Source: Hyphomicrobiales bacterium (GTDB taxonomy: Bacteria; Pseudomonadota; Alphaproteobacteria; Rhizobiales; Beijerinckiaceae). From it: a stretch of DNA of 64,000 nt. The first letter of the stretch is position 1; each line of letters starts with the position of its first letter. Below, in pieces: positions 1 through 64,000 of the stretch. The notes under the pieces are model-generated. The model was not told the origin of the DNA, did not search any database, and worked only from the letters and a program-made list of their open reading frames with translations. The translations under genes and the position numbers were made by a program. The stretch is taken from positions 1 through 64,000 of the forward strand of contig JAGWTA010000002.1 of the NCBI GenBank assembly GCA_028869185.1, written 5' to 3'.

Positions 1-8
1 CGCAGGAT

Positions 9-2519
9 TTGAAGGCGAGTTTGCGCGGCGCCGAGCGCTTTGGCGCCCATCCCTCCGTCGCCGCGCAGATCGAAAGCTGGATTGCCGATTATCGGCCGAT
101 CCCGGGCGTTCCCGACGAGTTCATCGACGAGAGCGGGCGCGCGCGCGCCCATTGGGTGCGCTATTTCGTGGCGCTCGCCAAAAATGCGCCGCAGGAGATC
201 GCGCAGCGTTTCGAGACGGCCGACCGGCAGATCCGCGATTCCGGCGTGTCCTATCGCGCTTACGGCGAACAGAACGAGCGGACATGGCCGCTCGGACGCC
301 TGCCGCTGCTGATCGATTCAGCCGATTGGAAAACCATCGCCGCCGGCGTCGCGCAGCGCGCGGAAATCTGGGACCGCGCCCTCGCCGACATTTACGGCGA
401 GGGTCGTCTTGTCTCCGAAGGCGTGGCGCCCGCCGCCGCCATCCTCGGCTCGCGCGATTTTCTGCGGCCGCTGCATGGCGTGAAACCCGCAGGCGGGCGC
501 TGGCTACGCTTTTATGCAGCCGACATCGGCCGCGGCCCGGACGGCCGCTGGTGGATTATCGGCGATCGCGGCCAGGCGCCTTCCGGCGCAGGCTATGCGC
601 TGGAGAACCGGCTCGTCTACACGCGCGCATTTTCCAATCTCTATCGCGATCTCTCGGTCGAGCGGCTCGCCGGCTTTTTCCGCGCCTTTCGCGACGGGAT
701 GATCGCCGAGGCGCGCCGCGCCGAACCGCGCATCTGCCTCATGACGCCCGGCCCCTTCACGGCCACCTATTTCGAACAGGCCTATCTTGCGCGCTATCTC
801 GGGTTCCTGCTGGTGGAAGGCGGCGATCTCGTCATGCGCGACGGCAATGTGCATGTGCGCACCATCGCGGGCCTGAAGCGCGCCGACGTCCTGTGGCGAC
901 AGGTCGACGCCCAATGGTGCGATCCGCTTGAATTGAACAGCGCCTCGCAACTCGGCGTTCCCGGCCTGATCGAGGCGGTGCGCGACGGCGGCGTGGTCAT
1001 GACGAACATGCCGGGCGCCGGCCTCATCGAATCGCGCGCCCTGCTCGGATATCTGCCTGCGATCGCGCGCCGGCTCACCGGACAGGAACTTCAATTGCCC
1101 CATATCGCGACCTGGTGGTGCGGCGATCCGCGCGCGGCGAACCATGTGCTCGACAATTTCGATACGCTCGCCATCGCCGGCGCCTTTGGCGACGAGGGCG
1201 CCGGCATCGACCATCCAACGCCCGCAGCCGAAATTTCGTCTGCGCGCAAGGACGAATTGCGTGCGGCCATCGCGCGCCGCGGCGTCGATTATGTGGGACA
1301 GGAAGTCGTCCAGCTTTCCACGACGCCCGTCTGGCGGGACGGCGCGCTGGAGCCGCGGCCGTTCGTGCTGCGCGTTTTCGCCGCCGCGACGCCGCAGGGC
1401 TGGATGGTGATGCCTGGCGGCTTCTCGCGCATATCCGACAATATGGACGCGCGCGCCTTGTCGATGGGCGAAGGCGTGTCCTCGTCCGATGTCTGGGTGC
1501 TGTCCGACAAGCCGGTCGAAATGACATCGCTGCTGCCGCGTGCGGAAAATGTCCGCATCGTGCGCCAGCTTGGCAACCTGCCGAGCCGCGCGGCGGACAA
1601 TCTCTTCTGGTTCGGCCGCTATCTCGAACGCACCGAGGCGACGTTGCGCCTGGTGCGCTGTTTCTGCGCCCGCTCCATCGACGTCGATCGCGGCCACAAG
1701 GAAGCAGCCGACGCGCGCGCGCGCTTGCAATTCCTGCTCTCGCCGCGTGGCGCCAACGCCGAGCGCTCGCCTTCCGAAGTCGCCTCGCAGGCCCTGCACA
1801 ACCCCGGCGCCGTCGGCTCGGGGCTAGCGCTCGCGCGCGCCGCCCGTCGCGCGGCCTCGATCATTCGCGAGCGCCTGTCGCCCGACATCTGGCTGATCCT
1901 CAACGATCTCGAACAGAAACTTGCGCAGCCGCTGTCCGCCTATGTCAACGAAGCCGAATTGATCGAACGGGCGGAAGAAGCGCTGGAGCGCACCGCCGCG
2001 CTCTCCGGTCTGGTGCAGGAAAATTTCAACCGCGTCGCCGGCTGGAATTTTCTCGACATGGGCCGGCGCGTCGAGCGCGGCGTGGCGACCTGCGGCTTTG
2101 CGCGCGAGTTTTCGGCGCGCGACGCCAGCGCTGAAAGTCTCGATGTTCTGCTCGATCTCATCGACTCGCAGATTTCCTACCGTTCCCGCTATATCGCAGG
2201 TCTTGGCGTTGCGCCCGTGCGCGACATGGCGCTGCTTGATCCCAACAATCCGCGCTCCGTCGCTTTTCAGGCCGCGCGCATGGTCGAGCATCTGACCGCG
2301 CTGCCCAGCTTGCGGGCGGATGGCGTGATGGAGGCGCCGCTGCGCATCGCGCGCAAGCTCGATACCGAAATCGCAACCAGCGAGGCCGACAAACTCGACC
2401 TGCAGAAGATTTCCGGCTTTGAGCAGAAATTCATGCGCCTCGCCGAAGCCATCGAGGCGCGTTACTTCCTGCAAGGCGCCAGCGCCCAGCGCGCCGAGAC
2501 GATGAAGGGCCTTGCGTGA
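9..2519 (+). CDS. Circularly permuted ATP-grasp / alpha-E domain fusion protein
   Basis: The protein has at least 836 residues. Residues ~80-500 match the circularly permuted type 2 ATP-grasp family (old DUF404/DUF407), and ~520-820 match the all-helical alpha-E (DUF403) domain, beginning near the NLFWFGRYLERTEATLRLVR segment. The family is known from comparative genomics to be fused or adjacent in this way and to sit beside transglutaminases. ATP-grasp enzymes form amide bonds, so a peptide ligation or tagging role is inferred; no substrate can be read. The first in-window start is a TTG at base 9 with only eight bases upstream, so the true start may lie outside the window. The stop overlaps the GTG of the transglutaminase, which implies translational coupling. 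Confidence 0.85.
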   Translation: MKASLRGAERFGAHPSVAAQIESWIADYRPIPGVPDEFIDESGRARAHWVRYFVALAKNAPQEIAQRFETADRQIRDSGVSYRAYGEQNERTWPLGRLPLLIDSADWKTIAAGVAQRAEIWDRALADIYGEGRLVSEGVAPAAAILGSRDFLRPLHGVKPAGGRWLRFYAADIGRGPDGRWWIIGDRGQAPSGAGYALENRLVYTRAFSNLYRDLSVERLAGFFRAFRDGMIAEARRAEPRICLMTPGPFTATYFEQAYLARYLGFLLVEGGDLVMRDGNVHVRTIAGLKRADVLWRQVDAQWCDPLELNSASQLGVPGLIEAVRDGGVVMTNMPGAGLIESRALLGYLPAIARRLTGQELQLPHIATWWCGDPRAANHVLDNFDTLAIAGAFGDEGAGIDHPTPAAEISSARKDELRAAIARRGVDYVGQEVVQLSTTPVWRDGALEPRPFVLRVFAAATPQGWMVMPGGFSRISDNMDARALSMGEGVSSSDVWVLSDKPVEMTSLLPRAENVRIVRQLGNLPSRAADNLFWFGRYLERTEATLRLVRCFCARSIDVDRGHKEAADARARLQFLLSPRGANAERSPSEVASQALHNPGAVGSGLALARAARRAASIIRERLSPDIWLILNDLEQKLAQPLSAYVNEAELIERAEEALERTAALSGLVQENFNRVAGWNFLDMGRRVERGVATCGFAREFSARDASAESLDVLLDLIDSQISYRSRYIAGLGVAPVRDMALLDPNNPRSVAFQAARMVEHLTALPSLRADGVMEAPLRIARKLDTEIATSEADKLDLQKISGFEQKFMRLAEAIEARYFLQGASAQRAETMKGLA

Positions 2520-3391
2520 TCTACGACATCCGTCACATCACCACATATCTCTATGAGAACGCCGTCGGCTCGGCGCGCTGCGCCCTGCGGCTCGCCCCAC
2601 GCGTGACGCGCGAGCAAATCGTTCTCGATCGCGGGCTGGAAATTGCGCCCCATCCGCATGGGCTGCGTGCGACGCAGGATTTTTTCGGCAACGCCGTTTC
2701 GTCCTTTCGCATCGACAATCCGCATCGCGAATTGCGCATCGCCGCGCTTTCGCGCGTAGAAGTGCGCCGCAGCCCGCAGCCCTATGGCGAATTGACGCCG
2801 ACCTGGGAGGAAATCCGCGCGAGCGCCGCTTCTTCGCGTCTGCTCGGCCCCGCCTCGCCCGCCCATTTTCTTTATCCAACCGCAATGACGCCGCTTTATG
2901 CGCCCGCAACCGCCTACGCCGCGCAAAGCTTTTCGCCGGGCCGGCCCATCCTGTCGGCGGCGATCGATCTGATGGGGCGCATTCACCGCGATTTCCGTTT
3001 CGATCCGACCGCGACCGATGTCGCAACGCCGCTTGCGCAGGCGTTCGAGCAGCGCGGCGGCGTCTGCCAGGATTTTGCGCATATCATGATCGCGGCCATG
3101 CGCGGCCTCGGCCTGCCGGCCGCCTATGTGTCGGGCTATATCCGCACCATCCCGCCCGAAGGCCAGCCGCGGCTTGAAGGCGCGGACGCTTCTCACGCCT
3201 GGGCGCAGGTCTGGTGCGGTCCGGCCGGATGGCTCGGCCTCGATCCCACGAACAATTTGCAGATCAACGACGATTTCATCGAAACCGCCATCGGCCGCGA
3301 TTATGCCGACGTCGCCCCCGTGTCCGGCGTGCTGCACGCCTCGGGCGCGCAGGATGTGCGCGCGGCGGTGGACGTCATTCCCGTGGGATGA
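2516..3391 (+). CDS. Transglutaminase-like cysteine protease family protein
   Basis: A 291-residue protein with an N-terminal bacterial transglutaminase N domain (about residues 1-80) and a papain-like transglutaminase core. The catalytic triad can be seen: Cys184 in GGVCQDFAHI, His227 in SHAWAQVW and Asp243 in LDPTNN. No signal peptide is evident, so it is probably cytoplasmic. The GTG start lies inside the stop of the ATP-grasp/alpha-E gene (GTGA overlap). This pairing is conserved in many bacteria and suggests that one partner makes, and the other cleaves or modifies, amide or peptide bonds. The actual substrate is unknown. Confidence 0.85.
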   Translation: MIYDIRHITTYLYENAVGSARCALRLAPRVTREQIVLDRGLEIAPHPHGLRATQDFFGNAVSSFRIDNPHRELRIAALSRVEVRRSPQPYGELTPTWEEIRASAASSRLLGPASPAHFLYPTAMTPLYAPATAYAAQSFSPGRPILSAAIDLMGRIHRDFRFDPTATDVATPLAQAFEQRGGVCQDFAHIMIAAMRGLGLPAAYVSGYIRTIPPEGQPRLEGADASHAWAQVWCGPAGWLGLDPTNNLQINDDFIETAIGRDYADVAPVSGVLHASGAQDVRAAVDVIPVG

Positions 3392-3394
3392 TTG

Positions 3395-3694
3395 TCACGC
3401 GCTTCTGGCGTAAATGCGCAAGCGCTCCTGCAAGATGGACAGGATCGCCTCGCGCGTTTCGTCGCGGGAATCGCGCGCCCAGGCCGCCGCAAGCGGCAAC
3501 CGTCCGGCAAGTCCGTCGCGCGGCGTTTTCAGCGGCGCGAAACGCACGCCCCGCGCCGCGATGCGCGCCGTCCAGCGCGGCACGATCGCCGCGCCAAGAC
3601 GCGCGGCGACGAGATTGACGATCGTCTGCTTCTCGTCGGCGATCTCGGCGATATGCGGCTTTTGCCCGGCCTGCTCGAACAGCCGCATCGTCAG
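3395..3694 (-). pseudogene. C-terminal remnant of a LysR-family regulator (tartrate-locus, ttuA-like)
   Basis: Read on the minus strand, this frame gives about 100 residues that look like the end of a LysR substrate-binding domain, with the stretches RLFEQAGQKPHIAEIADEKQ and TIVNLVAARLGAAIVPRW. The family is about 300 residues long. The DNA-binding helix-turn-helix and first part of the effector domain are missing, and the frame runs directly into sequence that is coding for a transporter on the opposite strand. The upstream end is therefore truncated near base 3690. Its position, divergent from an MFS remnant and next to a tartrate-dehydrogenase-type gene, matches the ttuA-ttuB-ttuC plan of tartrate loci. 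Confidence 0.7.
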
Positions 3695-4072
3695 CGCACA
3701 TGGCATGTCGTCATCGCCTGTGTGATCGCCGCCGCCGGCCTGTTTCTGGCGGGTCTGTCGACCAGTGCGCTGGCTGTCGTCGCCTCGCTCATTCTGGTCA
3801 ATGTCGGCATCAGCGCCGCAAAGCCGCCGCTGTGGAGCATGCCGACGATGTTTCTGACCGGCCCCGCCGCCGCGACGGGCATTGCGGCGATCAATTCCAT
3901 TGGCAATCTCGGCGGCTTTTTCGGACCTGCGATGATCGGCTGGCTCAAGCAGCAAACCGGCGATTACGCCGCCGGCCTCTATTTCGTCGGCGCGCTTTTG
4001 TGCATGTCGGCCATGATCACTTTGCTCGTCGCCCGTTCGCTCGGTCGCCAGCAGGCGCCCGCGCTGCACTGA
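3693..4072 (+). pseudogene. C-terminal remnant of an MFS transporter (tartrate/ACS family, ttuB-like)
   Basis: From about base 3693 the plus strand encodes some 126 residues typical of the last four to five membrane segments of the anion:cation symporter branch of MFS transporters: hydrophobic helices, the stretch NVGISAAKPPLWSMPTMFLT and the helix-breaking INSIGNLGGFFGPAMIGWLK. A complete family member has about 430 residues, so roughly 70 percent of the N-terminal part is gone. The reading frame stays open upstream only because it runs antisense through the LysR remnant. Downstream lies an intact tartrate-type dehydrogenase. No functional transporter can be made from this fragment. Confidence 0.75.
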
Positions 4073-4088
4073 TTTTCTGGAGACCGTC

Positions 4089-5165
4089 ATGAAGACCTAC
4101 AAGATCGCCGTCATTCCCGGCGATGGCATCGGAACCGAAGTCGTCGACGCGGGCGTCGAAGCGCTGAAAGCGCTTGCCGCGCGCGATGGAACATTCGCGT
4201 TTCATTTCGATCATTTCGACTGGGGCGGCGAATATTACAAGAAACACGGACGCATGATGCCGGAGAATGGCCGCGATGCGATCAGACATCACGATGCGAT
4301 CCTGTTTGGTTCTGCAGGCCATCCCGACATTCCCGACCACATAACGCTGTGGGGGCTGCGCCTTGCGATCTGTCAGCCATTCGATCAATACGCGAACGTT
4401 CGGCCGACTCGCATTCTGCCGGGCGTCGTCTCGCCGCTGCGCGGCGTATCGGGCCCCGAACTCGACTGGGTGATCGTGCGCGAAAATTCCGAAGGCGAAT
4501 ATGCCGGCGTCGGCGGGCGCGTGCACCAGGGCCTGCCGGAAGAAGCCGCCACGGATGTATCGATCATGACGCGCGCAGGCGTCACGCGCATCATGCGCTT
4601 TGCTTTCAGGCTGGCGCAGGGACGACCGCGCAAACTGCTGACCGTCGTCACCAAATCGAATGCGCAGCGCCACGCGATGGTGATGTGGGACGAAATCGCC
4701 AGCGAAGTGGCGCGCGAGTTTCCGGACGTGACCTGGGACAAGATGCTGGTCGACGCCATGACGATGCGCATGACGCTGAAACCGCAAACGCTCGACACGA
4801 TCGTCGCCTCCAACCTGCATGCCGACATTCTGTCTGATCTGGCCGCTGCGCTCGCCGGTTCGCTCGGCATCGCGCCGACCGCCAATCTCAACCCCGAACG
4901 CGTGTTTCCCTCGATGTTCGAGCCGATCCACGGTTCGGCTTTCGACATCATGGGCAAGGGCGTCGCCAATCCCGTCGGCACGTTCTGGTCGGCTGTCATG
5001 ATGCTGGAGCATCTCGGCGAAAAGGCCGCCGCCGCGCGCCTGATGAAAGCGGTGGAGCGCGTCACGGCCGATCCTGCGCTGCACACGCCCGATCTCGGCG
5101 GAACGGCCAATACGCGCAAGGTGACGGACGCCGTCATCGGCTCCATCGCAGCGGAAAACGCATAG
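4089..5165 (+). CDS. ttuC: Tartrate dehydrogenase / D-malate dehydrogenase (isopropylmalate dehydrogenase superfamily)
   Basis: A 358-residue NAD-dependent beta-decarboxylating dehydrogenase. The family oxidises tartrate, D-malate or related 2-hydroxyacids. Visible signatures are the N-terminal IAVIPGDGIG, the substrate loop LRLAICQPFDQYANVRP, the metal-binding NLHADILSDLAAALAGSLGI and the C-terminal FEPIHGSAFDIMGKGVANP. The length fits tartrate/D-malate dehydrogenases rather than LeuB. The ATG is preceded by a GGAG ribosome site. The upstream regulator and transporter are wrecked, so the enzyme may now serve D-malate metabolism or be losing its role. D-malate versus tartrate specificity cannot be decided here. 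Confidence 0.85.
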   Translation: MKTYKIAVIPGDGIGTEVVDAGVEALKALAARDGTFAFHFDHFDWGGEYYKKHGRMMPENGRDAIRHHDAILFGSAGHPDIPDHITLWGLRLAICQPFDQYANVRPTRILPGVVSPLRGVSGPELDWVIVRENSEGEYAGVGGRVHQGLPEEAATDVSIMTRAGVTRIMRFAFRLAQGRPRKLLTVVTKSNAQRHAMVMWDEIASEVAREFPDVTWDKMLVDAMTMRMTLKPQTLDTIVASNLHADILSDLAAALAGSLGIAPTANLNPERVFPSMFEPIHGSAFDIMGKGVANPVGTFWSAVMMLEHLGEKAAAARLMKAVERVTADPALHTPDLGGTANTRKVTDAVIGSIAAENA

Positions 5166-5192
5166 GGTGGAAGGTTGCAGCGCCAGCGCGCC

Positions 5193-5268
5193 TGGTGGGC
5201 CGGGCAGGACTCGAACCTGCAACCAGACCGTTATGAGCGGCCGGCTCTAACCATTGAGCTACCGGCCC
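5193..5268 (-). tRNA. tRNA-Ile with CAT anticodon (lysidine-modified type)
   Basis: The minus strand folds into a complete cloverleaf: acceptor gggccgg/ccggccc with an A discriminator and encoded CCA, a D-arm with an 8-base loop, anticodon stem ggccg/cggtc, loop ctcataa with CAT at 5235-5233, and a gcagg/cctgc T-stem. A G1-C72 pair excludes initiator tRNA. The short D-loop (aatggtta) and tggtt variable loop resemble the AUA-reading tRNA-Ile2, whose C34 is converted to lysidine by TilS, more than elongator tRNA-Met. The Ile/Met assignment is inference. Confidence 0.85.
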
Positions 5269-5319
5269 GGCGCGCCGGGGCTCTGTCGTTTAGCGCAAGC
5301 GCGCGCGAAGGGGAATCCC

Positions 5320-6021
5320 TCAGGCGTCCGCGTCCTCCTCGCGCGTTGCGCGGCGCCGCCCCGCCATGCGCTGGCCGGACAGGACCAATGTGCGCGCAAG
5401 CGCCGCGAACGGCTGCACGATGCGGCCGACGTCTTCGGCCCGCGCCGAAAGGCGCGCCCCGCGCGCCAGCGTGCGGTCGAGTTCGGCCATGGTGGCCGAC
5501 AGTCCCGCATCGTCGTCCTGCAGCCAGGTGTCGACAATGCGCGCCCAGGCGAGCGCCATGCCTTGCAATTTCATCGCGCCCAGCGGCCCTTCCGCCGAAA
5601 GGGCCGCCGCCTCCAGCATGAAGCGCATGGAATTGACCATCGTCTGATTGAGCGGAGCCGCCGACAGCGGATCGCGCCGCGTCCAGTCGACAATTCCCGC
5701 AAGCGCCGCCTTGTAGGGGGCCATCGCATCGAGCCGGCGCATCAGCACGTCGAACAGCCGATCCCTGTCGCTTTCGCCGGCAAGGTCATCGCTTGTTCCA
5801 TCCAGCACGATCCGGTCGATCCGTCGCGAAAAACCGGCGAGAACAGCGCCTTTCGAGGGGAAGCAATCGCGGAAATCGGCCAGCGACACGCCGGCCTTGC
5901 TGGCAATGTCGGCAATAGAGATGTCCTCGAACCGGCGCTCGGCGGCGAGCGTCATGAGGGCGTCGACGATGCGGTCGCGCGCAGGCGCGGGGGCGGCGGA
6001 TTCTTTGGCGGCGCGGGCCAT
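5320..6021 (-). CDS. TetR/AcrR-family transcriptional regulator
   Basis: The protein has 233 residues. The N-terminal region carries a TetR helix-turn-helix (around residues 15-60, including IADIASKAGVSLADFRDCFP), and the C-terminal region is a helical ligand or dimerisation domain that faintly recalls COQ9-type folds. The ATG at 6021 is chosen because a caggag site lies just upstream; a longer reading from 6045 lacks one. It stands ahead of proC on the same strand, with about 90 bases between the proC start side and its own stop side. No target or ligand can be read from the sequence. Confidence 0.75.
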   Translation of the reverse strand: MARAAKESAAPAPARDRIVDALMTLAAERRFEDISIADIASKAGVSLADFRDCFPSKGAVLAGFSRRIDRIVLDGTSDDLAGESDRDRLFDVLMRRLDAMAPYKAALAGIVDWTRRDPLSAAPLNQTMVNSMRFMLEAAALSAEGPLGAMKLQGMALAWARIVDTWLQDDDAGLSATMAELDRTLARGARLSARAEDVGRIVQPFAALARTLVLSGQRMAGRRRATREEDADA

Positions 6022-6111
6022 GGGAGCTCCTGTCTTGCAACACAATCTAAGGCCGCGCCGCGCTGCGTTAAAGAGGCGCCGCAGCGGACTGCCGGGACGG
6101 GAGGCGCCGCT

Positions 6112-6930
6112 TTAGCCCGACAATTCTTCCGCGCGGCGCGTTGCCGCCGCCACGGCGCGCGTCATCAGCGCCTTCAGGCCGTCCTTGCCCATCAGCACCT
6201 CCAGCGCCGCTGCGGTCGTACCGCCGGGCGACGTGACGTTTTCGCGCAACTGTCCCGGCGTGACGCTCTCGGACTGGCTCATCAGGGCGCTGGCGCCCTC
6301 CACCGTCGCGCGGGCTAGGCGCGCCGAAAGGTCCGCCGGCAATCCGGCGGCGCGCCCGGCCTCGGCCAGAGCCTCGGCCAGATAGAACACATAGGCTGGC
6401 CCCGAACCGGAAACGCCCGTGACCGCGTCGATCAGCGCCTCGTCGTCGAGCCATTCGACGCCGCCCACCGCCCGCAACAACACATCGGCGCACGCCCGCT
6501 GCTCGGCGGACACGCCGGCGGTGGCGAAAGCGCCGGTCACGCCCCGGCCAATGGCGGCTGGCGTGTTGGGCATCGCGCGCACGAAGGCCTGCGTCCGCGG
6601 CAGGCGCGCGGAAAGATCGGCGACGCGCTTGCCCGCCAGGATGGAGACCACGAGCGTGTCGGGCGCCGCCAGCGGTTCGAGGATGGGCGCGAGCTGATCC
6701 AGCATCTGCGGCTTGATCGCGAGCACCAGCGTGCGCGGCGCAACGGGCTCGCCCGGTGGATTGAGCCGTGCGCCCCGCGCTGCGCAGAAGGCCTTGGCCT
6801 CGCCGCTGGGAGCAGGTTCGAGCACGACCGTTTCCGGCCCGGCGAGATCGCGGTCGAGCCAGCCGTGCAGCAGCGCAAAGCCCATCTTGCCGGCGCCGAC
6901 GAGCGTGAGGGAAGGTCTGAATTGATACAT
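6112..6930 (-). CDS. proC: Pyrroline-5-carboxylate reductase
   Basis: The 272-residue enzyme performs the last step of proline synthesis, reducing pyrroline-5-carboxylate with NAD(P)H in the cytoplasm. The N-terminal dinucleotide fold shows the glycine motif VGAGKMG (residues ~11-17). The family segments AMPNTPAAIGRGVTG and GVSGSGPAYVFYLAEAL, plus the C-terminal TSPGGTTAAALEVL, are all present. Length is normal for the family. It belongs to a minus-strand series with a YbjN protein and a UbiK-like protein, a grouping common in Hyphomicrobiales. Confidence 0.95.
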   Translation of the reverse strand: MYQFRPSLTLVGAGKMGFALLHGWLDRDLAGPETVVLEPAPSGEAKAFCAARGARLNPPGEPVAPRTLVLAIKPQMLDQLAPILEPLAAPDTLVVSILAGKRVADLSARLPRTQAFVRAMPNTPAAIGRGVTGAFATAGVSAEQRACADVLLRAVGGVEWLDDEALIDAVTGVSGSGPAYVFYLAEALAEAGRAAGLPADLSARLARATVEGASALMSQSESVTPGQLRENVTSPGGTTAAALEVLMGKDGLKALMTRAVAAATRRAEELSG

Positions 6931-7005
6931 GGCGAAAATCCCGCAGAAACGCGAGTTTAATCCCTGCAGAGCGCCGCGCCAATCAGCCAGGGCGTCGTGC
7001 GGCGC

Positions 7006-7506
7006 TCAGGCTTCGCCGAGCGTCTCCAGCATCGAGGCCTCGATCGCCTCGCGCGCGCTCTTGCCGGCCCAGACGACGAACTGGAACGCCTGATAATAGC
7101 GCTCGCACGCCGCCAGCGCGTTGGAGAGCGCAGCCTCGCATTGCGCGGAAGTGGGCAACGCGCCCCCCGCCAGCAAAATGCCATGGCGATACATGACGAC
7201 GCCTTCCGAGCTCCACAGATCGAAATGACCGACCCAGAGCTGCTCGTTGGCGGAGGCGATCAGCTCCAGCACCTCGGCCCGGCGGCGCGGCGGCGGCCGC
7301 AGGTCGAAGGCGCAGCCAATATGCAGCGTCTCCATCTCGGGCAGCCAGGTGAAGGCGATATTGTAATCGGACCAGCCGCCGGCGGCGGTGACGGCGATTT
7401 CGTCCTCCGCCTCGCGTTCGAAAGACCAGGCGTTGATCGCGGCGAGCCTTTCGACCACGTCCAGCGGATGTTCGCTGCGGTCCTCGGCAAGCTGGGTATG
7501 CATCAT
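7006..7506 (-). CDS. YbjN domain-containing protein
   Basis: A 166-residue soluble protein of the YbjN (DUF1790) family, with the typical mixed alpha/beta pattern and the segments WSDYNIAFTWLPEMETLHIG and VGHFDLWSSEGVVMYRHG. The family has a class-I chaperone-like (type III secretion chaperone) fold; in enterobacteria YbjN affects stress and motility, but its biochemical role is not settled. Two adjacent ATG codons are available at the start. It lies just upstream of proC on the same strand. Confidence 0.85.
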   Translation of the reverse strand: MMHTQLAEDRSEHPLDVVERLAAINAWSFEREAEDEIAVTAAGGWSDYNIAFTWLPEMETLHIGCAFDLRPPPRRRAEVLELIASANEQLWVGHFDLWSSEGVVMYRHGILLAGGALPTSAQCEAALSNALAACERYYQAFQFVVWAGKSAREAIEASMLETLGEA

Positions 7507-7741
7507 GGTCGGGCGAATCCGGATTGCTGCGGTCGATTGGAAAACGAACTGGGCGGCAAAGGCCGCAACGCAACAAGGCTCGGTTCGAAAGCGCGCGGGA
7601 AGCCCCGCGAATCACCTTCTCATTTGACTATATACCGGGCGCGCCGAACCGCACGTCCTTGTTGCGGACAATCGAAGATTCGCGCCGCAACGTCCATCGC
7701 CCCTGAATCTTCGTCCACAGAATCAGCGGTTTGTCCGCAAG

Positions 7742-7999
7742 TCAGGCGCCTTTGCCGATCCGCGCCTCCAGATCGGCGATGCGCTTTTCGAGCTTCTCGT
7801 TCTGCTCGCGCGCCAATGCGGCCATATCGCGCGCAGCCTCGAATTCCTCGCGGCTGACAACATCCATTTTGGACAGCATGCGCTCCATCTGGGTGCGCAC
7901 CAGAGTCTCGACCTCGCGGCGCAGGCCGCCGGCGAGACCGGCGGCGTCGTTGAACAGGCGATTGAGATCGTCAGCGAGACGGGAACGGGGTTCTTGCAT
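7742..7999 (-). CDS. UbiK-like BMFP-domain accessory factor
   Basis: An 85-residue protein with an N-terminal amphipathic helix (MQEPRSRLADDLNRLFNDAA) and a C-terminal heptad-rich coiled coil ending EQNEKLEKRIADLEARIG. This is the BMFP (YqiC/UbiK) family, a trimeric membrane-fusogenic protein; in enterobacteria UbiK assists the aerobic ubiquinone biosynthesis complex. The ATG at 7999 is chosen over one twelve codons upstream because a ggag site precedes it and homologues start there. It is divergent from lgt. Confidence 0.85.
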   Translation of the reverse strand: MQEPRSRLADDLNRLFNDAAGLAGGLRREVETLVRTQMERMLSKMDVVSREEFEAARDMAALAREQNEKLEKRIADLEARIGKGA

Positions 8000-8091
8000 G
8001 GCTAAACTCCTCGGCTGCGAAGGGTCATAGCGCAAAACTGCGGCGAATGCGCGCCTTGACGGAATCAGCCTTAAAGCGGAAACCAGCGGGC

Positions 8092-8919
8092 ATGGGCCAG
8101 ATCCCGCTCCTGCTGATCGCCTTTCCCGCGATCGACCCCGTCGCCGTCTGGCTCGGTCCCCTCCCCATTCGCTGGTACGGGCTTGCCTATATTGCCGGCC
8201 TCATTTTCGGCTGGTTCTACGCGCGGCGCCTGTGCGCCAATGATCGCCTGTGGGGCGCTACCGGCCATCCGACGCCCGACGCCATGGACGATCTGCTGGT
8301 CTACGCCGCATTCGGCGCTGTGATCGGCGGGCGCGTGTTCAATGTCCTGTTCTACGGGCTCGATTATTACATCGCCCATCCCGCCGAAATTCTCGCGGTC
8401 TGGCACGGCGGCATGGCGTTTCACGGCGGTCTTCTCGGCGTTGCGCTCGGCGTCTTCCTGTTTGCGCGGCGATGGGGGCTCGCGCTCCTGCCCGTCGCCG
8501 ATATCGCTTCGGCCGTCGCCCCCATCGGCATTTTCTTCGGCAGGCTGGCCAATTTCATCAAGCCGGAAATGTGGGGTCGCCCGACGGATGCGCCCTGGGC
8601 GATGATCTTTCCCGGCGCCGGCCCGGAGCCGCGTCATCCCAGCCAGCTCTACGAAGCCGGGCTCGAAGGCCTGCTGCTTCTGGCGTTGCTGGCTTTCGCC
8701 ATCCACAGGGCCGGCGCCTTGAAAAAGCCCGGTCTCGTTTCCGGCCTGTTCGGCATCGGCTATGGTCTGGCGCGGATCGTCAGCGAATTCTTTCGCGAAC
8801 CCGATCCACAACTGGAGGCTCTCGCGCACGGCTTGACGATGGGCATGGTTCTTTCCGTTCCACTCGTCCTGGCCGGCGTCGCGCTTGTCATAAACGCCAC
8901 GCGAAAGGCGAAGGCATGA
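8092..8919 (+). CDS. lgt: Phosphatidylglycerol-prolipoprotein diacylglyceryl transferase
   Basis: A 275-residue inner-membrane enzyme that transfers diacylglycerol from phosphatidylglycerol to the lipobox cysteine, the first step of lipoprotein maturation. It has about seven hydrophobic helices, the N-terminal FPAIDPVAVWLGPLPIRWYG and the Lgt signature around GRLANFIKPEMWGRP, followed by HPSQLYEA. The ATG at 8092 is preferred because it aligns with the usual family start; an in-frame start at 8047 is possible. The ATGA overlap with the next gene indicates coupling. Confidence 0.93.
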   Translation: MGQIPLLLIAFPAIDPVAVWLGPLPIRWYGLAYIAGLIFGWFYARRLCANDRLWGATGHPTPDAMDDLLVYAAFGAVIGGRVFNVLFYGLDYYIAHPAEILAVWHGGMAFHGGLLGVALGVFLFARRWGLALLPVADIASAVAPIGIFFGRLANFIKPEMWGRPTDAPWAMIFPGAGPEPRHPSQLYEAGLEGLLLLALLAFAIHRAGALKKPGLVSGLFGIGYGLARIVSEFFREPDPQLEALAHGLTMGMVLSVPLVLAGVALVINATRKAKA

Positions 8920-10007
8920 ATGCGCTGACACAGGAGATCGCGTCGATCATCGCGCAGGAGGGCCCGATATCGGTCGAGCGTTACATGCAGCTTTGCCTCG
9001 CCCATCCCCAGCATGGCTATTACATGACGCGCGACCCGCTCGGCGCGGCGGGCGATTTCATCACCTCGCCTGAAATCAGCCAGATGTTCGGCGAATTGCT
9101 CGGCCTGTGGGCAGCCGAAACATGGGCCTTGTGCGGCGCGCCGCAGCCTGCGCGCCTCGTGGAGCTTGGCCCGGGCCGGGGCACGCTGATGGCGGATGCG
9201 CTGCGCGCCGCGCGCGTCGTCAAGCCGTTTTACGAATCCCTGCAGGCGACGCTCGTGGAGACCAGTCCCGCGCTGATCGAGGCCCAGCGCGCGATGCTCG
9301 CCGACATGCAGCGCCCGCTCGACTGGAAGAACAATGTCGAGGATCTGCCGCACGCGCCAACGATCGTTCTCGCCAACGAATTTTTCGACGCGCTGCCCGT
9401 GCGCCAATATGTCAAGACATCGCAAGGCTGGCGCGAGCGTCAGGTCGGGCTCAGCGGCGACGGCGCGTTCGTGTTTGGCGGAGCGCCGCAGGTCGAGCCC
9501 TATCTGAACGCTGAAGCGCCCGACGGCGCGATCATCGAAGTCGGCGCCATCGGCCAGCGCATCATGTACACGCTGGCGACGCGCATCGTGCAATATGGCG
9601 GCGCGCTGCTCGTGATCGATTATGGTCATGAAGCGACATCGACCGGCGAAACCCTGCAGGCGATGCGCGCCCATCGCTATGCCGATCCTCTGAGCGAGGC
9701 CGGCGAATGCGACCTCACCACGCATGTCGATTTCGCCGGTCTGGCGCGCGCGGCCAAATCGGTCGGCGCGCAGGTGCACGGCCCCGTTTCGCAGGGCTTC
9801 TTTTTGCGCCAGCTCGGCATCGAGCGCCGCGCCGACGCGCTCGCGCGCCAGGCCAGCGCCGATCAGGCCAAGGACATCGCAACCGCGTTGCATCGCCTGA
9901 CCGACGAAACGCAGCCGACCGATATGGGCCGGCTTTTCCGCGTGATGGCGGTGACGCGCAAGGGCGCGCCCCAATTGCCGGGCTTCGCCACCGGGGCGAG
10001 CGCGTGA
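8916..10007 (+). CDS. SAM-dependent methyltransferase, MidA/NDUFAF7 family
   Basis: A 363-residue DUF185/COG1565 protein. The SAM-binding glycine motif is LVELGPGRGTLMADAL (residues ~87-102), preceded by the conserved GDFITSPEISQMFGELLG and followed by IVLANEFFDALPVRQY and VIDYGHE. The mitochondrial homologue NDUFAF7 dimethylates an arginine of complex I subunit NDUFS2; a bacterial NuoD-directed role is likely but inferred. The start overlaps the lgt stop (ATGA) and the end overlaps the next gene (GTGA), so three proteins come from one coupled transcript. Confidence 0.88.
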   Translation: MNALTQEIASIIAQEGPISVERYMQLCLAHPQHGYYMTRDPLGAAGDFITSPEISQMFGELLGLWAAETWALCGAPQPARLVELGPGRGTLMADALRAARVVKPFYESLQATLVETSPALIEAQRAMLADMQRPLDWKNNVEDLPHAPTIVLANEFFDALPVRQYVKTSQGWRERQVGLSGDGAFVFGGAPQVEPYLNAEAPDGAIIEVGAIGQRIMYTLATRIVQYGGALLVIDYGHEATSTGETLQAMRAHRYADPLSEAGECDLTTHVDFAGLARAAKSVGAQVHGPVSQGFFLRQLGIERRADALARQASADQAKDIATALHRLTDETQPTDMGRLFRVMAVTRKGAPQLPGFATGASA

Positions 10008-10771
10008 AGCTGCCTGCGATTGAAAGCCCTGCGCTGCAGAAAATCGGCGCGCGCCATGCTTTTTTCACCCGCAACGGCGGCGTGAGCGAAGGCGTTTACG
10101 CAAGCCTCAACGGCGGCGTCGGATCGAACGACCAACGCGACCATGTCGCGGAAAATCGCGCGCGCATGGCGAGCGCGCTCGGCGTTGCGGCTTCGCATCT
10201 GCTTGTGCCCTATCAGATCCATTCCGCCGAGTGCCTGATCGTCGACCGGCCTTTCGAGGAGCGCCCGCGTTGCGATGCGCTCGCGACGAAAACGCCCGGC
10301 CTTGCGCTCGGCGTCACCGGCGCCGATTGCGGCATGATTCTGTTTTGCGATCCGCAAGCGCGCGTGATCGGCGCCGCCCATTCAGGCTGGAAAGGCGCGC
10401 TTGCCGACATTATCGGCGCGACCGTCGCAGCGATGGAAAAACTCGGCGCGCGCCGCGCCGATATCGTCGCAGCCCTTGGCCCGACCATCGCACAGGAAAG
10501 CTACGAAACCGGTCCCGAATTTCATGCGCAATTTATCGCGACGAACCCGGATTTCGCGCGCTTCTTCGCGCCCTCGCGCAAACCGGACCATTTCATGTTC
10601 GACCTGCACGGACTGATTGGCCTGCGCGCGCAAGAGGCGGGAATCCGTTTCGAAGATCTCGGTCTCGACACCTACGCTGATGCGCAGCGGTTTTTCAGCT
10701 TCCGGCGCACAACGCACCGCAAGGAGCCCGATTACGGCCGGCTGGTTTCAGCGATTGTGATCGAAGGATAA
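10004..10771 (+). CDS. pgeF: Peptidoglycan editing factor PgeF / YfiH-LACC1 multicopper-like purine nucleosidase
   Basis: The 255-residue protein belongs to the YfiH/LACC1 (COG1496) family. Conserved metal-site segments are present: the HAFFTRNGGVSEG start, QIHSAE, VTGADCG and IGAAHSGWKGALADI. Family members act as purine nucleoside phosphorylase/adenosine deaminase-type enzymes, and in E. coli the protein corrects misincorporated amino acids in peptidoglycan precursors. The start is GTG overlapping the preceding stop. A strong bidirectional terminator follows. Confidence 0.88.
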   Translation: MKLPAIESPALQKIGARHAFFTRNGGVSEGVYASLNGGVGSNDQRDHVAENRARMASALGVAASHLLVPYQIHSAECLIVDRPFEERPRCDALATKTPGLALGVTGADCGMILFCDPQARVIGAAHSGWKGALADIIGATVAAMEKLGARRADIVAALGPTIAQESYETGPEFHAQFIATNPDFARFFAPSRKPDHFMFDLHGLIGLRAQEAGIRFEDLGLDTYADAQRFFSFRRTTHRKEPDYGRLVSAIVIEG

Positions 10772-10800
10772 CCGGCGCGCGCCTGGCGCCGCGCAAGCAA

Positions 10801-10836
10801 AAGGCGGCGGCCCCCGACGGGCCGCCGCCTTTTTTT
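10801..10836. terminator. Bidirectional intrinsic terminator between pgeF and rpoD
   Basis: A 13-bp perfect stem (10801-10813 with 10819-10831), 5-base loop, and a run of T on the plus side; the A residues on the left give a short U-run on the minus side. It lies between two convergent genes and can end both transcripts. Confidence 0.85.
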
Positions 10837-10845
10837 GTCCTGCAA

Positions 10846-12858
<2,013 letters not shown>

Positions 12859-12949
12859 CATGGTCTCCGAACCGGAACGGCGCGGCGCAGGAGCGCCGAA
12901 GTGATTCGCCGCGGGCAAGGTCGCAGAGGCGTCCCTAACCCTGTCTTAA

Positions 12950-14857
12950 CTACAAGCGGCGCGCTGTCGGAGCGGCGCTCTGGCCAAAACCCTCGACAGT
13001 GGCCTCGGCGCCGTCCAGCGCCGTCAATTGCGCCTGAATATCCTGCAATCGCGCGAGATTGACTTCGCTCGGGTCGGCCGCAAGGGCCTCCTCGGCGAGA
13101 GCCAACTCCCTATGTAACGCCCTTGTTCTGCGATGCAAGGCCAGCGCCTGCTTCAGCGCCTCGGCGGCGTCGAAGGGCGGCGCGTCCGGCTGGACGCAGG
13201 CGAGCGCCGACACACCCGTCTGCTGCGCCAGCGCGGCAAGCGCCGGCTCCAGCCCCGCCTCTGCGGCGGCCGCGCGCAAACCGGCGCCCGTCAGATGGTC
13301 GTCGCCCGCCGCCAGAAGAAAATCGCGCAGCCTGCGCGCCAGCGGCGTCGAGAATTCGGTCGCGGCCAACGTCTCGGCCTCGTCGCCGATGAAATCCGGG
13401 TGATTGAGAAATACAAGCAATATCAGCGCTTCACGCGGAGAGATGGTCTGCCCGCCGCCTTTGAACAGGCTGGATTGCGCCAGCGCCGGGCTGACCGAAA
13501 CAGGCGACGAAAGGCTTGCCGGCTCGCGCTGGAAACGCCCCCCGCCCGGGGTCCAGGGACGGCGCGCGGGCCGCTGGCCGCCGCTCTCGCGCCCGAACAG
13601 GGCCGCCAGACGCCCGTTCATCTCGTCCTGATAATGCCGCCTCAGCGTTTCGTCGGAGATGACGCGCGTCGCCTCACGCACACGGCGCTCGAAAGCGGCG
13701 CGGCGTTCGGGCGTGTCCAGCGTCTGCGCCTCGAATTCGCGCATCCACAGGACATCGGCGAGCGGCCTTGCCGATTCGACGACCTCCGCCACGGCCGCCG
13801 AGCCCGCCGAACGATAGAGATCGTCCGGGTCCTGCCCCTCCGGCAGAAAGGCGAAACGCAGGCTCCGGCCAGGCGCAATCAACGGCAAGGCCGTCTCGAT
13901 GGCGCGGAAGGCGGCCTTGCGCCCCGCGCGGTCGCCATCGAAACACAGGATCGGCTCTTCGGCCATGCGCCAGAGCAGCCCGCACTGGTCGGCCGTGAGC
14001 GCAGTGCCCAGCGGCGCCACCGTCTCGGGGAAGCCGGCGGCATGCATGGCGATGACGTCGACATAGCCCTCGACCGCGATGACGCGATTGGCCTTGTGGG
14101 CGGCAAGGCGCGCCTTGTGATGGTTGTAGAGACAGAAACTCTTGTGAAACAGCGCCGATTCCGGCGAGTTTTTGTATTTGGCCGGGTTGTCCTTATCCAT
14201 CGCGCGGCCGCCGAAGGCGATCACGCGACCCGACCCGTCGGCGATCGGAAAGGTCACGCGGTCGCGCAAATGCTCGTAGGGCACGGCGATGCCCTCGCCC
14301 GTGACGAGCAGCCCCGCCTCGATCATCGTCTCGACATCGACGCCCTTGCCGGCCAGATGGTCGCGCAACTGGTAGCGTTCGCGCGGCGCGTAGCCGATGC
14401 GGAATTCCTTTTGCAGCGCAGGCCCGATCCCGCGGTCCGCGAGATAGCCGCGCGCCCGCGCCCCGTCCGCGCCCTGCAGCCTGGCCTCGAAAAACCGCGC
14501 GGCGAGTTCGGCCGCCTCCAGCGCGGTGGCGCGCCGGGCCTCGCGCACGACCTCTTCCTGCGTCATTTTCGGCAGGGCGAGGCCGGCGTCCCCCGCAAGC
14601 TTCTCGACCGCCTCGGGAAAGCTCAGCCCCTCGGTTTCCATAACGAAATCGAAGATGTTGCCATTCCTGCCGGCCGAAAAATCGAACCAGCGCGCCTTGC
14701 TGTCGTTGACGTAGAAAGAGGGCGTCTTTTCAGCGGTGAAGGGCGACAGGCCGCGCCATTCGCGCCCTTCCTTCTTCAGCTTCACGCGCCGGCCGACCAC
14801 CTGCGAAACGGGCAGGCGGGCCTTGATCTCGTCAATAAAGGACGGCGGAAAGCGCAT
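12950..14857 (-). CDS. dnaG: DNA primase DnaG
   Basis: The 635-residue primase lays down RNA primers at the replication fork. The N-terminal ribbon region can be aligned through the segment SPFTAEKTPSFYVN, but the usual zinc ligands (CHC2 pattern) are replaced: Cys and His become Ser and Thr, and the later Cys pair lies in a region reading WFDFSAGRNG. The catalytic TOPRIM core is intact, with EGYVDVIAMHAAGF and CFDGDRAGRKAAFRA, followed by a helicase-interacting C-terminal domain. Ribbon degeneration is, to my recollection, common in Hyphomicrobiales primases. It is upstream of rpoD and divergent from panB. Confidence 0.95.
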   Translation of the reverse strand: MRFPPSFIDEIKARLPVSQVVGRRVKLKKEGREWRGLSPFTAEKTPSFYVNDSKARWFDFSAGRNGNIFDFVMETEGLSFPEAVEKLAGDAGLALPKMTQEEVVREARRATALEAAELAARFFEARLQGADGARARGYLADRGIGPALQKEFRIGYAPRERYQLRDHLAGKGVDVETMIEAGLLVTGEGIAVPYEHLRDRVTFPIADGSGRVIAFGGRAMDKDNPAKYKNSPESALFHKSFCLYNHHKARLAAHKANRVIAVEGYVDVIAMHAAGFPETVAPLGTALTADQCGLLWRMAEEPILCFDGDRAGRKAAFRAIETALPLIAPGRSLRFAFLPEGQDPDDLYRSAGSAAVAEVVESARPLADVLWMREFEAQTLDTPERRAAFERRVREATRVISDETLRRHYQDEMNGRLAALFGRESGGQRPARRPWTPGGGRFQREPASLSSPVSVSPALAQSSLFKGGGQTISPREALILLVFLNHPDFIGDEAETLAATEFSTPLARRLRDFLLAAGDDHLTGAGLRAAAAEAGLEPALAALAQQTGVSALACVQPDAPPFDAAEALKQALALHRRTRALHRELALAEEALAADPSEVNLARLQDIQAQLTALDGAEATVEGFGQSAAPTARRL

Positions 14858-14953
14858 GGACCCCGCGACGGCGCGTCAAACCTCCCCTATATAGCAACCC
14901 GCCCCGGCCCCGGGGCGCCATGCGGTTTATCCCCGCTTTCAACAGGACGAGAC

Positions 14954-15757
14954 ATGCGCGACGCCGCCCGTTTTTTTCAGATGAAGCGCCAAGGCGAAAA
15001 AATCGCCATGCTGACCGCCTATGACGCCCCCAACGCGCGGGCGCAGGCCGAAGGCGGCGTCGACATTCTGCTCGTCGGCGACAGCGTCGGCACCAACATC
15101 CTCGGCTATGCGTCCGAGCGCGAGGTGACGATGGCCGACATGGTCCACCACATCGCCGCCGTGCGCCGCGGCGCGCCGGAAGCCTATATCGTCGGCGACC
15201 TGCCCTACGCTTCCTGCGCCACGCCGCAGCTGGCCGCGCAAAACGCCAAAACGCTGCGCGCCGCCGGCGCCGATATGGTGAAGTTCGAAGGCGCATTGCC
15301 CGACGTCGTGCGCGCGATCAAGGCCGAAGGCATCGCCGTGTGCTGCCACCTCGGTCTCGAACCGCAGAACCACGAGGAAAAGCGCCTGAAAGGCAAGACA
15401 GCCGCCGATGCGAAAGCGCTCATCGACAATGCGCGCGCGCTCGACGCCGCCGGCATGGACATGCTGGTGCTCGAGTTGATCCCCGAAGAAGTCGCCCGCG
15501 CCGTCACGCAAGCGGTCAAGGCGCCGACCATCGGCATCGGCGCCGGCCGCTTTACCGACGGGCAGGTGCTCGTCGTCTGCGACACGCTGGGCTACACGCA
15601 GAACAATTTCAAACACAACAAACGCTACGCCGACCACGGAACAACGATGCGCGAGGCCGCAGCCGCCTATGCGCATGACGTGCATTCCGGCGCCTTCCCG
15701 GCAGAATCCAATGCGTTCAAGATGCCGAAAGAGGAACGCGAGGCGTTTGGCGTCTAA
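14954..15757 (+). CDS. panB: 3-methyl-2-oxobutanoate hydroxymethyltransferase
   Basis: The 267-residue enzyme adds a hydroxymethyl group from methylene-tetrahydrofolate to ketoisovalerate, the first committed step to pantothenate. Family blocks are clear: LTAYDAPNARAQAEGGVDIL, LVGDSVGTNILGY, the Mg-binding VKFEGA, CCHLGLEPQ and IGIGAGRFTDGQVLVVCDTLG. The ATG follows an aggacgag ribosome site; a much longer open frame upstream is antisense to dnaG. No panC lies nearby. Confidence 0.95.
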   Translation: MRDAARFFQMKRQGEKIAMLTAYDAPNARAQAEGGVDILLVGDSVGTNILGYASEREVTMADMVHHIAAVRRGAPEAYIVGDLPYASCATPQLAAQNAKTLRAAGADMVKFEGALPDVVRAIKAEGIAVCCHLGLEPQNHEEKRLKGKTAADAKALIDNARALDAAGMDMLVLELIPEEVARAVTQAVKAPTIGIGAGRFTDGQVLVVCDTLGYTQNNFKHNKRYADHGTTMREAAAAYAHDVHSGAFPAESNAFKMPKEEREAFGV

Positions 15758-15779
15758 CGCCGCTCGACCGCGCTGAGCG

Positions 15780-16205
15780 CTAGGCCGTGGAAGCCCTGCG
15801 GCCCTGAGCGTCAATGACGATCTCGCCATCTTCCTTGCGGAATTCGCCCTGTTGCGCAGGCAGCAGATCGAGAACGAGCTCGGACGGACGACACAATCGC
15901 ACGCCGCGCGGCGAGACGACGATCGGGCGATTGATGAGAATGGGATGCGCCATCATCGCGTCGATCAGCGCCTCGTCGCTGAGCGCCGGATTGGCGAGGC
16001 CAAGTTCGCCGTAAGGCGTTCCCTTCTCGCGCAGCAAGGCGCGCGGCGCAATTCCCATGCGCGCGATCAATTGCGTCAGCATCGCGCGCGAGGGCGGACA
16101 TTTGCGATAGTCGATCACATGCGGCTCGACGCCGGCGTTGCGGATCAACGCGAGCGTGTTGCGCGAGGTTCCGCAATCGGGATTGTGATAGATCACGACA
16201 TCCAT
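15780..16205 (-). CDS. arsC: Arsenate reductase (glutaredoxin-type ArsC family)
   Basis: The 141-residue protein has the ArsC active-site loop HNPDCGTSRNTL with catalytic Cys near residue 11 and the conserved HPILINRPIVVS arginine segment. Enzymes of this branch reduce arsenate to arsenite using glutathione/glutaredoxin. There is no arsenite pump or ArsR nearby, so a detoxification operon is absent and the protein may act alone or as a Spx/YffB-like relative. An alternative GTG start two codons upstream overlaps the YqeY stop. Confidence 0.8.
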   Translation of the reverse strand: MDVVIYHNPDCGTSRNTLALIRNAGVEPHVIDYRKCPPSRAMLTQLIARMGIAPRALLREKGTPYGELGLANPALSDEALIDAMMAHPILINRPIVVSPRGVRLCRPSELVLDLLPAQQGEFRKEDGEIVIDAQGRRASTA

Positions 16206-16207
16206 GG

Positions 16208-16657
16208 TCACCCGCCGAGCGCCGCCTTCACCTGAGCGCTGACTTTCGAGAAATCCATTCGCCCTGTGTATTTCGCCTTCAGCGCGGCGACGACCTTGCC
16301 CATGTCCTTCATGGTGGCCGCGCCTGTCTCGGCGATTGCGGCCTTGATGGCGGCGTCCGCCTCTTCGGCAGAAAGGGCCTGCGGCAAATAGGACGAAATG
16401 ACCGCAATTTCTGCGCGCTCGCCGGCTGCAAGCTCAGGGCGTCCGTTCTTCTCGTAAATCTCCGCCGATTCCTGCCGGCTCTTCACCATTTTCTGCAGGA
16501 GCGCGAGAATGTCGTCGTCGGAAACCGTCTTGCCCTGTCCGCGCGCCTCGATGTCGCGGTCCTTCAGCGCGGCGTTGATGAGGCGGATCGTGGACAGGCG
16601 CGCCTTGTCGCCGGACTTCATCGCCTCCTTCATGTCGTTCACAAAACGCTCGCGCAT
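16208..16657 (-). CDS. GatB/YqeY domain-containing protein
   Basis: A 149-residue YqeY-family protein. It starts MRERFVNDMKEAMKSGDKAR and contains the family segments LSTIRLINAALKDRDIEARG and EIAVISSYLPQALS, with a C-terminal helical domain like the tail of the GatB amidotransferase subunit. A role linked to tRNA-dependent amidation is often suggested but unproven for the stand-alone form. A ggag-type site precedes the ATG. It is divergent from carA, and the ArsC gene follows with overlap or a few bases. Confidence 0.9.
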   Translation of the reverse strand: MRERFVNDMKEAMKSGDKARLSTIRLINAALKDRDIEARGQGKTVSDDDILALLQKMVKSRQESAEIYEKNGRPELAAGERAEIAVISSYLPQALSAEEADAAIKAAIAETGAATMKDMGKVVAALKAKYTGRMDFSKVSAQVKAALGG

Positions 16658-16684
16658 AAGTCTCTCCTGAAGGGGCGGCGAGGC

Positions 16685-16713
16685 TTGACGGGCAAGGGGC
16701 GCTCCCCTAGCTT
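16685..16713 (+). promoter_or_regulatory. Probable sigma-70 promoter for carA
   Basis: TTGACG at 16685-16690 and TAGCTT at 16708-16713 are separated by exactly 17 bases, preceded by C as in the alphaproteobacterial CTTGAC consensus. It sits in the divergent gap 80 bases upstream of the carA ATG. Seen by eye, not tested. Confidence 0.5.
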
Positions 16714-16792
16714 CCGCGCCAATTCAAACCCTTAAATCGCGGTCGCCCGACGCTTGTGCGTCCGCGCCCGCGCGACCAGCCTTAGAGACCTC

Positions 16793-17983
16793 ATGTCGCA
16801 GGATCAAGCCGCAAACGCCGGTTGGGCGCCCCGCAAACCGACCGGCCTGCTCGTTCTGGCCGACGGGACCGTGATCGAAGGTTTCGGTCTTGGCGCTACG
16901 GGCGAGGCCGACGGCGAAGTCTGTTTCAACACGGCCATGACCGGCTATCAGGAAATCCTGACCGACCCGTCTTATTCTGGCCAGATCGTCACCTTCACCT
17001 TTCCCCATATCGGCAATGTCGGCGTGAACGACGAAGATATCGAGACGGTGAATATGGCTGCGGCCTCCGGCGTGCGCGGCTGCGTTCTGCAAGCGCCGAT
17101 CACCGACCCTTCGAACTTTCGCGCGACGAAGAATTTCGACGCCTGGCTCAAGGGGCGCGGCATTGTCGGCCTGTGCGGTCTCGACACGCGCGCGCTGACG
17201 GCGCTGATCCGCGAGAAGGGCATGCCCAACGCCGTCATTGCCCATCATCCCGATGGCGTGTTCGATCTGCCGGCGTTGAAGAAGCGCGCTGCGGCGATCC
17301 CTTCGATGGACGGGCTCGATCTTGTGCCGGGCGTGACCACAGCGCAGCGTTACGACTGGGATGAAACGACCTGGATGCTCGGCAAGGGTTACGGCCGCCG
17401 CGCCGAAACGAAGCGCAAGGTCGTTGCGATGGACTTCGGCGTGAAGCGCAACATCCTGCGCCTGCTCGCCGACGAAGGGTGCGCCGTGACGGTTGTTCCG
17501 GCGACCGCATCGGCGGATGAGATTCTGGCGCTCGAGCCCGATGGCGTGTTCATTTCCAACGGCCCGGGCGACCCCGCCGCGACAGGCGAATATTCCGTGC
17601 CGGTCATCCGCGCATTGCTCGACAGGAAAGTGCCGACCTTCGGCATTTGCCTTGGTCATCAGATGCTGGCGCTGGCCGTTGGCGCGCAGACCAGAAAGAT
17701 GCATCAGGGTCATCACGGCGCCAACCATCCCGTGATGGATTACACGACCGGCAAGGTCGAGATCGTCTCGATGAACCACGGCTTTGCGGTGGATGTCGAT
17801 ACGCTGCCAGCTAATGCGAAGGAAACGCATCGCTCGCTGTTCGATGGCTCGAACTGCGGCATCGCTCTGACCGATCGCCCCGCCTTTTCCGTGCAACACC
17901 ATCCCGAGGCCTCGCCGGGCCCGCAGGATTCGCACTATCTCTTCAAGCGCTTCGTAAAAATGATGGATGAGGCGAAAGCATAG
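16793..17983 (+). CDS. carA: Carbamoyl-phosphate synthase small (glutaminase) subunit
   Basis: The 396-residue subunit hydrolyses glutamine and passes ammonia to CarB for carbamoyl phosphate, the precursor of arginine and pyrimidines. The N-terminal CarA-specific domain (residues ~1-150, with VCFNTAMTGYQEILTDPSY) precedes a class I amidotransferase domain with nucleophile Cys286 in GICLGHQM and the His/Glu pair in HHPEASPGP. The ATG at 16793 is chosen; 13 codons upstream would enter the promoter spacer. carB lies 2.7 kb away on the opposite strand. Confidence 0.96.
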   Translation: MSQDQAANAGWAPRKPTGLLVLADGTVIEGFGLGATGEADGEVCFNTAMTGYQEILTDPSYSGQIVTFTFPHIGNVGVNDEDIETVNMAAASGVRGCVLQAPITDPSNFRATKNFDAWLKGRGIVGLCGLDTRALTALIREKGMPNAVIAHHPDGVFDLPALKKRAAAIPSMDGLDLVPGVTTAQRYDWDETTWMLGKGYGRRAETKRKVVAMDFGVKRNILRLLADEGCAVTVVPATASADEILALEPDGVFISNGPGDPAATGEYSVPVIRALLDRKVPTFGICLGHQMLALAVGAQTRKMHQGHHGANHPVMDYTTGKVEIVSMNHGFAVDVDTLPANAKETHRSLFDGSNCGIALTDRPAFSVQHHPEASPGPQDSHYLFKRFVKMMDEAKA

Positions 17984-17998
17984 GATCGCGCGACAACG

Positions 17999-18125
17999 CC
18001 GTCATTGCGAGGAGCGAGCGACGAAGCAATCCATCCAGCGGGCGTTGCAGAATGGGGCGAATACGCCTTTGCAATCACGAACGGGGATGGATTGCTTCGT
18101 CGCCTCCGGCTCCTCGCAATGACGG
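17999..18125. repeat. Palindromic intergenic repeat (gtcattgcgagg family)
   Basis: The left arm, 17999-18036, and the right arm, 18085-18125, are near-perfect reverse complements apart from a three-base insertion in the right arm, separated by about 48 bases. The arm starts ccgtcattgcgaggagc and ends gaagcaatccatcc, the wording of a repeat widespread in alphaproteobacterial chromosomes. It fills the gap between convergent carA and msrP and could form a large hairpin in RNA from either side. Confidence 0.85.
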
Positions 18126-18145
18126 CGATTTAAAACAAACGCCTC

Positions 18146-19042
18146 TCAAAAAAACAGCGTCTTGTCGTCGAGGTTTTTGTAGAGCCCGGCGACCTCCTGC
18201 GCATAACCGTTGAACAGCAGCGTTGGATGGCGCCCGTCCACGCCGAGCCATTCCTCGGTCGCCTGGCTCCAGCGCTTGTGCGGCACGTCCGGATTCACAT
18301 TGGCCCAGAAGCCATATTCGTCGCCCTGCAGTTTTTCCCAGAACGACTGCGGGCGCTCGCTGACGAACGAAATGCGCTGGATGGATTTGATCGACTTGAA
18401 CCCGTATTTCCAGGGCGTCGCCAGACGCAGCGGCGCGCCGAAGACGTTTTGCAGCGGCTTGCCATAGGCGCCTGTCACCAGAAAGGCGAGGTCGTTGTTC
18501 GCCTCGTCCAGCGTCAAACCCTCGACATAGGGAAACGGATAGACGCGCTGCTTCTGGAAGGGCGCGACTTGCGGGTCCATGAAGCTTTCGAAGCGGATGT
18601 ATTTTGCTTCCGGCTTCGGCTCTGCGGCGGCAACGAGTTTTTTCAGGGCAAAACCGGTCCACGGGACGACCATCGACCACGCCTCGACGCAGCGATGACG
18701 GTAGATGCGCTCCTCGACATTCATCTCCTTGATGAGCGCGTCGATGTCGACATCGCGCGGCTTGGCGCACAACCCGCCAATGGAGACGGTCCAGGGCCGG
18801 GGCTTCAGCGCGGCAGCTTTCGCAGCCGCATATTTGGAGGCCGAGAATTCAACGAAATTGTTGTAATTCGTCGTCACGCTTTCCGGCGTCGTCGCGCGGT
18901 CGAGCGGGACGCCGGCGCGAATGGCGCGCGGCGCCGCCAGCGCTGCGCCTGCGGCCAGAAACGCGCGACGGTTGAAAAAAAGGCGCTGCGGCGTCACGCA
19001 GCTCTCCGGCAGTTCCCAGGATTTACGCAGGCGGATCAGCAT
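18146..19042 (-). CDS. msrP: Protein-methionine-sulfoxide reductase catalytic subunit MsrP (YedY)
   Basis: A 298-residue periplasmic molybdoenzyme that repairs oxidised methionines in envelope proteins. A twin-arginine signal is visible (NRRAFLAAGAALAA, residues ~24-37). The sulfite-oxidase-fold core has the molybdenum ligand Cys118 in YRHRCVEAWSMVVPW and conserved segments FMDPQVAPFQ and KYGFKSIKSIQRISFV. The haem-b membrane partner MsrQ, usually encoded next door, is not in the window. The moaD/moaE genes for the cofactor occur at about 57 kb. Confidence 0.93.
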   Translation of the reverse strand: MLIRLRKSWELPESCVTPQRLFFNRRAFLAAGAALAAPRAIRAGVPLDRATTPESVTTNYNNFVEFSASKYAAAKAAALKPRPWTVSIGGLCAKPRDVDIDALIKEMNVEERIYRHRCVEAWSMVVPWTGFALKKLVAAAEPKPEAKYIRFESFMDPQVAPFQKQRVYPFPYVEGLTLDEANNDLAFLVTGAYGKPLQNVFGAPLRLATPWKYGFKSIKSIQRISFVSERPQSFWEKLQGDEYGFWANVNPDVPHKRWSQATEEWLGVDGRHPTLLFNGYAQEVAGLYKNLDDKTLFF

Positions 19043-19091
19043 GGCGGCGTCCTCGTTTCCCTTGTTCTTCGGTTCGCCAGGGCGAAATGTT

Positions 19092-20075
19092 TCACCGCGA
19101 TTGCGTCAAATTTTTGCGCCATGAATCATAACGTGCGGCCAGCGCGGCCGCGATTGCAGGCGTATCGTCGAACGGCGCGCGCGGCCAGTCTTCAAGCGCT
19201 CCGGCCCAACGGCGCAGGCTAGCGCGTTCGCGCAAGGCTGCGAGATAGGCGCTCACGCGCCGGTGGCCGCCCGCCGGTTCATAAAAATACACCGGCGCCG
19301 ATGTCGCGAGCGCTTCCCCGACCATATTGGTGGAATCGGCGGTCACGACGATCCAGTCGGCGTTGGCGATCATGCTGGCGTAAGGATTGTCGCCCTGCCC
19401 GTCCCACAGAAAACCGCGCGCGCCGAGCGGCGTAACGACCGCGCGCAACGCGGCGAGAACGAATGCAGGCGTGCGGCGGGACGGCGTCGCCATCACGCTC
19501 GCGCCCTGCGCCGCTGCCGCTTGCACGATGGCGCACAGGGCCTGCGCGTCGTCCTGCGTGAAACGATGACTGTTGGATGGCCCGCCGACGAGCAGCGCCA
19601 GCCGCCGACCAGGCAGCGCGGCGATGCGCGCGTCGGGCGCAGCGCGCGCCGCCGCAAGCCTTTGCGGCGAAAGCCGATGCGGGGCGGCGAGGGTCGAAAA
19701 AACCTTGTCGCCTGCAAGCCCGTCATGCTCGGGCGCCCATACGAAATCGGCGGCCTTTTGCGGCGCGATCCGCGGGTTTTTCAGATAGACCGTGAAGGTG
19801 GCCGGCGCGCGCGCGCGCAAGGCGCGCAGATAAGGAACGGCGCGCCGTCCGGCGGCGAAAGCGATGTCGGGATAAGGCGGCGCCAGCGCAGGATCGCGCG
19901 GGTCGGGCGGACCATGCGGCGCCAAAACGGCAAAGAGCGCGCGCGGCGCAATCAGGCGCCGTTCGAGATCAAGTCCCAGCGTTTCGGCAAGGCCGATACA
20001 GGGAACGTCATGCCCCGCGCGGCCATCCGAAAGCAGCCAGGCGCTGGCGCCGTTCAGGGACGATTTGCTCGACAC
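19092..20075 (-). CDS. ELM1/GtrOC1-family (mitochondrial fission ELM1) protein
   Basis: A 327-residue COG3660 (DUF1022) protein with N-terminal SAWLLSDGRAGHDVPCIGLA, middle LLVGGPSNSHRFTQDDA and C-terminal VTADSTNMVGEALATSAPVY segments. The fold resembles a GT-B glycosyltransferase. Plant ELM1 acts in mitochondrial fission, but the bacterial proteins are of unknown function and are often annotated as nucleoside-diphosphate-sugar epimerases without evidence. It follows carB-greA on the same strand after a short gap. Confidence 0.8.
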   Translation of the reverse strand: MSSKSSLNGASAWLLSDGRAGHDVPCIGLAETLGLDLERRLIAPRALFAVLAPHGPPDPRDPALAPPYPDIAFAAGRRAVPYLRALRARAPATFTVYLKNPRIAPQKAADFVWAPEHDGLAGDKVFSTLAAPHRLSPQRLAAARAAPDARIAALPGRRLALLVGGPSNSHRFTQDDAQALCAIVQAAAAQGASVMATPSRRTPAFVLAALRAVVTPLGARGFLWDGQGDNPYASMIANADWIVVTADSTNMVGEALATSAPVYFYEPAGGHRRVSAYLAALRERASLRRWAGALEDWPRAPFDDTPAIAAALAARYDSWRKNLTQSR

Positions 20076-20133
20076 ATCGCGCGCCGCGTCAACGGCGAGT
20101 CAAGAGGCAAAACCGGCGCGCGGCCGGTCTCGT

Positions 20134-20607
20134 TCACTTGAACGCCACCTTCAGAATTTCGTAGCTCTTGCCGCCGCCGGGCGTGTTGACCTCGACCGTA
20201 TCGCCGATGGTCTTGCCGATCAGCGCGCGCGCAACCGGCGAGGTGATCGAGACCTTGCCCGATTTCACATCCGCCTCGCTCTCGCCGACGATCTGGTATT
20301 GCTTTTCCTCTTCGGTATCCTCGTCCACCAGCGTGACATGCGCGCCGAACTTCACGGTCTTGCCGGAGAGTTTCGAGACATCGATCACATCAGCGCGCGC
20401 GATCTTGTCCTCGAGTTCGGCGATGCGGCCCTCGTTCAGCGACTGCGCTTCCTTCGCCGCATGATATTCGGCGTTTTCCGACAGATCGCCATGCGAGCGC
20501 GCTTCGGCGATTTGCGCAATGATGCGCTGACGATCGACCTGCTGGCGGCGCTTCAATTCTTCTTCAAGAGCCGCGTAACCCGCGGCCGTCATCGGCAGTT
20601 TTTCCAT
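20134..20607 (-). CDS. greA: Transcription elongation factor GreA
   Basis: The 157-residue factor rescues backtracked RNA polymerase by stimulating RNA cleavage. It has an N-terminal coiled coil (residues ~1-75), starting [20 protein letters not shown], with acidic tip residues in [15 protein letters not shown], and a C-terminal FKBP-like domain with [20 protein letters not shown]. The start at 20607 matches the family. It follows carB by 30 bases, so the two probably share a transcript. Confidence 0.96.
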
Positions 20608-20637
20608 TCGATGCAATCCGGTTGAAAAAGCTGGCGC

Positions 20638-23600
20638 TCAGGCCGCGTGAAAGTAGTCCTGCAGCGCGCGCACTTCGAGATCGCCGCCGATATAGGCCTT
20701 GATCCCCTGCGCGGCGGCGATCGCTCCGGCCAGAGTGGTGTAATAGGGCGCTTTATGCAAGAGGGCCGCCCGGCGCAACGAGCGCGAGTCGGACAGCGCC
20801 TGCGCCCCTTCCGTCGTGTTGAACACGAGCTGGATCGAGCCGTTCTTGATTGCGTCCACCACATGCGGGCGCCCTTCAGAGACCTTGTTGATCTTCTCGG
20901 TCGGCACGCCATGTTCGGCGAGATAGCGCGCGGTGCCGCCGGTGGCCATGATCTTGAAGCCGAGGTCGGACAGCATCTTCACCGAAGGCAGGATGCGATC
21001 CTTGTCCTCGTCGCGTACGGAGACGAATACGGCGCCCTTGCGCGGCACGCTCGTGCCGCCGCCGAGCTGGCTCTTGGCGAAAGCGACGTCGAAGGAATGA
21101 TCGAGGCCGATCACCTCGCCGGTCGAGCGCATCTCCGGCCCCAGCACCGTGTCGACGCCGGGGAAGCGCGCAAACGGGAACACCGATTCCTTCACGCCGA
21201 CGTGATCGAGCTTCTCCGGCTTCAGGCCAAAGCTCGCCAGCGTTTCGCCGGCCATGATGCGCGAGGCGATCTTGGCGATCGGCTTGCCAATCACCTTGGC
21301 GACGAAAGGCACTGTGCGCGACGCGCGCGGATTGACTTCGAGCACGTAAATCTCGCCGTCCTTGAGCGCATATTGCACGTTCATCAACCCGCCGACGTCG
21401 AGCGCCAGCGCCATTTTCTTCGTCTGCTCCTCGAGCATGGCGATCATCGCGGGCGAGAGTGAACGGGGCGGCAGCGAACAGGCCGAGTCGCCCGAGTGAA
21501 TGCCCGCCTCCTCGATATGCTCCATGATGCCGCACACAAACACATCCTTGCCATCGCACAGGCAATCGACGTCCACTTCCGTAGCGTCCGCCAGATAGCG
21601 ATCGAACAGCAGCGGATTCTTGCCGAGCACGGTGTTGATCTGGCCGGTCTTGTCGTTGGGATAGCGCGCCTTCACGTCCGAAGGCACAAGCCCCGGCAGC
21701 ACGTCGAGCAGATAATCGTTGAGTTCGTTCTCGTCGCGGATGATCGCCATCGCGCGCCCACCCAGCACATAGGACGGCCGCACGACGAGCGGCAGACCGA
21801 GCTCGCCCGCCACCAGCCGCGATTGCTCGACGGAATAGGCGATGCCGTTTTTCGGCTGTTTCAGCCCCAACCTGTCGAGCAGGCGCTTGAAGCGGTCGCG
21901 GTCTTCGGCGAGGTCGATGGAATCGACGGATGTGCCGAGAATCGGAATGCCGGCCTGCTGCAACCCATGCGCCAGCTTCAGCGGCGTCTGTCCGCCAAAC
22001 TGAACGATCACGCCCTTCAACGTTCCGTTCTGCTTTTCCTTGTTGAGGATTTCCAGAACATCCTCGCCGGTCAGCGGCTCGAAATAGAGACGGTCGGACG
22101 TGTCGTAGTCGGTGGAAACCGTCTCGGGATTGCAATTGACCATGATGGTTTCATAGCCAGCCTCGCTCAGCGCGAAACAGGCGTGACAGCAGCAATAGTC
22201 GAACTCGATGCCTTGTCCGATGCGGTTCGGGCCGCCGCCGAGAATGACGATCTTCTGCTTGTCCGAAGGATTGGCCTCGCAGGACAGAACGCCCGCAAAC
22301 GGCCGCTCGTAGGTCGAATACATATAGGCCGTGGGCGAGGCGAATTCGGCCGCGCATGTATCGATGCGCTTGTAGGCCGGATGCACGTCGAGCGCGACGC
22401 GCCTGGCGCGCACGTCAGCCTCGGCGCGGCCCGAGAGCGTCGCCAGCCGCAGGTCGGAAAAGCCGGCGGCCTTGAGCATGCGCAGATTGTCGGCGTCATC
22501 AGGCAGACCGTGCGCGCGCACCTTGTTCTCCAGCGCCACGATCTCGCCGATGCGCGCGATGAACCACGGGTCGATCTTGCACGACTGGTGCACGTCGGCC
22601 TCGCTCATGCCCAGACGCAAAGCCTGCGCAACGACGAGAATGCGCTCGGGCGTCGGCGTGCCGAGGGCGCCCCGCAGCACGTTGCGATCGTCGCCCTTGC
22701 CCAGCCCCTCGATCTCGATTTCATCCAGTCCCGAAAGGCCCGTCTCCAGCGAGCGCAACGCCTTCTGCAGCGACTCGGCGAATGTGCGGCCAATCGCCAT
22801 CGCCTCGCCGACCGATTTCATCGCCGTCGTCAGAACGGGCTCCGCGCCCGGAAATTTCTCGAAAGCGAAGCGCGGAATTTTCGTGACGACATAATCGATC
22901 GTCGGCTCGAACGAGGCCGGCGTCGCTCCGCCCGTGATGTCGTTGGCGATTTCGTCGAGCGTATAACCAATGGCGAGTTTGGCGGCGACCTTGGCGATGG
23001 GAAAGCCCGTCGCCTTCGAGGCCAGCGCAGAAGACCGCGAGACGCGTGGATTCATTTCGATCACGATCATCCGGCCATTTTCTGGATTGATCGCAAACTG
23101 CACGTTCGAGCCGCCCGTCTCGACTCCGATCTCGCGCAGAACCGCCAGCGAGGCGTTGCGCATGATCTGATATTCCTTGTCCGTCAGCGTCAGCGCAGGC
23201 GCAACCGTGATTGAATCGCCGGTGTGGACGCCCATCGGATCGATGTTCTCGATGGAGCAGACGATGATGCAATTGTCCACCTTGTCGCGGACAACCTCCA
23301 TCTCGTATTCCTTCCAACCCAGAACGCTCTCCTCGATGAGCACTTCGTTGGTGGGCGAGGCGTCGATGCCGCGTTCGACGATCTCGATGAACTCGGCCTT
23401 GTTGTAGGCGATGCCGCCGCCCGTGCCGCCGAGCGTGAAAGACGGGCGGATGATCGCCGGCAGACCGATGTCGTCGAGCGCTTCGAGCGCCGCGCCGAGC
23501 GTTTTGATGTGGTGGGAGCGCGGGGTGTCGAGGCCGATTTTCGTCATAGCCTCGCGGAAACGCTCGCGGTCTTCCGCCTTGTCGATGGCGTCCGCCGTGG

Positions 23601-23967
23601 CGCCGATCATCTCGACGTCGAACTTTTCCAGAACGCCCATCTTTTGCAGGCTCAGCGCGCAATTGAGCGCCGTCTGGCCGCCCATGGTCGGCAGCAGGGC
23701 AAAGCCGCCGGGAACGGCGTGACGCTCTTTTTCGATGATCTTGGCGACGACTTCCGGCGTGATTGGCTCGACATAGGTGCGGTCGGCCATGTCCGGGTCG
23801 GTCATGATGGTTGCAGGGTTGGAATTGACCAGAACGATCCGGTAGCCCTCGGCGCGCAGCGCCTTGCAGGCCTGGGTGCCCGAATAGTCGAATTCGCAGG
23901 CCTGCCCGATGACGATCGGCCCCGCGCCGATGATCATGATGGTGGAAATGTCAGTTCTTTTCGGCAT
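20638..23967 (-). CDS. carB: Carbamoyl-phosphate synthase large subunit
   Basis: The 1109-residue subunit makes carbamoyl phosphate from bicarbonate, ammonia and two ATP. Two tandem ATP-grasp halves are clear: the first begins [20 protein letters not shown] and the second restarts near residue 560 with [22 protein letters not shown]-terminal MGS-like regulatory domain (after ~residue 945) includes the segment [17 protein letters not shown]. The start at 23967 is preferred over one three codons upstream. The partner carA is on the other strand upstream. Confidence 0.97.
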
Positions 23968-24332
23968 GTCGTCCATCCGCCCGCAGCGGGGCGCATAAAA
24001 AAAGGCCGCGTCGCCGGCCGATGCGGCGGAACGCGCCCTGTTGGAAGATCGCAGCCGGGCGCGCCCGCTCGAAGTGGGGATTACCTAGCCGAGAATGGCG
24101 GGGCTGTGAACCCCTGCGCCGCGTTGCGCACAGCGCGGATGGTTTGCGACGGGAAAATCGCCTAGCTTGCGGGCGTTTCGCCGTGGGGGCAGTGATCATG
24201 AACTATTTTCAGCGCAACCGACGTAAACCCGGCGACGCAAAGCCGGCCGGCGCGCTCATGATCCACTCCCGGAATTTCGACAAGGCGGGCGTGACCGTAA
24301 ACGGCCTGCCCCTGGGCGGCCCGAATTAGCAG
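23968..24332. other. Gap between carB and trmL
   Basis: This stretch of about 365 bases separates the carB start from the trmL stop. Apart from one doubtful small frame at 24198-24329, I see no recognised gene, repeat or clear promoter. It should contain the carB promoter on the minus strand. Confidence 0.5.
24198..24329 (+). CDS. Possible small hypothetical protein (43 residues)
   Basis: A small frame beginning MNYFQRNRRKPGDAK and ending VNGLPLGGPN, with high GC at third positions in its second half, as expected of coding sequence here. It ends three bases before the convergent trmL stop. The N-terminal part is basic; no membrane segment or known domain can be seen. A weak gggggc ribosome site lies upstream. 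It could equally be chance open frame. Confidence 0.3.
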   Translation: MNYFQRNRRKPGDAKPAGALMIHSRNFDKAGVTVNGLPLGGPN

Positions 24333-24815
24333 TCAGCGCGCTGCAGCGTCGCGTTGCTGGCGGATCGCCTCGCCCAGAACCATTGCGGCGGCCACGGCCA
24401 CATTGAGCGAGCGCGTTTCCGGGCGGATCTGGATTTTCACCCGCGCATCCGCCGCTTCGTGGACATGCGCCGGCGCTCCGGCCGATTCGCGCCCGACCAT
24501 CAGAATATCGTCCGGCCGATAGGCGAAATCGGCGTATTCGACCGCCCCCGCCGTGGTCAGCAGGACGAGGCGTCGCCCCGTTCCCGCCCGCCAGGCCTCG
24601 AAGGCGCGGAAGGAAACGTGGCGTTCGATCGTCACCTGATCGAGATAATCCATGCCCGAGCGCCGAAAATGCCGGTCGGAAACCGGAAATCCGGCCGGCT
24701 CGACGATCGCCGCGCCGACGCCGAGGCAGGCGCAGGTCCGCAGCATGGTGCCCGCGTTCTGGGGAATGTCGGGCTCGAGCAGGGCGAGCATGAGGCGATG
24801 GGGGATAAAGCGCAT
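24333..24815 (-). CDS. trmL: tRNA (cytidine(34)-2'-O)-methyltransferase
   Basis: The 160-residue SPOUT methyltransferase modifies the wobble ribose of certain tRNA-Leu. Typical segments are LALLEPDIPQNAGTMLRTCA near the N-terminus, the middle FPVSDRHFRRSGMDYLD, and the knot motifs DILMVGRESAGAP and IQIRPETRSLNVAVAAAMVLG. Length and order of motifs fit TrmL (YibK) rather than the longer TrmH group. A much longer frame upstream on this strand is antisense to petA, so the ATG at 24815 is chosen. Confidence 0.93.
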   Translation of the reverse strand: MRFIPHRLMLALLEPDIPQNAGTMLRTCACLGVGAAIVEPAGFPVSDRHFRRSGMDYLDQVTIERHVSFRAFEAWRAGTGRRLVLLTTAGAVEYADFAYRPDDILMVGRESAGAPAHVHEAADARVKIQIRPETRSLNVAVAAAMVLGEAIRQQRDAAAR

Positions 24816-24927
24816 GGGCCCTAGCCTTAAGCATTGTGGCCCCTGTATGGACAAGGCTTGGCGGGAATGCGAAAGAACGCCGTCCCGGCCCGCGGCCCCC
24901 CGCGACCGCAGGCCGCATCGCCGCGCC

Positions 24928-24956
24928 TTGTTTGCGCGGTTACCTAAGCCTATTCC
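24928..24956 (+). promoter_or_regulatory. Possible promoter for petABC
   Basis: TTGTTT at 24928-24933 and TATTCC at 24951-24956 are 17 bases apart, about 43 bases upstream of the petA ATG. Fit to consensus is moderate; no other good candidate was seen in the 183-base gap. Confidence 0.35.
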
Positions 24957-24998
24957 GTCGGCGCATCTCGCCGGTGCGACGACAATGACGAGCCAAGG

Positions 24999-25544
24999 AT
25001 GAGCAACGTGGCGACCACGACGACAATGCCCAATTCCGCCCACCCCGAACCCACCCGCCGGGACATGCTTTATCTCGCCACCGGCGCCGTTGCGGCCGTC
25101 GGCGCCGGCGCGCTCGCCTGGCCCTTCATCGCGCAGATGAACCCCGACGCCTCGACGCTGGCGCTCTCCTCCACCGAGGTCGACATCGGCGCTATCCCCG
25201 AAGGGCAGATCGTCACGATCAAATGGCGCGGCAAGCCAGTGTTCATCCGCCACCGCACCAAGAAGGAAATCGAGGAAGCGGTGAACGTCGACGTCGCCAA
25301 GCTGCCCGACCCGCAGCCGGACTCGGCGCGCGTGAAAAAGCCGGAATGGCTCGTCGTCATCGGCGTGTGCACGCATCTGGGCTGCATCCCGCTCGGCCAT
25401 CAGGGCCCCTATGACGGCTGGTTCTGCCCGTGCCACGGCTCGGCCTACGACACGTCGGGCCGCATCCGGCAGGGGCCGGCCCCGCGCAATCTCGTGGTGC
25501 CGGACTACGCCTTCCTGACGCCCACCAAGATCAAGGTCGGCTGA
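24999..25544 (+). CDS. petA: Ubiquinol-cytochrome c reductase Rieske iron-sulfur subunit
   Basis: The 181-residue subunit of the cytochrome bc1 complex carries a 2Fe-2S cluster on the periplasmic side. A twin-arginine motif [12 protein letters not shown] (residues ~19-30) begins the single membrane anchor. Cluster ligands are visible in the two boxes: Cys124 and His126 in CTHLGC, and Cys143 and His146 in CPCHGS, with Cys129 and Cys145 forming the disulfide. It is the first gene of petABC, with 53 bases to petB. Confidence 0.97.
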
Positions 25545-25597
25545 GCCGATTTTCCAGCCGACATTCCAAGAGACAAGCGAAAGAAAAGGTCAGACTC

Positions 25598-26848
25598 ATG
25601 AGCGGACCGTCCACTTATGTGCCGAAAAACGCCGCGGCGCGCTGGCTCGAGCAGCGTTTGCCGATCCTGGGCTTCGCCCATGATTCCTTCGTCGCCTATC
25701 CGACGCCGAAGAACCTGAACTACTGGTGGACGTTCGGCGCGATCCTGTCCTTCATGCTGGTGGCGCAGATCGTCACCGGCGTCGTGCTCGCCATGCACTA
25801 TACGGCGAACACGAACCTCGCCTTCAATTCCGTCGAGCACATCATGCGCGACGTGAACTGGGGCTGGATGATCCGCTATCTTCACGCCAACGGCGCGTCG
25901 ATGTTCTTCCTCGCCGTTTACATCCACATCGCCCGCGGCCTCTACTACGGCTCCTACAAGGCGCCGCGCGAGGTTCTCTGGATCCTCGGCGTGGTCATCT
26001 TCCTGCTGATGATGGCCACCGCCTTCATGGGCTACGTCCTCCCCTGGGGTCAGATGTCCTTCTGGGGCGCGACCGTCATCACCAACCTGTTCTCGGCCAT
26101 TCCGCTGGTTGGCGATGCGATCACGACCTGGCTGTGGGGCGGCTATTCGGTCGACAATCCGACGTTGAACCGCTTCTTCTCGCTGCACTACCTGCTGCCC
26201 TTCATGATCGCGGCCGTCGTCGGCCTGCACGTCTGGGCGCTGCATGTGGTCGGTCAGAACAATCCGGCCGGCGTCGACATCAAGGATGTCGCCAAGGATT
26301 CGGTGCCCTTCACGCCGCATGCGACGATGAAGGACGCGCTCGGCATCAGCGTCTTCCTGATGCTGTTCGCCTGGTTCGCCTTCTTCGTGCCGAACTATCT
26401 CGGCCACTCCGACAACTACATCGAAGCCAACCCGCTGGTGACGCCGCCGCACATCGTCCCGGAATGGTACTTCCTGCCGTTCTACGCGATCCTGCGCGCC
26501 ATTCCCTCCAAGCTCGGCGGCGTGATCTTCATGTTCGGTTCGATCGCGGTGCTGTTCGTGCTGCCCTGGCTCGACACTTCGCGCGTGCGTTCGGCGACCT
26601 ACCGGCCGCTCTACAAGATCTTCTTCTGGCTGTTCATCCTCTGCGTGATCTGCCTGGGATGGCTCGGCTCGCAGCCGCCCGAAGGCGGCGCCGTTCTGGC
26701 GGCGCGCATTCTGACGGCCTATTACTTCATCCACTTCCTGGTGATCATGCCGTTGCTCGGCCTGTTCGAGACGACCAAACCCGTGCCGGCCTCGATCGCC
26801 GATGCGGTTCTCGCCAAACAAGCCGGCCAGGCCGGCGCTGCGCACTGA
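25598..26848 (+). CDS. petB: Cytochrome b of the bc1 complex
   Basis: A 416-residue polytopic protein that holds both b haems and the quinol oxidation and reduction sites. About eight transmembrane helices can be followed. Family segments include [20 protein letters not shown], the first haem helix with [20 protein letters not shown], the [20 protein letters not shown] segment and the Qo-site [13 protein letters not shown] motif. The ATG at 25598 matches the usual N-terminus with the conserved WLEQRLPI. It lies between petA and petC in a single operon. Confidence 0.97.
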
Positions 26849-26870
26849 TCGGCGCGAGACAGGGACGACA

Positions 26871-27794
26871 ATGATGAAACGCTCTCTCTCCCTCGGATTG
26901 ATCGTCGCCGGACTGGCCGGCGCGCTCACCGTCTCCGCCATGGCCGAAGATGCGGCCAAGGCCGCCGCTCCGGCTGCGCACGAAGCTGCCGCCCCGGCGG
27001 AAGAAGGCGGCGGCCACAGCCAGCCGCAGCCTCCGCGCAACGATTGGTCCTTCGCAGGCGTGTTCGGCCATTACGATCAGGCGCAGCTGCAACGCGGCTT
27101 CCGCGTGTTCCGCGAAGTCTGCTCCAACTGCCATTCGGCCAATCTGCTCGCCTTCCGCAATCTCAGCGAGCCGGGCGGCCCGGAATTCTCCGAAGCGCAG
27201 GTGAAGGCGCTTGCGGCCGAATACAAGGTGAAGGAACTTTCCGACAAAACCGGCGATATCGAAGAGCGGCCCGCCCGTCCTTCCGATCATTGGCCGGCGC
27301 CTTTCGCCAACGAGATCAAGGCGCGTGAAGCCAACGGCGGCGCGCTGCCGCCGGACATGTCCGTGCTGGCCAAGGCGCGCTCCTTCCACAAGCCCTTCCC
27401 GTTCTTCATCTTCGATGCGCTGCCGGGCCTCTCCTATCAGGAGCATGGCGTCGACTACATCACGGCGATCATGAACGGCTATCGCGACGAGAAGCCGCAT
27501 GGCGCCAAGGCGGACGACACGCTGGCCGCCGGCCAGTCGTGGAACGAATACATGCCGGGCTACAAGATCGGCATGCCCAAGCCCCTGTCCGACGGCGCTG
27601 TCGACTACACCGACGGCACGCCCAAGACGGTCGATCAATACGCCAAGGATGTTTCCGCCTTCCTGATGTGGACGGCCGAGCCCAAGCTGGAACAGCGCAA
27701 GAAGACGGGCATGCGCGCCCTCATCTTCCTGCTCGTTCTGTCGGGGCTGCTTTACGCCACCAAGAAGCGCATCTGGTCCAACGTGCCGCACTGA
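26871..27794 (+). CDS. petC: Cytochrome c1 of the bc1 complex
   Basis: The 307-residue subunit accepts electrons from the Rieske protein and passes them to cytochrome c. It has a signal peptide (residues ~1-24, ending VSAMAED), an Ala/Pro-rich linker, the haem-attachment motif CSNCH, family segments such as LPPDMSVLAKAR, a probable axial Met in the GMPKPLSDG stretch and a C-terminal membrane anchor (GMRALIFLLVLSGLLYATKK). The Ala/Pro-rich insert between signal and core is a lineage-specific embellishment. An intrinsic terminator follows. Confidence 0.96.
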   Translation: MMKRSLSLGLIVAGLAGALTVSAMAEDAAKAAAPAAHEAAAPAEEGGGHSQPQPPRNDWSFAGVFGHYDQAQLQRGFRVFREVCSNCHSANLLAFRNLSEPGGPEFSEAQVKALAAEYKVKELSDKTGDIEERPARPSDHWPAPFANEIKAREANGGALPPDMSVLAKARSFHKPFPFFIFDALPGLSYQEHGVDYITAIMNGYRDEKPHGAKADDTLAAGQSWNEYMPGYKIGMPKPLSDGAVDYTDGTPKTVDQYAKDVSAFLMWTAEPKLEQRKKTGMRALIFLLVLSGLLYATKKRIWSNVPH

Positions 27795-27813
27795 GCTGCG
27801 CCTGCAACACACG

Positions 27814-27841
27814 AAAGGCCCCGGCGACGGGGCCTTTTTTG
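27814..27841 (+). terminator. Intrinsic terminator after petABC
   Basis: A 9-bp stem, aaaggcccc with ggggccttt, and a 6-base loop are followed directly by a run of T, 20 bases after the petC stop. Confidence 0.85.
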
Positions 27842-27904
27842 TTGCCTTTTCGCGCGCCGCCCCGCATATCGCGCGCAACGGTTTTTGCGAACGGATTTCT
27901 CCCG

Positions 27905-29005
27905 ATGGGTTTCAAATGCGGTATCGTCGGCCTGCCCAATGTCGGCAAGTCGACTCTCTTCAACGCGCTGACGCAGACGGCGGCGGCGCAGGCCGCCAAT
28001 TATCCGTTCTGCACGATCGAGCCGAATGTCGGCGACGTCGCCGTGCCCGATCCGCGCCTCGAAACGCTCGCCAAGATCGCAGGCTCGAAGGACATCATCC
28101 CGACGCGTCTGACCTTCGTCGACATCGCCGGCCTCGTGCGCGGCGCCTCGAAGGGCGAGGGCCTCGGCAACCAGTTTCTGGGCAACATCCGTGAGTGCGA
28201 CGCCATCGCCCATGTCGTGCGCTGCTTTGAAGACGGCGACATCACGCATGTCGAGGGCGGCGTCGATCCCATCCGCGACATCGAGACGATCGAAACCGAA
28301 TTGATGCTGTCGGATCTCGAAAGCCTCGAAAAGCGCGTCGTCAATCTCGAGAAGAAGGCCCGGGGCGGCGACAAGGAATCGAAGGAGACGCTCGCGCTTG
28401 TCGAGCAATGTCTCGCGCTGCTGCGCGAGGGCAAGCCCGCGCGCCTGGCTGTCGGTTCAGGCCCGGAGGAGCGCAAGGCTTTCGCCGGGCTCGGCCTGCT
28501 GTCCTCCAAACCCGTGCTCTACGTGTGCAACGTCGAGGAATCCTCTGCCGACAAGGGCAACGCCTTCTCCGAGAAAGTGAAGGCGCGCGCAGCCGAAGAA
28601 GGGGCCGCCGCCGTCGTCGTCTCCGCGAAAATCGAAAGCGAGATCGCCGTCCTGCCGCCGGACGAGCAGAAGGAATATCTCGAAGCGGTCGGGCTGGCCG
28701 AACCTGGCCTCAACCGCGTGATCCGCGCAGGCTACGACCTGCTGCATCTCGTCACCTATTTCACGGTCGGCCCCAAGGAAGCGCGCGCCTGGACGATCGA
28801 AAAGGGCACGCGCGCGCCGCAGGCCGCGGGCGTCATTCACACCGATTTCGAAAAAGGCTTCATCCGCGCCGAGACAATCGGCTTCCAGGATTACGTCGCC
28901 AACAAGGGCGAAGCCGGCGCGCGCGAAGCGGGAAAGTTCCGCCTCGAAGGCAAGGAATACACTGTCGCCGACGGCGACGTGCTGCACTTCCGGTTCAACA
29001 ACTGA
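27905..29005 (+). CDS. ychF: Redox-regulated ATPase YchF (OLA1 family)
   Basis: The 366-residue Obg-related P-loop NTPase hydrolyses ATP and binds ribosomes; it dampens oxidative-stress responses in several bacteria. The P-loop is GLPNVGKST (residues ~9-17) and the switch segment is FVDIAGLVRGASKGEGLGNQ. The G4 position has NVEE instead of the GTPase motif NKxD, which is the family basis for ATP preference. A C-terminal TGS domain ends TVADGDVLHFRFNN. The start at 27905 matches the family MGFKCGIVG. Confidence 0.96.
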   Translation: MGFKCGIVGLPNVGKSTLFNALTQTAAAQAANYPFCTIEPNVGDVAVPDPRLETLAKIAGSKDIIPTRLTFVDIAGLVRGASKGEGLGNQFLGNIRECDAIAHVVRCFEDGDITHVEGGVDPIRDIETIETELMLSDLESLEKRVVNLEKKARGGDKESKETLALVEQCLALLREGKPARLAVGSGPEERKAFAGLGLLSSKPVLYVCNVEESSADKGNAFSEKVKARAAEEGAAAVVVSAKIESEIAVLPPDEQKEYLEAVGLAEPGLNRVIRAGYDLLHLVTYFTVGPKEARAWTIEKGTRAPQAAGVIHTDFEKGFIRAETIGFQDYVANKGEAGAREAGKFRLEGKEYTVADGDVLHFRFNN

Positions 29006-29041
29006 TTTGCGCGCCCCAGCGTAGCGCGCGCATGCGGGGCG

Positions 29042-29069
29042 AGCGCGCAGCCATGCGCTGCGCGCTTTT
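29042..29069 (+). terminator. Probable terminator after ychF
   Basis: A 9-bp stem (29042-29050 with 29058-29066), 7-base loop and a short T run (29066-29069) lie between convergent ychF and the aminotransferase gene. The T tract is short, so strength is uncertain. Confidence 0.45.
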
Positions 29070-29077
29070 GCGCCTGA

Positions 29078-29953
29078 TCAGCCCTTGTGCACTTCGGCTG
29101 TATAATCCTCGATCAGCATGCGCGAGATTTTGCCCGGCGTGAACGTGTAGGGGCCGATCTCGGAAACGGGCGTGACTTCCGCGCCGGTGCCGCAGATGAA
29201 ACATTCCTCCAGCGACGCAAGCTCTTCCGGCATGATGCGGCGCTCGTTCACGACAAGCCCGCGGCGCTTGGCGAGATCGATCACCGTGCGGCGCGTGATG
29301 CCGTCGAGGAAGCAATCGGCGATCGGCGTGTGCAACTCGCCATCCTTCGTGAAGAAAATATTGGCGCCAGTGCATTCGGCGACGCGTCCCTGCCAGTCTA
29401 GCATCATCGCATCGGCATAGCCGCGCCGTTCCGCGCGATGTTTGGAAAGCGTGCAGATCATGTACAGGCCCGCCGCCTTCGCCATGCAGGGCGCCGTCTT
29501 GGGATCAGGGCGGCGATATTCGGCAATATCGAGCTTGATGCCCTTCATCTTCGTCGCGACATCGAACATCGAAGGCCAGTCCCATGTCGCAATGGCGACA
29601 TTGATGGTCGAATTCTGCGCCGCCACCGCCATCATCTCGCTGCCGCGCCAGGCGACCGGGCGCACGTAGCAATCCTTGAAGCCGTTCTTGTCGACCACGA
29701 GCTGCTTGGCCGCGCAAAGTTCATCGACGCTGTAGGGGATCTTGAAATCGAGAATTTCGCCCGATTTCAGAAAGCGCTCCGAATGTTCGCGCGATTTGAA
29801 AATCTTGCCGCCATAGGCCCGCTCGCCTTCGAACACGGCCGACGCATAATGCAGGCCGTGTGAGAGAACATGCAGCTTCGCCTCCTTCCAGGGAACGAGC
29901 GCGCCATTCATCCAGATGAAACCGTCGCGCTGATCGAAAGGCGGAAGCGACAT
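29078..29953 (-). CDS. ilvE: Branched-chain amino acid aminotransferase
   Basis: The 291-residue class IV PLP enzyme interconverts branched-chain amino acids and their 2-oxo acids. Conserved blocks are HVLSHGLHYASAVFEGERAY, the PLP lysine Lys159 in CMAKAAGLY, the segment ADAMMLDWQGRVAECTGANI and DGITRRTVIDLAKRRG. A good ggagg site lies six bases before the ATG at 29953. It shares a compact divergent promoter region with the MarR/response-regulator operon. Confidence 0.93.
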   Translation of the reverse strand: MSLPPFDQRDGFIWMNGALVPWKEAKLHVLSHGLHYASAVFEGERAYGGKIFKSREHSERFLKSGEILDFKIPYSVDELCAAKQLVVDKNGFKDCYVRPVAWRGSEMMAVAAQNSTINVAIATWDWPSMFDVATKMKGIKLDIAEYRRPDPKTAPCMAKAAGLYMICTLSKHRAERRGYADAMMLDWQGRVAECTGANIFFTKDGELHTPIADCFLDGITRRTVIDLAKRRGLVVNERRIMPEELASLEECFICGTGAEVTPVSEIGPYTFTPGKISRMLIEDYTAEVHKG

Positions 29954-30029
29954 CAAATCCTCCAGTGGAAAGATCGGCGGCCTGATGCGGCGCTGCAGGG
30001 AGCAGCGGCCGGACGCCGACGACGGCTCC

Positions 30030-30058
30030 TTGACGTGTAGCGCCAGCGGCGGAAATAT
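30030..30058 (+). promoter_or_regulatory. Promoter for the petP-petR-kinase operon
   Basis: TTGACG at 30030-30035 and AAATAT at 30053-30058 have a spacer of exactly 17 bases. It sits 33 bases before the GTG of the MarR gene and overlaps the promoter of the divergent aminotransferase gene. Confidence 0.5.
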
Positions 30059-30063
30059 GTCAA
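30035..30063 (-). promoter_or_regulatory. Promoter for ilvE, overlapping the divergent one
   Basis: On the minus strand TTGACA (30063-30058) and CTACAC (30040-30035) are 17 bases apart. The two divergent promoters occupy almost the same bases, so they should compete for polymerase or be co-regulated. Confidence 0.5.
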
Positions 30064-30090
30064 TAACGCTGACCTTAAACCGGGGCCGAT

Positions 30091-30618
30091 GTGACAGCAG
30101 CGCACGAGAATGGGTCGAAACGGGAGACGGCGAGCCCGCGGGCGCAATCCCCGGCCGATCCCGCGCCGATGTATGATCTCATCGAGTTGTTCTTTTTCGC
30201 CTATCGCGACTTCGTCGGCGACGCTGACCGGCTTCTGGAAGCCTATGGGTTTGGCCGCGCGCACCACCGCGTTCTGCATTTCGTCAGCCGCCGGCCCGGC
30301 CTCACCATCGCCGAATTGCTGGATATTCTGAAGATCACCAAACAGAGCCTCAATCGCGTGCTGAAGGAATTGCTCGGCAAGGGTTATGTGGAGGCGCGCG
30401 CGGGCGTTTCGGACCGGCGCCAGCGCCTGCTCTATCCCACGGTCAAGGGCCGCGAACTCGCCTTTCAGATTGCTCAGGTGCAATCGCTGCGCTTCCAGCG
30501 CGTGCTCAACGCCGCCCCCGCGCGCGCGCGCCAGGACGCGACAGCGTTCCTCCTGCAAGTCATCGACCCCACCGAGCAAGCCGCTGTCGCCGCCCATCTG
30601 CCGGACGACAAGCCGTGA
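30091..30618 (+). CDS. petP: MarR-family regulator, PetP-like
   Basis: A 175-residue regulator with a winged helix (residues ~45-135). It includes YGFGRAHHRVLHFVSRRPGL, the recognition region LDILKITKQSLNRVLKELLG and the wing DRRQRLLYPT. This wording closely recalls Rhodobacter PetP, which is encoded with PetR next to the bc1 genes. The petABC operon is about 2.3 kb upstream. The GTG start is supported only by a weak ggggcc site; an ATG 26 codons later is possible. Its stop overlaps the start of the response regulator (GTGA). Confidence 0.75.
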   Translation: MTAAHENGSKRETASPRAQSPADPAPMYDLIELFFFAYRDFVGDADRLLEAYGFGRAHHRVLHFVSRRPGLTIAELLDILKITKQSLNRVLKELLGKGYVEARAGVSDRRQRLLYPTVKGRELAFQIAQVQSLRFQRVLNAAPARARQDATAFLLQVIDPTEQAAVAAHLPDDKP

Positions 30619-31295
30619 CGGCGGCGCATCTGCTGATCGTGGATGACGATGCGCGCATCCGCGCGCTGCTGTCGCGCTTCCTCATGCGCGAAGGCTATCG
30701 CGTCACCGCCGGCGCATCCGCGCGCGAAGCGGATGCGCACATGCGCGCATTCGCATTCGACCTTGTCGTTCTGGATGTGATGATGCCGGGCGAGGATGGC
30801 GTCTCGTTCGCACGCCGCCTGCAAGCCCTGCCGGGCGCGCCTCCTGTACTGATGTTGACGGCGAAAGCCGGCGTTGAGGACCGTATCGCCGGCCTCGAGG
30901 CGGGCGTCGACGATTATCTCGTCAAGCCGTTCGAGCCGCGCGAACTGGCGTTGCGCATCGCCGCGATCCTGCGCCGCGCGGCGCCCGCGCCTGTCGCCGC
31001 CGTCGCCCATTTCGGCCGCAACGCATTCGATCTGGCGCATGGCCGTCTGACGCGCGACGGCGCGGCGCTGCGTCTGACGGCGCGCGAGCGCGCCATACTT
31101 TCCGTCCTGGCGCGCGCCCATGGCGCGCCGGTCGCGCGTGCGCTGCTTGCGGGGCAAACGACGGAACGCGCCATCGACGTGCAGATCGCGCGGCTGCGCC
31201 GCAAGATCGAGGACGACCCCGCCAACCCGCTTTTTCTGCAAACGGCGCGCGGCGCAGGCTATAGTCTGGCGATCGACCGCATGGAGACCTCATGA
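30615..31295 (+). CDS. petR: OmpR-family response regulator, PetR-like
   Basis: A 226-residue two-component regulator. The receiver has the acidic pair Asp10/Asp11, phospho-acceptor Asp54 in DLVVLDVMMPGEDG, Thr82 and Lys104. The C-terminal winged helix (residues ~135-222) carries ERAIDVQIARLRRKIEDDP. In Rhodobacter capsulatus PetR is required for growth modes depending on the bc1 complex; here the same is inferred only from similarity and proximity to petABC. Both ends overlap neighbours by four bases. Confidence 0.8.
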   Translation: MTAAHLLIVDDDARIRALLSRFLMREGYRVTAGASAREADAHMRAFAFDLVVLDVMMPGEDGVSFARRLQALPGAPPVLMLTAKAGVEDRIAGLEAGVDDYLVKPFEPRELALRIAAILRRAAPAPVAAVAHFGRNAFDLAHGRLTRDGAALRLTARERAILSVLARAHGAPVARALLAGQTTERAIDVQIARLRRKIEDDPANPLFLQTARGAGYSLAIDRMETS

Positions 31296-32659
31296 ATACG
31301 CGCGTGCCCGGCTTTCTCGAGCCGTCGCATCAGGCCTGGCGCAAACTGGCGCTCTGGCTGCGTGCGCGCATGCCCAAGGGCCTGTTTGCGCGCACGCTGC
31401 TCATTCTCATCCTGCCGATGGTGCTGCTGCAGGCGCTGCTCGCCTATGTGTTCATGGAACGCCATTGGGAGGCCGTGACGCATCGCCTGTCTGCGGCGAT
31501 GACGCGCGACATCGCCGCGCTGATCGACATTTACGAAACCTATCCGCAAGACAAGGATTCGCAGCAGCTGACGCGCATCGCCGCCGAACGGCTGAACATG
31601 ATCGCCAACATCCTGCCCAAGGCGCCTTTGCCGCCGCCCGCGCCCAAACCGTTTTTCTCGCTGCTCGACCAGACGCTGTCCGAGGAACTCGCGCGTCAGG
31701 TCGCCCGCCCCTTCTGGATCGACACGGTCGGCACGTCGAATTTCGTTGAAATCCGCGTGCAGCTGAAGGATGCGCAATTGCGCGTCATCGCGCCGCGCGT
31801 GCAGGCCTACGCATCCAATTCGTGGATCTTCCTCTCGTGGATGATCGGCGCTGCGCTTGCGCTCATCGGCGTCGCGATCCTCTATTTGCGCAATCAGGTG
31901 CGCCCGATCCGCCGCCTTGCGCTCGCAGCCGAGGAGTTCGGCAAAGGGCGCGACACGCCATTCCGTCCCTCCGGCGCGCGCGAAGTGCGGCAGGCGGGCC
32001 AGGCGTTTCTGGCGATGAAGCGGCGCCTTGAACGCGCGCGCGACCAGCGCACCGCGATGCTGTCCGGCGTCAGCCACGATCTTCGCACGGTGCTGACGCG
32101 CTTCAAGTTGTCGCTCGCCATGCTCGGCGAGGGGGCCGAGCAGGATGCGATGCGCCGCGACGTCGAGGAAATGCAGCGCATGCTGGAGGCCTATCTCGCC
32201 TTTGCGCGCGGCGCAGCCGGCGAGGCTGCGGTCGACGCCGATGCGCGCGCGCTGATCGAGAGCGTCGTGAAGGAAGCCGCGCGCCAGGGCGTCGCGCCGC
32301 ATTTCGTTTACGAAGGCGAAGCGCATGTGCAATTGCGCCCCGATGCTTTCCGGCGCTGCCTCGCCAATCTCATCGGCAATGCGCAGCGCTACGGCAAGAC
32401 GATCAACGTGACGGCGACGCGCGATGCGCGCCATCTCGTCGTGTGCATCGACGACGATGGGCCGGGCGTTCCGCCGCAATCGCGCGAAACCGTCTTTCGC
32501 CCATTTTTCAAACTGGACGAGGCGCGCAATCAGGATGAGGCGGGCGCCGGACTTGGCCTTGCGATCGCACGCGACATTGCGCGCCTGCATGGCGGCGACG
32601 TGACGCTGGAAGATTCCCCGCTCGGCGGCCTGCGCGCGCGCGTTGTCGCGCCCGCCTAG
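31292..32659 (+). CDS. Membrane sensor histidine kinase (EnvZ-like)
   Basis: A 455-residue kinase with two membrane helices (residues ~31-55 and ~177-199) bracketing a periplasmic domain of about 120 residues that contains a proline-rich [10 protein letters not shown] loop. A HAMP linker follows, then the H-box [14 protein letters not shown] with phospho-accepting His262, the N-box [12 protein letters not shown] and the G-box [18 protein letters not shown]. It is translationally coupled to the response regulator (ATGA), which should be its partner. The stop codon interlocks with that of lysS in a CTAG. Confidence 0.92.
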
Positions 32660-34320
32660 GCCTTTGCGAAAGCGCCCGCAAGCGCGTCGTCGATCAGCTT
32701 GCGCGTGCCCTCGACGCCATAGAGCGCGACAAACGAACCAAAGCGCGGGCCGCGATTTTCGCCGAGCAGCACCTGATAGAGCATGTTGAAAAATTCGTTC
32801 GACACGCCAGGGCGTTCCGGCGTCGCGCCCTTGGCCTTGAGATCCTGATAGCGCGGAATGGCGCGCGCAATGTCGTAAAGCGCGGTCTGGATTTCCTCCG
32901 CGCTCGCCTTCGGCCCAACGCGGCCCAGCATGGCCGAAATCTGCGCGAGGGCGTTGCGTTCGACATCGTCGGGCGCGCGGTAAACCTTGTTTGGCCGCAC
33001 GAAGTCGCGGAAATAGGCGACGGCGTAACCCACGAGTTTGTCGAGGCGCGGATGCGTGCCAGGCGAAACGCCCGGCGAATAGCGCTGCAGGAAGCCCCAC
33101 AACACCGCCGGATCCTCGCTGTTGGCCACGGCTGCAAGATTGAGCAGCATGACGAAGGAGATCGCGGTTGCGCCCTCGCCATGCGCCAGCTTTTCGGACG
33201 CGGGCGGCGCGCCGTTGTGGATGTGCCAGGCCGGATTGCCGAGACGCTCCTTCCACGCCTGCCGCGGATAGGCGTCGAGGAAAGCCAGATATTCGTCCAC
33301 CGTGCGCGGAATGACGTCGAAATAGAGCCGTTTGGCTGCAGACGGCTTCTGATACATGAATTGCGCAAGGCTCTCGGGACTGGCGTAGGTCAGCCATTCC
33401 TCGATCGTGAGGCCATTGCCCTTCGATTTGGAAATCTTCTGGCCCTTTTCGTCGAGGAACAATTCGTAATTGAACCCCTCGGGCGGAACGCCGCCGAGCG
33501 CGCGCACGATCTGGCCCGACAGCTTGACGGATTCGATCAGATCCTTGCCCGCCATTTCGTAATCGACCTTCAGCGCATACCACCGCATCGCCCAGTCCGG
33601 CTTCCATTGCAGTTTGCAATGGCCGCCGGTGACCGGCGTCACGAAGGTCTCGCCGCTGTTGGGGTCTTTCCAGGCAATGGTTCCGGCGGCCGCGTCATGC
33701 GATTCCAGCGGAACCTGCATGACATGGCCGGTGACGGGATGGATCGGCAGGAACGGCGAATACGTCGACGCGCGCTCCTCGCGAAAAGTCGGCAGCATGA
33801 TCTTCATGATCGCGTCGTAGCGCGCGAGCATGTGCAAAAGCGCTGCATCGAACTTGCCGCTCTTGTAATAATCCGTCGAGGAGGCGAATTCGTATTCGAA
33901 ACCGAAAGCGTCGAGAAAGGCGCGCAGGCGCGCGTTGTTATGCGCGCCGAAACTGTCATGCGTGCCGAAGGGATCGGGCACCTGCGTCAGGGGCTTGTGC
34001 AGATGGGCGCCGACGAGTTCCTTGTTGGGGATGTTGTCGGGAACCTTGCGCAGCCCGTCCATGTCGTCGGAAAAGGCGAGGAGGCGCGTCTTCACGCGGC
34101 CTTCGGTCAGCGTCTCGAAGGCGCGCCGCACCATGGTCGTGCGCGCCACTTCGCCGAACGTGCCGATATGCGGCAGGCCCGAGGGGCCGTAGCCGGTTTC
34201 AAACAGCACCTCGTCCTTGGGATGTTTTTCCAGCCGAGCGATCAGCTTGCGCGCCTCCTCGAACGGCCAGGCCTGCGAAACGCGGGCGGCGGCGAGCAGC
34301 GTGTCTTCGGCGGCGGACAT
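32656..34320 (-). CDS. lysS: Lysine-tRNA ligase, class I (archaeal type)
   Basis: The 554-residue enzyme charges tRNA-Lys. It is the class I form, structurally unrelated to the class II LysS of most bacteria. The class I signatures are the HIGH-like [16 protein letters not shown] and the KMSKS-like [20 protein letters not shown], with a C-terminal helical anticodon-binding part. This class is typical of archaea, spirochaetes and alphaproteobacteria. The start at 34320 gives the expected N-terminus; an upstream start 19 codons earlier lacks support. Confidence 0.94.
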
Positions 34321-34446
34321 CGGTATTTTCCCGTTGGAGAAGCGCCGGAACCTAGGGAGGCCAAAGCGCCCGGTCAACCATGGCTTGCCGGGGTTGAGGC
34401 CGATCTCGCGCCCGCGCTCATGTCAGTCTCGAGACCGGCGCGCCCG

Positions 34447-35610
34447 TTACTGCGTCAGCGCCGCGATCAGGGCTGGCGTCAAGAAACCGTCGGCCGGGCG
34501 GGCGCCATGCGCCAACTGCCAGGCGTGCACCGCGACGCGCGTCGCACGGCCGACCTTGCCGTCGCTCACGCCCGCATAAAAGCCCTGCGCGGCGAGCGCG
34601 CGTTGCGCGGCGGCCCGCTGGCTGAGCGACAGCGGCGCGACCTTCGGCCAGCCTTTGCGCAAACCGTCGCCCTCGATGCGCGCGGCCAGCAGCGACACGG
34701 CGAGCGCATAGGCGTCGGACGTGTTGTACTGCCGGATGACCTCCCAATTGTCGGTCAGGAGGAACGCCGGTCCCTGCGCGCCTTCGGGGAAATACAGGCT
34801 CGCCTTGCCCGACGCTGGCAGCGCGGCGCCATTGGCGCGCCGAAAGCCGAGCGCCCGCCATTGCGCCAGATCGAGATCGAGCGGCTTCCAGTCGAAATTG
34901 TCCGGAACCGTCACTTCCATCGCCGGCGGCAAACCGCGCGTCCAGCCAGATTCGTGCATGAAATTGGCGATCGAGGCGATGACATCAGGCGGCGAGCGCC
35001 AGATGTCCGGCGCGCCGTCGGAAAAACTGCGCGCAAATTTGAGATAGGACGATGGCATGAATTGCGGTTGCCCCATCGCGCCCGCCCACGAACCGACGAG
35101 CTGGTCGCGCCGCGCCATGCCCTTTTGCAGCATGACCAGCGCCGCAACGAATTCGTCGCGGAATAATTCGGGACGATGCTGCTTGATGGCTAGCGTCGCG
35201 AGCACGCGCAACACGTCGCTGCGTCCCTGATCGGCCCCGAAATTCGACTCCATCGCCCAAAGCGCAAGAATGATCGAGCGCGGCACGCCATAGCTGCGCT
35301 CGGCGGCGGCAAATTGCGAAGCAAGCGCAGCCTCCTTGCCGCGCGCGGCCGAAACGCGCCCGGCGGTCGCCGATTGCGCGATGTAATCATGCATCGCCAG
35401 CGAAAATTCGCCCTGCTTGTGCGCGCGCGTCAGCAACCCCGGCTCGGGTTCGAGACCGAGCGTGGCGGTCTCGAACGTGGCTCGCGAGACGCCGGCGGCC
35501 TGCGCGGCTGGCCAGGCGGCGCGCAAAAACGCCTCCATGTCCGCCGGCTGCGCGAACGCCGCAGGCGCAACGGCGAGAATAAGACCGATCACGAGCAATA
35601 TGATTCGCAT
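34447..35610 (-). CDS. Lytic murein transglycosylase (MltB family) with peptidoglycan-binding domain
   Basis: A 387-residue envelope protein with a signal peptide (residues ~1-20, ending APAAFAQ). The SLT/MltB-type core has catalytic Glu in ILALWAMESNFGADQG and the family segments GSWAGAMGQPQFMPSSYLKF and SPPDVIASIANFMHESGW. A C-terminal peptidoglycan-binding-1 domain (after ~residue 325) ends DGFLTPALIAAL. There is no lipobox, so it is probably a soluble periplasmic enzyme. The ATG at 35610 is chosen from an agga site; another in-frame ATG lies five codons upstream. Confidence 0.92.
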   Translation of the reverse strand: MRIILLVIGLILAVAPAAFAQPADMEAFLRAAWPAAQAAGVSRATFETATLGLEPEPGLLTRAHKQGEFSLAMHDYIAQSATAGRVSAARGKEAALASQFAAAERSYGVPRSIILALWAMESNFGADQGRSDVLRVLATLAIKQHRPELFRDEFVAALVMLQKGMARRDQLVGSWAGAMGQPQFMPSSYLKFARSFSDGAPDIWRSPPDVIASIANFMHESGWTRGLPPAMEVTVPDNFDWKPLDLDLAQWRALGFRRANGAALPASGKASLYFPEGAQGPAFLLTDNWEVIRQYNTSDAYALAVSLLAARIEGDGLRKGWPKVAPLSLSQRAAAQRALAAQGFYAGVSDGKVGRATRVAVHAWQLAHGARPADGFLTPALIAALTQ

Positions 35611-35756
35611 GCGCCATCCTGCCATAACGTCCGGCCCGGGTAAGCATCGCGCGCGACGCCCTTGCGGGGTCGCCGCGCGCGCAATCTCGTCGGGTCCAGA
35701 GACCTTCGCGCCTGCAGCGTCATCCGCTATGCTGCGCGCCGCGAAAGGAAACCAGC

Positions 35757-36728
35757 ATGGCGCGCGAGGAATTTTCCACCCGCACGGGTTTTTCGGCCAA
35801 CGACCTCGACCGGCAATCCGAGCGCCGGGACGACGAGGCTTACATCGCCGCATTGAAAGCCGACCGCGAGGCGCGCACCTTCGTCGTCTCCGGCGACAAT
35901 ATTCTGCTCGAACGCGATTCGGATGGTCATCGCTCGCTTTTCACATTCGGCGAGACCAGATTGATGGGCCCGGCGCGCGAGACGGTTTTTCTCGGCCACG
36001 ACGGCGTCGGCGGCATTTTCGCGACGCTGCTGGCCGATGCGCAGCAGGATCTCGGGCCAAGCCGCGAGCAGCTCTCGCAGATTTACAGGAATGAGGAGCA
36101 GCCCGGCGCGCAGGCGATGACCGATCTGCGCTCCATCGTCATGCAGGGCCTTGTGTCCGAGCGGATCGCCGGACGTCTGGCTGAAGCCAAGAGCCTGCTC
36201 TACTGGCATTCACGCCATCGCTTCTGTGCAAATTGCGGCGCGCCGACCGAAGTCGCCGCCTCCGGCTGGCGGCGCGAATGCACAAGCTGCGGCGCGCAGC
36301 ATTTTCCGCGCACCGACCCTGTCGTCATCATGCTGGCTGTCGAAGGCGAACGCTGCCTGCTCGGCCGCCAGCCGCGTTTTCCTGTCGGCATGTATTCCGC
36401 GCTCGCCGGTTTCGTCGAAGCGGGCGAAACGCTCGAAGACGCCGTGCGCCGCGAGATTCGCGAGGAGGCGGGCATTGCGACAGGCCGCGTGACCTATCTC
36501 GCTTCGCAGCCCTGGCCCTTCCCATGCTCGCTGATGATCGGTTGTCTGGCGCTCGCGCGCACAACCGAACTCACCATCGATCGCACGGAACTGGAAGATG
36601 CGCGCTGGTTTTCGCGCGCCGAAGCGCTGGCGCTTGTCGAGCGCACGCATGGCGAATTGTTCTGTCCGCCGAAAATGGCCATCGCCCATCAGCTCATCGC
36701 GGCCTGGGCGCGCGGAGAAGTCGCGTGA
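35757..36728 (+). CDS. nudC: NAD+ diphosphatase (NADH pyrophosphatase / RNA decapping)
   Basis: The 323-residue Nudix enzyme splits NAD(H) and removes NAD caps from RNA. The middle holds a four-Cys zinc ribbon, with CANCG and CTSCG pairs at about residues 160-182, followed by the Nudix box [20 protein letters not shown] and the NudC-specific [11 protein letters not shown]. Sequence order and length fit NudC. A GTGA overlap couples it to queC. Confidence 0.94.
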
Positions 36729-37429
36729 ACAACGGCGCCCTTGTGCTTTTTTCCGGCGGACAGGATTCGACGACCTGTCTTGCCTGGGCGCTCGATCGTT
36801 ACGAACGCGTCGAAACGATCGGCTTCGATTATGGCCAACGCCACCGCGTCGAACTCGACCAACGCGCCGTGCTGCGCGATAAAATTCGCGCCATCGGACC
36901 GAACTGGAACAATCGGCTCGGGCAGGATCATCTTCTGAAGCTGGAACAGCTCGGCGCGATCAGCGACACCGCCATGACGCGCGCCATCGCCATCGAAACG
37001 AACGAAAAGGGCCAGCCCAACACATTCGTGCCCGGGCGCAACCTGATATTTCTGACCTTTGCCGCCGCGCTCGCCTATCGGCGCGGCTTGCAACATATTG
37101 TCGGCGGCATGTGCGAGACGGATTTTTCCGGCTACCCCGATTGCCGCGACGCCACGATCAAGGCGATGCAGACAGCGCTCAACCTCGGCATGGACAGCGA
37201 TTTTCTGCTCGAGACGCCGCTCATGTGGATCGACAAGGCGCAGACCTGGGCGCTGGCGCAGCAGCTTGGCGGCGCGCCGCTCGTCGATCTGATTATCGCC
37301 GACACGCACACCTGCTATATCGGGGAGCGCGGCGCGCTGCATGACTGGGGCCACGGCTGCGGCCAGTGCCCGGCATGCAGGTTGCGCGCCGATGGTTTCG
37401 CACAATGGCGCCTTTCGCAGAGGGAATGA
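36725..37429 (+). CDS. queC: 7-cyano-7-deazaguanine synthase
   Basis: The 234-residue ATP-dependent enzyme makes preQ0, the precursor of queuosine in tRNA. The PP-loop is [18 protein letters not shown] (residues ~6-23), with IGFDYGQRH next, the central [20 protein letters not shown] and a C-terminal zinc site with [11 protein letters not shown]. The GTG start lies in the nudC stop; the stop overlaps the next ATG. No queD or queE is nearby. Confidence 0.95.
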
Positions 37430-37821
37430 TGATGCCGAACTTGACCGCCTTGACGACTTTGCTCGCGCTGCTCGCCTACTTCTGGTTCGATGTGCGCGTC
37501 GGGCAGGCGCGCGGAAAATACGGCGTCAAGGCGCCGGCGACATCGGGCGACCCGAACTTCGAGCGCATTTTTCGCGCGCATCAGAACATGCTGGAATGGA
37601 TGCCGATCTTTATCGTCGGCCTGTGGCTGTTCGCCCTTTACGTCAGCGACCGCTGGGCGGCGCTAATCGGCCTTGTCTGGGTCGGCGCGCGCATCTGGTA
37701 CGGCTACGCTTACGCCGGCGAGGCAAGCGCACGCTTTCCCGCCTTCGGATTGCAGGCCACCGCTGCGCTGATCCTCGTCCTCGGCGCGCTGTTTGGCGTC
37801 GTCATGCGCCTTTTGGCCTGA
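37426..37821 (+). CDS. MAPEG-family membrane protein
   Basis: A 131-residue inner-membrane protein with about four hydrophobic helices and the MAPEG feature [20 protein letters not shown]. The family includes glutathione-S-transferase- and leukotriene-synthase-like enzymes; bacterial members are poorly characterised. The start is one of three consecutive ATGs (37426, 37429, 37432) behind an agaggg site. It overlaps queC by four bases and ends directly against the stop of the convergent LptF/LptG-like gene, without any spacer. Confidence 0.88.
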
Positions 37822-38952
37822 TCAGGCGGTCTGCGGCCGTGTGGCGCGCGCCGGCGCGCCGCCGCGCTGCTGACGCTGGATCAGCCAGGCGCCAACGCCG
37901 ATCTCGAGCAGAACCAGCGCGCCGACCAGCAGCGCGAACAGTGGATTGAGCCGGATCAGCGTTTCGGCCGCAATCAGAATCCCGACATGGGCGGCCGGCA
38001 ACACCGCGATCACCGCGCTGGAGGCCGATGAGCGCCTGCCCGTCGCGCTCGCCACGGTCAGCACCAGACCCGCGCCAAGCAGCGTATGCGCCAGCGCCAG
38101 CAGCGGCACGGCGAACCGTTTGGCCGCCTCAGACCACCATTCGGCATAGATGCGCTTTTCCGTCGCCGCGAGTTTTCGAAATCCCATGAACTCGCCGAGC
38201 GGCATTTCGAAAACGCCCTTCCAGGCGCGCTGCGGCAACCCCTCTGCGCCCTGCATGGGCAGCGAAATGGCGTATTCGTCGAAATTGGTGACGCGCACCC
38301 GCCCATCGTCCGGCCGGCTCTGGATCTGGCCGCGCGAGAGGATCAGAACGACGCTCGCCGCATTGCGCCGGAATTCGGCCGTCGCTGCGGTAATCGTCTG
38401 CTCGGTTTTCTTTTCTGCGTCATACTGGCGGATGAAAACATTTTCCGCGATGTCGGGCGTCGCCCAGCGCTCGAAATAGATCGTGCGCTGCTCGTCCTCG
38501 AATGTGTAGAAAACGCCGGGCTCCAGCATGCGGTGATTGAGCGAATGGCGAATGACGTTCAGCACGTCATGCATGCGCCCCGACGTTTCTGGCGCGATCC
38601 AGCAGGACAGCAGATAACCGAGCGCCGTCGCCGCCGCAGCGACGATCAAGGCGGGCCGCACGATGGCCCAGGTGGACAGACGCAGCGAATAGAGCACGGC
38701 GATCATGCCGTCCGCGGACATGCGCGCAAACTCCAGCGCGGCCGCAACGCCGACCGCCATCGGCAAGGCGATATAGGTGACCGTCGGCAATGTGCCGACG
38801 AGCGCGGGCCACAACAGCCCGCCGCGCAGCGCCGCCGGCGGCAACTGGTGAAACAGCGCTGAGAGCAGCACCGGAATCGTCAATGCGATCTGCACGACCA
38901 GCGCGCCGATCAGCACACGCTTTCCCAGATACAGCGACAGCAAACGGGGCAT
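37822..38952 (-). CDS. LptF/LptG-family (YjgP/YjgQ) membrane permease, unpaired
   Basis: A 376-residue protein with the YjgP/YjgQ plan: membrane helices at the N-terminus (residues ~15-120, with PTVTYIALPMAVGVAAALEF), a long periplasmic beta-rich domain (~130-280, with TFEDEQRTIYFERWATPDI) and three C-terminal helices. Classical LptF and LptG are encoded as a pair beside lptD; this copy stands alone beside a glycosyltransferase gene. It may therefore be a paralogue for another envelope glycolipid. It could also be the only copy of one half with its partner elsewhere. Confidence 0.8.
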   Translation of the reverse strand: MPRLLSLYLGKRVLIGALVVQIALTIPVLLSALFHQLPPAALRGGLLWPALVGTLPTVTYIALPMAVGVAAALEFARMSADGMIAVLYSLRLSTWAIVRPALIVAAAATALGYLLSCWIAPETSGRMHDVLNVIRHSLNHRMLEPGVFYTFEDEQRTIYFERWATPDIAENVFIRQYDAEKKTEQTITAATAEFRRNAASVVLILSRGQIQSRPDDGRVRVTNFDEYAISLPMQGAEGLPQRAWKGVFEMPLGEFMGFRKLAATEKRIYAEWWSEAAKRFAVPLLALAHTLLGAGLVLTVASATGRRSSASSAVIAVLPAAHVGILIAAETLIRLNPLFALLVGALVLLEIGVGAWLIQRQQRGGAPARATRPQTA

Positions 38953-38956
38953 TGCG

Positions 38957-39811
38957 CTAGCGCCTGACTTTCGCCCATGCAGCCTGCGAAAAATCCCGCC
39001 AGGCGTCGTCGAACGCGAGCTTGCCCGGCAGGCTCTGCAGGCCGGCCCAATGGCAGAAATAGATTTCCTTGCCGGCCGAATCCAGCGGCATGCCGTCCTT
39101 GAAGGTTACGCCCTTGGCCTTGTAGAACGTCTCGTGCGAGGCGTTCGGAACGAGATCGGACATCAGCGCGATCTTGAGATGGTTGCGGTGCACGGTGAAA
39201 TTCACCACCGGCTGCGCAAACAGCATGCCGCGCTTGCGCACCTTGTGAAACAGCTTGGCGTCGCGTTCCATCGTCTCGACGAACATCTGCGGATTGAGCA
39301 GCTTGTTCGACGTCAGGAAATATCCGTCGTTGAACAGCATCGCATCCTTGAGATCGGGAACTTCGTCCTTCTTTTTGTTGTAAACATATTCAAACGACGG
39401 CGAAGCGATGAGAAATTCGCTCTCGCCCTTTTTCAGATGGCCGAACATCGGCGCAAAATCGCGGAACAGCACGACATCGACATCGATGTAGACGACCTCG
39501 TCGAGCGGCAGGGCGAGCGACTGCAACTTGCGCAGTCGCCGGCGATATCCTGGAAACAGCGGGTAGAGATCGGCGGCCAGCCGGTCGATCTCCGGCGAGA
39601 CGCTTTCGACCATCGTCACGCCATAGGCGTCCGCAGCCCGCCGCGTGATCGTCAGGCCATCGTCGTAAGGGATCAGGTAGAGCGGGATATGCGCGTTCGT
39701 GCGCTTCCAGCTTTCCAGAAAGGGCAGCAGCCAGTCGGCGATCTTGTCGTTGGCGACGATCGCCATGCCGCGCCGGGGAGCGCCGCCTTCGGGGTCCGCT
39801 GGATTCGCCAA
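38957..39811 (-). CDS. Putative GT-A fold glycosyltransferase
   Basis: A 284-residue cytoplasmic protein with a nucleotide-sugar-binding start (MAIVANDKIADWLLPFLESW) and a metal-binding DxD-like core in EVVYIDVDVVLFRDFAP. A run LFNDGYFLTSNKLLNPQMF is also typical of nucleotide-diphospho-sugar transferases. Donor and acceptor cannot be told. The annotated start is a TTG with an aaggtg site; an ATG 15 codons later is possible. It follows the promoterward side of the LptF/G-like gene by only four bases, so the two probably form an operon. Confidence 0.7.
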   Translation of the reverse strand: MANPADPEGGAPRRGMAIVANDKIADWLLPFLESWKRTNAHIPLYLIPYDDGLTITRRAADAYGVTMVESVSPEIDRLAADLYPLFPGYRRRLRKLQSLALPLDEVVYIDVDVVLFRDFAPMFGHLKKGESEFLIASPSFEYVYNKKKDEVPDLKDAMLFNDGYFLTSNKLLNPQMFVETMERDAKLFHKVRKRGMLFAQPVVNFTVHRNHLKIALMSDLVPNASHETFYKAKGVTFKDGMPLDSAGKEIYFCHWAGLQSLPGKLAFDDAWRDFSQAAWAKVRR

Positions 39812-39927
39812 GATTTACACCTTATGAGAAGGGCGGGCGCGGCCCGCCGGATGGGCGCCTTCCTCTCACGAACCGGGCGGGCAAGACAAGCGCTGCAAAC
39901 GTCGCGGCGCAGGAGCGGACCGGACGT

Positions 39928-41193
39928 TTGACGCAATCCCCGAACACATTGCCGCCCGAAAGCGGTCCGCTTGCCGGCCGCACTGTCGCCGTCGTCCACG
40001 CCGCCTGGCATTCCTGCGGTTCGTATCAGGTGAATGTGGCGCAGGCGCAGGCCTATCGCGCGATGGGCGCCCATGTGATCTCGCTCGCCCTGCGCGAATG
40101 GCCCCCCGGCGCCCTCGACGAGCAAGCCCCGCATTGGCGCGACTACATCGCCAAGACGCAGGACATGCCGGCCCATGAGCGCTTCTATTCGAACATGCCG
40201 CGAGGCGCCTTTGCCGACCCGCGCTTCTGGGCCAAGGTCTACTGGCCGCTGATCCACGGCGATCACGCGCGCGCAACGGCGGCGATGACCGCGCTCGCGC
40301 CGATCCCGCCCGGCCTTGCCGGCCGCAGGATCGACCTCATCCACTGCAATCATTTTTTCTGCATGCCCGCCGCGCGCAATCTGTCGGCCGATGCGCCGCT
40401 GATCGTCGAGACGCAGGACATTCAGGCCAACCAGTATGATTTGCGCAACAAGGGCGCCTTCGTCGCCCCGCCCCGCGCCACCTATGCGCAGATGCTGGAT
40501 TACGAACTGGACACGCTGCGCAAGGCCGATCTGCTCGTCCATCTCAATGCGGAAGAATGCGCGCAATTCGAGCAGCTCCTGCCGGAGAAGCGGCATGCGC
40601 TCGTCTATCCGGCAGCGCCCGCCGCGCCGACCGGGCCAGGCGGACGCGACATCGTAATCGTTGCAAGCGGCAATCATCCCAATACGCTTGGCGTCGAATG
40701 GTTCCTGCAGGAAGTGGCGCCGCTGGCGCGCGGCGTCGACGTCAAGATAGCGGGCAATGTCGACGCGGCGCTGAAACAGCGCAATCCGCAGCTTTATGCG
40801 CGCTGCGCCGGCATGTTTCTCGGCCGCGTTGCAGACATCGGCGCCGTTTACGCCAACGCCGGCCTCGTATTGTTGCCGACGACCGAAGGCCACGGTCTTT
40901 CGATCAAGGCGGTGGAGGCGCTCTCCAGCGGCGCGCCGCTGATTGCGACATCGCAGGCCTTTCGCGGCATGAACATGCCCATCGCCGCCATCGGCAATCT
41001 TTTGGTCGCGGACGATCCCGCGACATTCGCCGCCGCCCTGCGCGCCGCCGCCTTGCAGATCGGCGAGGATCCGCGCGCGCTCGGGCCCGCGCGCGCCGTC
41101 AGCGATACGCGACGCTATTACGAGGACCATTTCAGCGCCGCCGCCTATCGGCGCGCCCTGCAGGCGCTCGCCGTTCCCATGGCGCGCGCATGA
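39928..41193 (+). CDS. GT4-like glycosyltransferase, first of tandem pair
   Basis: A 421-residue GT-B fold enzyme. The N-terminal half opens with VAVVHAAWHSCGSYQVNVAQ; the C-terminal half carries LPTTEGHGLSIKAVEALSSG, the nucleotide-binding end of the Rossmann domain. At the first position of the usual E-x7-E motif there is His instead of Glu, as in the G(x)GLxxKxxE subfamily. It begins at a TTG preceded by aggag. Its paralogue follows at once (ATGA overlap) with the same plan. The substrate is unknown. Confidence 0.78.
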   Translation: MTQSPNTLPPESGPLAGRTVAVVHAAWHSCGSYQVNVAQAQAYRAMGAHVISLALREWPPGALDEQAPHWRDYIAKTQDMPAHERFYSNMPRGAFADPRFWAKVYWPLIHGDHARATAAMTALAPIPPGLAGRRIDLIHCNHFFCMPAARNLSADAPLIVETQDIQANQYDLRNKGAFVAPPRATYAQMLDYELDTLRKADLLVHLNAEECAQFEQLLPEKRHALVYPAAPAAPTGPGGRDIVIVASGNHPNTLGVEWFLQEVAPLARGVDVKIAGNVDAALKQRNPQLYARCAGMFLGRVADIGAVYANAGLVLLPTTEGHGLSIKAVEALSSGAPLIATSQAFRGMNMPIAAIGNLLVADDPATFAAALRAAALQIGEDPRALGPARAVSDTRRYYEDHFSAAAYRRALQALAVPMARA

Positions 41194-42404
41194 CCGCATT
41201 TGCAAACCGCGCCGTCGCCATCGTGCATCCCGCCTGGCATTCCTGCGGCACCTATCAGGTCGTGCTCGGCCAGGTCGCGGCATGGAAAAGTCTCGGCGCG
41301 CGCGTGACGACGATCGCCGTTTCGGACGAGCCCGGCCGCAAGCCGGAGCGCGCCTGGATCTGGAAAAACTACCGCGCCCATACGCCCGAACTCGACGCGA
41401 CTGAGCGCGCGTTCGCAGGCCCGCCGTTGCATGCGGTCATCAAGCCGCATGTTCTGCGCAACGCCGTCTGGCCCTACGCGCATGGCGATCAGGCCGCGAT
41501 CCGCGCGGGCCTCGCGAGCGAGGCGGAAATTTCGCCGCTCGCGCTGAACGGCGCCTATGACATCGTCCATTGCAACCACTTCTTCACGATGCCGGTGGCG
41601 CTTCGGCTTGCGCGCGGCGCGCCGATCCTGCTCGACAGCCACGATTTGCAGGCGCGCCAGTTTCACCTGACCGCGGAAGGAAAATTCCGTCTGTCGCCGC
41701 GCGCCAGCTATGAATCCATGCTGGCGCAGGAACTGGGCTGGATGCGCAAGGCGGACGTGCTGCTGCATCTCAACGCCGAGGAAAACGAGGCCTTTTGCGC
41801 GCTGCTGCCCGAAAAACGCCACGCATTGCTCTATCCGGCTGTGCCGCCGGTCCCGACCGGCCCGGGCGGCCAGGAAATCGTTCTCGTTTCCAGCTGGAAT
41901 CGCGCCAATGTCGAAAGCGCGCTGTGGTTCCTGCGCGATGTCGTCCCGCTCGCGCCCGGGATCGCCGTGAAAATCTACGGGTCCGTTGGCGATGGCGTGC
42001 GCGCCGCGGATGCTGCGCTCCACGAAAAATATCGCGCCTGGTTCATGGGCCGCGTCGATCATATCGGCGATATTTACGCCAACGCGCGTCTTGCGCTGTT
42101 GCCAACCACCAGCGGCACGGGCCTGTCGATCAAAAGCGTCGAGGCCATGGCGAGCGGCCTGCCGCTTGTCGCCACGAGCCATGCGCTGCGCGGCATGAAC
42201 ATCGATCCCACCAGTCTCGACAATGTCGCACTGGCTGACGATGCCGAGGGATTTGCAGCGGCGTTGCGCATGCTCGCCGCGCGTCCGGCGCCGGACGAGG
42301 CGCAACGCATCAGCAGCGCCACGCGGCGCGCCTATGACGCCCATTTCAGCGAAGCGGCCTATCGGGCCAAACTGTCGGCGATTGCGGCGCCGCTGTTGCG
42401 GTGA
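41190..42404 (+). CDS. GT4-like glycosyltransferase, second of tandem pair
   Basis: A 404-residue paralogue of the preceding gene with the same landmarks in order: VAIVHPAWHSCGTYQVVLGQ, the central IVHCNHFFTMPVALRLARGA, LLPEKRHALLYPAVPPVPTG and the C-terminal LLPTTSGTGLSIKSVEAMAS. Here the first Glu position is Thr. The two proteins clearly arose by gene duplication yet differ at many other sites, consistent with successive sugar additions. The stop faces the ABC exporter genes on the other strand. Confidence 0.78.
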   Translation: MTAFANRAVAIVHPAWHSCGTYQVVLGQVAAWKSLGARVTTIAVSDEPGRKPERAWIWKNYRAHTPELDATERAFAGPPLHAVIKPHVLRNAVWPYAHGDQAAIRAGLASEAEISPLALNGAYDIVHCNHFFTMPVALRLARGAPILLDSHDLQARQFHLTAEGKFRLSPRASYESMLAQELGWMRKADVLLHLNAEENEAFCALLPEKRHALLYPAVPPVPTGPGGQEIVLVSSWNRANVESALWFLRDVVPLAPGIAVKIYGSVGDGVRAADAALHEKYRAWFMGRVDHIGDIYANARLALLPTTSGTGLSIKSVEAMASGLPLVATSHALRGMNIDPTSLDNVALADDAEGFAAALRMLAARPAPDEAQRISSATRRAYDAHFSEAAYRAKLSAIAAPLLR

Positions 42405-42591
42405 GCGCCTTCGCGGAGCCCGAGAAGGCTCTGCGCTGGAGCGGTTTACGATAAGGCGGAAGCGCGCCGCCATCCACCCGATTGGCGCGTACGATGCAGA
42501 CGGGCCGTCTCATTGAGGCTCATTGATTGCACGGGCGCACAGTCAGCCCGGTCGTTGCTGCGACGGCGATTCAAACCGAAAATGAACCGCT

Positions 42592-43362
42592 CTAGCCGCC
42601 GACTGTCGCGGCCGCCTCGTCTTCCTCGTCCTTGCGCACCGTGGCGACGTAAGCGGGAATGACATCGTTCGGCGGGCCGATTTCGCGCACCGCGCCGGCG
42701 TCGATCCAGATCACGCGATCGCACAGATCCTTCAGGTAATCGAGCCCGTGCGAGACGACCAAAATCGTGCCGCGCTTGGCGAACTCGTCGATGAAATCCT
42801 CGCACTTTTTCGCAAATGCCTCGTCGCCAACCGAAAGCGCCTCGTCGACGATCAGAATATCGGCGTCGGCGTTGGCGCAGACGGCGAAGGCAAGCCGCGC
42901 GATCATGCCGCTGGAGTAAAGCTTCATCGGTTGATCGAAAAACATGCCGATTTCGGCAAATGCCTCGATCGCTGGCATCTTCGCCAGCGTCTCGTTGCGC
43001 TTGAGGCCGAGAATGGCGGCGGCGATCATCGCGTTCTCGCGTCCCGACAATGTTCCGTCGAAGCCGGAGCCCAGCGCAAGGATCGGCGCGACGCGCCCGT
43101 TCACCGCAATCGAGCCCTTCGTCGGCCGGGTGATGCCGCACAGCAATTGCAACAGCGTCGTCTTGCCCGCGCCGTTGCGCCCGATGATGCCGACGCATTC
43201 GCCCTTCTTGACCTCGAAGGTGACGTCCTTGAGCACCCAATGCTGCTTGTAGAAAGTCTTGATCCAGCCGAACAGCGCCTGCATCAACTGATCGTTGCGG
43301 CGCATGTAGAGCTGGAAGGCCTTGCCGACATGGCTGACGACGATCGCATTCTCAGATGACAT
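42592..43362 (-). CDS. Polysaccharide-type ABC exporter ATPase (Wzt/KpsT/NodI-like)
   Basis: A 256-residue ATPase. Walker A is GIIGRNGAGKTTLLQL, the signature is LYSSGMIARLAFAV and Walker B is ADILIVDEALSVGDEAFAKK. It has the extra N-terminal segment typical of exporters of polysaccharides and O-antigens, but ends soon after the ATPase core, so it lacks the C-terminal glycan-binding domain of full Wzt proteins. Its start overlaps the permease gene by 11 bases. It should power export of the product made by the neighbouring glycosyltransferases. Confidence 0.9.
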   Translation of the reverse strand: MSSENAIVVSHVGKAFQLYMRRNDQLMQALFGWIKTFYKQHWVLKDVTFEVKKGECVGIIGRNGAGKTTLLQLLCGITRPTKGSIAVNGRVAPILALGSGFDGTLSGRENAMIAAAILGLKRNETLAKMPAIEAFAEIGMFFDQPMKLYSSGMIARLAFAVCANADADILIVDEALSVGDEAFAKKCEDFIDEFAKRGTILVVSHGLDYLKDLCDRVIWIDAGAVREIGPPNDVIPAYVATVRKDEEDEAAATVGG

Positions 43363-44149
43363 CGACGATCACCGATTTGTATTCGTTATAGAACCGGTAT
43401 CCGAGCAGAAACACAGCATAGGAAACGACGAAACACGCCAGATACATCGGCAAGCTCGGCAGCTTTCCGTTGATGACGAGATCGCGCATCATCGCGATGA
43501 AATCGCCGACGAGATTGAGCTTGGCCCAGGGTTGCAGATTCGCCGGCAGCTGCTCGATGGTGAAAAACACCGGCGTGCCGAACATCATCAGCGGCACGAC
43601 GGCGACCATCAGGTAGGACACGTCCTTGGTGAAGGCGCCGAGCGCCATCAGGAACCATGTCATGCCGAGCAGGAACAGCGTGAAGGGAATGAGCACCAGC
43701 GGCGCCAGCAGGATCGTCCACTGCAGGTAATGGACGGTGACCAGCCGCACGACAATCAGGGTGCCGAAACTGATCGCGGCGTAAATGAGGGCGCGCGCGA
43801 CCGATGTCCAGGCGATCGTCTCGCCGGGAAAGATCGAACGCTTGATGAAATAGACATGCTCGTGCAGCAGCGTCGGCGCGCGCGCCGCCAGTTCCGCGAA
43901 AGTGTTGAACAGGATCAGGCCGACGAAGCTGGCGGCGGCGTAATCGACCGTGCTTTGTCCTTGCGCGACCATGGGGGCCGCGACCGAAAAAATGGTCGTA
44001 TAGGCGAGCAGCATCGCCAGCGGCGCGAAAATCGCCCAAACCCAGCCCAGCATTGTGTCGCGGAACCGGGAGATGAACTCGCGGCGGACCACCGCCCGGA
44101 TCAGTTCGCGGTGATGCCAGGCCCTCTCGAAGGGCTCGGTCAGGATCAT
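43352..44149 (-). CDS. Polysaccharide-type ABC exporter permease (Wzm/KpsM-like, ABC-2)
   Basis: A 265-residue inner-membrane protein of the ABC-2 group with about six helices, an N-terminal amphipathic start (FERAWHHRELIRAVVRREFI), and the segments LGWVWAIFAPLAMLLAYTTI and GTPVFFTIEQLPANLQPWAK known from Wzm/KpsM/TagG. It is encoded before the ATPase and overlaps it, so both subunits are made together. A promoter is predicted about 90 bases upstream on the minus strand, in the gap shared with the ACP operon. Confidence 0.9.
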   Translation of the reverse strand: MILTEPFERAWHHRELIRAVVRREFISRFRDTMLGWVWAIFAPLAMLLAYTTIFSVAAPMVAQGQSTVDYAAASFVGLILFNTFAELAARAPTLLHEHVYFIKRSIFPGETIAWTSVARALIYAAISFGTLIVVRLVTVHYLQWTILLAPLVLIPFTLFLLGMTWFLMALGAFTKDVSYLMVAVVPLMMFGTPVFFTIEQLPANLQPWAKLNLVGDFIAMMRDLVINGKLPSLPMYLACFVVSYAVFLLGYRFYNEYKSVIVDVI

Positions 44150-44243
44150 GGGTCGCTCGTCTCGCTCGCGCTCTGGTTCCGAGGCTTTGAGGGCCGCAGG
44201 GGCGGCCGGGGGCGCGCCGGCGGGGCGCGGGAAAGAACGGGCG

Positions 44244-44273
44244 CTGTAGAACAGTTCCCCGCCTCCGCGTCAA
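44244..44273 (-). promoter_or_regulatory. Probable promoter for the wzm/wzt-like pair
   Basis: On the minus strand TTGACG (44273-44268) and CTACAG (44249-44244) are 18 bases apart, in the 229-base gap between the exporter and the divergent ACP operon. No equally good plus-strand site was seen. Confidence 0.45.
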
Positions 44274-44378
44274 TGCGCAGGGCCCGCCTTGGGCGCAGGG
44301 CTTTATTTCCGGCGCCGCATGGCCTAACCAAGAGACAACCCGGCGCCCCCGGCGGCGCCTCAACAAAACGAGGCAGGC

Positions 44379-44654
44379 GTGACGCCCGATATTTCCGACA
44401 GGAACAAGCTGGTCGATGAGATCATCGACGTCATCTGCAAAGAAGGCATGGTCGACCGCGAGAAGGTGAAGCCGGACGCGACGATCGAGAGTCTTGATCT
44501 GAAATCAATTGATATCGTTATGATTTTGACGGCTATCGAAGAGAAGTTCGACGTCTATATCCCGATGGACGGCTCCTTTCAGGACGCCAAGACCGTGCAG
44601 GACCTGATCGACGCCCTCGCCGACCGCATCCAGAAAGAGAAAAACAAGGCATGA
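44379..44654 (+). CDS. Specialised acyl carrier protein
   Basis: A 91-residue acidic four-helix carrier. The phosphopantetheine site is Ser43 in ESLDLKSIDIVMIL, where the usual DSL is KSI; helix III includes EEKFDVYIPMDGSF. It differs from housekeeping AcpP and from the very-long-chain AcpXL I know. The GTG start lies behind aggcagg, and the stop overlaps the ketosynthase start (ATGA). As first gene of a seven-gene operon it should carry the growing chain for the enzymes downstream. Confidence 0.88.
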   Translation: MTPDISDRNKLVDEIIDVICKEGMVDREKVKPDATIESLDLKSIDIVMILTAIEEKFDVYIPMDGSFQDAKTVQDLIDALADRIQKEKNKA

Positions 44655-45859
44655 CGCGCCGTGTTGTCGTCACCGGCATGGGGGCCGTTTCGGCCGCCGG
44701 CCTCGGCGCAACGCGCCTGTGGGAAGCCGCCCGCGACGGCAAAAGCTGCATCGGCCAGCTTAATTTTGCGCGCCCCTACATGGGCCGCATCAAGATCGGC
44801 GCGCAGGTGCCCGATTTCGATCCAGCCGCCCATCTCGACCGCCAGACGCTGATGTATTGCGACGCTTTCTCGCAATATGCGCTGGTGGCGGCCGATGAAG
44901 CGACAGCGCAGGCCGGCCTCTCGAAGGAAACGCTCGGCGGCCCGCGTTGCGCAACGATTCTGGGCACCGGCATCGGCGGCATTCGCACCGTCGACGACGG
45001 GTTGGAAAAGCTCTACGCGCACGGCCAAAAGCCCGAAATCCTGTCGATTCCCAAGCTGATCGCCAGCGCGGGCCCCTCGCTTCTGTCGATGCGCTTCAAC
45101 AGCCAAGGTCCCTGTTTCGCGGTAGCCTCGGCCTGCTCGTCGGCCAGTCAGGCCATTGGCATGGGCATGCAGATGATCCGCTCCGGCATGGTGGATCGCG
45201 CCATCGTCGGCGGTTCTGAAGCCAGTCTGTCGGTTGGCACGCAATTGACCTGGGAAATGCTGCGCGTTCTGACGCCCGACGCCATCCGCCCCTTTTCCAA
45301 GGGCCGCACCGGCATGGCGATTGGCGACGGCGCCGCGATTTTCGTTCTCGAGACGGAAGAAGCGGCCAGCAAGCGCGGCGCAGCGCCCCTGTGCGAACTG
45401 GCCGGCTACGGAACCTCGGCGGACGCCTTCGATCCGATCCGCCCGCATGCCGATGGCGCAACGCTGGCGATGAAGCTGGCGCTGGACGACGCCGGCATGA
45501 GCCCGGACGAAATCGGCTACGTCAACGCCCATGGCACTGCCACGGCGTTGAACGACCCGACCGAAGCCGAGGCGATGGGCCGCATTTTCGGCGAGCGCCT
45601 CGCCAGAGTGCCCGTTTCTTCGACCAAGCCGATCCACGGCCACGGGCTGGGCGCGGCCGGGGCTCTGGAGCTTGTGTGCGCCATCAACGCCCTGCGCGCG
45701 CAATTTGCGCCCCCGACGATCAATTTTCTCGAGCCGGACCCCAAATGCCCGGTCGATTGCGTGCCCAATGTCGGCCGCCCGGCGCCAATGCGCGCGGTCC
45801 TCTCCAATTCCTTCGCCTTTGGCGGCATCAACGCCTCTCTGGCGCTGCGGGCGCTCTGA
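44651..45859 (+). CDS. Beta-ketoacyl-ACP synthase (FabF/NodE-like)
   Basis: A 402-residue condensing enzyme with all catalytic residues: Cys162 in VASACSSASQAIG, His294 in VNAHGTATALND, and Lys326/His331 in STKPIHGHGLGAAGALE. It elongates acyl chains on an ACP. Sequence layout and length resemble FabF and the nodulation enzyme NodE, which also pairs with a dedicated ACP (NodF). A full reduction cycle would need a ketoreductase and dehydratase, both present downstream. No enoyl reductase is encoded here, so unsaturated or housekeeping-reduced products are possible. Confidence 0.92.
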   Translation: MTRRVVVTGMGAVSAAGLGATRLWEAARDGKSCIGQLNFARPYMGRIKIGAQVPDFDPAAHLDRQTLMYCDAFSQYALVAADEATAQAGLSKETLGGPRCATILGTGIGGIRTVDDGLEKLYAHGQKPEILSIPKLIASAGPSLLSMRFNSQGPCFAVASACSSASQAIGMGMQMIRSGMVDRAIVGGSEASLSVGTQLTWEMLRVLTPDAIRPFSKGRTGMAIGDGAAIFVLETEEAASKRGAAPLCELAGYGTSADAFDPIRPHADGATLAMKLALDDAGMSPDEIGYVNAHGTATALNDPTEAEAMGRIFGERLARVPVSSTKPIHGHGLGAAGALELVCAINALRAQFAPPTINFLEPDPKCPVDCVPNVGRPAPMRAVLSNSFAFGGINASLALRAL

Positions 45860-45864
45860 GGCCG

Positions 45865-46224
45865 ATGGCGCGGATCGGCCCCTTCGCGGTCGTCTGCGAC
45901 CCCGCCAGCGTCGTCGCTTACGCCAGGGCGACCGGCTACGAGGGCGAAGGCGCGCCGGCGGCCTGGCCCACCGTCTGGCTGACGACCGGCGAATTGGGCG
46001 CAGCCCTGCGGGCGCTGGTTCCGCCCGGCAAGGCTCTGGTGCACGAGAGCCAGAGTTTCGTCTACGCCGCGCCCCTGACGGTCGGCGCCTGCTATAAAAT
46101 CGCCGCAACTGTGGCGCAGGAGACAGGCCCGGACCGGCTCGTGGTCGAAGCTGACGCAACGGCGCCGGAGGGCGGCCAGACGCTTGCCATGCGCGCGGTC
46201 CTGCGTATTGTTGCGCCGCAATAA
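45865..46224 (+). CDS. Small hotdog-fold protein without catalytic motif
   Basis: A 119-residue protein, starting MARIGPFAVVCDPASVVAYA and with a hotdog pattern of one long helix followed by beta strands (AAPLTVGACYKIAATVAQE, QTLAMRAVLRIV). It resembles the non-catalytic half of two-domain MaoC hydratases and is followed ten bases later by a catalytic MaoC gene. The two may form a heterodimeric dehydratase, as in some mycobacterial and haloarchaeal pairs; this is inference. The start ATG lies five bases after the ketosynthase stop. Confidence 0.65.
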   Translation: MARIGPFAVVCDPASVVAYARATGYEGEGAPAAWPTVWLTTGELGAALRALVPPGKALVHESQSFVYAAPLTVGACYKIAATVAQETGPDRLVVEADATAPEGGQTLAMRAVLRIVAPQ

Positions 46225-46233
46225 AGGCTGAAG

Positions 46234-46626
46234 ATGTCGTTGCCCCGGCAAGGTGAAAAAACCCCGGCTTTCGCCGTTGGTCCGTTCGGGCCGGACGATG
46301 CGCGCTGTTACGCTGCGGCGTCGGGCGACGACAATCCGTTGCATGTCGATGCAGCGCTCGCATCGGCCATCGGTTTCGCAGCGCCGCCCGTGCACGGCAT
46401 GCGCCTTATGGCGGCGGTCGAGCCCGCGTTGAAACAATGGCGACCCGACCTTCGCCTCACGCGCCTGTCGGGAACCTTCGCCGAACCCCTGCTGCTGGGC
46501 GAGGCCGCAACCCTCTCGGCCCGCGTGCTGAAAGCCGGCGAAAGGGACGTCTTGCTGCGCGTGATGGTGCAAGGCCCCCGTCGCGGCCCCTCGCTCGTCG
46601 CAGAAGCGGTGCTGGAGGCTGCATGA
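46234..46626 (+). CDS. MaoC-family dehydratase (R-specific enoyl hydratase)
   Basis: A 130-residue hotdog enzyme. The hydratase motif is intact: YAAASGDDNPLHVDAALASA, with Asp32 and His37 as the expected catalytic pair, and then FAAPPVHGMRLM. It would dehydrate the 3-hydroxyacyl intermediate on the carrier protein or hydrate an enoyl group. Its stop overlaps the SDR start (ATGA). Together with the preceding small hotdog protein it may make a two-subunit enzyme. Confidence 0.85.
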   Translation: MSLPRQGEKTPAFAVGPFGPDDARCYAAASGDDNPLHVDAALASAIGFAAPPVHGMRLMAAVEPALKQWRPDLRLTRLSGTFAEPLLLGEAATLSARVLKAGERDVLLRVMVQGPRRGPSLVAEAVLEAA

Positions 46627-47420
46627 CAGAGAGCTTCCGCCATGCCGTTATCACCGGCGCCTCGTCCGGCATTGGCCGCGCCGTTGCGATGGCATACGCC
46701 GCCCCGCTCATGCGCCTGACCTTGATTGGCCGCGACAGCCGCCGTCTCGAGGAAGCCGCCGCCGCCTGCAAGGCAAAGGGCGCGGAGGTCGAGACCGCCG
46801 CGCTCGATGTGCGCGACCGCGCCGCCATGCGCGACTTTCTCGTCGCGCTCGATCGGCGCGCGCCGGTCGACCTGCTGATCGCCAACGCCGGCATTTCGAC
46901 CGGCCTGCCCGCCGGCGCCCTGACCGAGGATCCCGACGCCGTGCGTGGCATCGTGGCGATCAATCTTCTGGGCGCGCTCAACACGGTCGAGCCGTTGATC
47001 GCGCCCATGTGCGCGCGCGGCAGGGGCCGCATCGCGCTCACGGGGTCGATTTCGGCCCTGCGCGGCCTGCCCCACTGCCCCGCTTATTGCGCGACCAAGG
47101 CGGCGGTCCACCTTTACGCCGAAAGCCTGCGCGGCCAGCTCGCACGCCATGGCGTCGGCGTGAGCCTGATCGTGCCGGGCTTCGTCCATACGCCGCTCAA
47201 CGCCGATCTCGTTTCGCCCAAGCCGCTGGCGATGGACGATTCGAAGGCTGCGCGGATCATCCGGCGCGGCCTCGACAGGGGAAAAGCCACCATCGCATTC
47301 CCGCGCCTCTTGTATTGGGGCGCGCGGCTCCTCACTGTCCTACCCGTTCGTCTGGTGGACTTTTTCATGGTTCGGCAGCATGTGGATGTGCCGGTAACGA
47401 AGGAAAGGGAGCTGGCGTGA
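46623..47420 (+). CDS. SDR-family NAD(P)-dependent ketoreductase
   Basis: A 265-residue short-chain dehydrogenase. The cofactor motif is TGASSGIGRAVAMAYA (residues ~10-25), the NAG motif is in LLIANAGISTG, and the active-site Ser and Tyr-x3-Lys lie in LTGSISALRG and AYCATKAAVHLYAE. The C-terminal part is hydrophobic (LLTVLPVRLVDFFMV) and could touch the membrane. It likely reduces the 3-keto group made by the ketosynthase. It overlaps both neighbours by four bases. Confidence 0.9.
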   Translation: MTESFRHAVITGASSGIGRAVAMAYAAPLMRLTLIGRDSRRLEEAAAACKAKGAEVETAALDVRDRAAMRDFLVALDRRAPVDLLIANAGISTGLPAGALTEDPDAVRGIVAINLLGALNTVEPLIAPMCARGRGRIALTGSISALRGLPHCPAYCATKAAVHLYAESLRGQLARHGVGVSLIVPGFVHTPLNADLVSPKPLAMDDSKAARIIRRGLDRGKATIAFPRLLYWGARLLTVLPVRLVDFFMVRQHVDVPVTKERELA

Positions 47421-48610
47421 CCGACCCGCTGTTCCTCGCCCGGCTCGCCGCTGGCGTTTTCGCCGCAGCCTCGCTCGCCTTTCTGGCCCTCACGGTGCTG
47501 CTCGGCATGCTCGCGCCCTTCCTCATGGCGCGCCGGCCGCAACGACGCGACAAGCCGCCGGTCACCATGGTGATCCCGATCAAGCAGCTGGACGAAAGCT
47601 TCGTGCCCTCGCAGGAATCGGCCTTCGATCAGGATTATCCCGATTACGATGTGACCATCACGGCGGTGGAGACGGAATCGCCGGCCATTGCGGCCTCTCG
47701 CCGCATTCTGGCGGCCCATCCCGAACACGCCGCGCGCATCGTGCGCGCCACAGCTTCCTTCGCCGCCAGCCCCAAGGTCAACAATCTCTATCAAGCGGTC
47801 GAAGACGCGCGCGCCGATCTCATCGTGATGAAGGATTCCAACATCCTGCTCACCAACAACGGCATGACGGAAGCTGTCGCCGCGATGACCGACGATGTCG
47901 GCCTCGTCGTCGCCGTGCCGGAAGCCCATGGCGCCAAAAACTTCGCAGCGGAAGTGGAATGCTCGATCATGAACCAGTCGCACGGCCGCATTCTGCTGGC
48001 CGCCGCCGCGCTGGGTCTCGGCTTCGGCGTCGGCAAGCTGATGGTTTTCCGGCGCTCTGCGCTGCATAAGGCCGGCGGTTTCGAGGCCATCGCCCATTCG
48101 GTGGGCGAGGATTCGGCCATGGCGCATGCGCTGGAGGCGACGGGCCTGCGCACCCGATTCATGCGCGCGCCGATCCTGCAATTGCTGGGCGCGCGCAATT
48201 TCCACGATGTGTTCCACCGTCAGCTGCGCTGGACGGTCGTGCGCCGCCACAACGAGACGTTCGCCTTCCTGCTCGAGCCGCTCGGCCTCGTCTCGTGCTG
48301 CGCGCTGGCGGCCGGTTTCGCCGCCCCGCTTGTTGGCCTCGAGCCGTTGGCCGGGGCTGCCGCCGCAGTCGTCGTGTGGTGGGCGCTGGAGACGCTGCTT
48401 GCGCTCGCCCGGGGCTGGGATGTATCGGTCACTGCGCCCGCCGCCATGGTGACGCGCGACGCCATGATGCTGGGCGTGTGGCTGCGCGCATGGTTCACCA
48501 AAAACGTCGTCTGGGCGTCGGAAAAATATCAGGCGCACCAGCCCGACAGGCTTGTCGAGAACGAACCGATGGCGGCAGCGGTCGAAACAATAAAAAGGAA
48601 CGACCGGTGA
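47417..48610 (+). CDS. Membrane glycosyltransferase family 2/21 (ceramide-glucosyltransferase-like)
   Basis: A 397-residue enzyme with an N-terminal membrane helix (residues ~8-35) and two more near the C-terminus. The cytoplasmic GT-A domain has VTMVIPIKQLDESF, the DSN variant of the metal motif in DLIVMKDSNILLTNNG, the GEDSAMAHALE acid, and the QLRW motif in FHRQLRWTVVRRHN. This layout is that of GT21 ceramide glucosyltransferases and HpnI-like enzymes, which glycosylate lipid acceptors. The start is GTG, coupled to the SDR gene. Lipid-acceptor use is inferred. Confidence 0.85.
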   Translation: MTDPLFLARLAAGVFAAASLAFLALTVLLGMLAPFLMARRPQRRDKPPVTMVIPIKQLDESFVPSQESAFDQDYPDYDVTITAVETESPAIAASRRILAAHPEHAARIVRATASFAASPKVNNLYQAVEDARADLIVMKDSNILLTNNGMTEAVAAMTDDVGLVVAVPEAHGAKNFAAEVECSIMNQSHGRILLAAAALGLGFGVGKLMVFRRSALHKAGGFEAIAHSVGEDSAMAHALEATGLRTRFMRAPILQLLGARNFHDVFHRQLRWTVVRRHNETFAFLLEPLGLVSCCALAAGFAAPLVGLEPLAGAAAAVVVWWALETLLALARGWDVSVTAPAAMVTRDAMMLGVWLRAWFTKNVVWASEKYQAHQPDRLVENEPMAAAVETIKRNDR

Positions 48611-49905
48611 ATTTGATTTTGGGGCTGATCGATTTCGCCCTGACGATCTGCGTGATCGGCATGGCGCTGATCGGCGCGGGTTTTCTCATTCTGATCGCGC
48701 GTTTCATCTGGGACGAAATGCGCGGCGTGGGCGATAGCGCCCGCGCGACGCCCCCGCTCGCCGAAGCCGATCTGCCGCATGTCGTCTTGCAGATTCCCGT
48801 TTTTAACGAACCGAAAGTCGTCGACGGCGCGCTGCGCTCTGCCGCGCTGATCGACTGGCCGAAAGACAAGCTGCGCATCCAGCTCCTGGACGATTCGACC
48901 GACGAGACGACCGACCGCGCGGCCGAAACGATTGCGGCGTTGCGCGCGCAGGGCGTCGACGCGCAGCATGTGCGGCGCGAGGATCGCTCGGGCTTCAAGG
49001 CCGGCGCCTGCGCGGCGGGCCTGAAACTGTGCGACGCGCCTTTCGTCGCCATGCTGGACGCCGATTTCCGCCCGCCTGCCGACTGGCTGCGCAAGGCCAT
49101 CCCCGTCATCGTCGCCGACCCCAAGGCGAGCTTCGTGCAGACGCGCTGCGAATTCGCCAATTACGAAACCAACTGGCTGACGCGCGTGCAGGGCCTCGTG
49201 CTCGACGGGCACTTTCTGATCGAGCAGCGCACGCGCGCCAATCTGCGCTGGATATTCCAGTTCAACGGCACGGGCGGCATATGGCGTCGCGCCGCCATCG
49301 ACTCGGTCGGCGGCTGGCTCGATTATTCGCTGACCGAAGACCTCGATCTCACAATCCGCACCTATCTGGCGGGCTGGCACGGCCGCTTCATTTCCAATCC
49401 GGTGATCCCTGGCCAGATGCCCGACAACGTTCGCGACTGGCGCCGCCAGCAGCGCCGCTGGTCGAACGGCTTCATCCAGGTTGCGCAGCGCACGCTTAAG
49501 CCGCTGTGGAACGCCTCCTGGCCGTTGACCGAGCGCCTTTCGGCCATCGTGCTCGTGCTGCATCAGGTGTTCTTCCCGCTTTGCGCGATCGCTTTCGTGC
49601 TGATGCTGCTCGGCGTGATCGTGCGGCTCGCGGCCGGCCTGTCGGCGGGCGCCTATCTGCCGCTGCTCGGCCTGATTGCGCTGATGGCGACAGCCGTCGT
49701 CGTCGGCATGACTCTGCCGCCTTACATAGCGCTCAAGCGCGGGCCGCTCTGGCGCTATTTCGCCACCATGGCGATTGTGCCGCCGATGTTCATCTATCTC
49801 GCCTTCGCCAACGCGCCGAAAATCATCCAGACCGCGCGCGGCAGAAAGACTGTGTTCAAGCGCACGCCCAAGGAAGAACAGGCGGCCAAGGAACAGGCCT
49901 GGTGA
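48607..49905 (+). CDS. Processive-type GT2 membrane glycosyltransferase (CesA/NodC-like)
   Basis: A 432-residue enzyme with one N-terminal membrane helix (residues ~5-32), a GT-A domain and about four C-terminal helices. The D,D,D,QxxRW set is complete: LLDDSTDETTD, MLDADFRPPADW, LTEDLDLTIRTYLAG and DWRRQQRRWSNGFIQ. Enzymes of this plan polymerise or transfer beta-linked sugars and may thread the product through the membrane. It is coupled to the GT21-like gene through a GTGA overlap and ends the operon. It is convergent with the PPK2 gene. Confidence 0.88.
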   Translation: MNLILGLIDFALTICVIGMALIGAGFLILIARFIWDEMRGVGDSARATPPLAEADLPHVVLQIPVFNEPKVVDGALRSAALIDWPKDKLRIQLLDDSTDETTDRAAETIAALRAQGVDAQHVRREDRSGFKAGACAAGLKLCDAPFVAMLDADFRPPADWLRKAIPVIVADPKASFVQTRCEFANYETNWLTRVQGLVLDGHFLIEQRTRANLRWIFQFNGTGGIWRRAAIDSVGGWLDYSLTEDLDLTIRTYLAGWHGRFISNPVIPGQMPDNVRDWRRQQRRWSNGFIQVAQRTLKPLWNASWPLTERLSAIVLVLHQVFFPLCAIAFVLMLLGVIVRLAAGLSAGAYLPLLGLIALMATAVVVGMTLPPYIALKRGPLWRYFATMAIVPPMFIYLAFANAPKIIQTARGRKTVFKRTPKEEQAAKEQAW

Positions 49906-49944
49906 TTTTTGCGGGCGCGTCAGCCCGCTGTTGCAGGACGGCGC

Positions 49945-50817
49945 TCACGCCTCGCCAGAAACAAGCTGTTCGCGGATTTTCGCCAGCGCGGCGCGATGCT
50001 CGTCCGACGTCGTGGGATAGGCCAGACCAAGGTCCTCCAGCGTTTCGAGAATGACCTTGGAGACGATGAGCCGCGCATTCTGCTTGTCGTCCGCCGGCAC
50101 GACATACCAGGGCGCCTGTTTGCTGCTGGTGGCGGTCAGGCACTTCTCGTAAGCCCTCATGTATTTCTTCCAGTAACCGCGCTCCTCGATGTCGCCCTCG
50201 TTGAATTTCCAGTTCTTCGCGGGATCGTCGATCCGCGCCAGAAAGCGCCTGGTCTGCTCTTTCTTCGACAGATGCAGAAAGAATTTGACGATGCGCGTTC
50301 CATTGCGGTGAAGGTGCTTTTCCATTTCGACGATGGAACGGTAGCGCCCTTCCCAGAGAGTCTCGCCCTGCCCGTCGGGAACGCCTTCGGCGCGCAACAG
50401 CGCGGGGTGAACGCGCAGGATCAGCACTTCTTCATAATACGAGCGATTGAAGATGCCGATATTGCCACGCTCGGGCAGAACGCGCGCCGAACGCCAGAGA
50501 AAGTCGTGGTCGAGTTCTTCGGCGCTCGGATGTTTGAAGCTGTAGACGCGGCAGCCCTGCGGATTGACGCCTGACATCACATGTTTGATCGCGCCATCCT
50601 TGCCGGCGGCGTCCATGGCCTGGAAGATGACGAGCAGCGCGTATCGATTGTCGGCGTAGAGCACATCCTGCAATTCGGCGAGACGATCGACATGCTCGGC
50701 GAGCATCGTCTTGTAATCGTCTTTTGAATCGTAAACGGGATCGACGCGCGTCGGCCATTTGTCGAGATCGACATCTTCGCCTTCATCGACGCGAAAATGC
50801 TTCGTCTTGATTTTCAT
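49945..50817 (-). CDS. ppk2: Polyphosphate kinase 2 family protein
   Basis: A 290-residue PPK2-family kinase. Walker A is [20 protein letters not shown] (residues ~66-85), the lid and Walker B-like segments are [19 protein letters not shown] and [14 protein letters not shown]. These enzymes transfer phosphate between polyphosphate and nucleotides; class I uses diphosphates, class II and III AMP. The short single-domain length excludes class II. The subclass was not assigned. It stands alone, followed by peptidyl-tRNA hydrolase upstream on the same strand. Confidence 0.93.
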
Positions 50818-50943
50818 GGCGCAGCTCCCGGCGATCGGCGCCGACGAGCGAAGCGCGAACGAAAATCGAAGTCAAGGATGCAGGCTCGCGCCGGTTCGCA
50901 CGAGACGAAGATGGAGCGCGTCTTCAGGCGTCTGGCGCGGCTG

Positions 50944-51549
50944 TCATTTCTCGCCCGGCTTTTTCACCTGCGCAAAGCCCGCGGCCTCCATCGCCAGATG
51001 AACGCGGTTTTGAAATGTCGCATCGTCGCCTTTTGCCAGAACATCCGCGTTGCGCGCGCTTGCGTCGCAAAGCGCGCTCACCCAGCCCTCCTCGGAGCGG
51101 GCGAAATCGTTCAGGACGTAGGAGTGCACGAGCGCCTTGTCGCCGGGATGGCCGATGCCGAGCCGCACGCGCTTGTAGTCGTTGCCGCATTGCGCGGTGA
51201 TGGAGCGCAGGCCGTTATGCCCCGCATTGCCGCCGCCGATCTTGACCCGGCATTTGCCCGGTTCGAGATCCAGTTCGTCGTGAAAGACGATGATATCCGA
51301 AAGCGCGATCTTGTAGAAACGCGCCGCTTCCTGCACCGCGCGGCCGGATTCGTTCATGAAGGTTTCGGGCATCAGCGCCAGCGCGCGCTCGGCGCCGATC
51401 TGCCCTTCGCTCACGCGCCCCTGAAAGCGGGCCCGAAACGGCGCAAAGCGCCATTGGCGCGCAATGGCGTCGATCGCCATAAAGCCGATATTGTGGCGGT
51501 TGGCCTGATATTGGCGCCCCGGATTGCCGAGGCCGACAAACAGCAGCAT
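50944..51549 (-). CDS. pth: Peptidyl-tRNA hydrolase
   Basis: The 201-residue enzyme recycles tRNA from aborted peptidyl-tRNA. Active-site blocks are all present: [20 protein letters not shown] with the catalytic His near residue 19, [31 protein letters not shown] and [13 protein letters not shown]. The last few residues are Lys-rich. It is downstream of rplY, the usual order in alphaproteobacteria, with a terminator-like hairpin between them. Confidence 0.96.
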
Positions 51550-51561
51550 CGCTGACCCTGC

Positions 51562-51600
51562 AAAAAGAAATCGCCGCGACGTTTAGCACGCCGCGGCGAT
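51562..51600 (-). terminator. Terminator-like hairpin between rplY and pth
   Basis: On the minus strand a 9-bp stem (51600-51592 with 51578-51570), a 13-base loop and a T-rich tail (51570-51562) lie 13 bases before the pth ATG. It could terminate rplY transcripts or attenuate pth. Confidence 0.65.
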
Positions 51601-51624
51601 CGCGAAAGAGCGGGCGAAAGCCGC

Positions 51625-52329
51625 TTATTTCTTTGCGGCGGGCGCCTTGGCCGCGCCGGCTGCGGGCGCAGCGGCGGCGGGCGCCTTGCCGCCAGCGGCG
51701 GGAGCCGCAGCAGCGCCAGCGGCGGGAGCCGCAGCGGAAGCAGCGGGCGCGGCTTCCTCGGCCACCGTCGGCGGCGCGATCGTTGCGACGGTGAAGTCGC
51801 GGTCGCGGATCGTCGGCGTGCAACCTTCCGGCAGCTTGATGGCCGAAATATGCAGCGAGTCGTTGATGTCGAAGCCCGCAAGATCGCCCGTGATGAATTC
51901 CGGAATGTTGTCGGCCGGAACCATCATTTCGATGGTGTGGCGCACGATGTTGAGCGTGCCGCCGCGCTTGATGCCCGGCGCCGATTCGACGTTGACGAAA
52001 TGCACGGGCACGTCGACGCGCAGGCGCGAACCCGCCTTCAGACGCAGGAAATCGACATGCAGCGGCGTGTCCTTGACGACATCGAGCTGATAGTCGCGCG
52101 GAATGACGCGCTCTTTCTTGCCGTCCACGTCGATCTCGAAGATCGTCGTGAGGAAACGGCCAGCATAAATCAGCTGGTTGAGGGATTTGTATTCCAGCGA
52201 AATCGGCTGGGCGGCGTCGCCCCCGCCATAGATAACGCCAGGTACGCGGCCTTCTCGGCGTACGCTGCGGGCGGCCCCCTTGCCTGTCCCGCTGCGGACC
52301 GAGGCCGCGAGCTTCTTCGTCTCGGCCAT
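51625..52329 (-). CDS. rplY: 50S ribosomal protein L25 / general stress protein Ctc
   Basis: A 234-residue long-form L25 that binds 5S rRNA. The N-terminal L25 domain has the segment [20 protein letters not shown], the second TL5-like domain includes [20 protein letters not shown], and the tail (residues ~185-234) is almost pure Ala/Pro/Gly/Lys and ends KAPAAKK. The tail contains a 24-bp tandem repeat in its DNA. Homologues of this order also have low-complexity tails. The downstream gene is pth. Confidence 0.95.
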
Positions 52330-52433
52330 AGGTTCAGTCCTCGATTTTTGAAAGCGCCCACGCCTCCAGGGGTGTCGGAAACGGACGCGCGCGGCTTATA
52401 GGCGAAGATGGCCGAAAGGGCAAACGCGGGCCC

Positions 52434-53009
52434 CTAGAACGCCCCGCCCAAAAGGCCGACGCCAATGCCGAGCGTCGCCAGTCCTGCAAGACGCAGCGCC
52501 CGCTCGGCGGCGCCCTGGCGCGCCAGCGCGCCAGCGACAAGGCCCGCCGCGATCAGCGCCGCCGCGCCGGATAAAAACCCCGCGCAATAGGCGAGGCCTG
52601 CCGCCGTCTGCGGCGCCTCCGCCCCATGCACAAAGCCGTGCGCCAGCGCAAACAGGCCAACCAGTCCGGCGAGGGCGGCCGGCTGCGGAGCGCGGCGGGT
52701 CGCCACAAGGGCGCCCAGCACGATCAGCGACAAAGCCACAAGCATCTCCGCCCCTTCGCAAGACAGGCCCGCGAAACCGGCTGCGGCGCCCGCCGCCATC
52801 AACGCCAGGAATGCCGCAGGCGCCGCCAGCCGCCCCGCGTCGCGCCGGGAGCCGGCCAACGCTCCGACCGCCAGCAACGCCAGACAATGATCGAGACCGG
52901 TGAACGGATGGGCGAGCCCCGCCGCAAAACCCGCAACAGCGCCAGCGCCCGTATGGGCGGAGGCGGCGGCAGGCGCAAAAAACGAAAGGATCAGCAAGAG
53001 GCGGCGCAT
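52434..53009 (-). CDS. HupE/UreJ-family membrane protein
   Basis: A 191-residue inner-membrane protein with a signal-like start (MRRLLLILSFFAPAAASAHTG) and about six helices. The conserved metal motif is AHPFTGLDHCLALLAVG, with further His residues in LFALAHGFVHGAEAP. HupE and UreJ are linked to nickel uptake for hydrogenase and urease, but neither enzyme is encoded in the window. A ggag site sits eight bases before the ATG at 53009, which is why the shorter form was chosen. Confidence 0.87.
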   Translation of the reverse strand: MRRLLLILSFFAPAAASAHTGAGAVAGFAAGLAHPFTGLDHCLALLAVGALAGSRRDAGRLAAPAAFLALMAAGAAAGFAGLSCEGAEMLVALSLIVLGALVATRRAPQPAALAGLVGLFALAHGFVHGAEAPQTAAGLAYCAGFLSGAAALIAAGLVAGALARQGAAERALRLAGLATLGIGVGLLGGAF

Positions 53010-53088
53010 CAGGGAATCTCCGGCAAGGCCTAGGCGACTCCAGTCAAACGCAAAACGCAGGGCGGTGCGAGCCCGATTTTGATGCACA

Positions 53089-54030
53089 TCAGTCGAACAG
53101 GCTGGAAACGCTCTCTTCCTTGGCCGTGCGCGCGACGGCTTCGCCGAGCAAACCGCCGATGGTGATGACGCGGATGTTCTTGGCGAGCCGCACGGCTTCG
53201 GTCGGCGCGATGGAATCGGTGATCACGAGTTCCTTCAGCATCGAGCTCGAAATGCGCGCCACGGCGCCGCCCGAGAGCACGCCATGCGTGATATAGGCCG
53301 AAACATCCTTTGCGCCCGCCTTGAGCAGCGCTTCGGCCGCGTTGCACAGGGTGCCGCCGGAATCCACGATATCGTCAACCAGAATACAGCTCTTGCCGGT
53401 CACGTCGCCGATGATGTTCATCACTTCCGATTCGCCCGCGCGTTCACGCCGCTTGTCGACGATGGCGAGCGGCGCGTCGATCCGTTTGGCGAGCGCGCGG
53501 GCGCGCACCACGCCGCCAACGTCCGGCGAGACGACCATGACGTTTGAGGGGACGGTGCGCTCCTTGATGTCGCGCACCATGACGGGCGCGGCGAACAGAT
53601 TGTCTGTCGGAATGTCGAAAAAGCCCTGGATCTGGCCGGCGTGCAGATCGACCGTGAGCACGCGGTCGGCGCCGGCCTCCGTGATGAGATTGGCGACCAG
53701 CTTGGCCGAGATCGGCGTGCGGGGCCCTGCCTTCCGGTCCTGCCGCGCGTAGCCGAAATAGGGAATGACCGCCGTGATGCGCCGCGCCGAGGACCGGCGC
53801 AGGGCGTCGATCATGATCAGCAGCTCCATCAGATGGTCGTTGGCCGGGAAGGACGTCGACTGCACGACGAAACAATCCTGCCCGCGCACATTTTCCTGAA
53901 TTTCGACGAAAATCTCCATGTCGGCGAAACGGCGGACCTGACAATGGGCCAGCGGCGCGCCGAGATAGGCCGCAATCGCCTCTGTCAGGGGCCGGTTGGA
54001 GTTGCCCGCCAGAATTTTGATGCCAGCCAT
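53089..54030 (-). CDS. prs: Ribose-phosphate pyrophosphokinase
   Basis: The 313-residue enzyme makes PRPP for purines, pyrimidines, His, Trp and NAD. Diagnostic segments are the start [20 protein letters not shown], the flag/ATP region [20 protein letters not shown], the catalytic [20 protein letters not shown] and the PRPP loop [20 protein letters not shown]. The shorter start (54030) fits the family; a longer frame upstream is antisense to uvrC. It diverges from uvrC. Confidence 0.96.
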
Positions 54031-54176
54031 AGCCAGAATGCCTTTGAACTGCACAGCGCTTTCGCGGCGCGTCATAGCAGCCGGTTCCGGTGCGAACAAT
54101 ATGACAAGGCCAAGACAGGGCGCGGTTTTCCCCCGCCCCGTCGGCCAATGATTGCAACCCGCGCTCCGATCTCTAA

Positions 54177-56225
54177 ATGTCGGACATGGCCAGAAACCCG
54201 CAGCCCGACGACGCCCCGCCGGAAGCCTTCGAGAAGGACCGCCCGCAGGACGAGGCCGACGAACAGGGCCTGCCCGAATTGACCTTCGAGGACGAGGCGA
54301 CCGCGCCCGCGGCCCTGCAACGCGGCGCAGCGGCGATTCGCGCGCACTGGAAGCACGCCCCGCTGGGCCCCGGCGTCTATCGCATGATCGGCGCGGACGG
54401 CGAGGTGCTGTATGTCGGCAAGGCGAAAAGCGTGAAGAAGCGCATCGCCTCCTACATGCGCGGCGAAGGGCACACAAACCGCATTGCGCGGATGATCGCG
54501 CTCACCGTCTCGATGATCTTCGTCCAGACGGAGACCGAGACCGAAGCGCTGCTGCTCGAAACCAATCTGATCAAGCAGCTGAAGCCGCGCTTCAACGTGC
54601 TGATGCGCGACGACAAGTCGTTTCCCTACATTCTGCTGACGCGCGATCACGCAGCGCCCCAGATCGCCAAGCATCGTGGCGCGCGCAATCGCAAGGGCGA
54701 TTATTTCGGCCCTTTCGCCAGCGCGCAGGCCGTGCATCGCACGCTCAACGCCTTGCAGCGCGCGTTTCTTCTGCGCACCTGCTCCGACTCCTATTTCGAA
54801 AATCGCACGCGCCCATGCCTTCTGTTCCAGATCAAGCGCTGCTCCGGCCCCTGCACCGGCGAAATTTCAACGCAGGATTATGCGACGCTCGTCGACGAGG
54901 CTCATGATTTTCTCTCCGGCAAAAGCCGCGCCGTGCGCGACTTGCTGGCGCGCGAAATGAACGAGGCGGCCGAAGACCTGCAATTTGAAAAGGCGGCGCG
55001 TTTTCGCGACCGCATCGCCGCTTTGTCCACCATTCAGGGCGCGCAGGGCATCAATCCGCGCGGCGTCGAGGAGGCTGATGTTTTCGCAATCGCCGAACAG
55101 GCGGGCCAGTTCTGCATCGAAGTGTTCTTCTTCCGCACCGGCCAGAACTGGGGCAATCGAGCCTATTTTCCGCGCGCCGACAAATCCCTGTCCTCGTCCG
55201 AAGTGCTGGATGCTTTCGTTGCGCAATTCTACAGCGAGCGCCCCGCGCCGGCGCTGGTCCTGCTGAGCGAGGATGTGGAGGATCGCGCCCTGCTCGATGA
55301 AGCGCTGAGCGCACGCGCTGGCCGCAAGGTGGAGGTGCTGCGCCCGCAGCGCGGCGAAAAGCGCGAACTCGTCGATCAGGTGCGCTTCAATGCGCGCGAG
55401 ACGCTGTCGCGCAAAATGGCGGAAGCCGCGAGCCAGCGGAAATTGCTCGACGCGCTGGGCGAGGCGTTCGGCGTCGGACGTTCCATCCGCCGCGTCGAGG
55501 TTTACGACAATTCGCACATCGCCGGGACGAACGCTGTCGGCGCGATGATCGTGGCCGGCGTCAACGGCTTCATGAAGGCGCATTACCGCACCTTCAACAT
55601 CAAGAGCGAAACGCTGACGCCCGGCGACGATTTCGGCATGATGCGCGAAGTGTTGCGGCGGCGGTTTGCGCGGCTCGTGCGCGAGGAATCGACGCTCGCG
55701 CCGGCATCCCCTGACGATCGCGCGCAGATCGACGCGGAGCCCGAAGCGCAGCGCGACGCCGACGCCTTCCCCGCCCGGCCCGATCTCGTGATCATCGACG
55801 GCGGGCGCGGCCAGTTCGAGGCCGCCCGCGCCGTGCTGGCGGAACTCGGAGTCGAGAATGTCGCGATCGCCTCCATCGCCAAGGGGGCCGACCGCGATTC
55901 CGGCCGCGAACAGTTTTTCATCGACGGGCGCGAGCCGTTCCGGCTGCCGCCGCGCGATCCCGCCCTCTATTTTGTGCAGCGCCTGCGCGACGAGGCGCAC
56001 CGATTCGCCATTGGAACCCATCGCGCCCGCCGCAAGAAGGATTTCGTGCGCTCGCCGCTTGACGAAATCGCGGGCGTCGGGCCGGCGCGCAAAAGGGCGC
56101 TTTTGCAGGCTTTTGGCACCGCCAAGGCGGTCGCGCGCGCCTCGCTCGCCGATCTGGAGAAGACCCCCGGCGTCAACGCGGCCACCGCGCGCCTCGTTTA
56201 CGCCCATTTCAACGAGAAAGGTTGA
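54177..56225 (+). CDS. uvrC: Excinuclease ABC subunit C
   Basis: The 682-residue nuclease makes both incisions in nucleotide excision repair. After a charged N-terminal extension (about 50 residues) it shows the GIY-YIG domain with [20 protein letters not shown], a UVR motif in [20 protein letters not shown], the RNase H-like C-terminal nuclease with [20 protein letters not shown] and [15 protein letters not shown], and final helix-hairpin-helix repeats ([20 protein letters not shown]). It is the first gene of a uvrC-pgsA-moaD-moaE operon. uvrB is at the right end of the window. Confidence 0.96.
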
Positions 56226-56259
56226 CGTGGGACACGAGCCCATGTTCCTTCGGAATATC

Positions 56260-56862
56260 ATGACGCAAACGTCGCTCTCGGCCGGGAGGAGCCGCGTTCT
56301 CTCCCTGCCGAACATTCTGACTTACGGACGGATTCTCGCCGTACCTGTGGTCGTCGCCCTGCTGTTCTGGCCGGACGAGTTCTGGATGCGCTGGGCTGCG
56401 CTCGGCGTCTTTACGCTCGCCGCCGTCACGGACTTCTTCGACGGCTATCTCGCGCGCGCCTGGTCGCAGCAATCGGCCATGGGCCGCATGCTGGACCCGA
56501 TTGCCGACAAATTGCTGGTCGCCGCCGTCCTGATGATGCTGGTGGCCGACCACACGATCCAGAGCTGGTCGCTGTGGGCGGCCATCGTGATCCTGTGCCG
56601 CGAAATCCTCGTCTCCGGGCTGCGCGAATTTCTCGCGGAGCTGAAAGTGCCCATGCCGGTCAGCGCCGTCGCTAAATGGAAGACGACCGTGCAGCTCATC
56701 GCGCTTGGCTTTCTTATTGCCGGCCCCGCCGGCGAAACGGTTTTGCCGGGCGCTGCGCGCATCGGCGACCTGCTGTTGTGGATCGCCGCCATCCTCACGC
56801 TGTACACCGGCTGGGACTACATGAAGGCCGGCCTGAAACATGTGACGGAGAACGACATTTGA
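56260..56862 (+). CDS. pgsA: CDP-diacylglycerol-glycerol-3-phosphate 3-phosphatidyltransferase
   Basis: The 200-residue inner-membrane enzyme makes phosphatidylglycerophosphate, the precursor of phosphatidylglycerol. It has the SLPNILTYGRI start, and the CDP-alcohol transferase motif lies within TDFFDGYLARAW-SQQSAMGRMLDPIADK with all four Asp residues correctly spaced. There are about six membrane helices. The ATG at 56260 is chosen; another at 56242 would add six residues. A TTGA overlap joins it to moaD. Confidence 0.93.
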   Translation: MTQTSLSAGRSRVLSLPNILTYGRILAVPVVVALLFWPDEFWMRWAALGVFTLAAVTDFFDGYLARAWSQQSAMGRMLDPIADKLLVAAVLMMLVADHTIQSWSLWAAIVILCREILVSGLREFLAELKVPMPVSAVAKWKTTVQLIALGFLIAGPAGETVLPGAARIGDLLLWIAAILTLYTGWDYMKAGLKHVTENDI

Positions 56863-57110
56863 AAGCGGTCTATTTCGCCTGGGTGCGTGAGCGCGTCGGC
56901 CTGACGGACGAAGAAATCGCCCCGCCGGCCGATGTGCGCACGGTCGCCGATCTGCTCGCCTGGCAGATCGCGCGCGGCGAGAATTACGCCTACGCGTTCG
57001 AGAACGCCAAAGCGATCCGCGCCGCACTCGACCGCAAGCACGTCAAGCACGACGCCCCGATCGCGGGCGTGCGCGAGGTGGCGTTTTTCCCGCCGATGAC
57101 GGGCGGCTGA
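56859..57110 (+). CDS. moaD: Molybdopterin synthase small subunit MoaD
   Basis: The 83-residue ubiquitin-like sulfur carrier begins MKAVYFAWVRERVGL and ends VAFFPPMTGG. The terminal Gly-Gly is the site of thiocarboxylation. It works with MoaE to insert the dithiolene sulfurs of molybdopterin. The start codon is TTG overlapping the pgsA stop; the stop overlaps the moaE ATG (TGATG). A cofactor for molybdoenzymes such as MsrP would result. Confidence 0.93.
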   Translation: MKAVYFAWVRERVGLTDEEIAPPADVRTVADLLAWQIARGENYAYAFENAKAIRAALDRKHVKHDAPIAGVREVAFFPPMTGG

Positions 57111-57586
57111 TGCAGCCGAAAATCAGCGTCCGGACGGAGCCTTTCGATGCTGCAGCCGAGAGCGCGGCGCTGACGAAAGGACGCGCCGACATCGGCGCGC
57201 TCGTCTCCTTCATCGGCCTGTGCCGCGACGAAGGCGGCGCGCTCGCGGCGCTCGAACTCGAACATTATCCCGGCATGGCCGAGGAGGAGATGGCGCGCGT
57301 GGCGCAGGAAGCCGCGCGCCGCTGGCCCCTGATGGGCCTGACGGCAATTCACCGCAGCGGCAGGATCGCGCCGGGCGAGCCGATCGTGCTGGTGATCGCC
57401 GCTTCCGGCCATCGCGCAGCAGCCTTCGCTGCGGCCGAATTCATGATGGATTATCTGAAAACCCGCGCGCCCTTCTGGAAGAAGGAATGGCGGCGCGACG
57501 GAACCGCGGGCGATTGGGTCGAGGCCAAGGACCACGACGACGCCGCAATGGAGCGGTGGCGGGAGCCAGGCAAGCGAGGCGAATAG
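57110..57586 (+). CDS. moaE: Molybdopterin synthase catalytic subunit MoaE
   Basis: The 158-residue catalytic subunit converts precursor Z to molybdopterin, with MoaD as sulfur donor. The conserved segments LVSFIGLCRDEGG, LELEHYPGMAEEEMARVAQE, LTAIHRSGRIAPGEPIVLV and HRAAAFAAAEFMMDYLKTRA are all there, with the catalytic Lys in APFWKKEWR. It is the last gene of the uvrC operon and overlaps moaD by one base. Confidence 0.95.
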   Translation: MQPKISVRTEPFDAAAESAALTKGRADIGALVSFIGLCRDEGGALAALELEHYPGMAEEEMARVAQEAARRWPLMGLTAIHRSGRIAPGEPIVLVIAASGHRAAAFAAAEFMMDYLKTRAPFWKKEWRRDGTAGDWVEAKDHDDAAMERWREPGKRGE

Positions 57587-57645
57587 GCAGGCAGCGAGCG
57601 GCGATTGCAGAACGGGTCTGTTCGCCGCGCGCTATGCGCCAGAGG

Positions 57646-57840
57646 TTACGCGCGCTTGGCCGGGCAGGTGCTGATGCCGAGCAGGCGATAGGCCGGGCAG
57701 AAGCCGACGAGGCCCGTCACCAGCGGCACGACGCCGATCCAGCCCCACGGGGTCATCGGGCCGACGAAAACCAGCGAAATAAGCACGAGCCCCACGATGA
57801 TGCGCAGCGCGCGGTCGATACCGCCTTCATTGGTGAACAT
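57646..57840 (-). CDS. DUF2892 (YgaP-like) small membrane protein
   Basis: A 64-residue protein with two membrane helices (residues ~10-28 and ~31-46). It begins MFTNEGGIDRALRIIVGLVL and ends CPAYRLLGISTCPAKRA, with two cysteines, as in the C-terminal membrane part of the rhodanese YgaP. Members are commonly encoded beside Crp/ArsR-type regulators; here a Crp-family gene lies 69 bases upstream on the same strand. Function is unproven. Confidence 0.85.
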   Translation of the reverse strand: MFTNEGGIDRALRIIVGLVLISLVFVGPMTPWGWIGVVPLVTGLVGFCPAYRLLGISTCPAKRA

Positions 57841-57909
57841 GCGAGTCCCTCCGAAAATGTGAACGCTGGCGCTTTGTGCCTCAAAGCGGCCCTTGCGTCA
57901 GTGATCTAA

Positions 57910-58566
57910 TCACCCGCGCGCGCGATCTTCAACGCCGGCGCGATCCAGCAGCCCGACTTCGCCGCGCGACAAGCGCACAAGCCCCGCGCGGGAAAAGGCT
58001 TCCAGCTGGCGCGACACGACCTCGCGCGCGGTGCCGATTTCTTCGGCCAGCGCCTGATGCGTGGCGGTCACGCGGCCCTGCGCATCGGCGCGCGCCAGCA
58101 ACGCCTGCGCCACGCGCGTGTCGATGCGCGCAAAGGCGATCTGTTCGAGAAGGCGCGAAATATCGGACAGCCGCGCGCCGAACCGGCCGAAGATGAAGGT
58201 GCGGAAAACCCGCGATTGCGCAATCAGCGCATCGCACCGCGAGGCCGGCGCCATCACGAGGGTGACCGGCGTCTCGGTCACGCCTTCGGCCGTATATTCG
58301 AGGCCCGCCATCAGGCAGAGCGTCGTCTGCACGCAAACCTCGCCGCGCGCTACCCTGTAAAGCACGATCGAACGGCCGTTCTCGCCGGTGACGCCAACGC
58401 GAACCGATCCCGAGAGAATGATGGCGAAGCCCGCGCAGGCCTGACCCGGCGCGAACAATATCTTGCCCGCGTCGATGTCGATCGGCGGCAGATCGCTCAG
58501 CAGCGGGCGTGCGGCGGGCTCCAGCCCCGCCAGAGGCGCAAAATCATCGAGCCAGTTCGTCGCCAT
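57910..58566 (-). CDS. Crp/Fnr-family transcriptional regulator
   Basis: A 218-residue regulator with an N-terminal cyclic-nucleotide-binding-type beta roll (residues ~15-115, including ILFAPGQACAGFAIILSGSV) and a C-terminal helix-turn-helix with LAEEIGTAREVVSRQLEAFS. The Fnr cysteine set for an iron-sulfur cluster is absent, and the cAMP-contacting residues are not obvious. The ATG at 58566 is preferred to a longer frame without support. Its probable target is the DUF2892 gene beside it. Confidence 0.85.
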   Translation of the reverse strand: MATNWLDDFAPLAGLEPAARPLLSDLPPIDIDAGKILFAPGQACAGFAIILSGSVRVGVTGENGRSIVLYRVARGEVCVQTTLCLMAGLEYTAEGVTETPVTLVMAPASRCDALIAQSRVFRTFIFGRFGARLSDISRLLEQIAFARIDTRVAQALLARADAQGRVTATHQALAEEIGTAREVVSRQLEAFSRAGLVRLSRGEVGLLDRAGVEDRARG

Positions 58567-58639
58567 GTTGCATCCCGTCGCTATTGATGGGCTAATCGAG
58601 CCTGAAGGCGCGCGCAAGCCGGTCAGACGAGGAAAACGG

Positions 58640-59650
58640 ATGCCTGAACTCTGGTACGAAGATTTTGTCGTTGGCGATGTGAAGGATTTTCAGGCGCCCC
58701 GCGCGATCACCAAGGATGAGATCCTGCGCTACGCCGAAACCTACGACCCCCAACCCTTCCATCTCGACGAAAAAGCCGGCGCGCAGTCCATGCTGGGAGG
58801 CCTTGCCGCTTCGGGCTGGCACACCGCCTGTTTCGTGATGCGCGTGAATTACGATTGCTGGCTGAACCGCACGGCCTCGATGGGCGCGCCCGGCATCGAC
58901 GAGTTGAAATGGTTGCGGCCCGTGCGCCCGGGCGACCAGCTCACGGTCCGGCGCAGGATCGAGCACAAGCGCGTCTCGAAGACCCGCCCGGATATGGGCC
59001 TCGTGTCGATGACCTGCGACGTTTTCAATCAGAGCGGCGAGGCTGTGCTCATGCAAAAGCACACGCAGCTCATCGAATTGCGCCACCCGCAGGGCGATCC
59101 GCAGCCGCAGCCTCCCGCAGAGGCGAAAGAACCGCCGCGCTATGCGCCCCCGCCGGCGCCGACGCGCCCCTATACGGGCTTTCTGGAGGACATCGAAACG
59201 GGCGCCTATACGCGCCTTGGCGAAGCGCATTTCTCGCGCGAAAGCATCGTCGGATTTGCGCAGCTTTACGATCCGCAGCGTTTTCATCTCAGCGAGGAGG
59301 AAGCGCGCAACAGTCATTTCGGCGCGCTCGCCGCATCGGGCTGGCAGACCGCCTCGTTCTGGATGCGCAACTATGTGTTGACGCGCGCGCGCCAGCAGGC
59401 GCAAGCGCAGGCCAGCAATGCGCCCTTTGCGCAAGGCGGCCCCTCGCCGGGCTTCACGCATCTGCGCTGGATCAAGCCGGTTTTCGTCGGCGATACGATT
59501 GTCTACGGCGCCGAAACGCTGGAGACGCGCGCAACATCAAAGCCCGGCTGGGGCCTCGTGTTCAGCCGCAACACCGGCGTCAACCAGCATGGCGAACTGG
59601 TGTTCGAATTTCGCGGCTGCGGCTTCGTGCCGACGCGCGCGAAAGCGTAA
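58640..59650 (+). CDS. Tandem-hotdog MaoC-family acyl dehydratase
   Basis: A 336-residue protein made of two similar hotdog halves (residues ~1-150 and ~175-330). Each has the MaoC-like pattern: ILRYAETYDPQPFHLDEKAG with GGLAASGWHTACFVMR in the first, and IVGFAQLYDPQRFHLSEEEA with GALAASGWQTASFWMR in the second. Each keeps a D-P-x-x-F-H variant of the catalytic motif, with Asp and His. The halves are joined by a Pro-rich linker (PQPQPPAEAKEPPRYAPPPA). A gagga site precedes the ATG. Substrate unknown. Confidence 0.85.
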   Translation: MPELWYEDFVVGDVKDFQAPRAITKDEILRYAETYDPQPFHLDEKAGAQSMLGGLAASGWHTACFVMRVNYDCWLNRTASMGAPGIDELKWLRPVRPGDQLTVRRRIEHKRVSKTRPDMGLVSMTCDVFNQSGEAVLMQKHTQLIELRHPQGDPQPQPPAEAKEPPRYAPPPAPTRPYTGFLEDIETGAYTRLGEAHFSRESIVGFAQLYDPQRFHLSEEEARNSHFGALAASGWQTASFWMRNYVLTRARQQAQAQASNAPFAQGGPSPGFTHLRWIKPVFVGDTIVYGAETLETRATSKPGWGLVFSRNTGVNQHGELVFEFRGCGFVPTRAKA

Positions 59651-59654
59651 GCGC

Positions 59655-60968
59655 TCAGCGCGCCGCCACGATCGTCCCTGCGCATGCGCCAAAGCCGATG
59701 CGGCGCGCGCCAGCGCGCTGGCACCAGCCGCGGAAGATGATCGTGTCGCCATCGGCCAGAAAGCTGCGCGTCTCGCCGCCCGGCAGCGCGACGGGCGCCT
59801 TGCCGCCCTCGGCGAGTTCCAGCAGCGAGCCCGCCTGCGCGCGCTCTGCGCCGGACAACGTGCCCGAACCAAACAGGTCGCCGGGCTGCAGATTGCATCC
59901 CCCGACCGTGTGATGGGCGACGAGTTGCGCCGGCGTCCAATAGGCCGCCTGCCGCGCGTTTGAACGGGCAATGACGACCGGCGCAGCGCCGGAAGCGCGC
60001 ATCGCTTGCGTCTGAATCAGGATTTCAAGATCGATGTCGAGCGCGCCGCTCGCGCGGTTGGCGGCGCTGTCGAGATAGGCGAGCGGTTGCGGATCGCCGT
60101 CCGGCCGTTCGAAAGGCGCGCGAAACGGCGCCAGCGCCTCCATTGTCACGATCCATGGCGAAACGGTGGAGGCGAAATTCTTCGCCAGAAACGGCCCCAG
60201 CGGCTGATACTCCCACGCCTGAATGTCGCGCGCCGACCAATCGTTGAACAAGCCCACGCCGAACAGGTGATCTTCTGCAGCGCCAATCGCAATCGGCGCG
60301 CCGCGCGCATTGCCGGCGCCAATGAAGAAGGCCAGCTCCAGCTCGTAGTCGAGCCGCTTGCTGGGGCCAAATTCCGGCGTCGCGCCCTCGCCCTTCGTCT
60401 GCCCCTGTGGACGCACGACCGGCGCGCCGCTGACGACGACGGAAGACGCGCGCCCGTGATAGCCGATGGGCACCCATTTGTAATTTGGCGTCAGCGGCTG
60501 ATCGGGCCGGAACATCTTGCCGATGGCTGTCGCGTGATGCACGCCGACGTAAAAGTCCGTGTAATCGCCGATGCGCGCAGGCAAGGCATATTCGGCCTGA
60601 TCCTGCGCGACGAGACTGGCGGACAGCGCGGCCTGCTCCTGCGCCCCGCGTCGCAAGGCGCGCGACAGCGCGAGCCGCAGCGATGCGGCCGCCGCAGGCC
60701 CCATGCCCATCAAGGCGTTGAGAGCCTCGCTGCGCGCGGCCTCGGCGCTCGCGCGCGCCGCGCCGGAAAATATCTGCGCAGCGCAGGCCGCCTCGAGATC
60801 GACGATCTGATCGCCAATCGCAACGCCGCCACGAAATGCCTCGCCGCTGTCCCTGCGGCGGAAGACGCCGAAAGGCAAATTCTGAATCGGAAAATCGCTG
60901 GCCGCGTCATTGGCCGTCTCGACCCAGCTCTGCAGAGAAGGATCATGCGTTTCGTTGAGCTTCGTCAT
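59655..60968 (-). CDS. fahA: Fumarylacetoacetase
   Basis: The 437-residue enzyme cleaves fumarylacetoacetate to fumarate and acetoacetate, the last step of tyrosine/homogentisate breakdown. The N-terminal domain ends before LPARIGDYTDFYVGVHHATA; the catalytic core shows the segments YKWVPIGYHGRASSVVVSG, GPSKRLDYELELAFFIG with metal-binding Glu residues, FNDWSARDIQAWEYQPLGPF and the final KGEG-like substrate region. No hmgA or maleylacetoacetate isomerase is nearby. It converges on the tandem-hotdog gene with four bases between. Confidence 0.95.
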   Translation of the reverse strand: MTKLNETHDPSLQSWVETANDAASDFPIQNLPFGVFRRRDSGEAFRGGVAIGDQIVDLEAACAAQIFSGAARASAEAARSEALNALMGMGPAAAASLRLALSRALRRGAQEQAALSASLVAQDQAEYALPARIGDYTDFYVGVHHATAIGKMFRPDQPLTPNYKWVPIGYHGRASSVVVSGAPVVRPQGQTKGEGATPEFGPSKRLDYELELAFFIGAGNARGAPIAIGAAEDHLFGVGLFNDWSARDIQAWEYQPLGPFLAKNFASTVSPWIVTMEALAPFRAPFERPDGDPQPLAYLDSAANRASGALDIDLEILIQTQAMRASGAAPVVIARSNARQAAYWTPAQLVAHHTVGGCNLQPGDLFGSGTLSGAERAQAGSLLELAEGGKAPVALPGGETRSFLADGDTIIFRGWCQRAGARRIGFGACAGTIVAAR

Positions 60969-61005
60969 CGCGGTTGTCCCGGTGGCGGGCCTATGGCGCC
61001 CGATC

Positions 61006-61977
61006 CTAATTCAGACCGAGATCCTTCGCAGCCGCCATGATTTTGTCCTTCTGCGCCGGGTCATTTTCGAAAACCAGGTGCCCCGGATAGCTCGCCGTCC
61101 CCTGCGCGCCTTGCGCCCCCTGCCCCGTAAAGGCTCCGTTGTGGCAGGCGTCGCAACGCTGCCCGGAGACGGCCGGGTGGTTCATGGAATAGGAGGCGAA
61201 GCTGGGCGCCGTATTGCTGTGGCAGTTCGAGCACTGCACGCCCGCAACCGGAATATGCGGCGGCGTCTTGGGGCCGATCGCTGTTTTCCCATTGTGGCAG
61301 GACGCGCAATCAGTGTCGCCCGGCGCGTGCTGGTAATAGGCCCCGGCGAAGGTGACGGTGCTCTTGTGGCAGGCCTCGCACGGCAGCGTCGTCTGGATGT
61401 GGTTGGCGGGCTTGCCAAGCGCGTTGACGTTGTTGTGGCACGTCGCACATCCGCTCACGATGCCGGTGTGGTCCATTTTCACGGCGACGGTGAAATTCGT
61501 CGTCGTCTTGTGACACATCTCGCAGGGCGCGACGGTCGGGATATGGCCGGGAGGCTTGGCCTTGGCGATGACGCCATTGTGACAGGTGGAGCATTTGGCC
61601 GAAGCCTGCGTATGGTCGATGACCTTCAGGTCGGTCCAGCCGCCCGGCGTGTGACAGCCCGAACATTGCTGGGTGGTTTGCGGATGGGTCGGCGGCCTGG
61701 CCGCCGCGACAGAGCCGTTATGGCAGCCAAAACAGGTCCTTGGCGTATTTTTGAACTTGCCGCCAGCGTGACAGCTTTCGCACGCGACCGCGCTGTGCGC
61801 GCCCGTCAGCGGAAAGCTGGTGGTCGCATGGTCGAAGGAGCCGCGCAACGGCCCGCCGAAACTCTGGCCGAATGTCGCGCCCGGCGTCGAACTCTGGGCA
61901 AAAGCCTGCCCTGCGCCCGCCAGAATGGCGACCGTCAAAAAAAGCAGACTGCAAACGCGAAACAGAAAAGCCTGCAA
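61006..61977 (-). CDS. Secreted decahaem c-type cytochrome
   Basis: A 323-residue protein with a clear signal peptide (residues ~1-27, ending AGQAFAQ) and ten CxxCH haem motifs: CESCH, CFGCH, CSGCH, CSTCH, CEMCH, CATCH, CEACH, CASCH, CSNCH and CDACH. They fall in a regular pattern with conserved His between pairs, as in cytochrome c3/c7-type and MtrA-like multihaem proteins. There is no membrane anchor, so a soluble periplasmic or exported electron carrier is likely. No porin, quinol dehydrogenase or metal reductase partner is adjacent; it is transcribed alone. Confidence 0.88.
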   Translation of the reverse strand: MQAFLFRVCSLLFLTVAILAGAGQAFAQSSTPGATFGQSFGGPLRGSFDHATTSFPLTGAHSAVACESCHAGGKFKNTPRTCFGCHNGSVAAARPPTHPQTTQQCSGCHTPGGWTDLKVIDHTQASAKCSTCHNGVIAKAKPPGHIPTVAPCEMCHKTTTNFTVAVKMDHTGIVSGCATCHNNVNALGKPANHIQTTLPCEACHKSTVTFAGAYYQHAPGDTDCASCHNGKTAIGPKTPPHIPVAGVQCSNCHSNTAPSFASYSMNHPAVSGQRCDACHNGAFTGQGAQGAQGTASYPGHLVFENDPAQKDKIMAAAKDLGLN

Positions 61978-62465
61978 AGAATTTGCACGCTTCCCGCCTA
62001 TGGCGCTGCTCCCCTCATCGCACCCTCCCCATGACCCTCTGCGGCGCGGTGCAGAATCACTCTTTCAGTATAATTTTTTACACAGACAGATGCAATTGCC
62101 GATGGGCTCCCACCAGATTGATTTTGTTAAAGAATTGTCAACTTTCGTCGCGGCGTTGCAGCAGGCGCCTGGCGCCGGCCAGACAAATTCCAGCAATATC
62201 CGAATCTTAACCGGACATGCGCCAGACGCTGCGGCGCGGCCTGCGCGGCGGCGCAAAAGCGGGGCGCGCGGTGGATAAAAAAGTGGGCGGCGGCCAGATA
62301 CAAGATTGTCGCCAGAGATCACATTCGCCGCGCGAGAAAACGTCGCACAGCGCCCGCCAGCTCAGGCCTCGCCATCGCTTCGAAAGTCCGCCCCAGCGGA
62401 GCGACGATGCGGGCCGGCTCACCCCGCCCTGGACCCCGGGGCGGCGCGGTTGCCGGTTTGAAACG
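61978..62465. other. Long gap between uvrB and the decahaem cytochrome gene
   Basis: About 490 bases with no convincing gene. The part near 62055-62155 is unusually AT-rich for this chromosome and probably holds the promoter region of the cytochrome gene. The remaining part looks like ordinary GC-rich sequence. Open frames on either strand (62065-62322, 62207-62617) have atypical composition and no recognisable protein. Confidence 0.6.
62067..62095 (-). promoter_or_regulatory. Possible promoter of the decahaem cytochrome gene
   Basis: On the minus strand TTGCAT (62095-62090) and TATACT (62072-62067) are 17 bases apart, about 90 bases before the ATG. Further upstream lies TTGACA (62141-62136) and a weak Fnr/FixK-like half site, TTGAT at 62118-62122. 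Confidence 0.35.

Positions 62466-64000
<1,535 letters not shown>

Follow-up and report, generated by a model that had tools for sequence, protein, structure and literature searches.

The seven-gene operon at positions 44,379 to 49,905 of the window (the whole 64,000-nucleotide stretch of Hyphomicrobiales DNA analyzed here) appears to encode half of a glycosphingolipid pathway whose genes lie at two loci, and to include a dedicated type II acyl-building module, a reading drawn from sequence comparison to which we assign a probability of roughly 0.78. The product lipid is very probably a ceramide, judging from the link between the operon and an SPT-like enzyme. Ceramides are sphingolipids of the kind found in human membranes; the individual enzyme families, bacterial sphingolipid synthesis, and PKS-fed SPT enzymes are already known. 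A preliminary description of this DNA had proposed that the operon builds a dedicated acyl chain and attaches sugar to it, yielding a glycolipid or a lipid-modified glycan. Conserved gene order and co-occurrence support a co-inherited set in which a dedicated ACP-bound acyl chain is coupled to lipid glycosylation, with a glycolipid as the predicted product, although the probable sphingolipid nature of the lipid had been missed.

Operon structure and conservation

Seven intact open reading frames lie in series on the + strand, joined by four 4-base overlaps and two gaps of 5 and 9 bases, in agreement with the one-strand operon with 4-base overlaps or gaps of at most ten bases described previously. 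The first gene encodes an ACP (44379..44654; PF00550, PP-binding) with a phosphopantetheine serine at Ser43. It is followed by a FabF-like ketosynthase (KS; 44651..45859; PF00109/PF02801, ketoacyl-synt N and C), in which the Cys-His-His triad noted earlier is complete (Cys162/His294/His331). Two hotdog proteins come next: hotdog 1, which is HadA-like by its structure model and falls just below the cut-off of the Pfam FAS1_DH_region profile (45865..46224), and hotdog 2, which is MaoC/HadB-like and contains the motif GDDNPLH with D32/H37 (46234..46626; PF01575, MaoC). The SDR (46623..47420; adh_short) carries TGASSGIG and S-Y-K motifs and a hydrophobic C-terminus. The last two genes encode a GT21 (47417..48610; PF13506, Glyco_transf_21) and a CelA/MftF-like membrane GT2 (48607..49905; PF13632, Glyco_trans_2_3), each with the D residues and (Q/R)xxRW motif. 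Catalytic motifs were complete in the operon enzymes except hotdog 1, which lacks the Asp/His motif.

None of the seven proteins reached an NCBIfam equivalog cut-off, and the operon is therefore not claimed by any named pathway; the earlier statement that the set differs from the APE, AcpXL, and Nod pathways stands. A polyketide or aryl-polyene type product is scarcely credible. The ACP, KS, dehydratases, and reductase are common to such clusters, but genes for an ammonia-lyase, an AMP ligase, an acyltransferase, MMPL, and LolA are all absent from the operon, its dehydratases are HadAB-like, and its genes track SPT. An aryl polyene cluster was rejected on the operon gene content.

KS orthologs were searched for across 99 family genomes, and the ~20 kb of sequence surrounding each of them was inspected. 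All seven genes were present in the same order at 10 further loci (L038–L041, L044, L045, L047, L049, L050, and L056). GT21 was missing from the locus in six cases (L051, L053, L054, L057, L061, and L064), both GT21 and the SDR were missing in two (L052 and L055), and only the KS was found at L042 and L043. In three genomes (G003, G045, and G035), the operon genes were distributed over several loci. Operon genes also occurred in the same order in a Methylocystaceae MAG, a USC-alpha Beijerinckiaceae MAG, and Labrys okinawensis (Xanthobacteraceae), the last with the arrangement CerS-ACP-KS-HD-HD-SDR-GT21-GT2-GT2. Complete or partial copies recur with this gene order across many genera, which argues against a chance arrangement. 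The preliminary description had held that scattering of the genes in relatives would speak against it; instead, the order was kept in many genomes, and split sets stayed together within a genome.

Close orthologs of SPT, GT21, and GT2 were found in an identical set of 22 of the 99 genomes, spanning 9 of 43 genera (Fisher values of about 1e-22 to 2e-22, inflated by shared descent among the genomes). Profile thresholds were E<1e-160 for close SPT, E<1e-140 for GT2, and E<1e-76 for GT21; they were picked after the score lists had been seen but fall in clear bit-score gaps of 542 vs. 435 for SPT and 260 vs. 202 for GT21, while GT2 had no further match down to E 1e-70. Despite shared descent, the co-occurrence holds because genomes in which the set is dispersed over several loci still retain it. 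A ceramide-synthase-like N-acyltransferase and a desaturase were also encoded at the loci of these genes in all 22 genomes. KS orthologs of at least 58% identity were present in the same 22 genomes and in two others, G033 and G071, whose loci (L059 and L063) contain the ACP, KS, and hotdog genes without the SDR, the glycosyltransferases, or a close SPT. Thus, the SDR and glycosyltransferases accompany SPT, whereas the ACP-KS-hotdog module can stand alone and may have another use.

The SPT-like locus and the probable role of the SDR

In the genome under study, the partner locus lies on contig C1 (L102:14114-18173) and encodes an SPT-like PLP enzyme, a ceramide-synthase-like N-acyltransferase, a desaturase, and a fatty-acid hydroxylase (PF04116). 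In several relatives, the two halves are adjacent. At L038, L039, L052, L054, L055, L057, L061, and L064, the operon is followed downstream by convergent genes for a desaturase and a protein of ~380 amino acids, together with an AONS-family PLP enzyme where the locus extends far enough, and the trio of SPT, N-acyltransferase, and desaturase adjoins a window-type operon in L039, L052, L054, L055, L057, L061, L064, and L127. The desaturase of one relative contained a Lipid_DES domain, typical of sphingolipid Delta4-desaturases. The ~380-residue protein had no Pfam match but aligned with E. coli BL21 YghO, the N-acyltransferase from the ceramide cluster of that strain (PMC9386255), at 33% identity across 355 residues (E 2e-61). 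A model of a copy from the same genus (pLDDT 75) resembled tandem GNAT N-acyltransferases.

The PLP enzymes were placed in a tree of 56 sequences, in which SgaB itself was not included. The close SPTs grouped with SPTs encoded beside type I PKSs (support 100/99) and apart from E. coli BioF, KBL, and the AcpR-type SPTs. The type I PKSs beside these grouped SPTs are fully reducing and 2,475–2,497 amino acids long. Other PLP paralogs of this genome fell on long branches, and their exact places in the tree are unsure. The PLP-enzyme copy of one relative scored closer to BioF than to SPT models, below every curated cut-off, which counts against the glycosphingolipid reading, as does the location of the SPT set on a separate contig in this genome.

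The SDR had been described as a ketoreductase of the fatty-acid set, an assignment that its distribution makes unlikely. SDR matches (E<1e-40) were found in 31 of the 34 family genomes with any SPT match vs. none of the 65 without. The gene was absent from L059 and L063, where SPT is missing and the KS and hotdog genes are retained. It adjoined SPT in L208, L212, L214, and L066, directly following it with a shared boundary in the last, and was located a few kb from SPT in L209–L211 and L219; a type I PKS was encoded upstream at several of the SPT-SDR loci L208–L212, L214, and L219. The SDR was also encoded beside SPT at loci without an operon-type KS module. The window SDR was 40–48% identical to the SDRs near PKS-SPT loci, and most SPT-neighbor SDRs clustered with it in the tree (support 89/97); the L214 SDR fell outside on a long branch. 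Because the SDR tracks SPT rather than the KS, it is most likely a sphingoid-base reductase, probably a 3-ketosphinganine (or 3-oxoceramide) reductase. An SDR of the Pseudomonas fluorescens sga cluster has likewise been proposed as a 3-ketosphinganine reductase (PMC12134224).

The same distribution bears on a non-sphingolipid glycolipid, in which the SDR would serve as the ketoreductase of a mini-FAS, the chain would be transferred to a sugar or a glycerol lipid, and the link to SPT would reflect shared ancestry. The KS, hotdogs, and SDR are indeed the parts that a mini-FAS requires, and G033 and G071 keep the ACP, KS, and hotdog genes without SPT. However, the SDR is missing along with SPT while the KS and hotdogs stay (L059 and L063), it accompanies SPT at loci that lack such a KS module, and GT21 and GT2 follow SPT exactly. 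We consider this alternative improbable compared with a glycosphingolipid.

Acyl chain supply and the predicted route

Orthologs of the operon ACP, 64–86% identical, occupied the first position of the operon across the family. Similarity to three AcpRs was weak (about 29–30% identity, E 7e-6 to 3e-4), and SPT is not adjacent to the ACP in this genome. The KS scored under the FabF equivalog cut-off and was 35% identical to a FabF-like KS from the same genome. The AlphaFold model of hotdog 1 (pLDDT 94.6) was used for a structure search, and its top PDB matches were nearly all mycobacterial HadAB/HadBC chains, with Mycobacterium tuberculosis HadA first; for hotdog 2, mycobacterial HadB was among the best matches of a profile search. 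In L065–L067, one longer hotdog protein replaces the two. From these sequence and model comparisons, hotdogs 1 and 2 look like a single heterodimeric (3R)-hydroxyacyl-ACP dehydratase, with hotdog 1 as the probable non-catalytic partner for hotdog 2. Mycobacterial HadAB-type dehydratases act on long chains. The operon pair resembles mycobacterial FAS-II HadAB in having adjacent non-catalytic and catalytic hotdog subunits, which some relatives replace by a single longer protein, but differs in its ceramide-locus context, and both the dimer and its substrate are putative here.

The pathway was compared with two known bacterial routes to ceramide. The first, the AasR-CerR-AcpR-SPT and CerS system of Caulobacter crescentus, Sphingomonas, and E. 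coli BL21 (PMC9386255, PMC11324152), likewise comprises an SPT-like PLP enzyme, a CerS-type N-acyltransferase, a dedicated ACP, and a reductase. Queries for AasR and CerR were taken from a Caulobacter-type locus (L227) encoding CerS, a hydroxylase, LptF/G-like genes, SPT, AcpR, CerR, and AasR. In this genome, no match to AasR was found at E<=1e-40 and none to CerR, an extended SDR, at E<=1e-10. The other carriers also lacked AasR orthologs (best identities of 28–36% or no match, vs. 46–53% in true orthologs), and no CerR ortholog occurred in any of the 22 genomes (other carriers scored no more than 59 bits, vs. 176–193 bits for true orthologs). The assembly is about 96% complete, and absence here is no proof by itself, but the other 21 genomes agree on AasR and CerR. 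On the missing orthologs, membership in the AasR/AcpR/CerR pathway was rejected. The operon system also differs from the Caulobacter type in its SPT clade, in having a KS and HadAB-like dehydratase where the latter has an acyl-ACP synthetase, and in its classical SDR in place of the NDUFA9-like CerR.

The second route, that of P. fluorescens MYb115 (SgaA PKS, SgaB SPT, and SgaC KDSR; PMC12134224), shares with the operon system a chain builder, an SPT, and an SDR of the 3-ketosphinganine-reductase kind; the SPT of the operon system groups with SPTs encoded beside type I PKSs. The chain builder consists of discrete type II proteins here, whereas the sga cluster uses an iterative type I PKS, and the operon system adds CerS, a desaturase, a hydroxylase, and two glycosyltransferases. 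No type I PKS was found in this genome, where all seven KS-domain matches lay in open frames of 406–448 amino acids; on these frame lengths, and in an assembly about 96% complete, a type I PKS was rejected as the chain supplier.

In the predicted route, the KS would condense an acyl-ACP of the housekeeping pool with malonyl carried by the dedicated ACP, and the HadA/HadB-like pair would dehydrate the hydroxyacyl-ACP, with ketoreductase and enoyl reductase supplied by the housekeeping FAS. As the KS could load the ACP by condensation, AasR would be unnecessary. The special acyl-ACP would then be consumed during ceramide assembly by SPT or ceramide synthase, both of which can use acyl-ACP and are encoded elsewhere in the genome, which fits the earlier suggestion that outside enzymes release the chain. 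The SDR would reduce 3-ketosphinganine, or 3-oxoceramide, and the desaturase and hydroxylase would tailor the ceramide. The order of base reduction and N-acylation in bacteria is under debate (PMC11087976), and a KDSR-like SDR replacing CerR suggests that base reduction comes first.

For SPT as the consumer of the acyl-ACP, giving the long-chain base, the odds are about even by analogy, since characterized precedent and the PKS-SPT loci favor it. Alternatively, the ACP, KS, and HadAB-like module may build the N-acyl chain for the ceramide synthase, with SPT using ordinary acyl-ACP or acyl-CoA, a possibility that we place somewhat short of an even chance. The gene arrangement at some loci favors this alternative: cerS is immediately upstream of the ACP gene in L066, L067, and L128, SPT and the SDR are coupled in L066 and diverge from CerS-ACP-KS-hotdog within a single locus, and L067 retains CerS-ACP-KS-HD with no SPT at that locus. 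A long N-acyl chain would also be in keeping with the role of mycobacterial HadAB-type enzymes. Conversely, the N-acyltransferase gene sits beside SPT, not the ACP, in most family genomes, and related SPTs adjoin chain-building type I PKSs. Furthermore, SPT is the enzyme that needs a dedicated acyl-ACP in characterized Proteobacteria, where it prefers an acyl chain on such an ACP (PMC9386255). A further variant, which we regard as a long shot, has SPT condense with serine a trans-2-enoyl-ACP made by the KS and the HadAB-like pair with the help of a housekeeping ketoreductase, so that the double bond becomes C4=C5. An enoyl reductase would be lacking because none is needed, and sphing-4-enine-type bases would arise without a desaturase, but the desaturase gene in 22/22 genomes counts against it.

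Predicted glycosylation and wider implications

GT21 matched its Pfam family with 156.7 bits against a cut-off of 21.7, and its closest PDB relative was ceramide glucosyltransferase (E 8e-34, residues 45–372). It is a probable ceramide glycosyltransferase, and GT2 is probably a second glycosyltransferase acting on the ceramide. GT21 would add the first sugar and GT2 a further one, an order inferred from the match of GT21 to a solved ceramide glucosyltransferase. Like UGCG, the operon enzyme is a GT21 with the D residues and (Q/R)xxRW, but it is bacterial and encoded with acyl-building genes, and its donor and acceptor are putative. Two sequential ceramide glycosyltransferases, as predicted for the operon, are also known in Caulobacter, where Sgt1 and Sgt2 have been described as GT4 enzymes (PMC6445935) in contrast to the GT21 and GT2 here. 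The best NCBIfam match of GT21 was HpnI, which would make the operon part of hopanoid (bacteriohopanetetrol glucosamine) modification. This is very unlikely, as the score was 154.5 bits vs. a cut-off of 310, ceramide glucosyltransferase is the best PDB relative, and a distinct HpnI-like paralog (30–35%) is encoded elsewhere in this genome (G000:C26), with such paralogs in many other genomes, including those without the operon. On account of the separate paralog, the HpnI reading of GT21 was rejected.

Openly licensed literature yielded no account of a ceramide locus containing a discrete type II module that includes a HadAB-like dehydratase, nothing on ceramide with Methylocystis or on a bacterial GT21 glucosylceramide, and, for Beijerinckiaceae and sphingolipid, only papers that were unrelated as judged by title. 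If the glycosphingolipid reading is correct, a dedicated type II acyl module would be a third ceramide feed beside AasR/AcpR and type I PKSs. A Beijerinckiaceae/Methylocystaceae-related group, including a USC-alpha genome, as well as Labrys, would be predicted glycosylceramide makers. The pathway would be unusually eukaryote-like, with a 3-ketosphinganine reductase, Delta4-type desaturase, hydroxylase, and GT21, and these genomes would be exceptions to the co-occurrence of SPT and AasR genes published as a rule for Proteobacteria (PMC9386255).

A profile scan of contigs from other genomes with the GT2 alignment returned mostly unrelated GT2s, among them Reyranella GT2 genes without the operon; operon genes were recovered only at L122–L124, L127, and L128. 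Two LptF/LptG genes were present in this genome, and the one located in the window is a candidate for a dedicated sphingolipid exporter.

Gene placement around the operon

Divergent from the operon, window positions 37822-44149 carried an LptF/LptG-like gene, two probable GT4 genes, an ABC ATPase, and an ABC-2 permease. Compared with genomes of the same genus, the LptF/G-GT4 block appears to lie in the opposite orientation. The window's genome contained only two LptF/G-family genes, each on a different contig, and a part for this neighbourhood in export of the lipid is at most a possibility. Among the 22 family genomes with close orthologs of GT2, GT21, and the serine-palmitoyltransferase-like PLP enzyme (SPT), those with a fatty-acid hydroxylase at these loci were the very genomes with GT21 at these loci; in the remainder, GT21 was located elsewhere in the genome.

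LptF/LptG-like pairs (L227:3981-6406 and L234:6921-9067) were observed adjoining SPT in two ceramide clusters, respectively one Caulobacter-type and one from E. coli BL21, with the BL21 pair called from annotation and the L227 pair from resemblance and position.

Acyl genes apart from the full operon

Loci in two family genomes, L059 (G033) and L063 (G071), contained the ACP-ketosynthase-hotdog module and lacked a close SPT, SDR, and glycosyltransferases. At L059, these genes were followed by an epimerase-type reductase. The module seems to be either in other use or a relic at both loci. A second ketosynthase, 62-64% identical, was present in operon-bearing genomes (loci L042, L043, L046, and L048), with none of the other operon genes nearby.

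SPT-like enzymes at other loci

The PLP enzyme close to the operon in Labrys okinawensis (L128:13779-15014) clustered on a long branch with SPTs of the AcpR type, the dedicated ACP of the Caulobacter-type ceramide pathway, a tree placement unlike that of the Beijerinckiaceae PLP enzymes.

At L118, L121, and L208-L213, in further genomes from the family and the class, SPT-like enzymes adjoined type I PKSs of the fully reducing kind, which measured 2,475-2,497 aa at L118 and L121; several of these loci had an SDR close by. These loci, which resemble the P. fluorescens sga cluster of type I PKS, SPT, and SDR, were spread over several alphaproteobacterial families.
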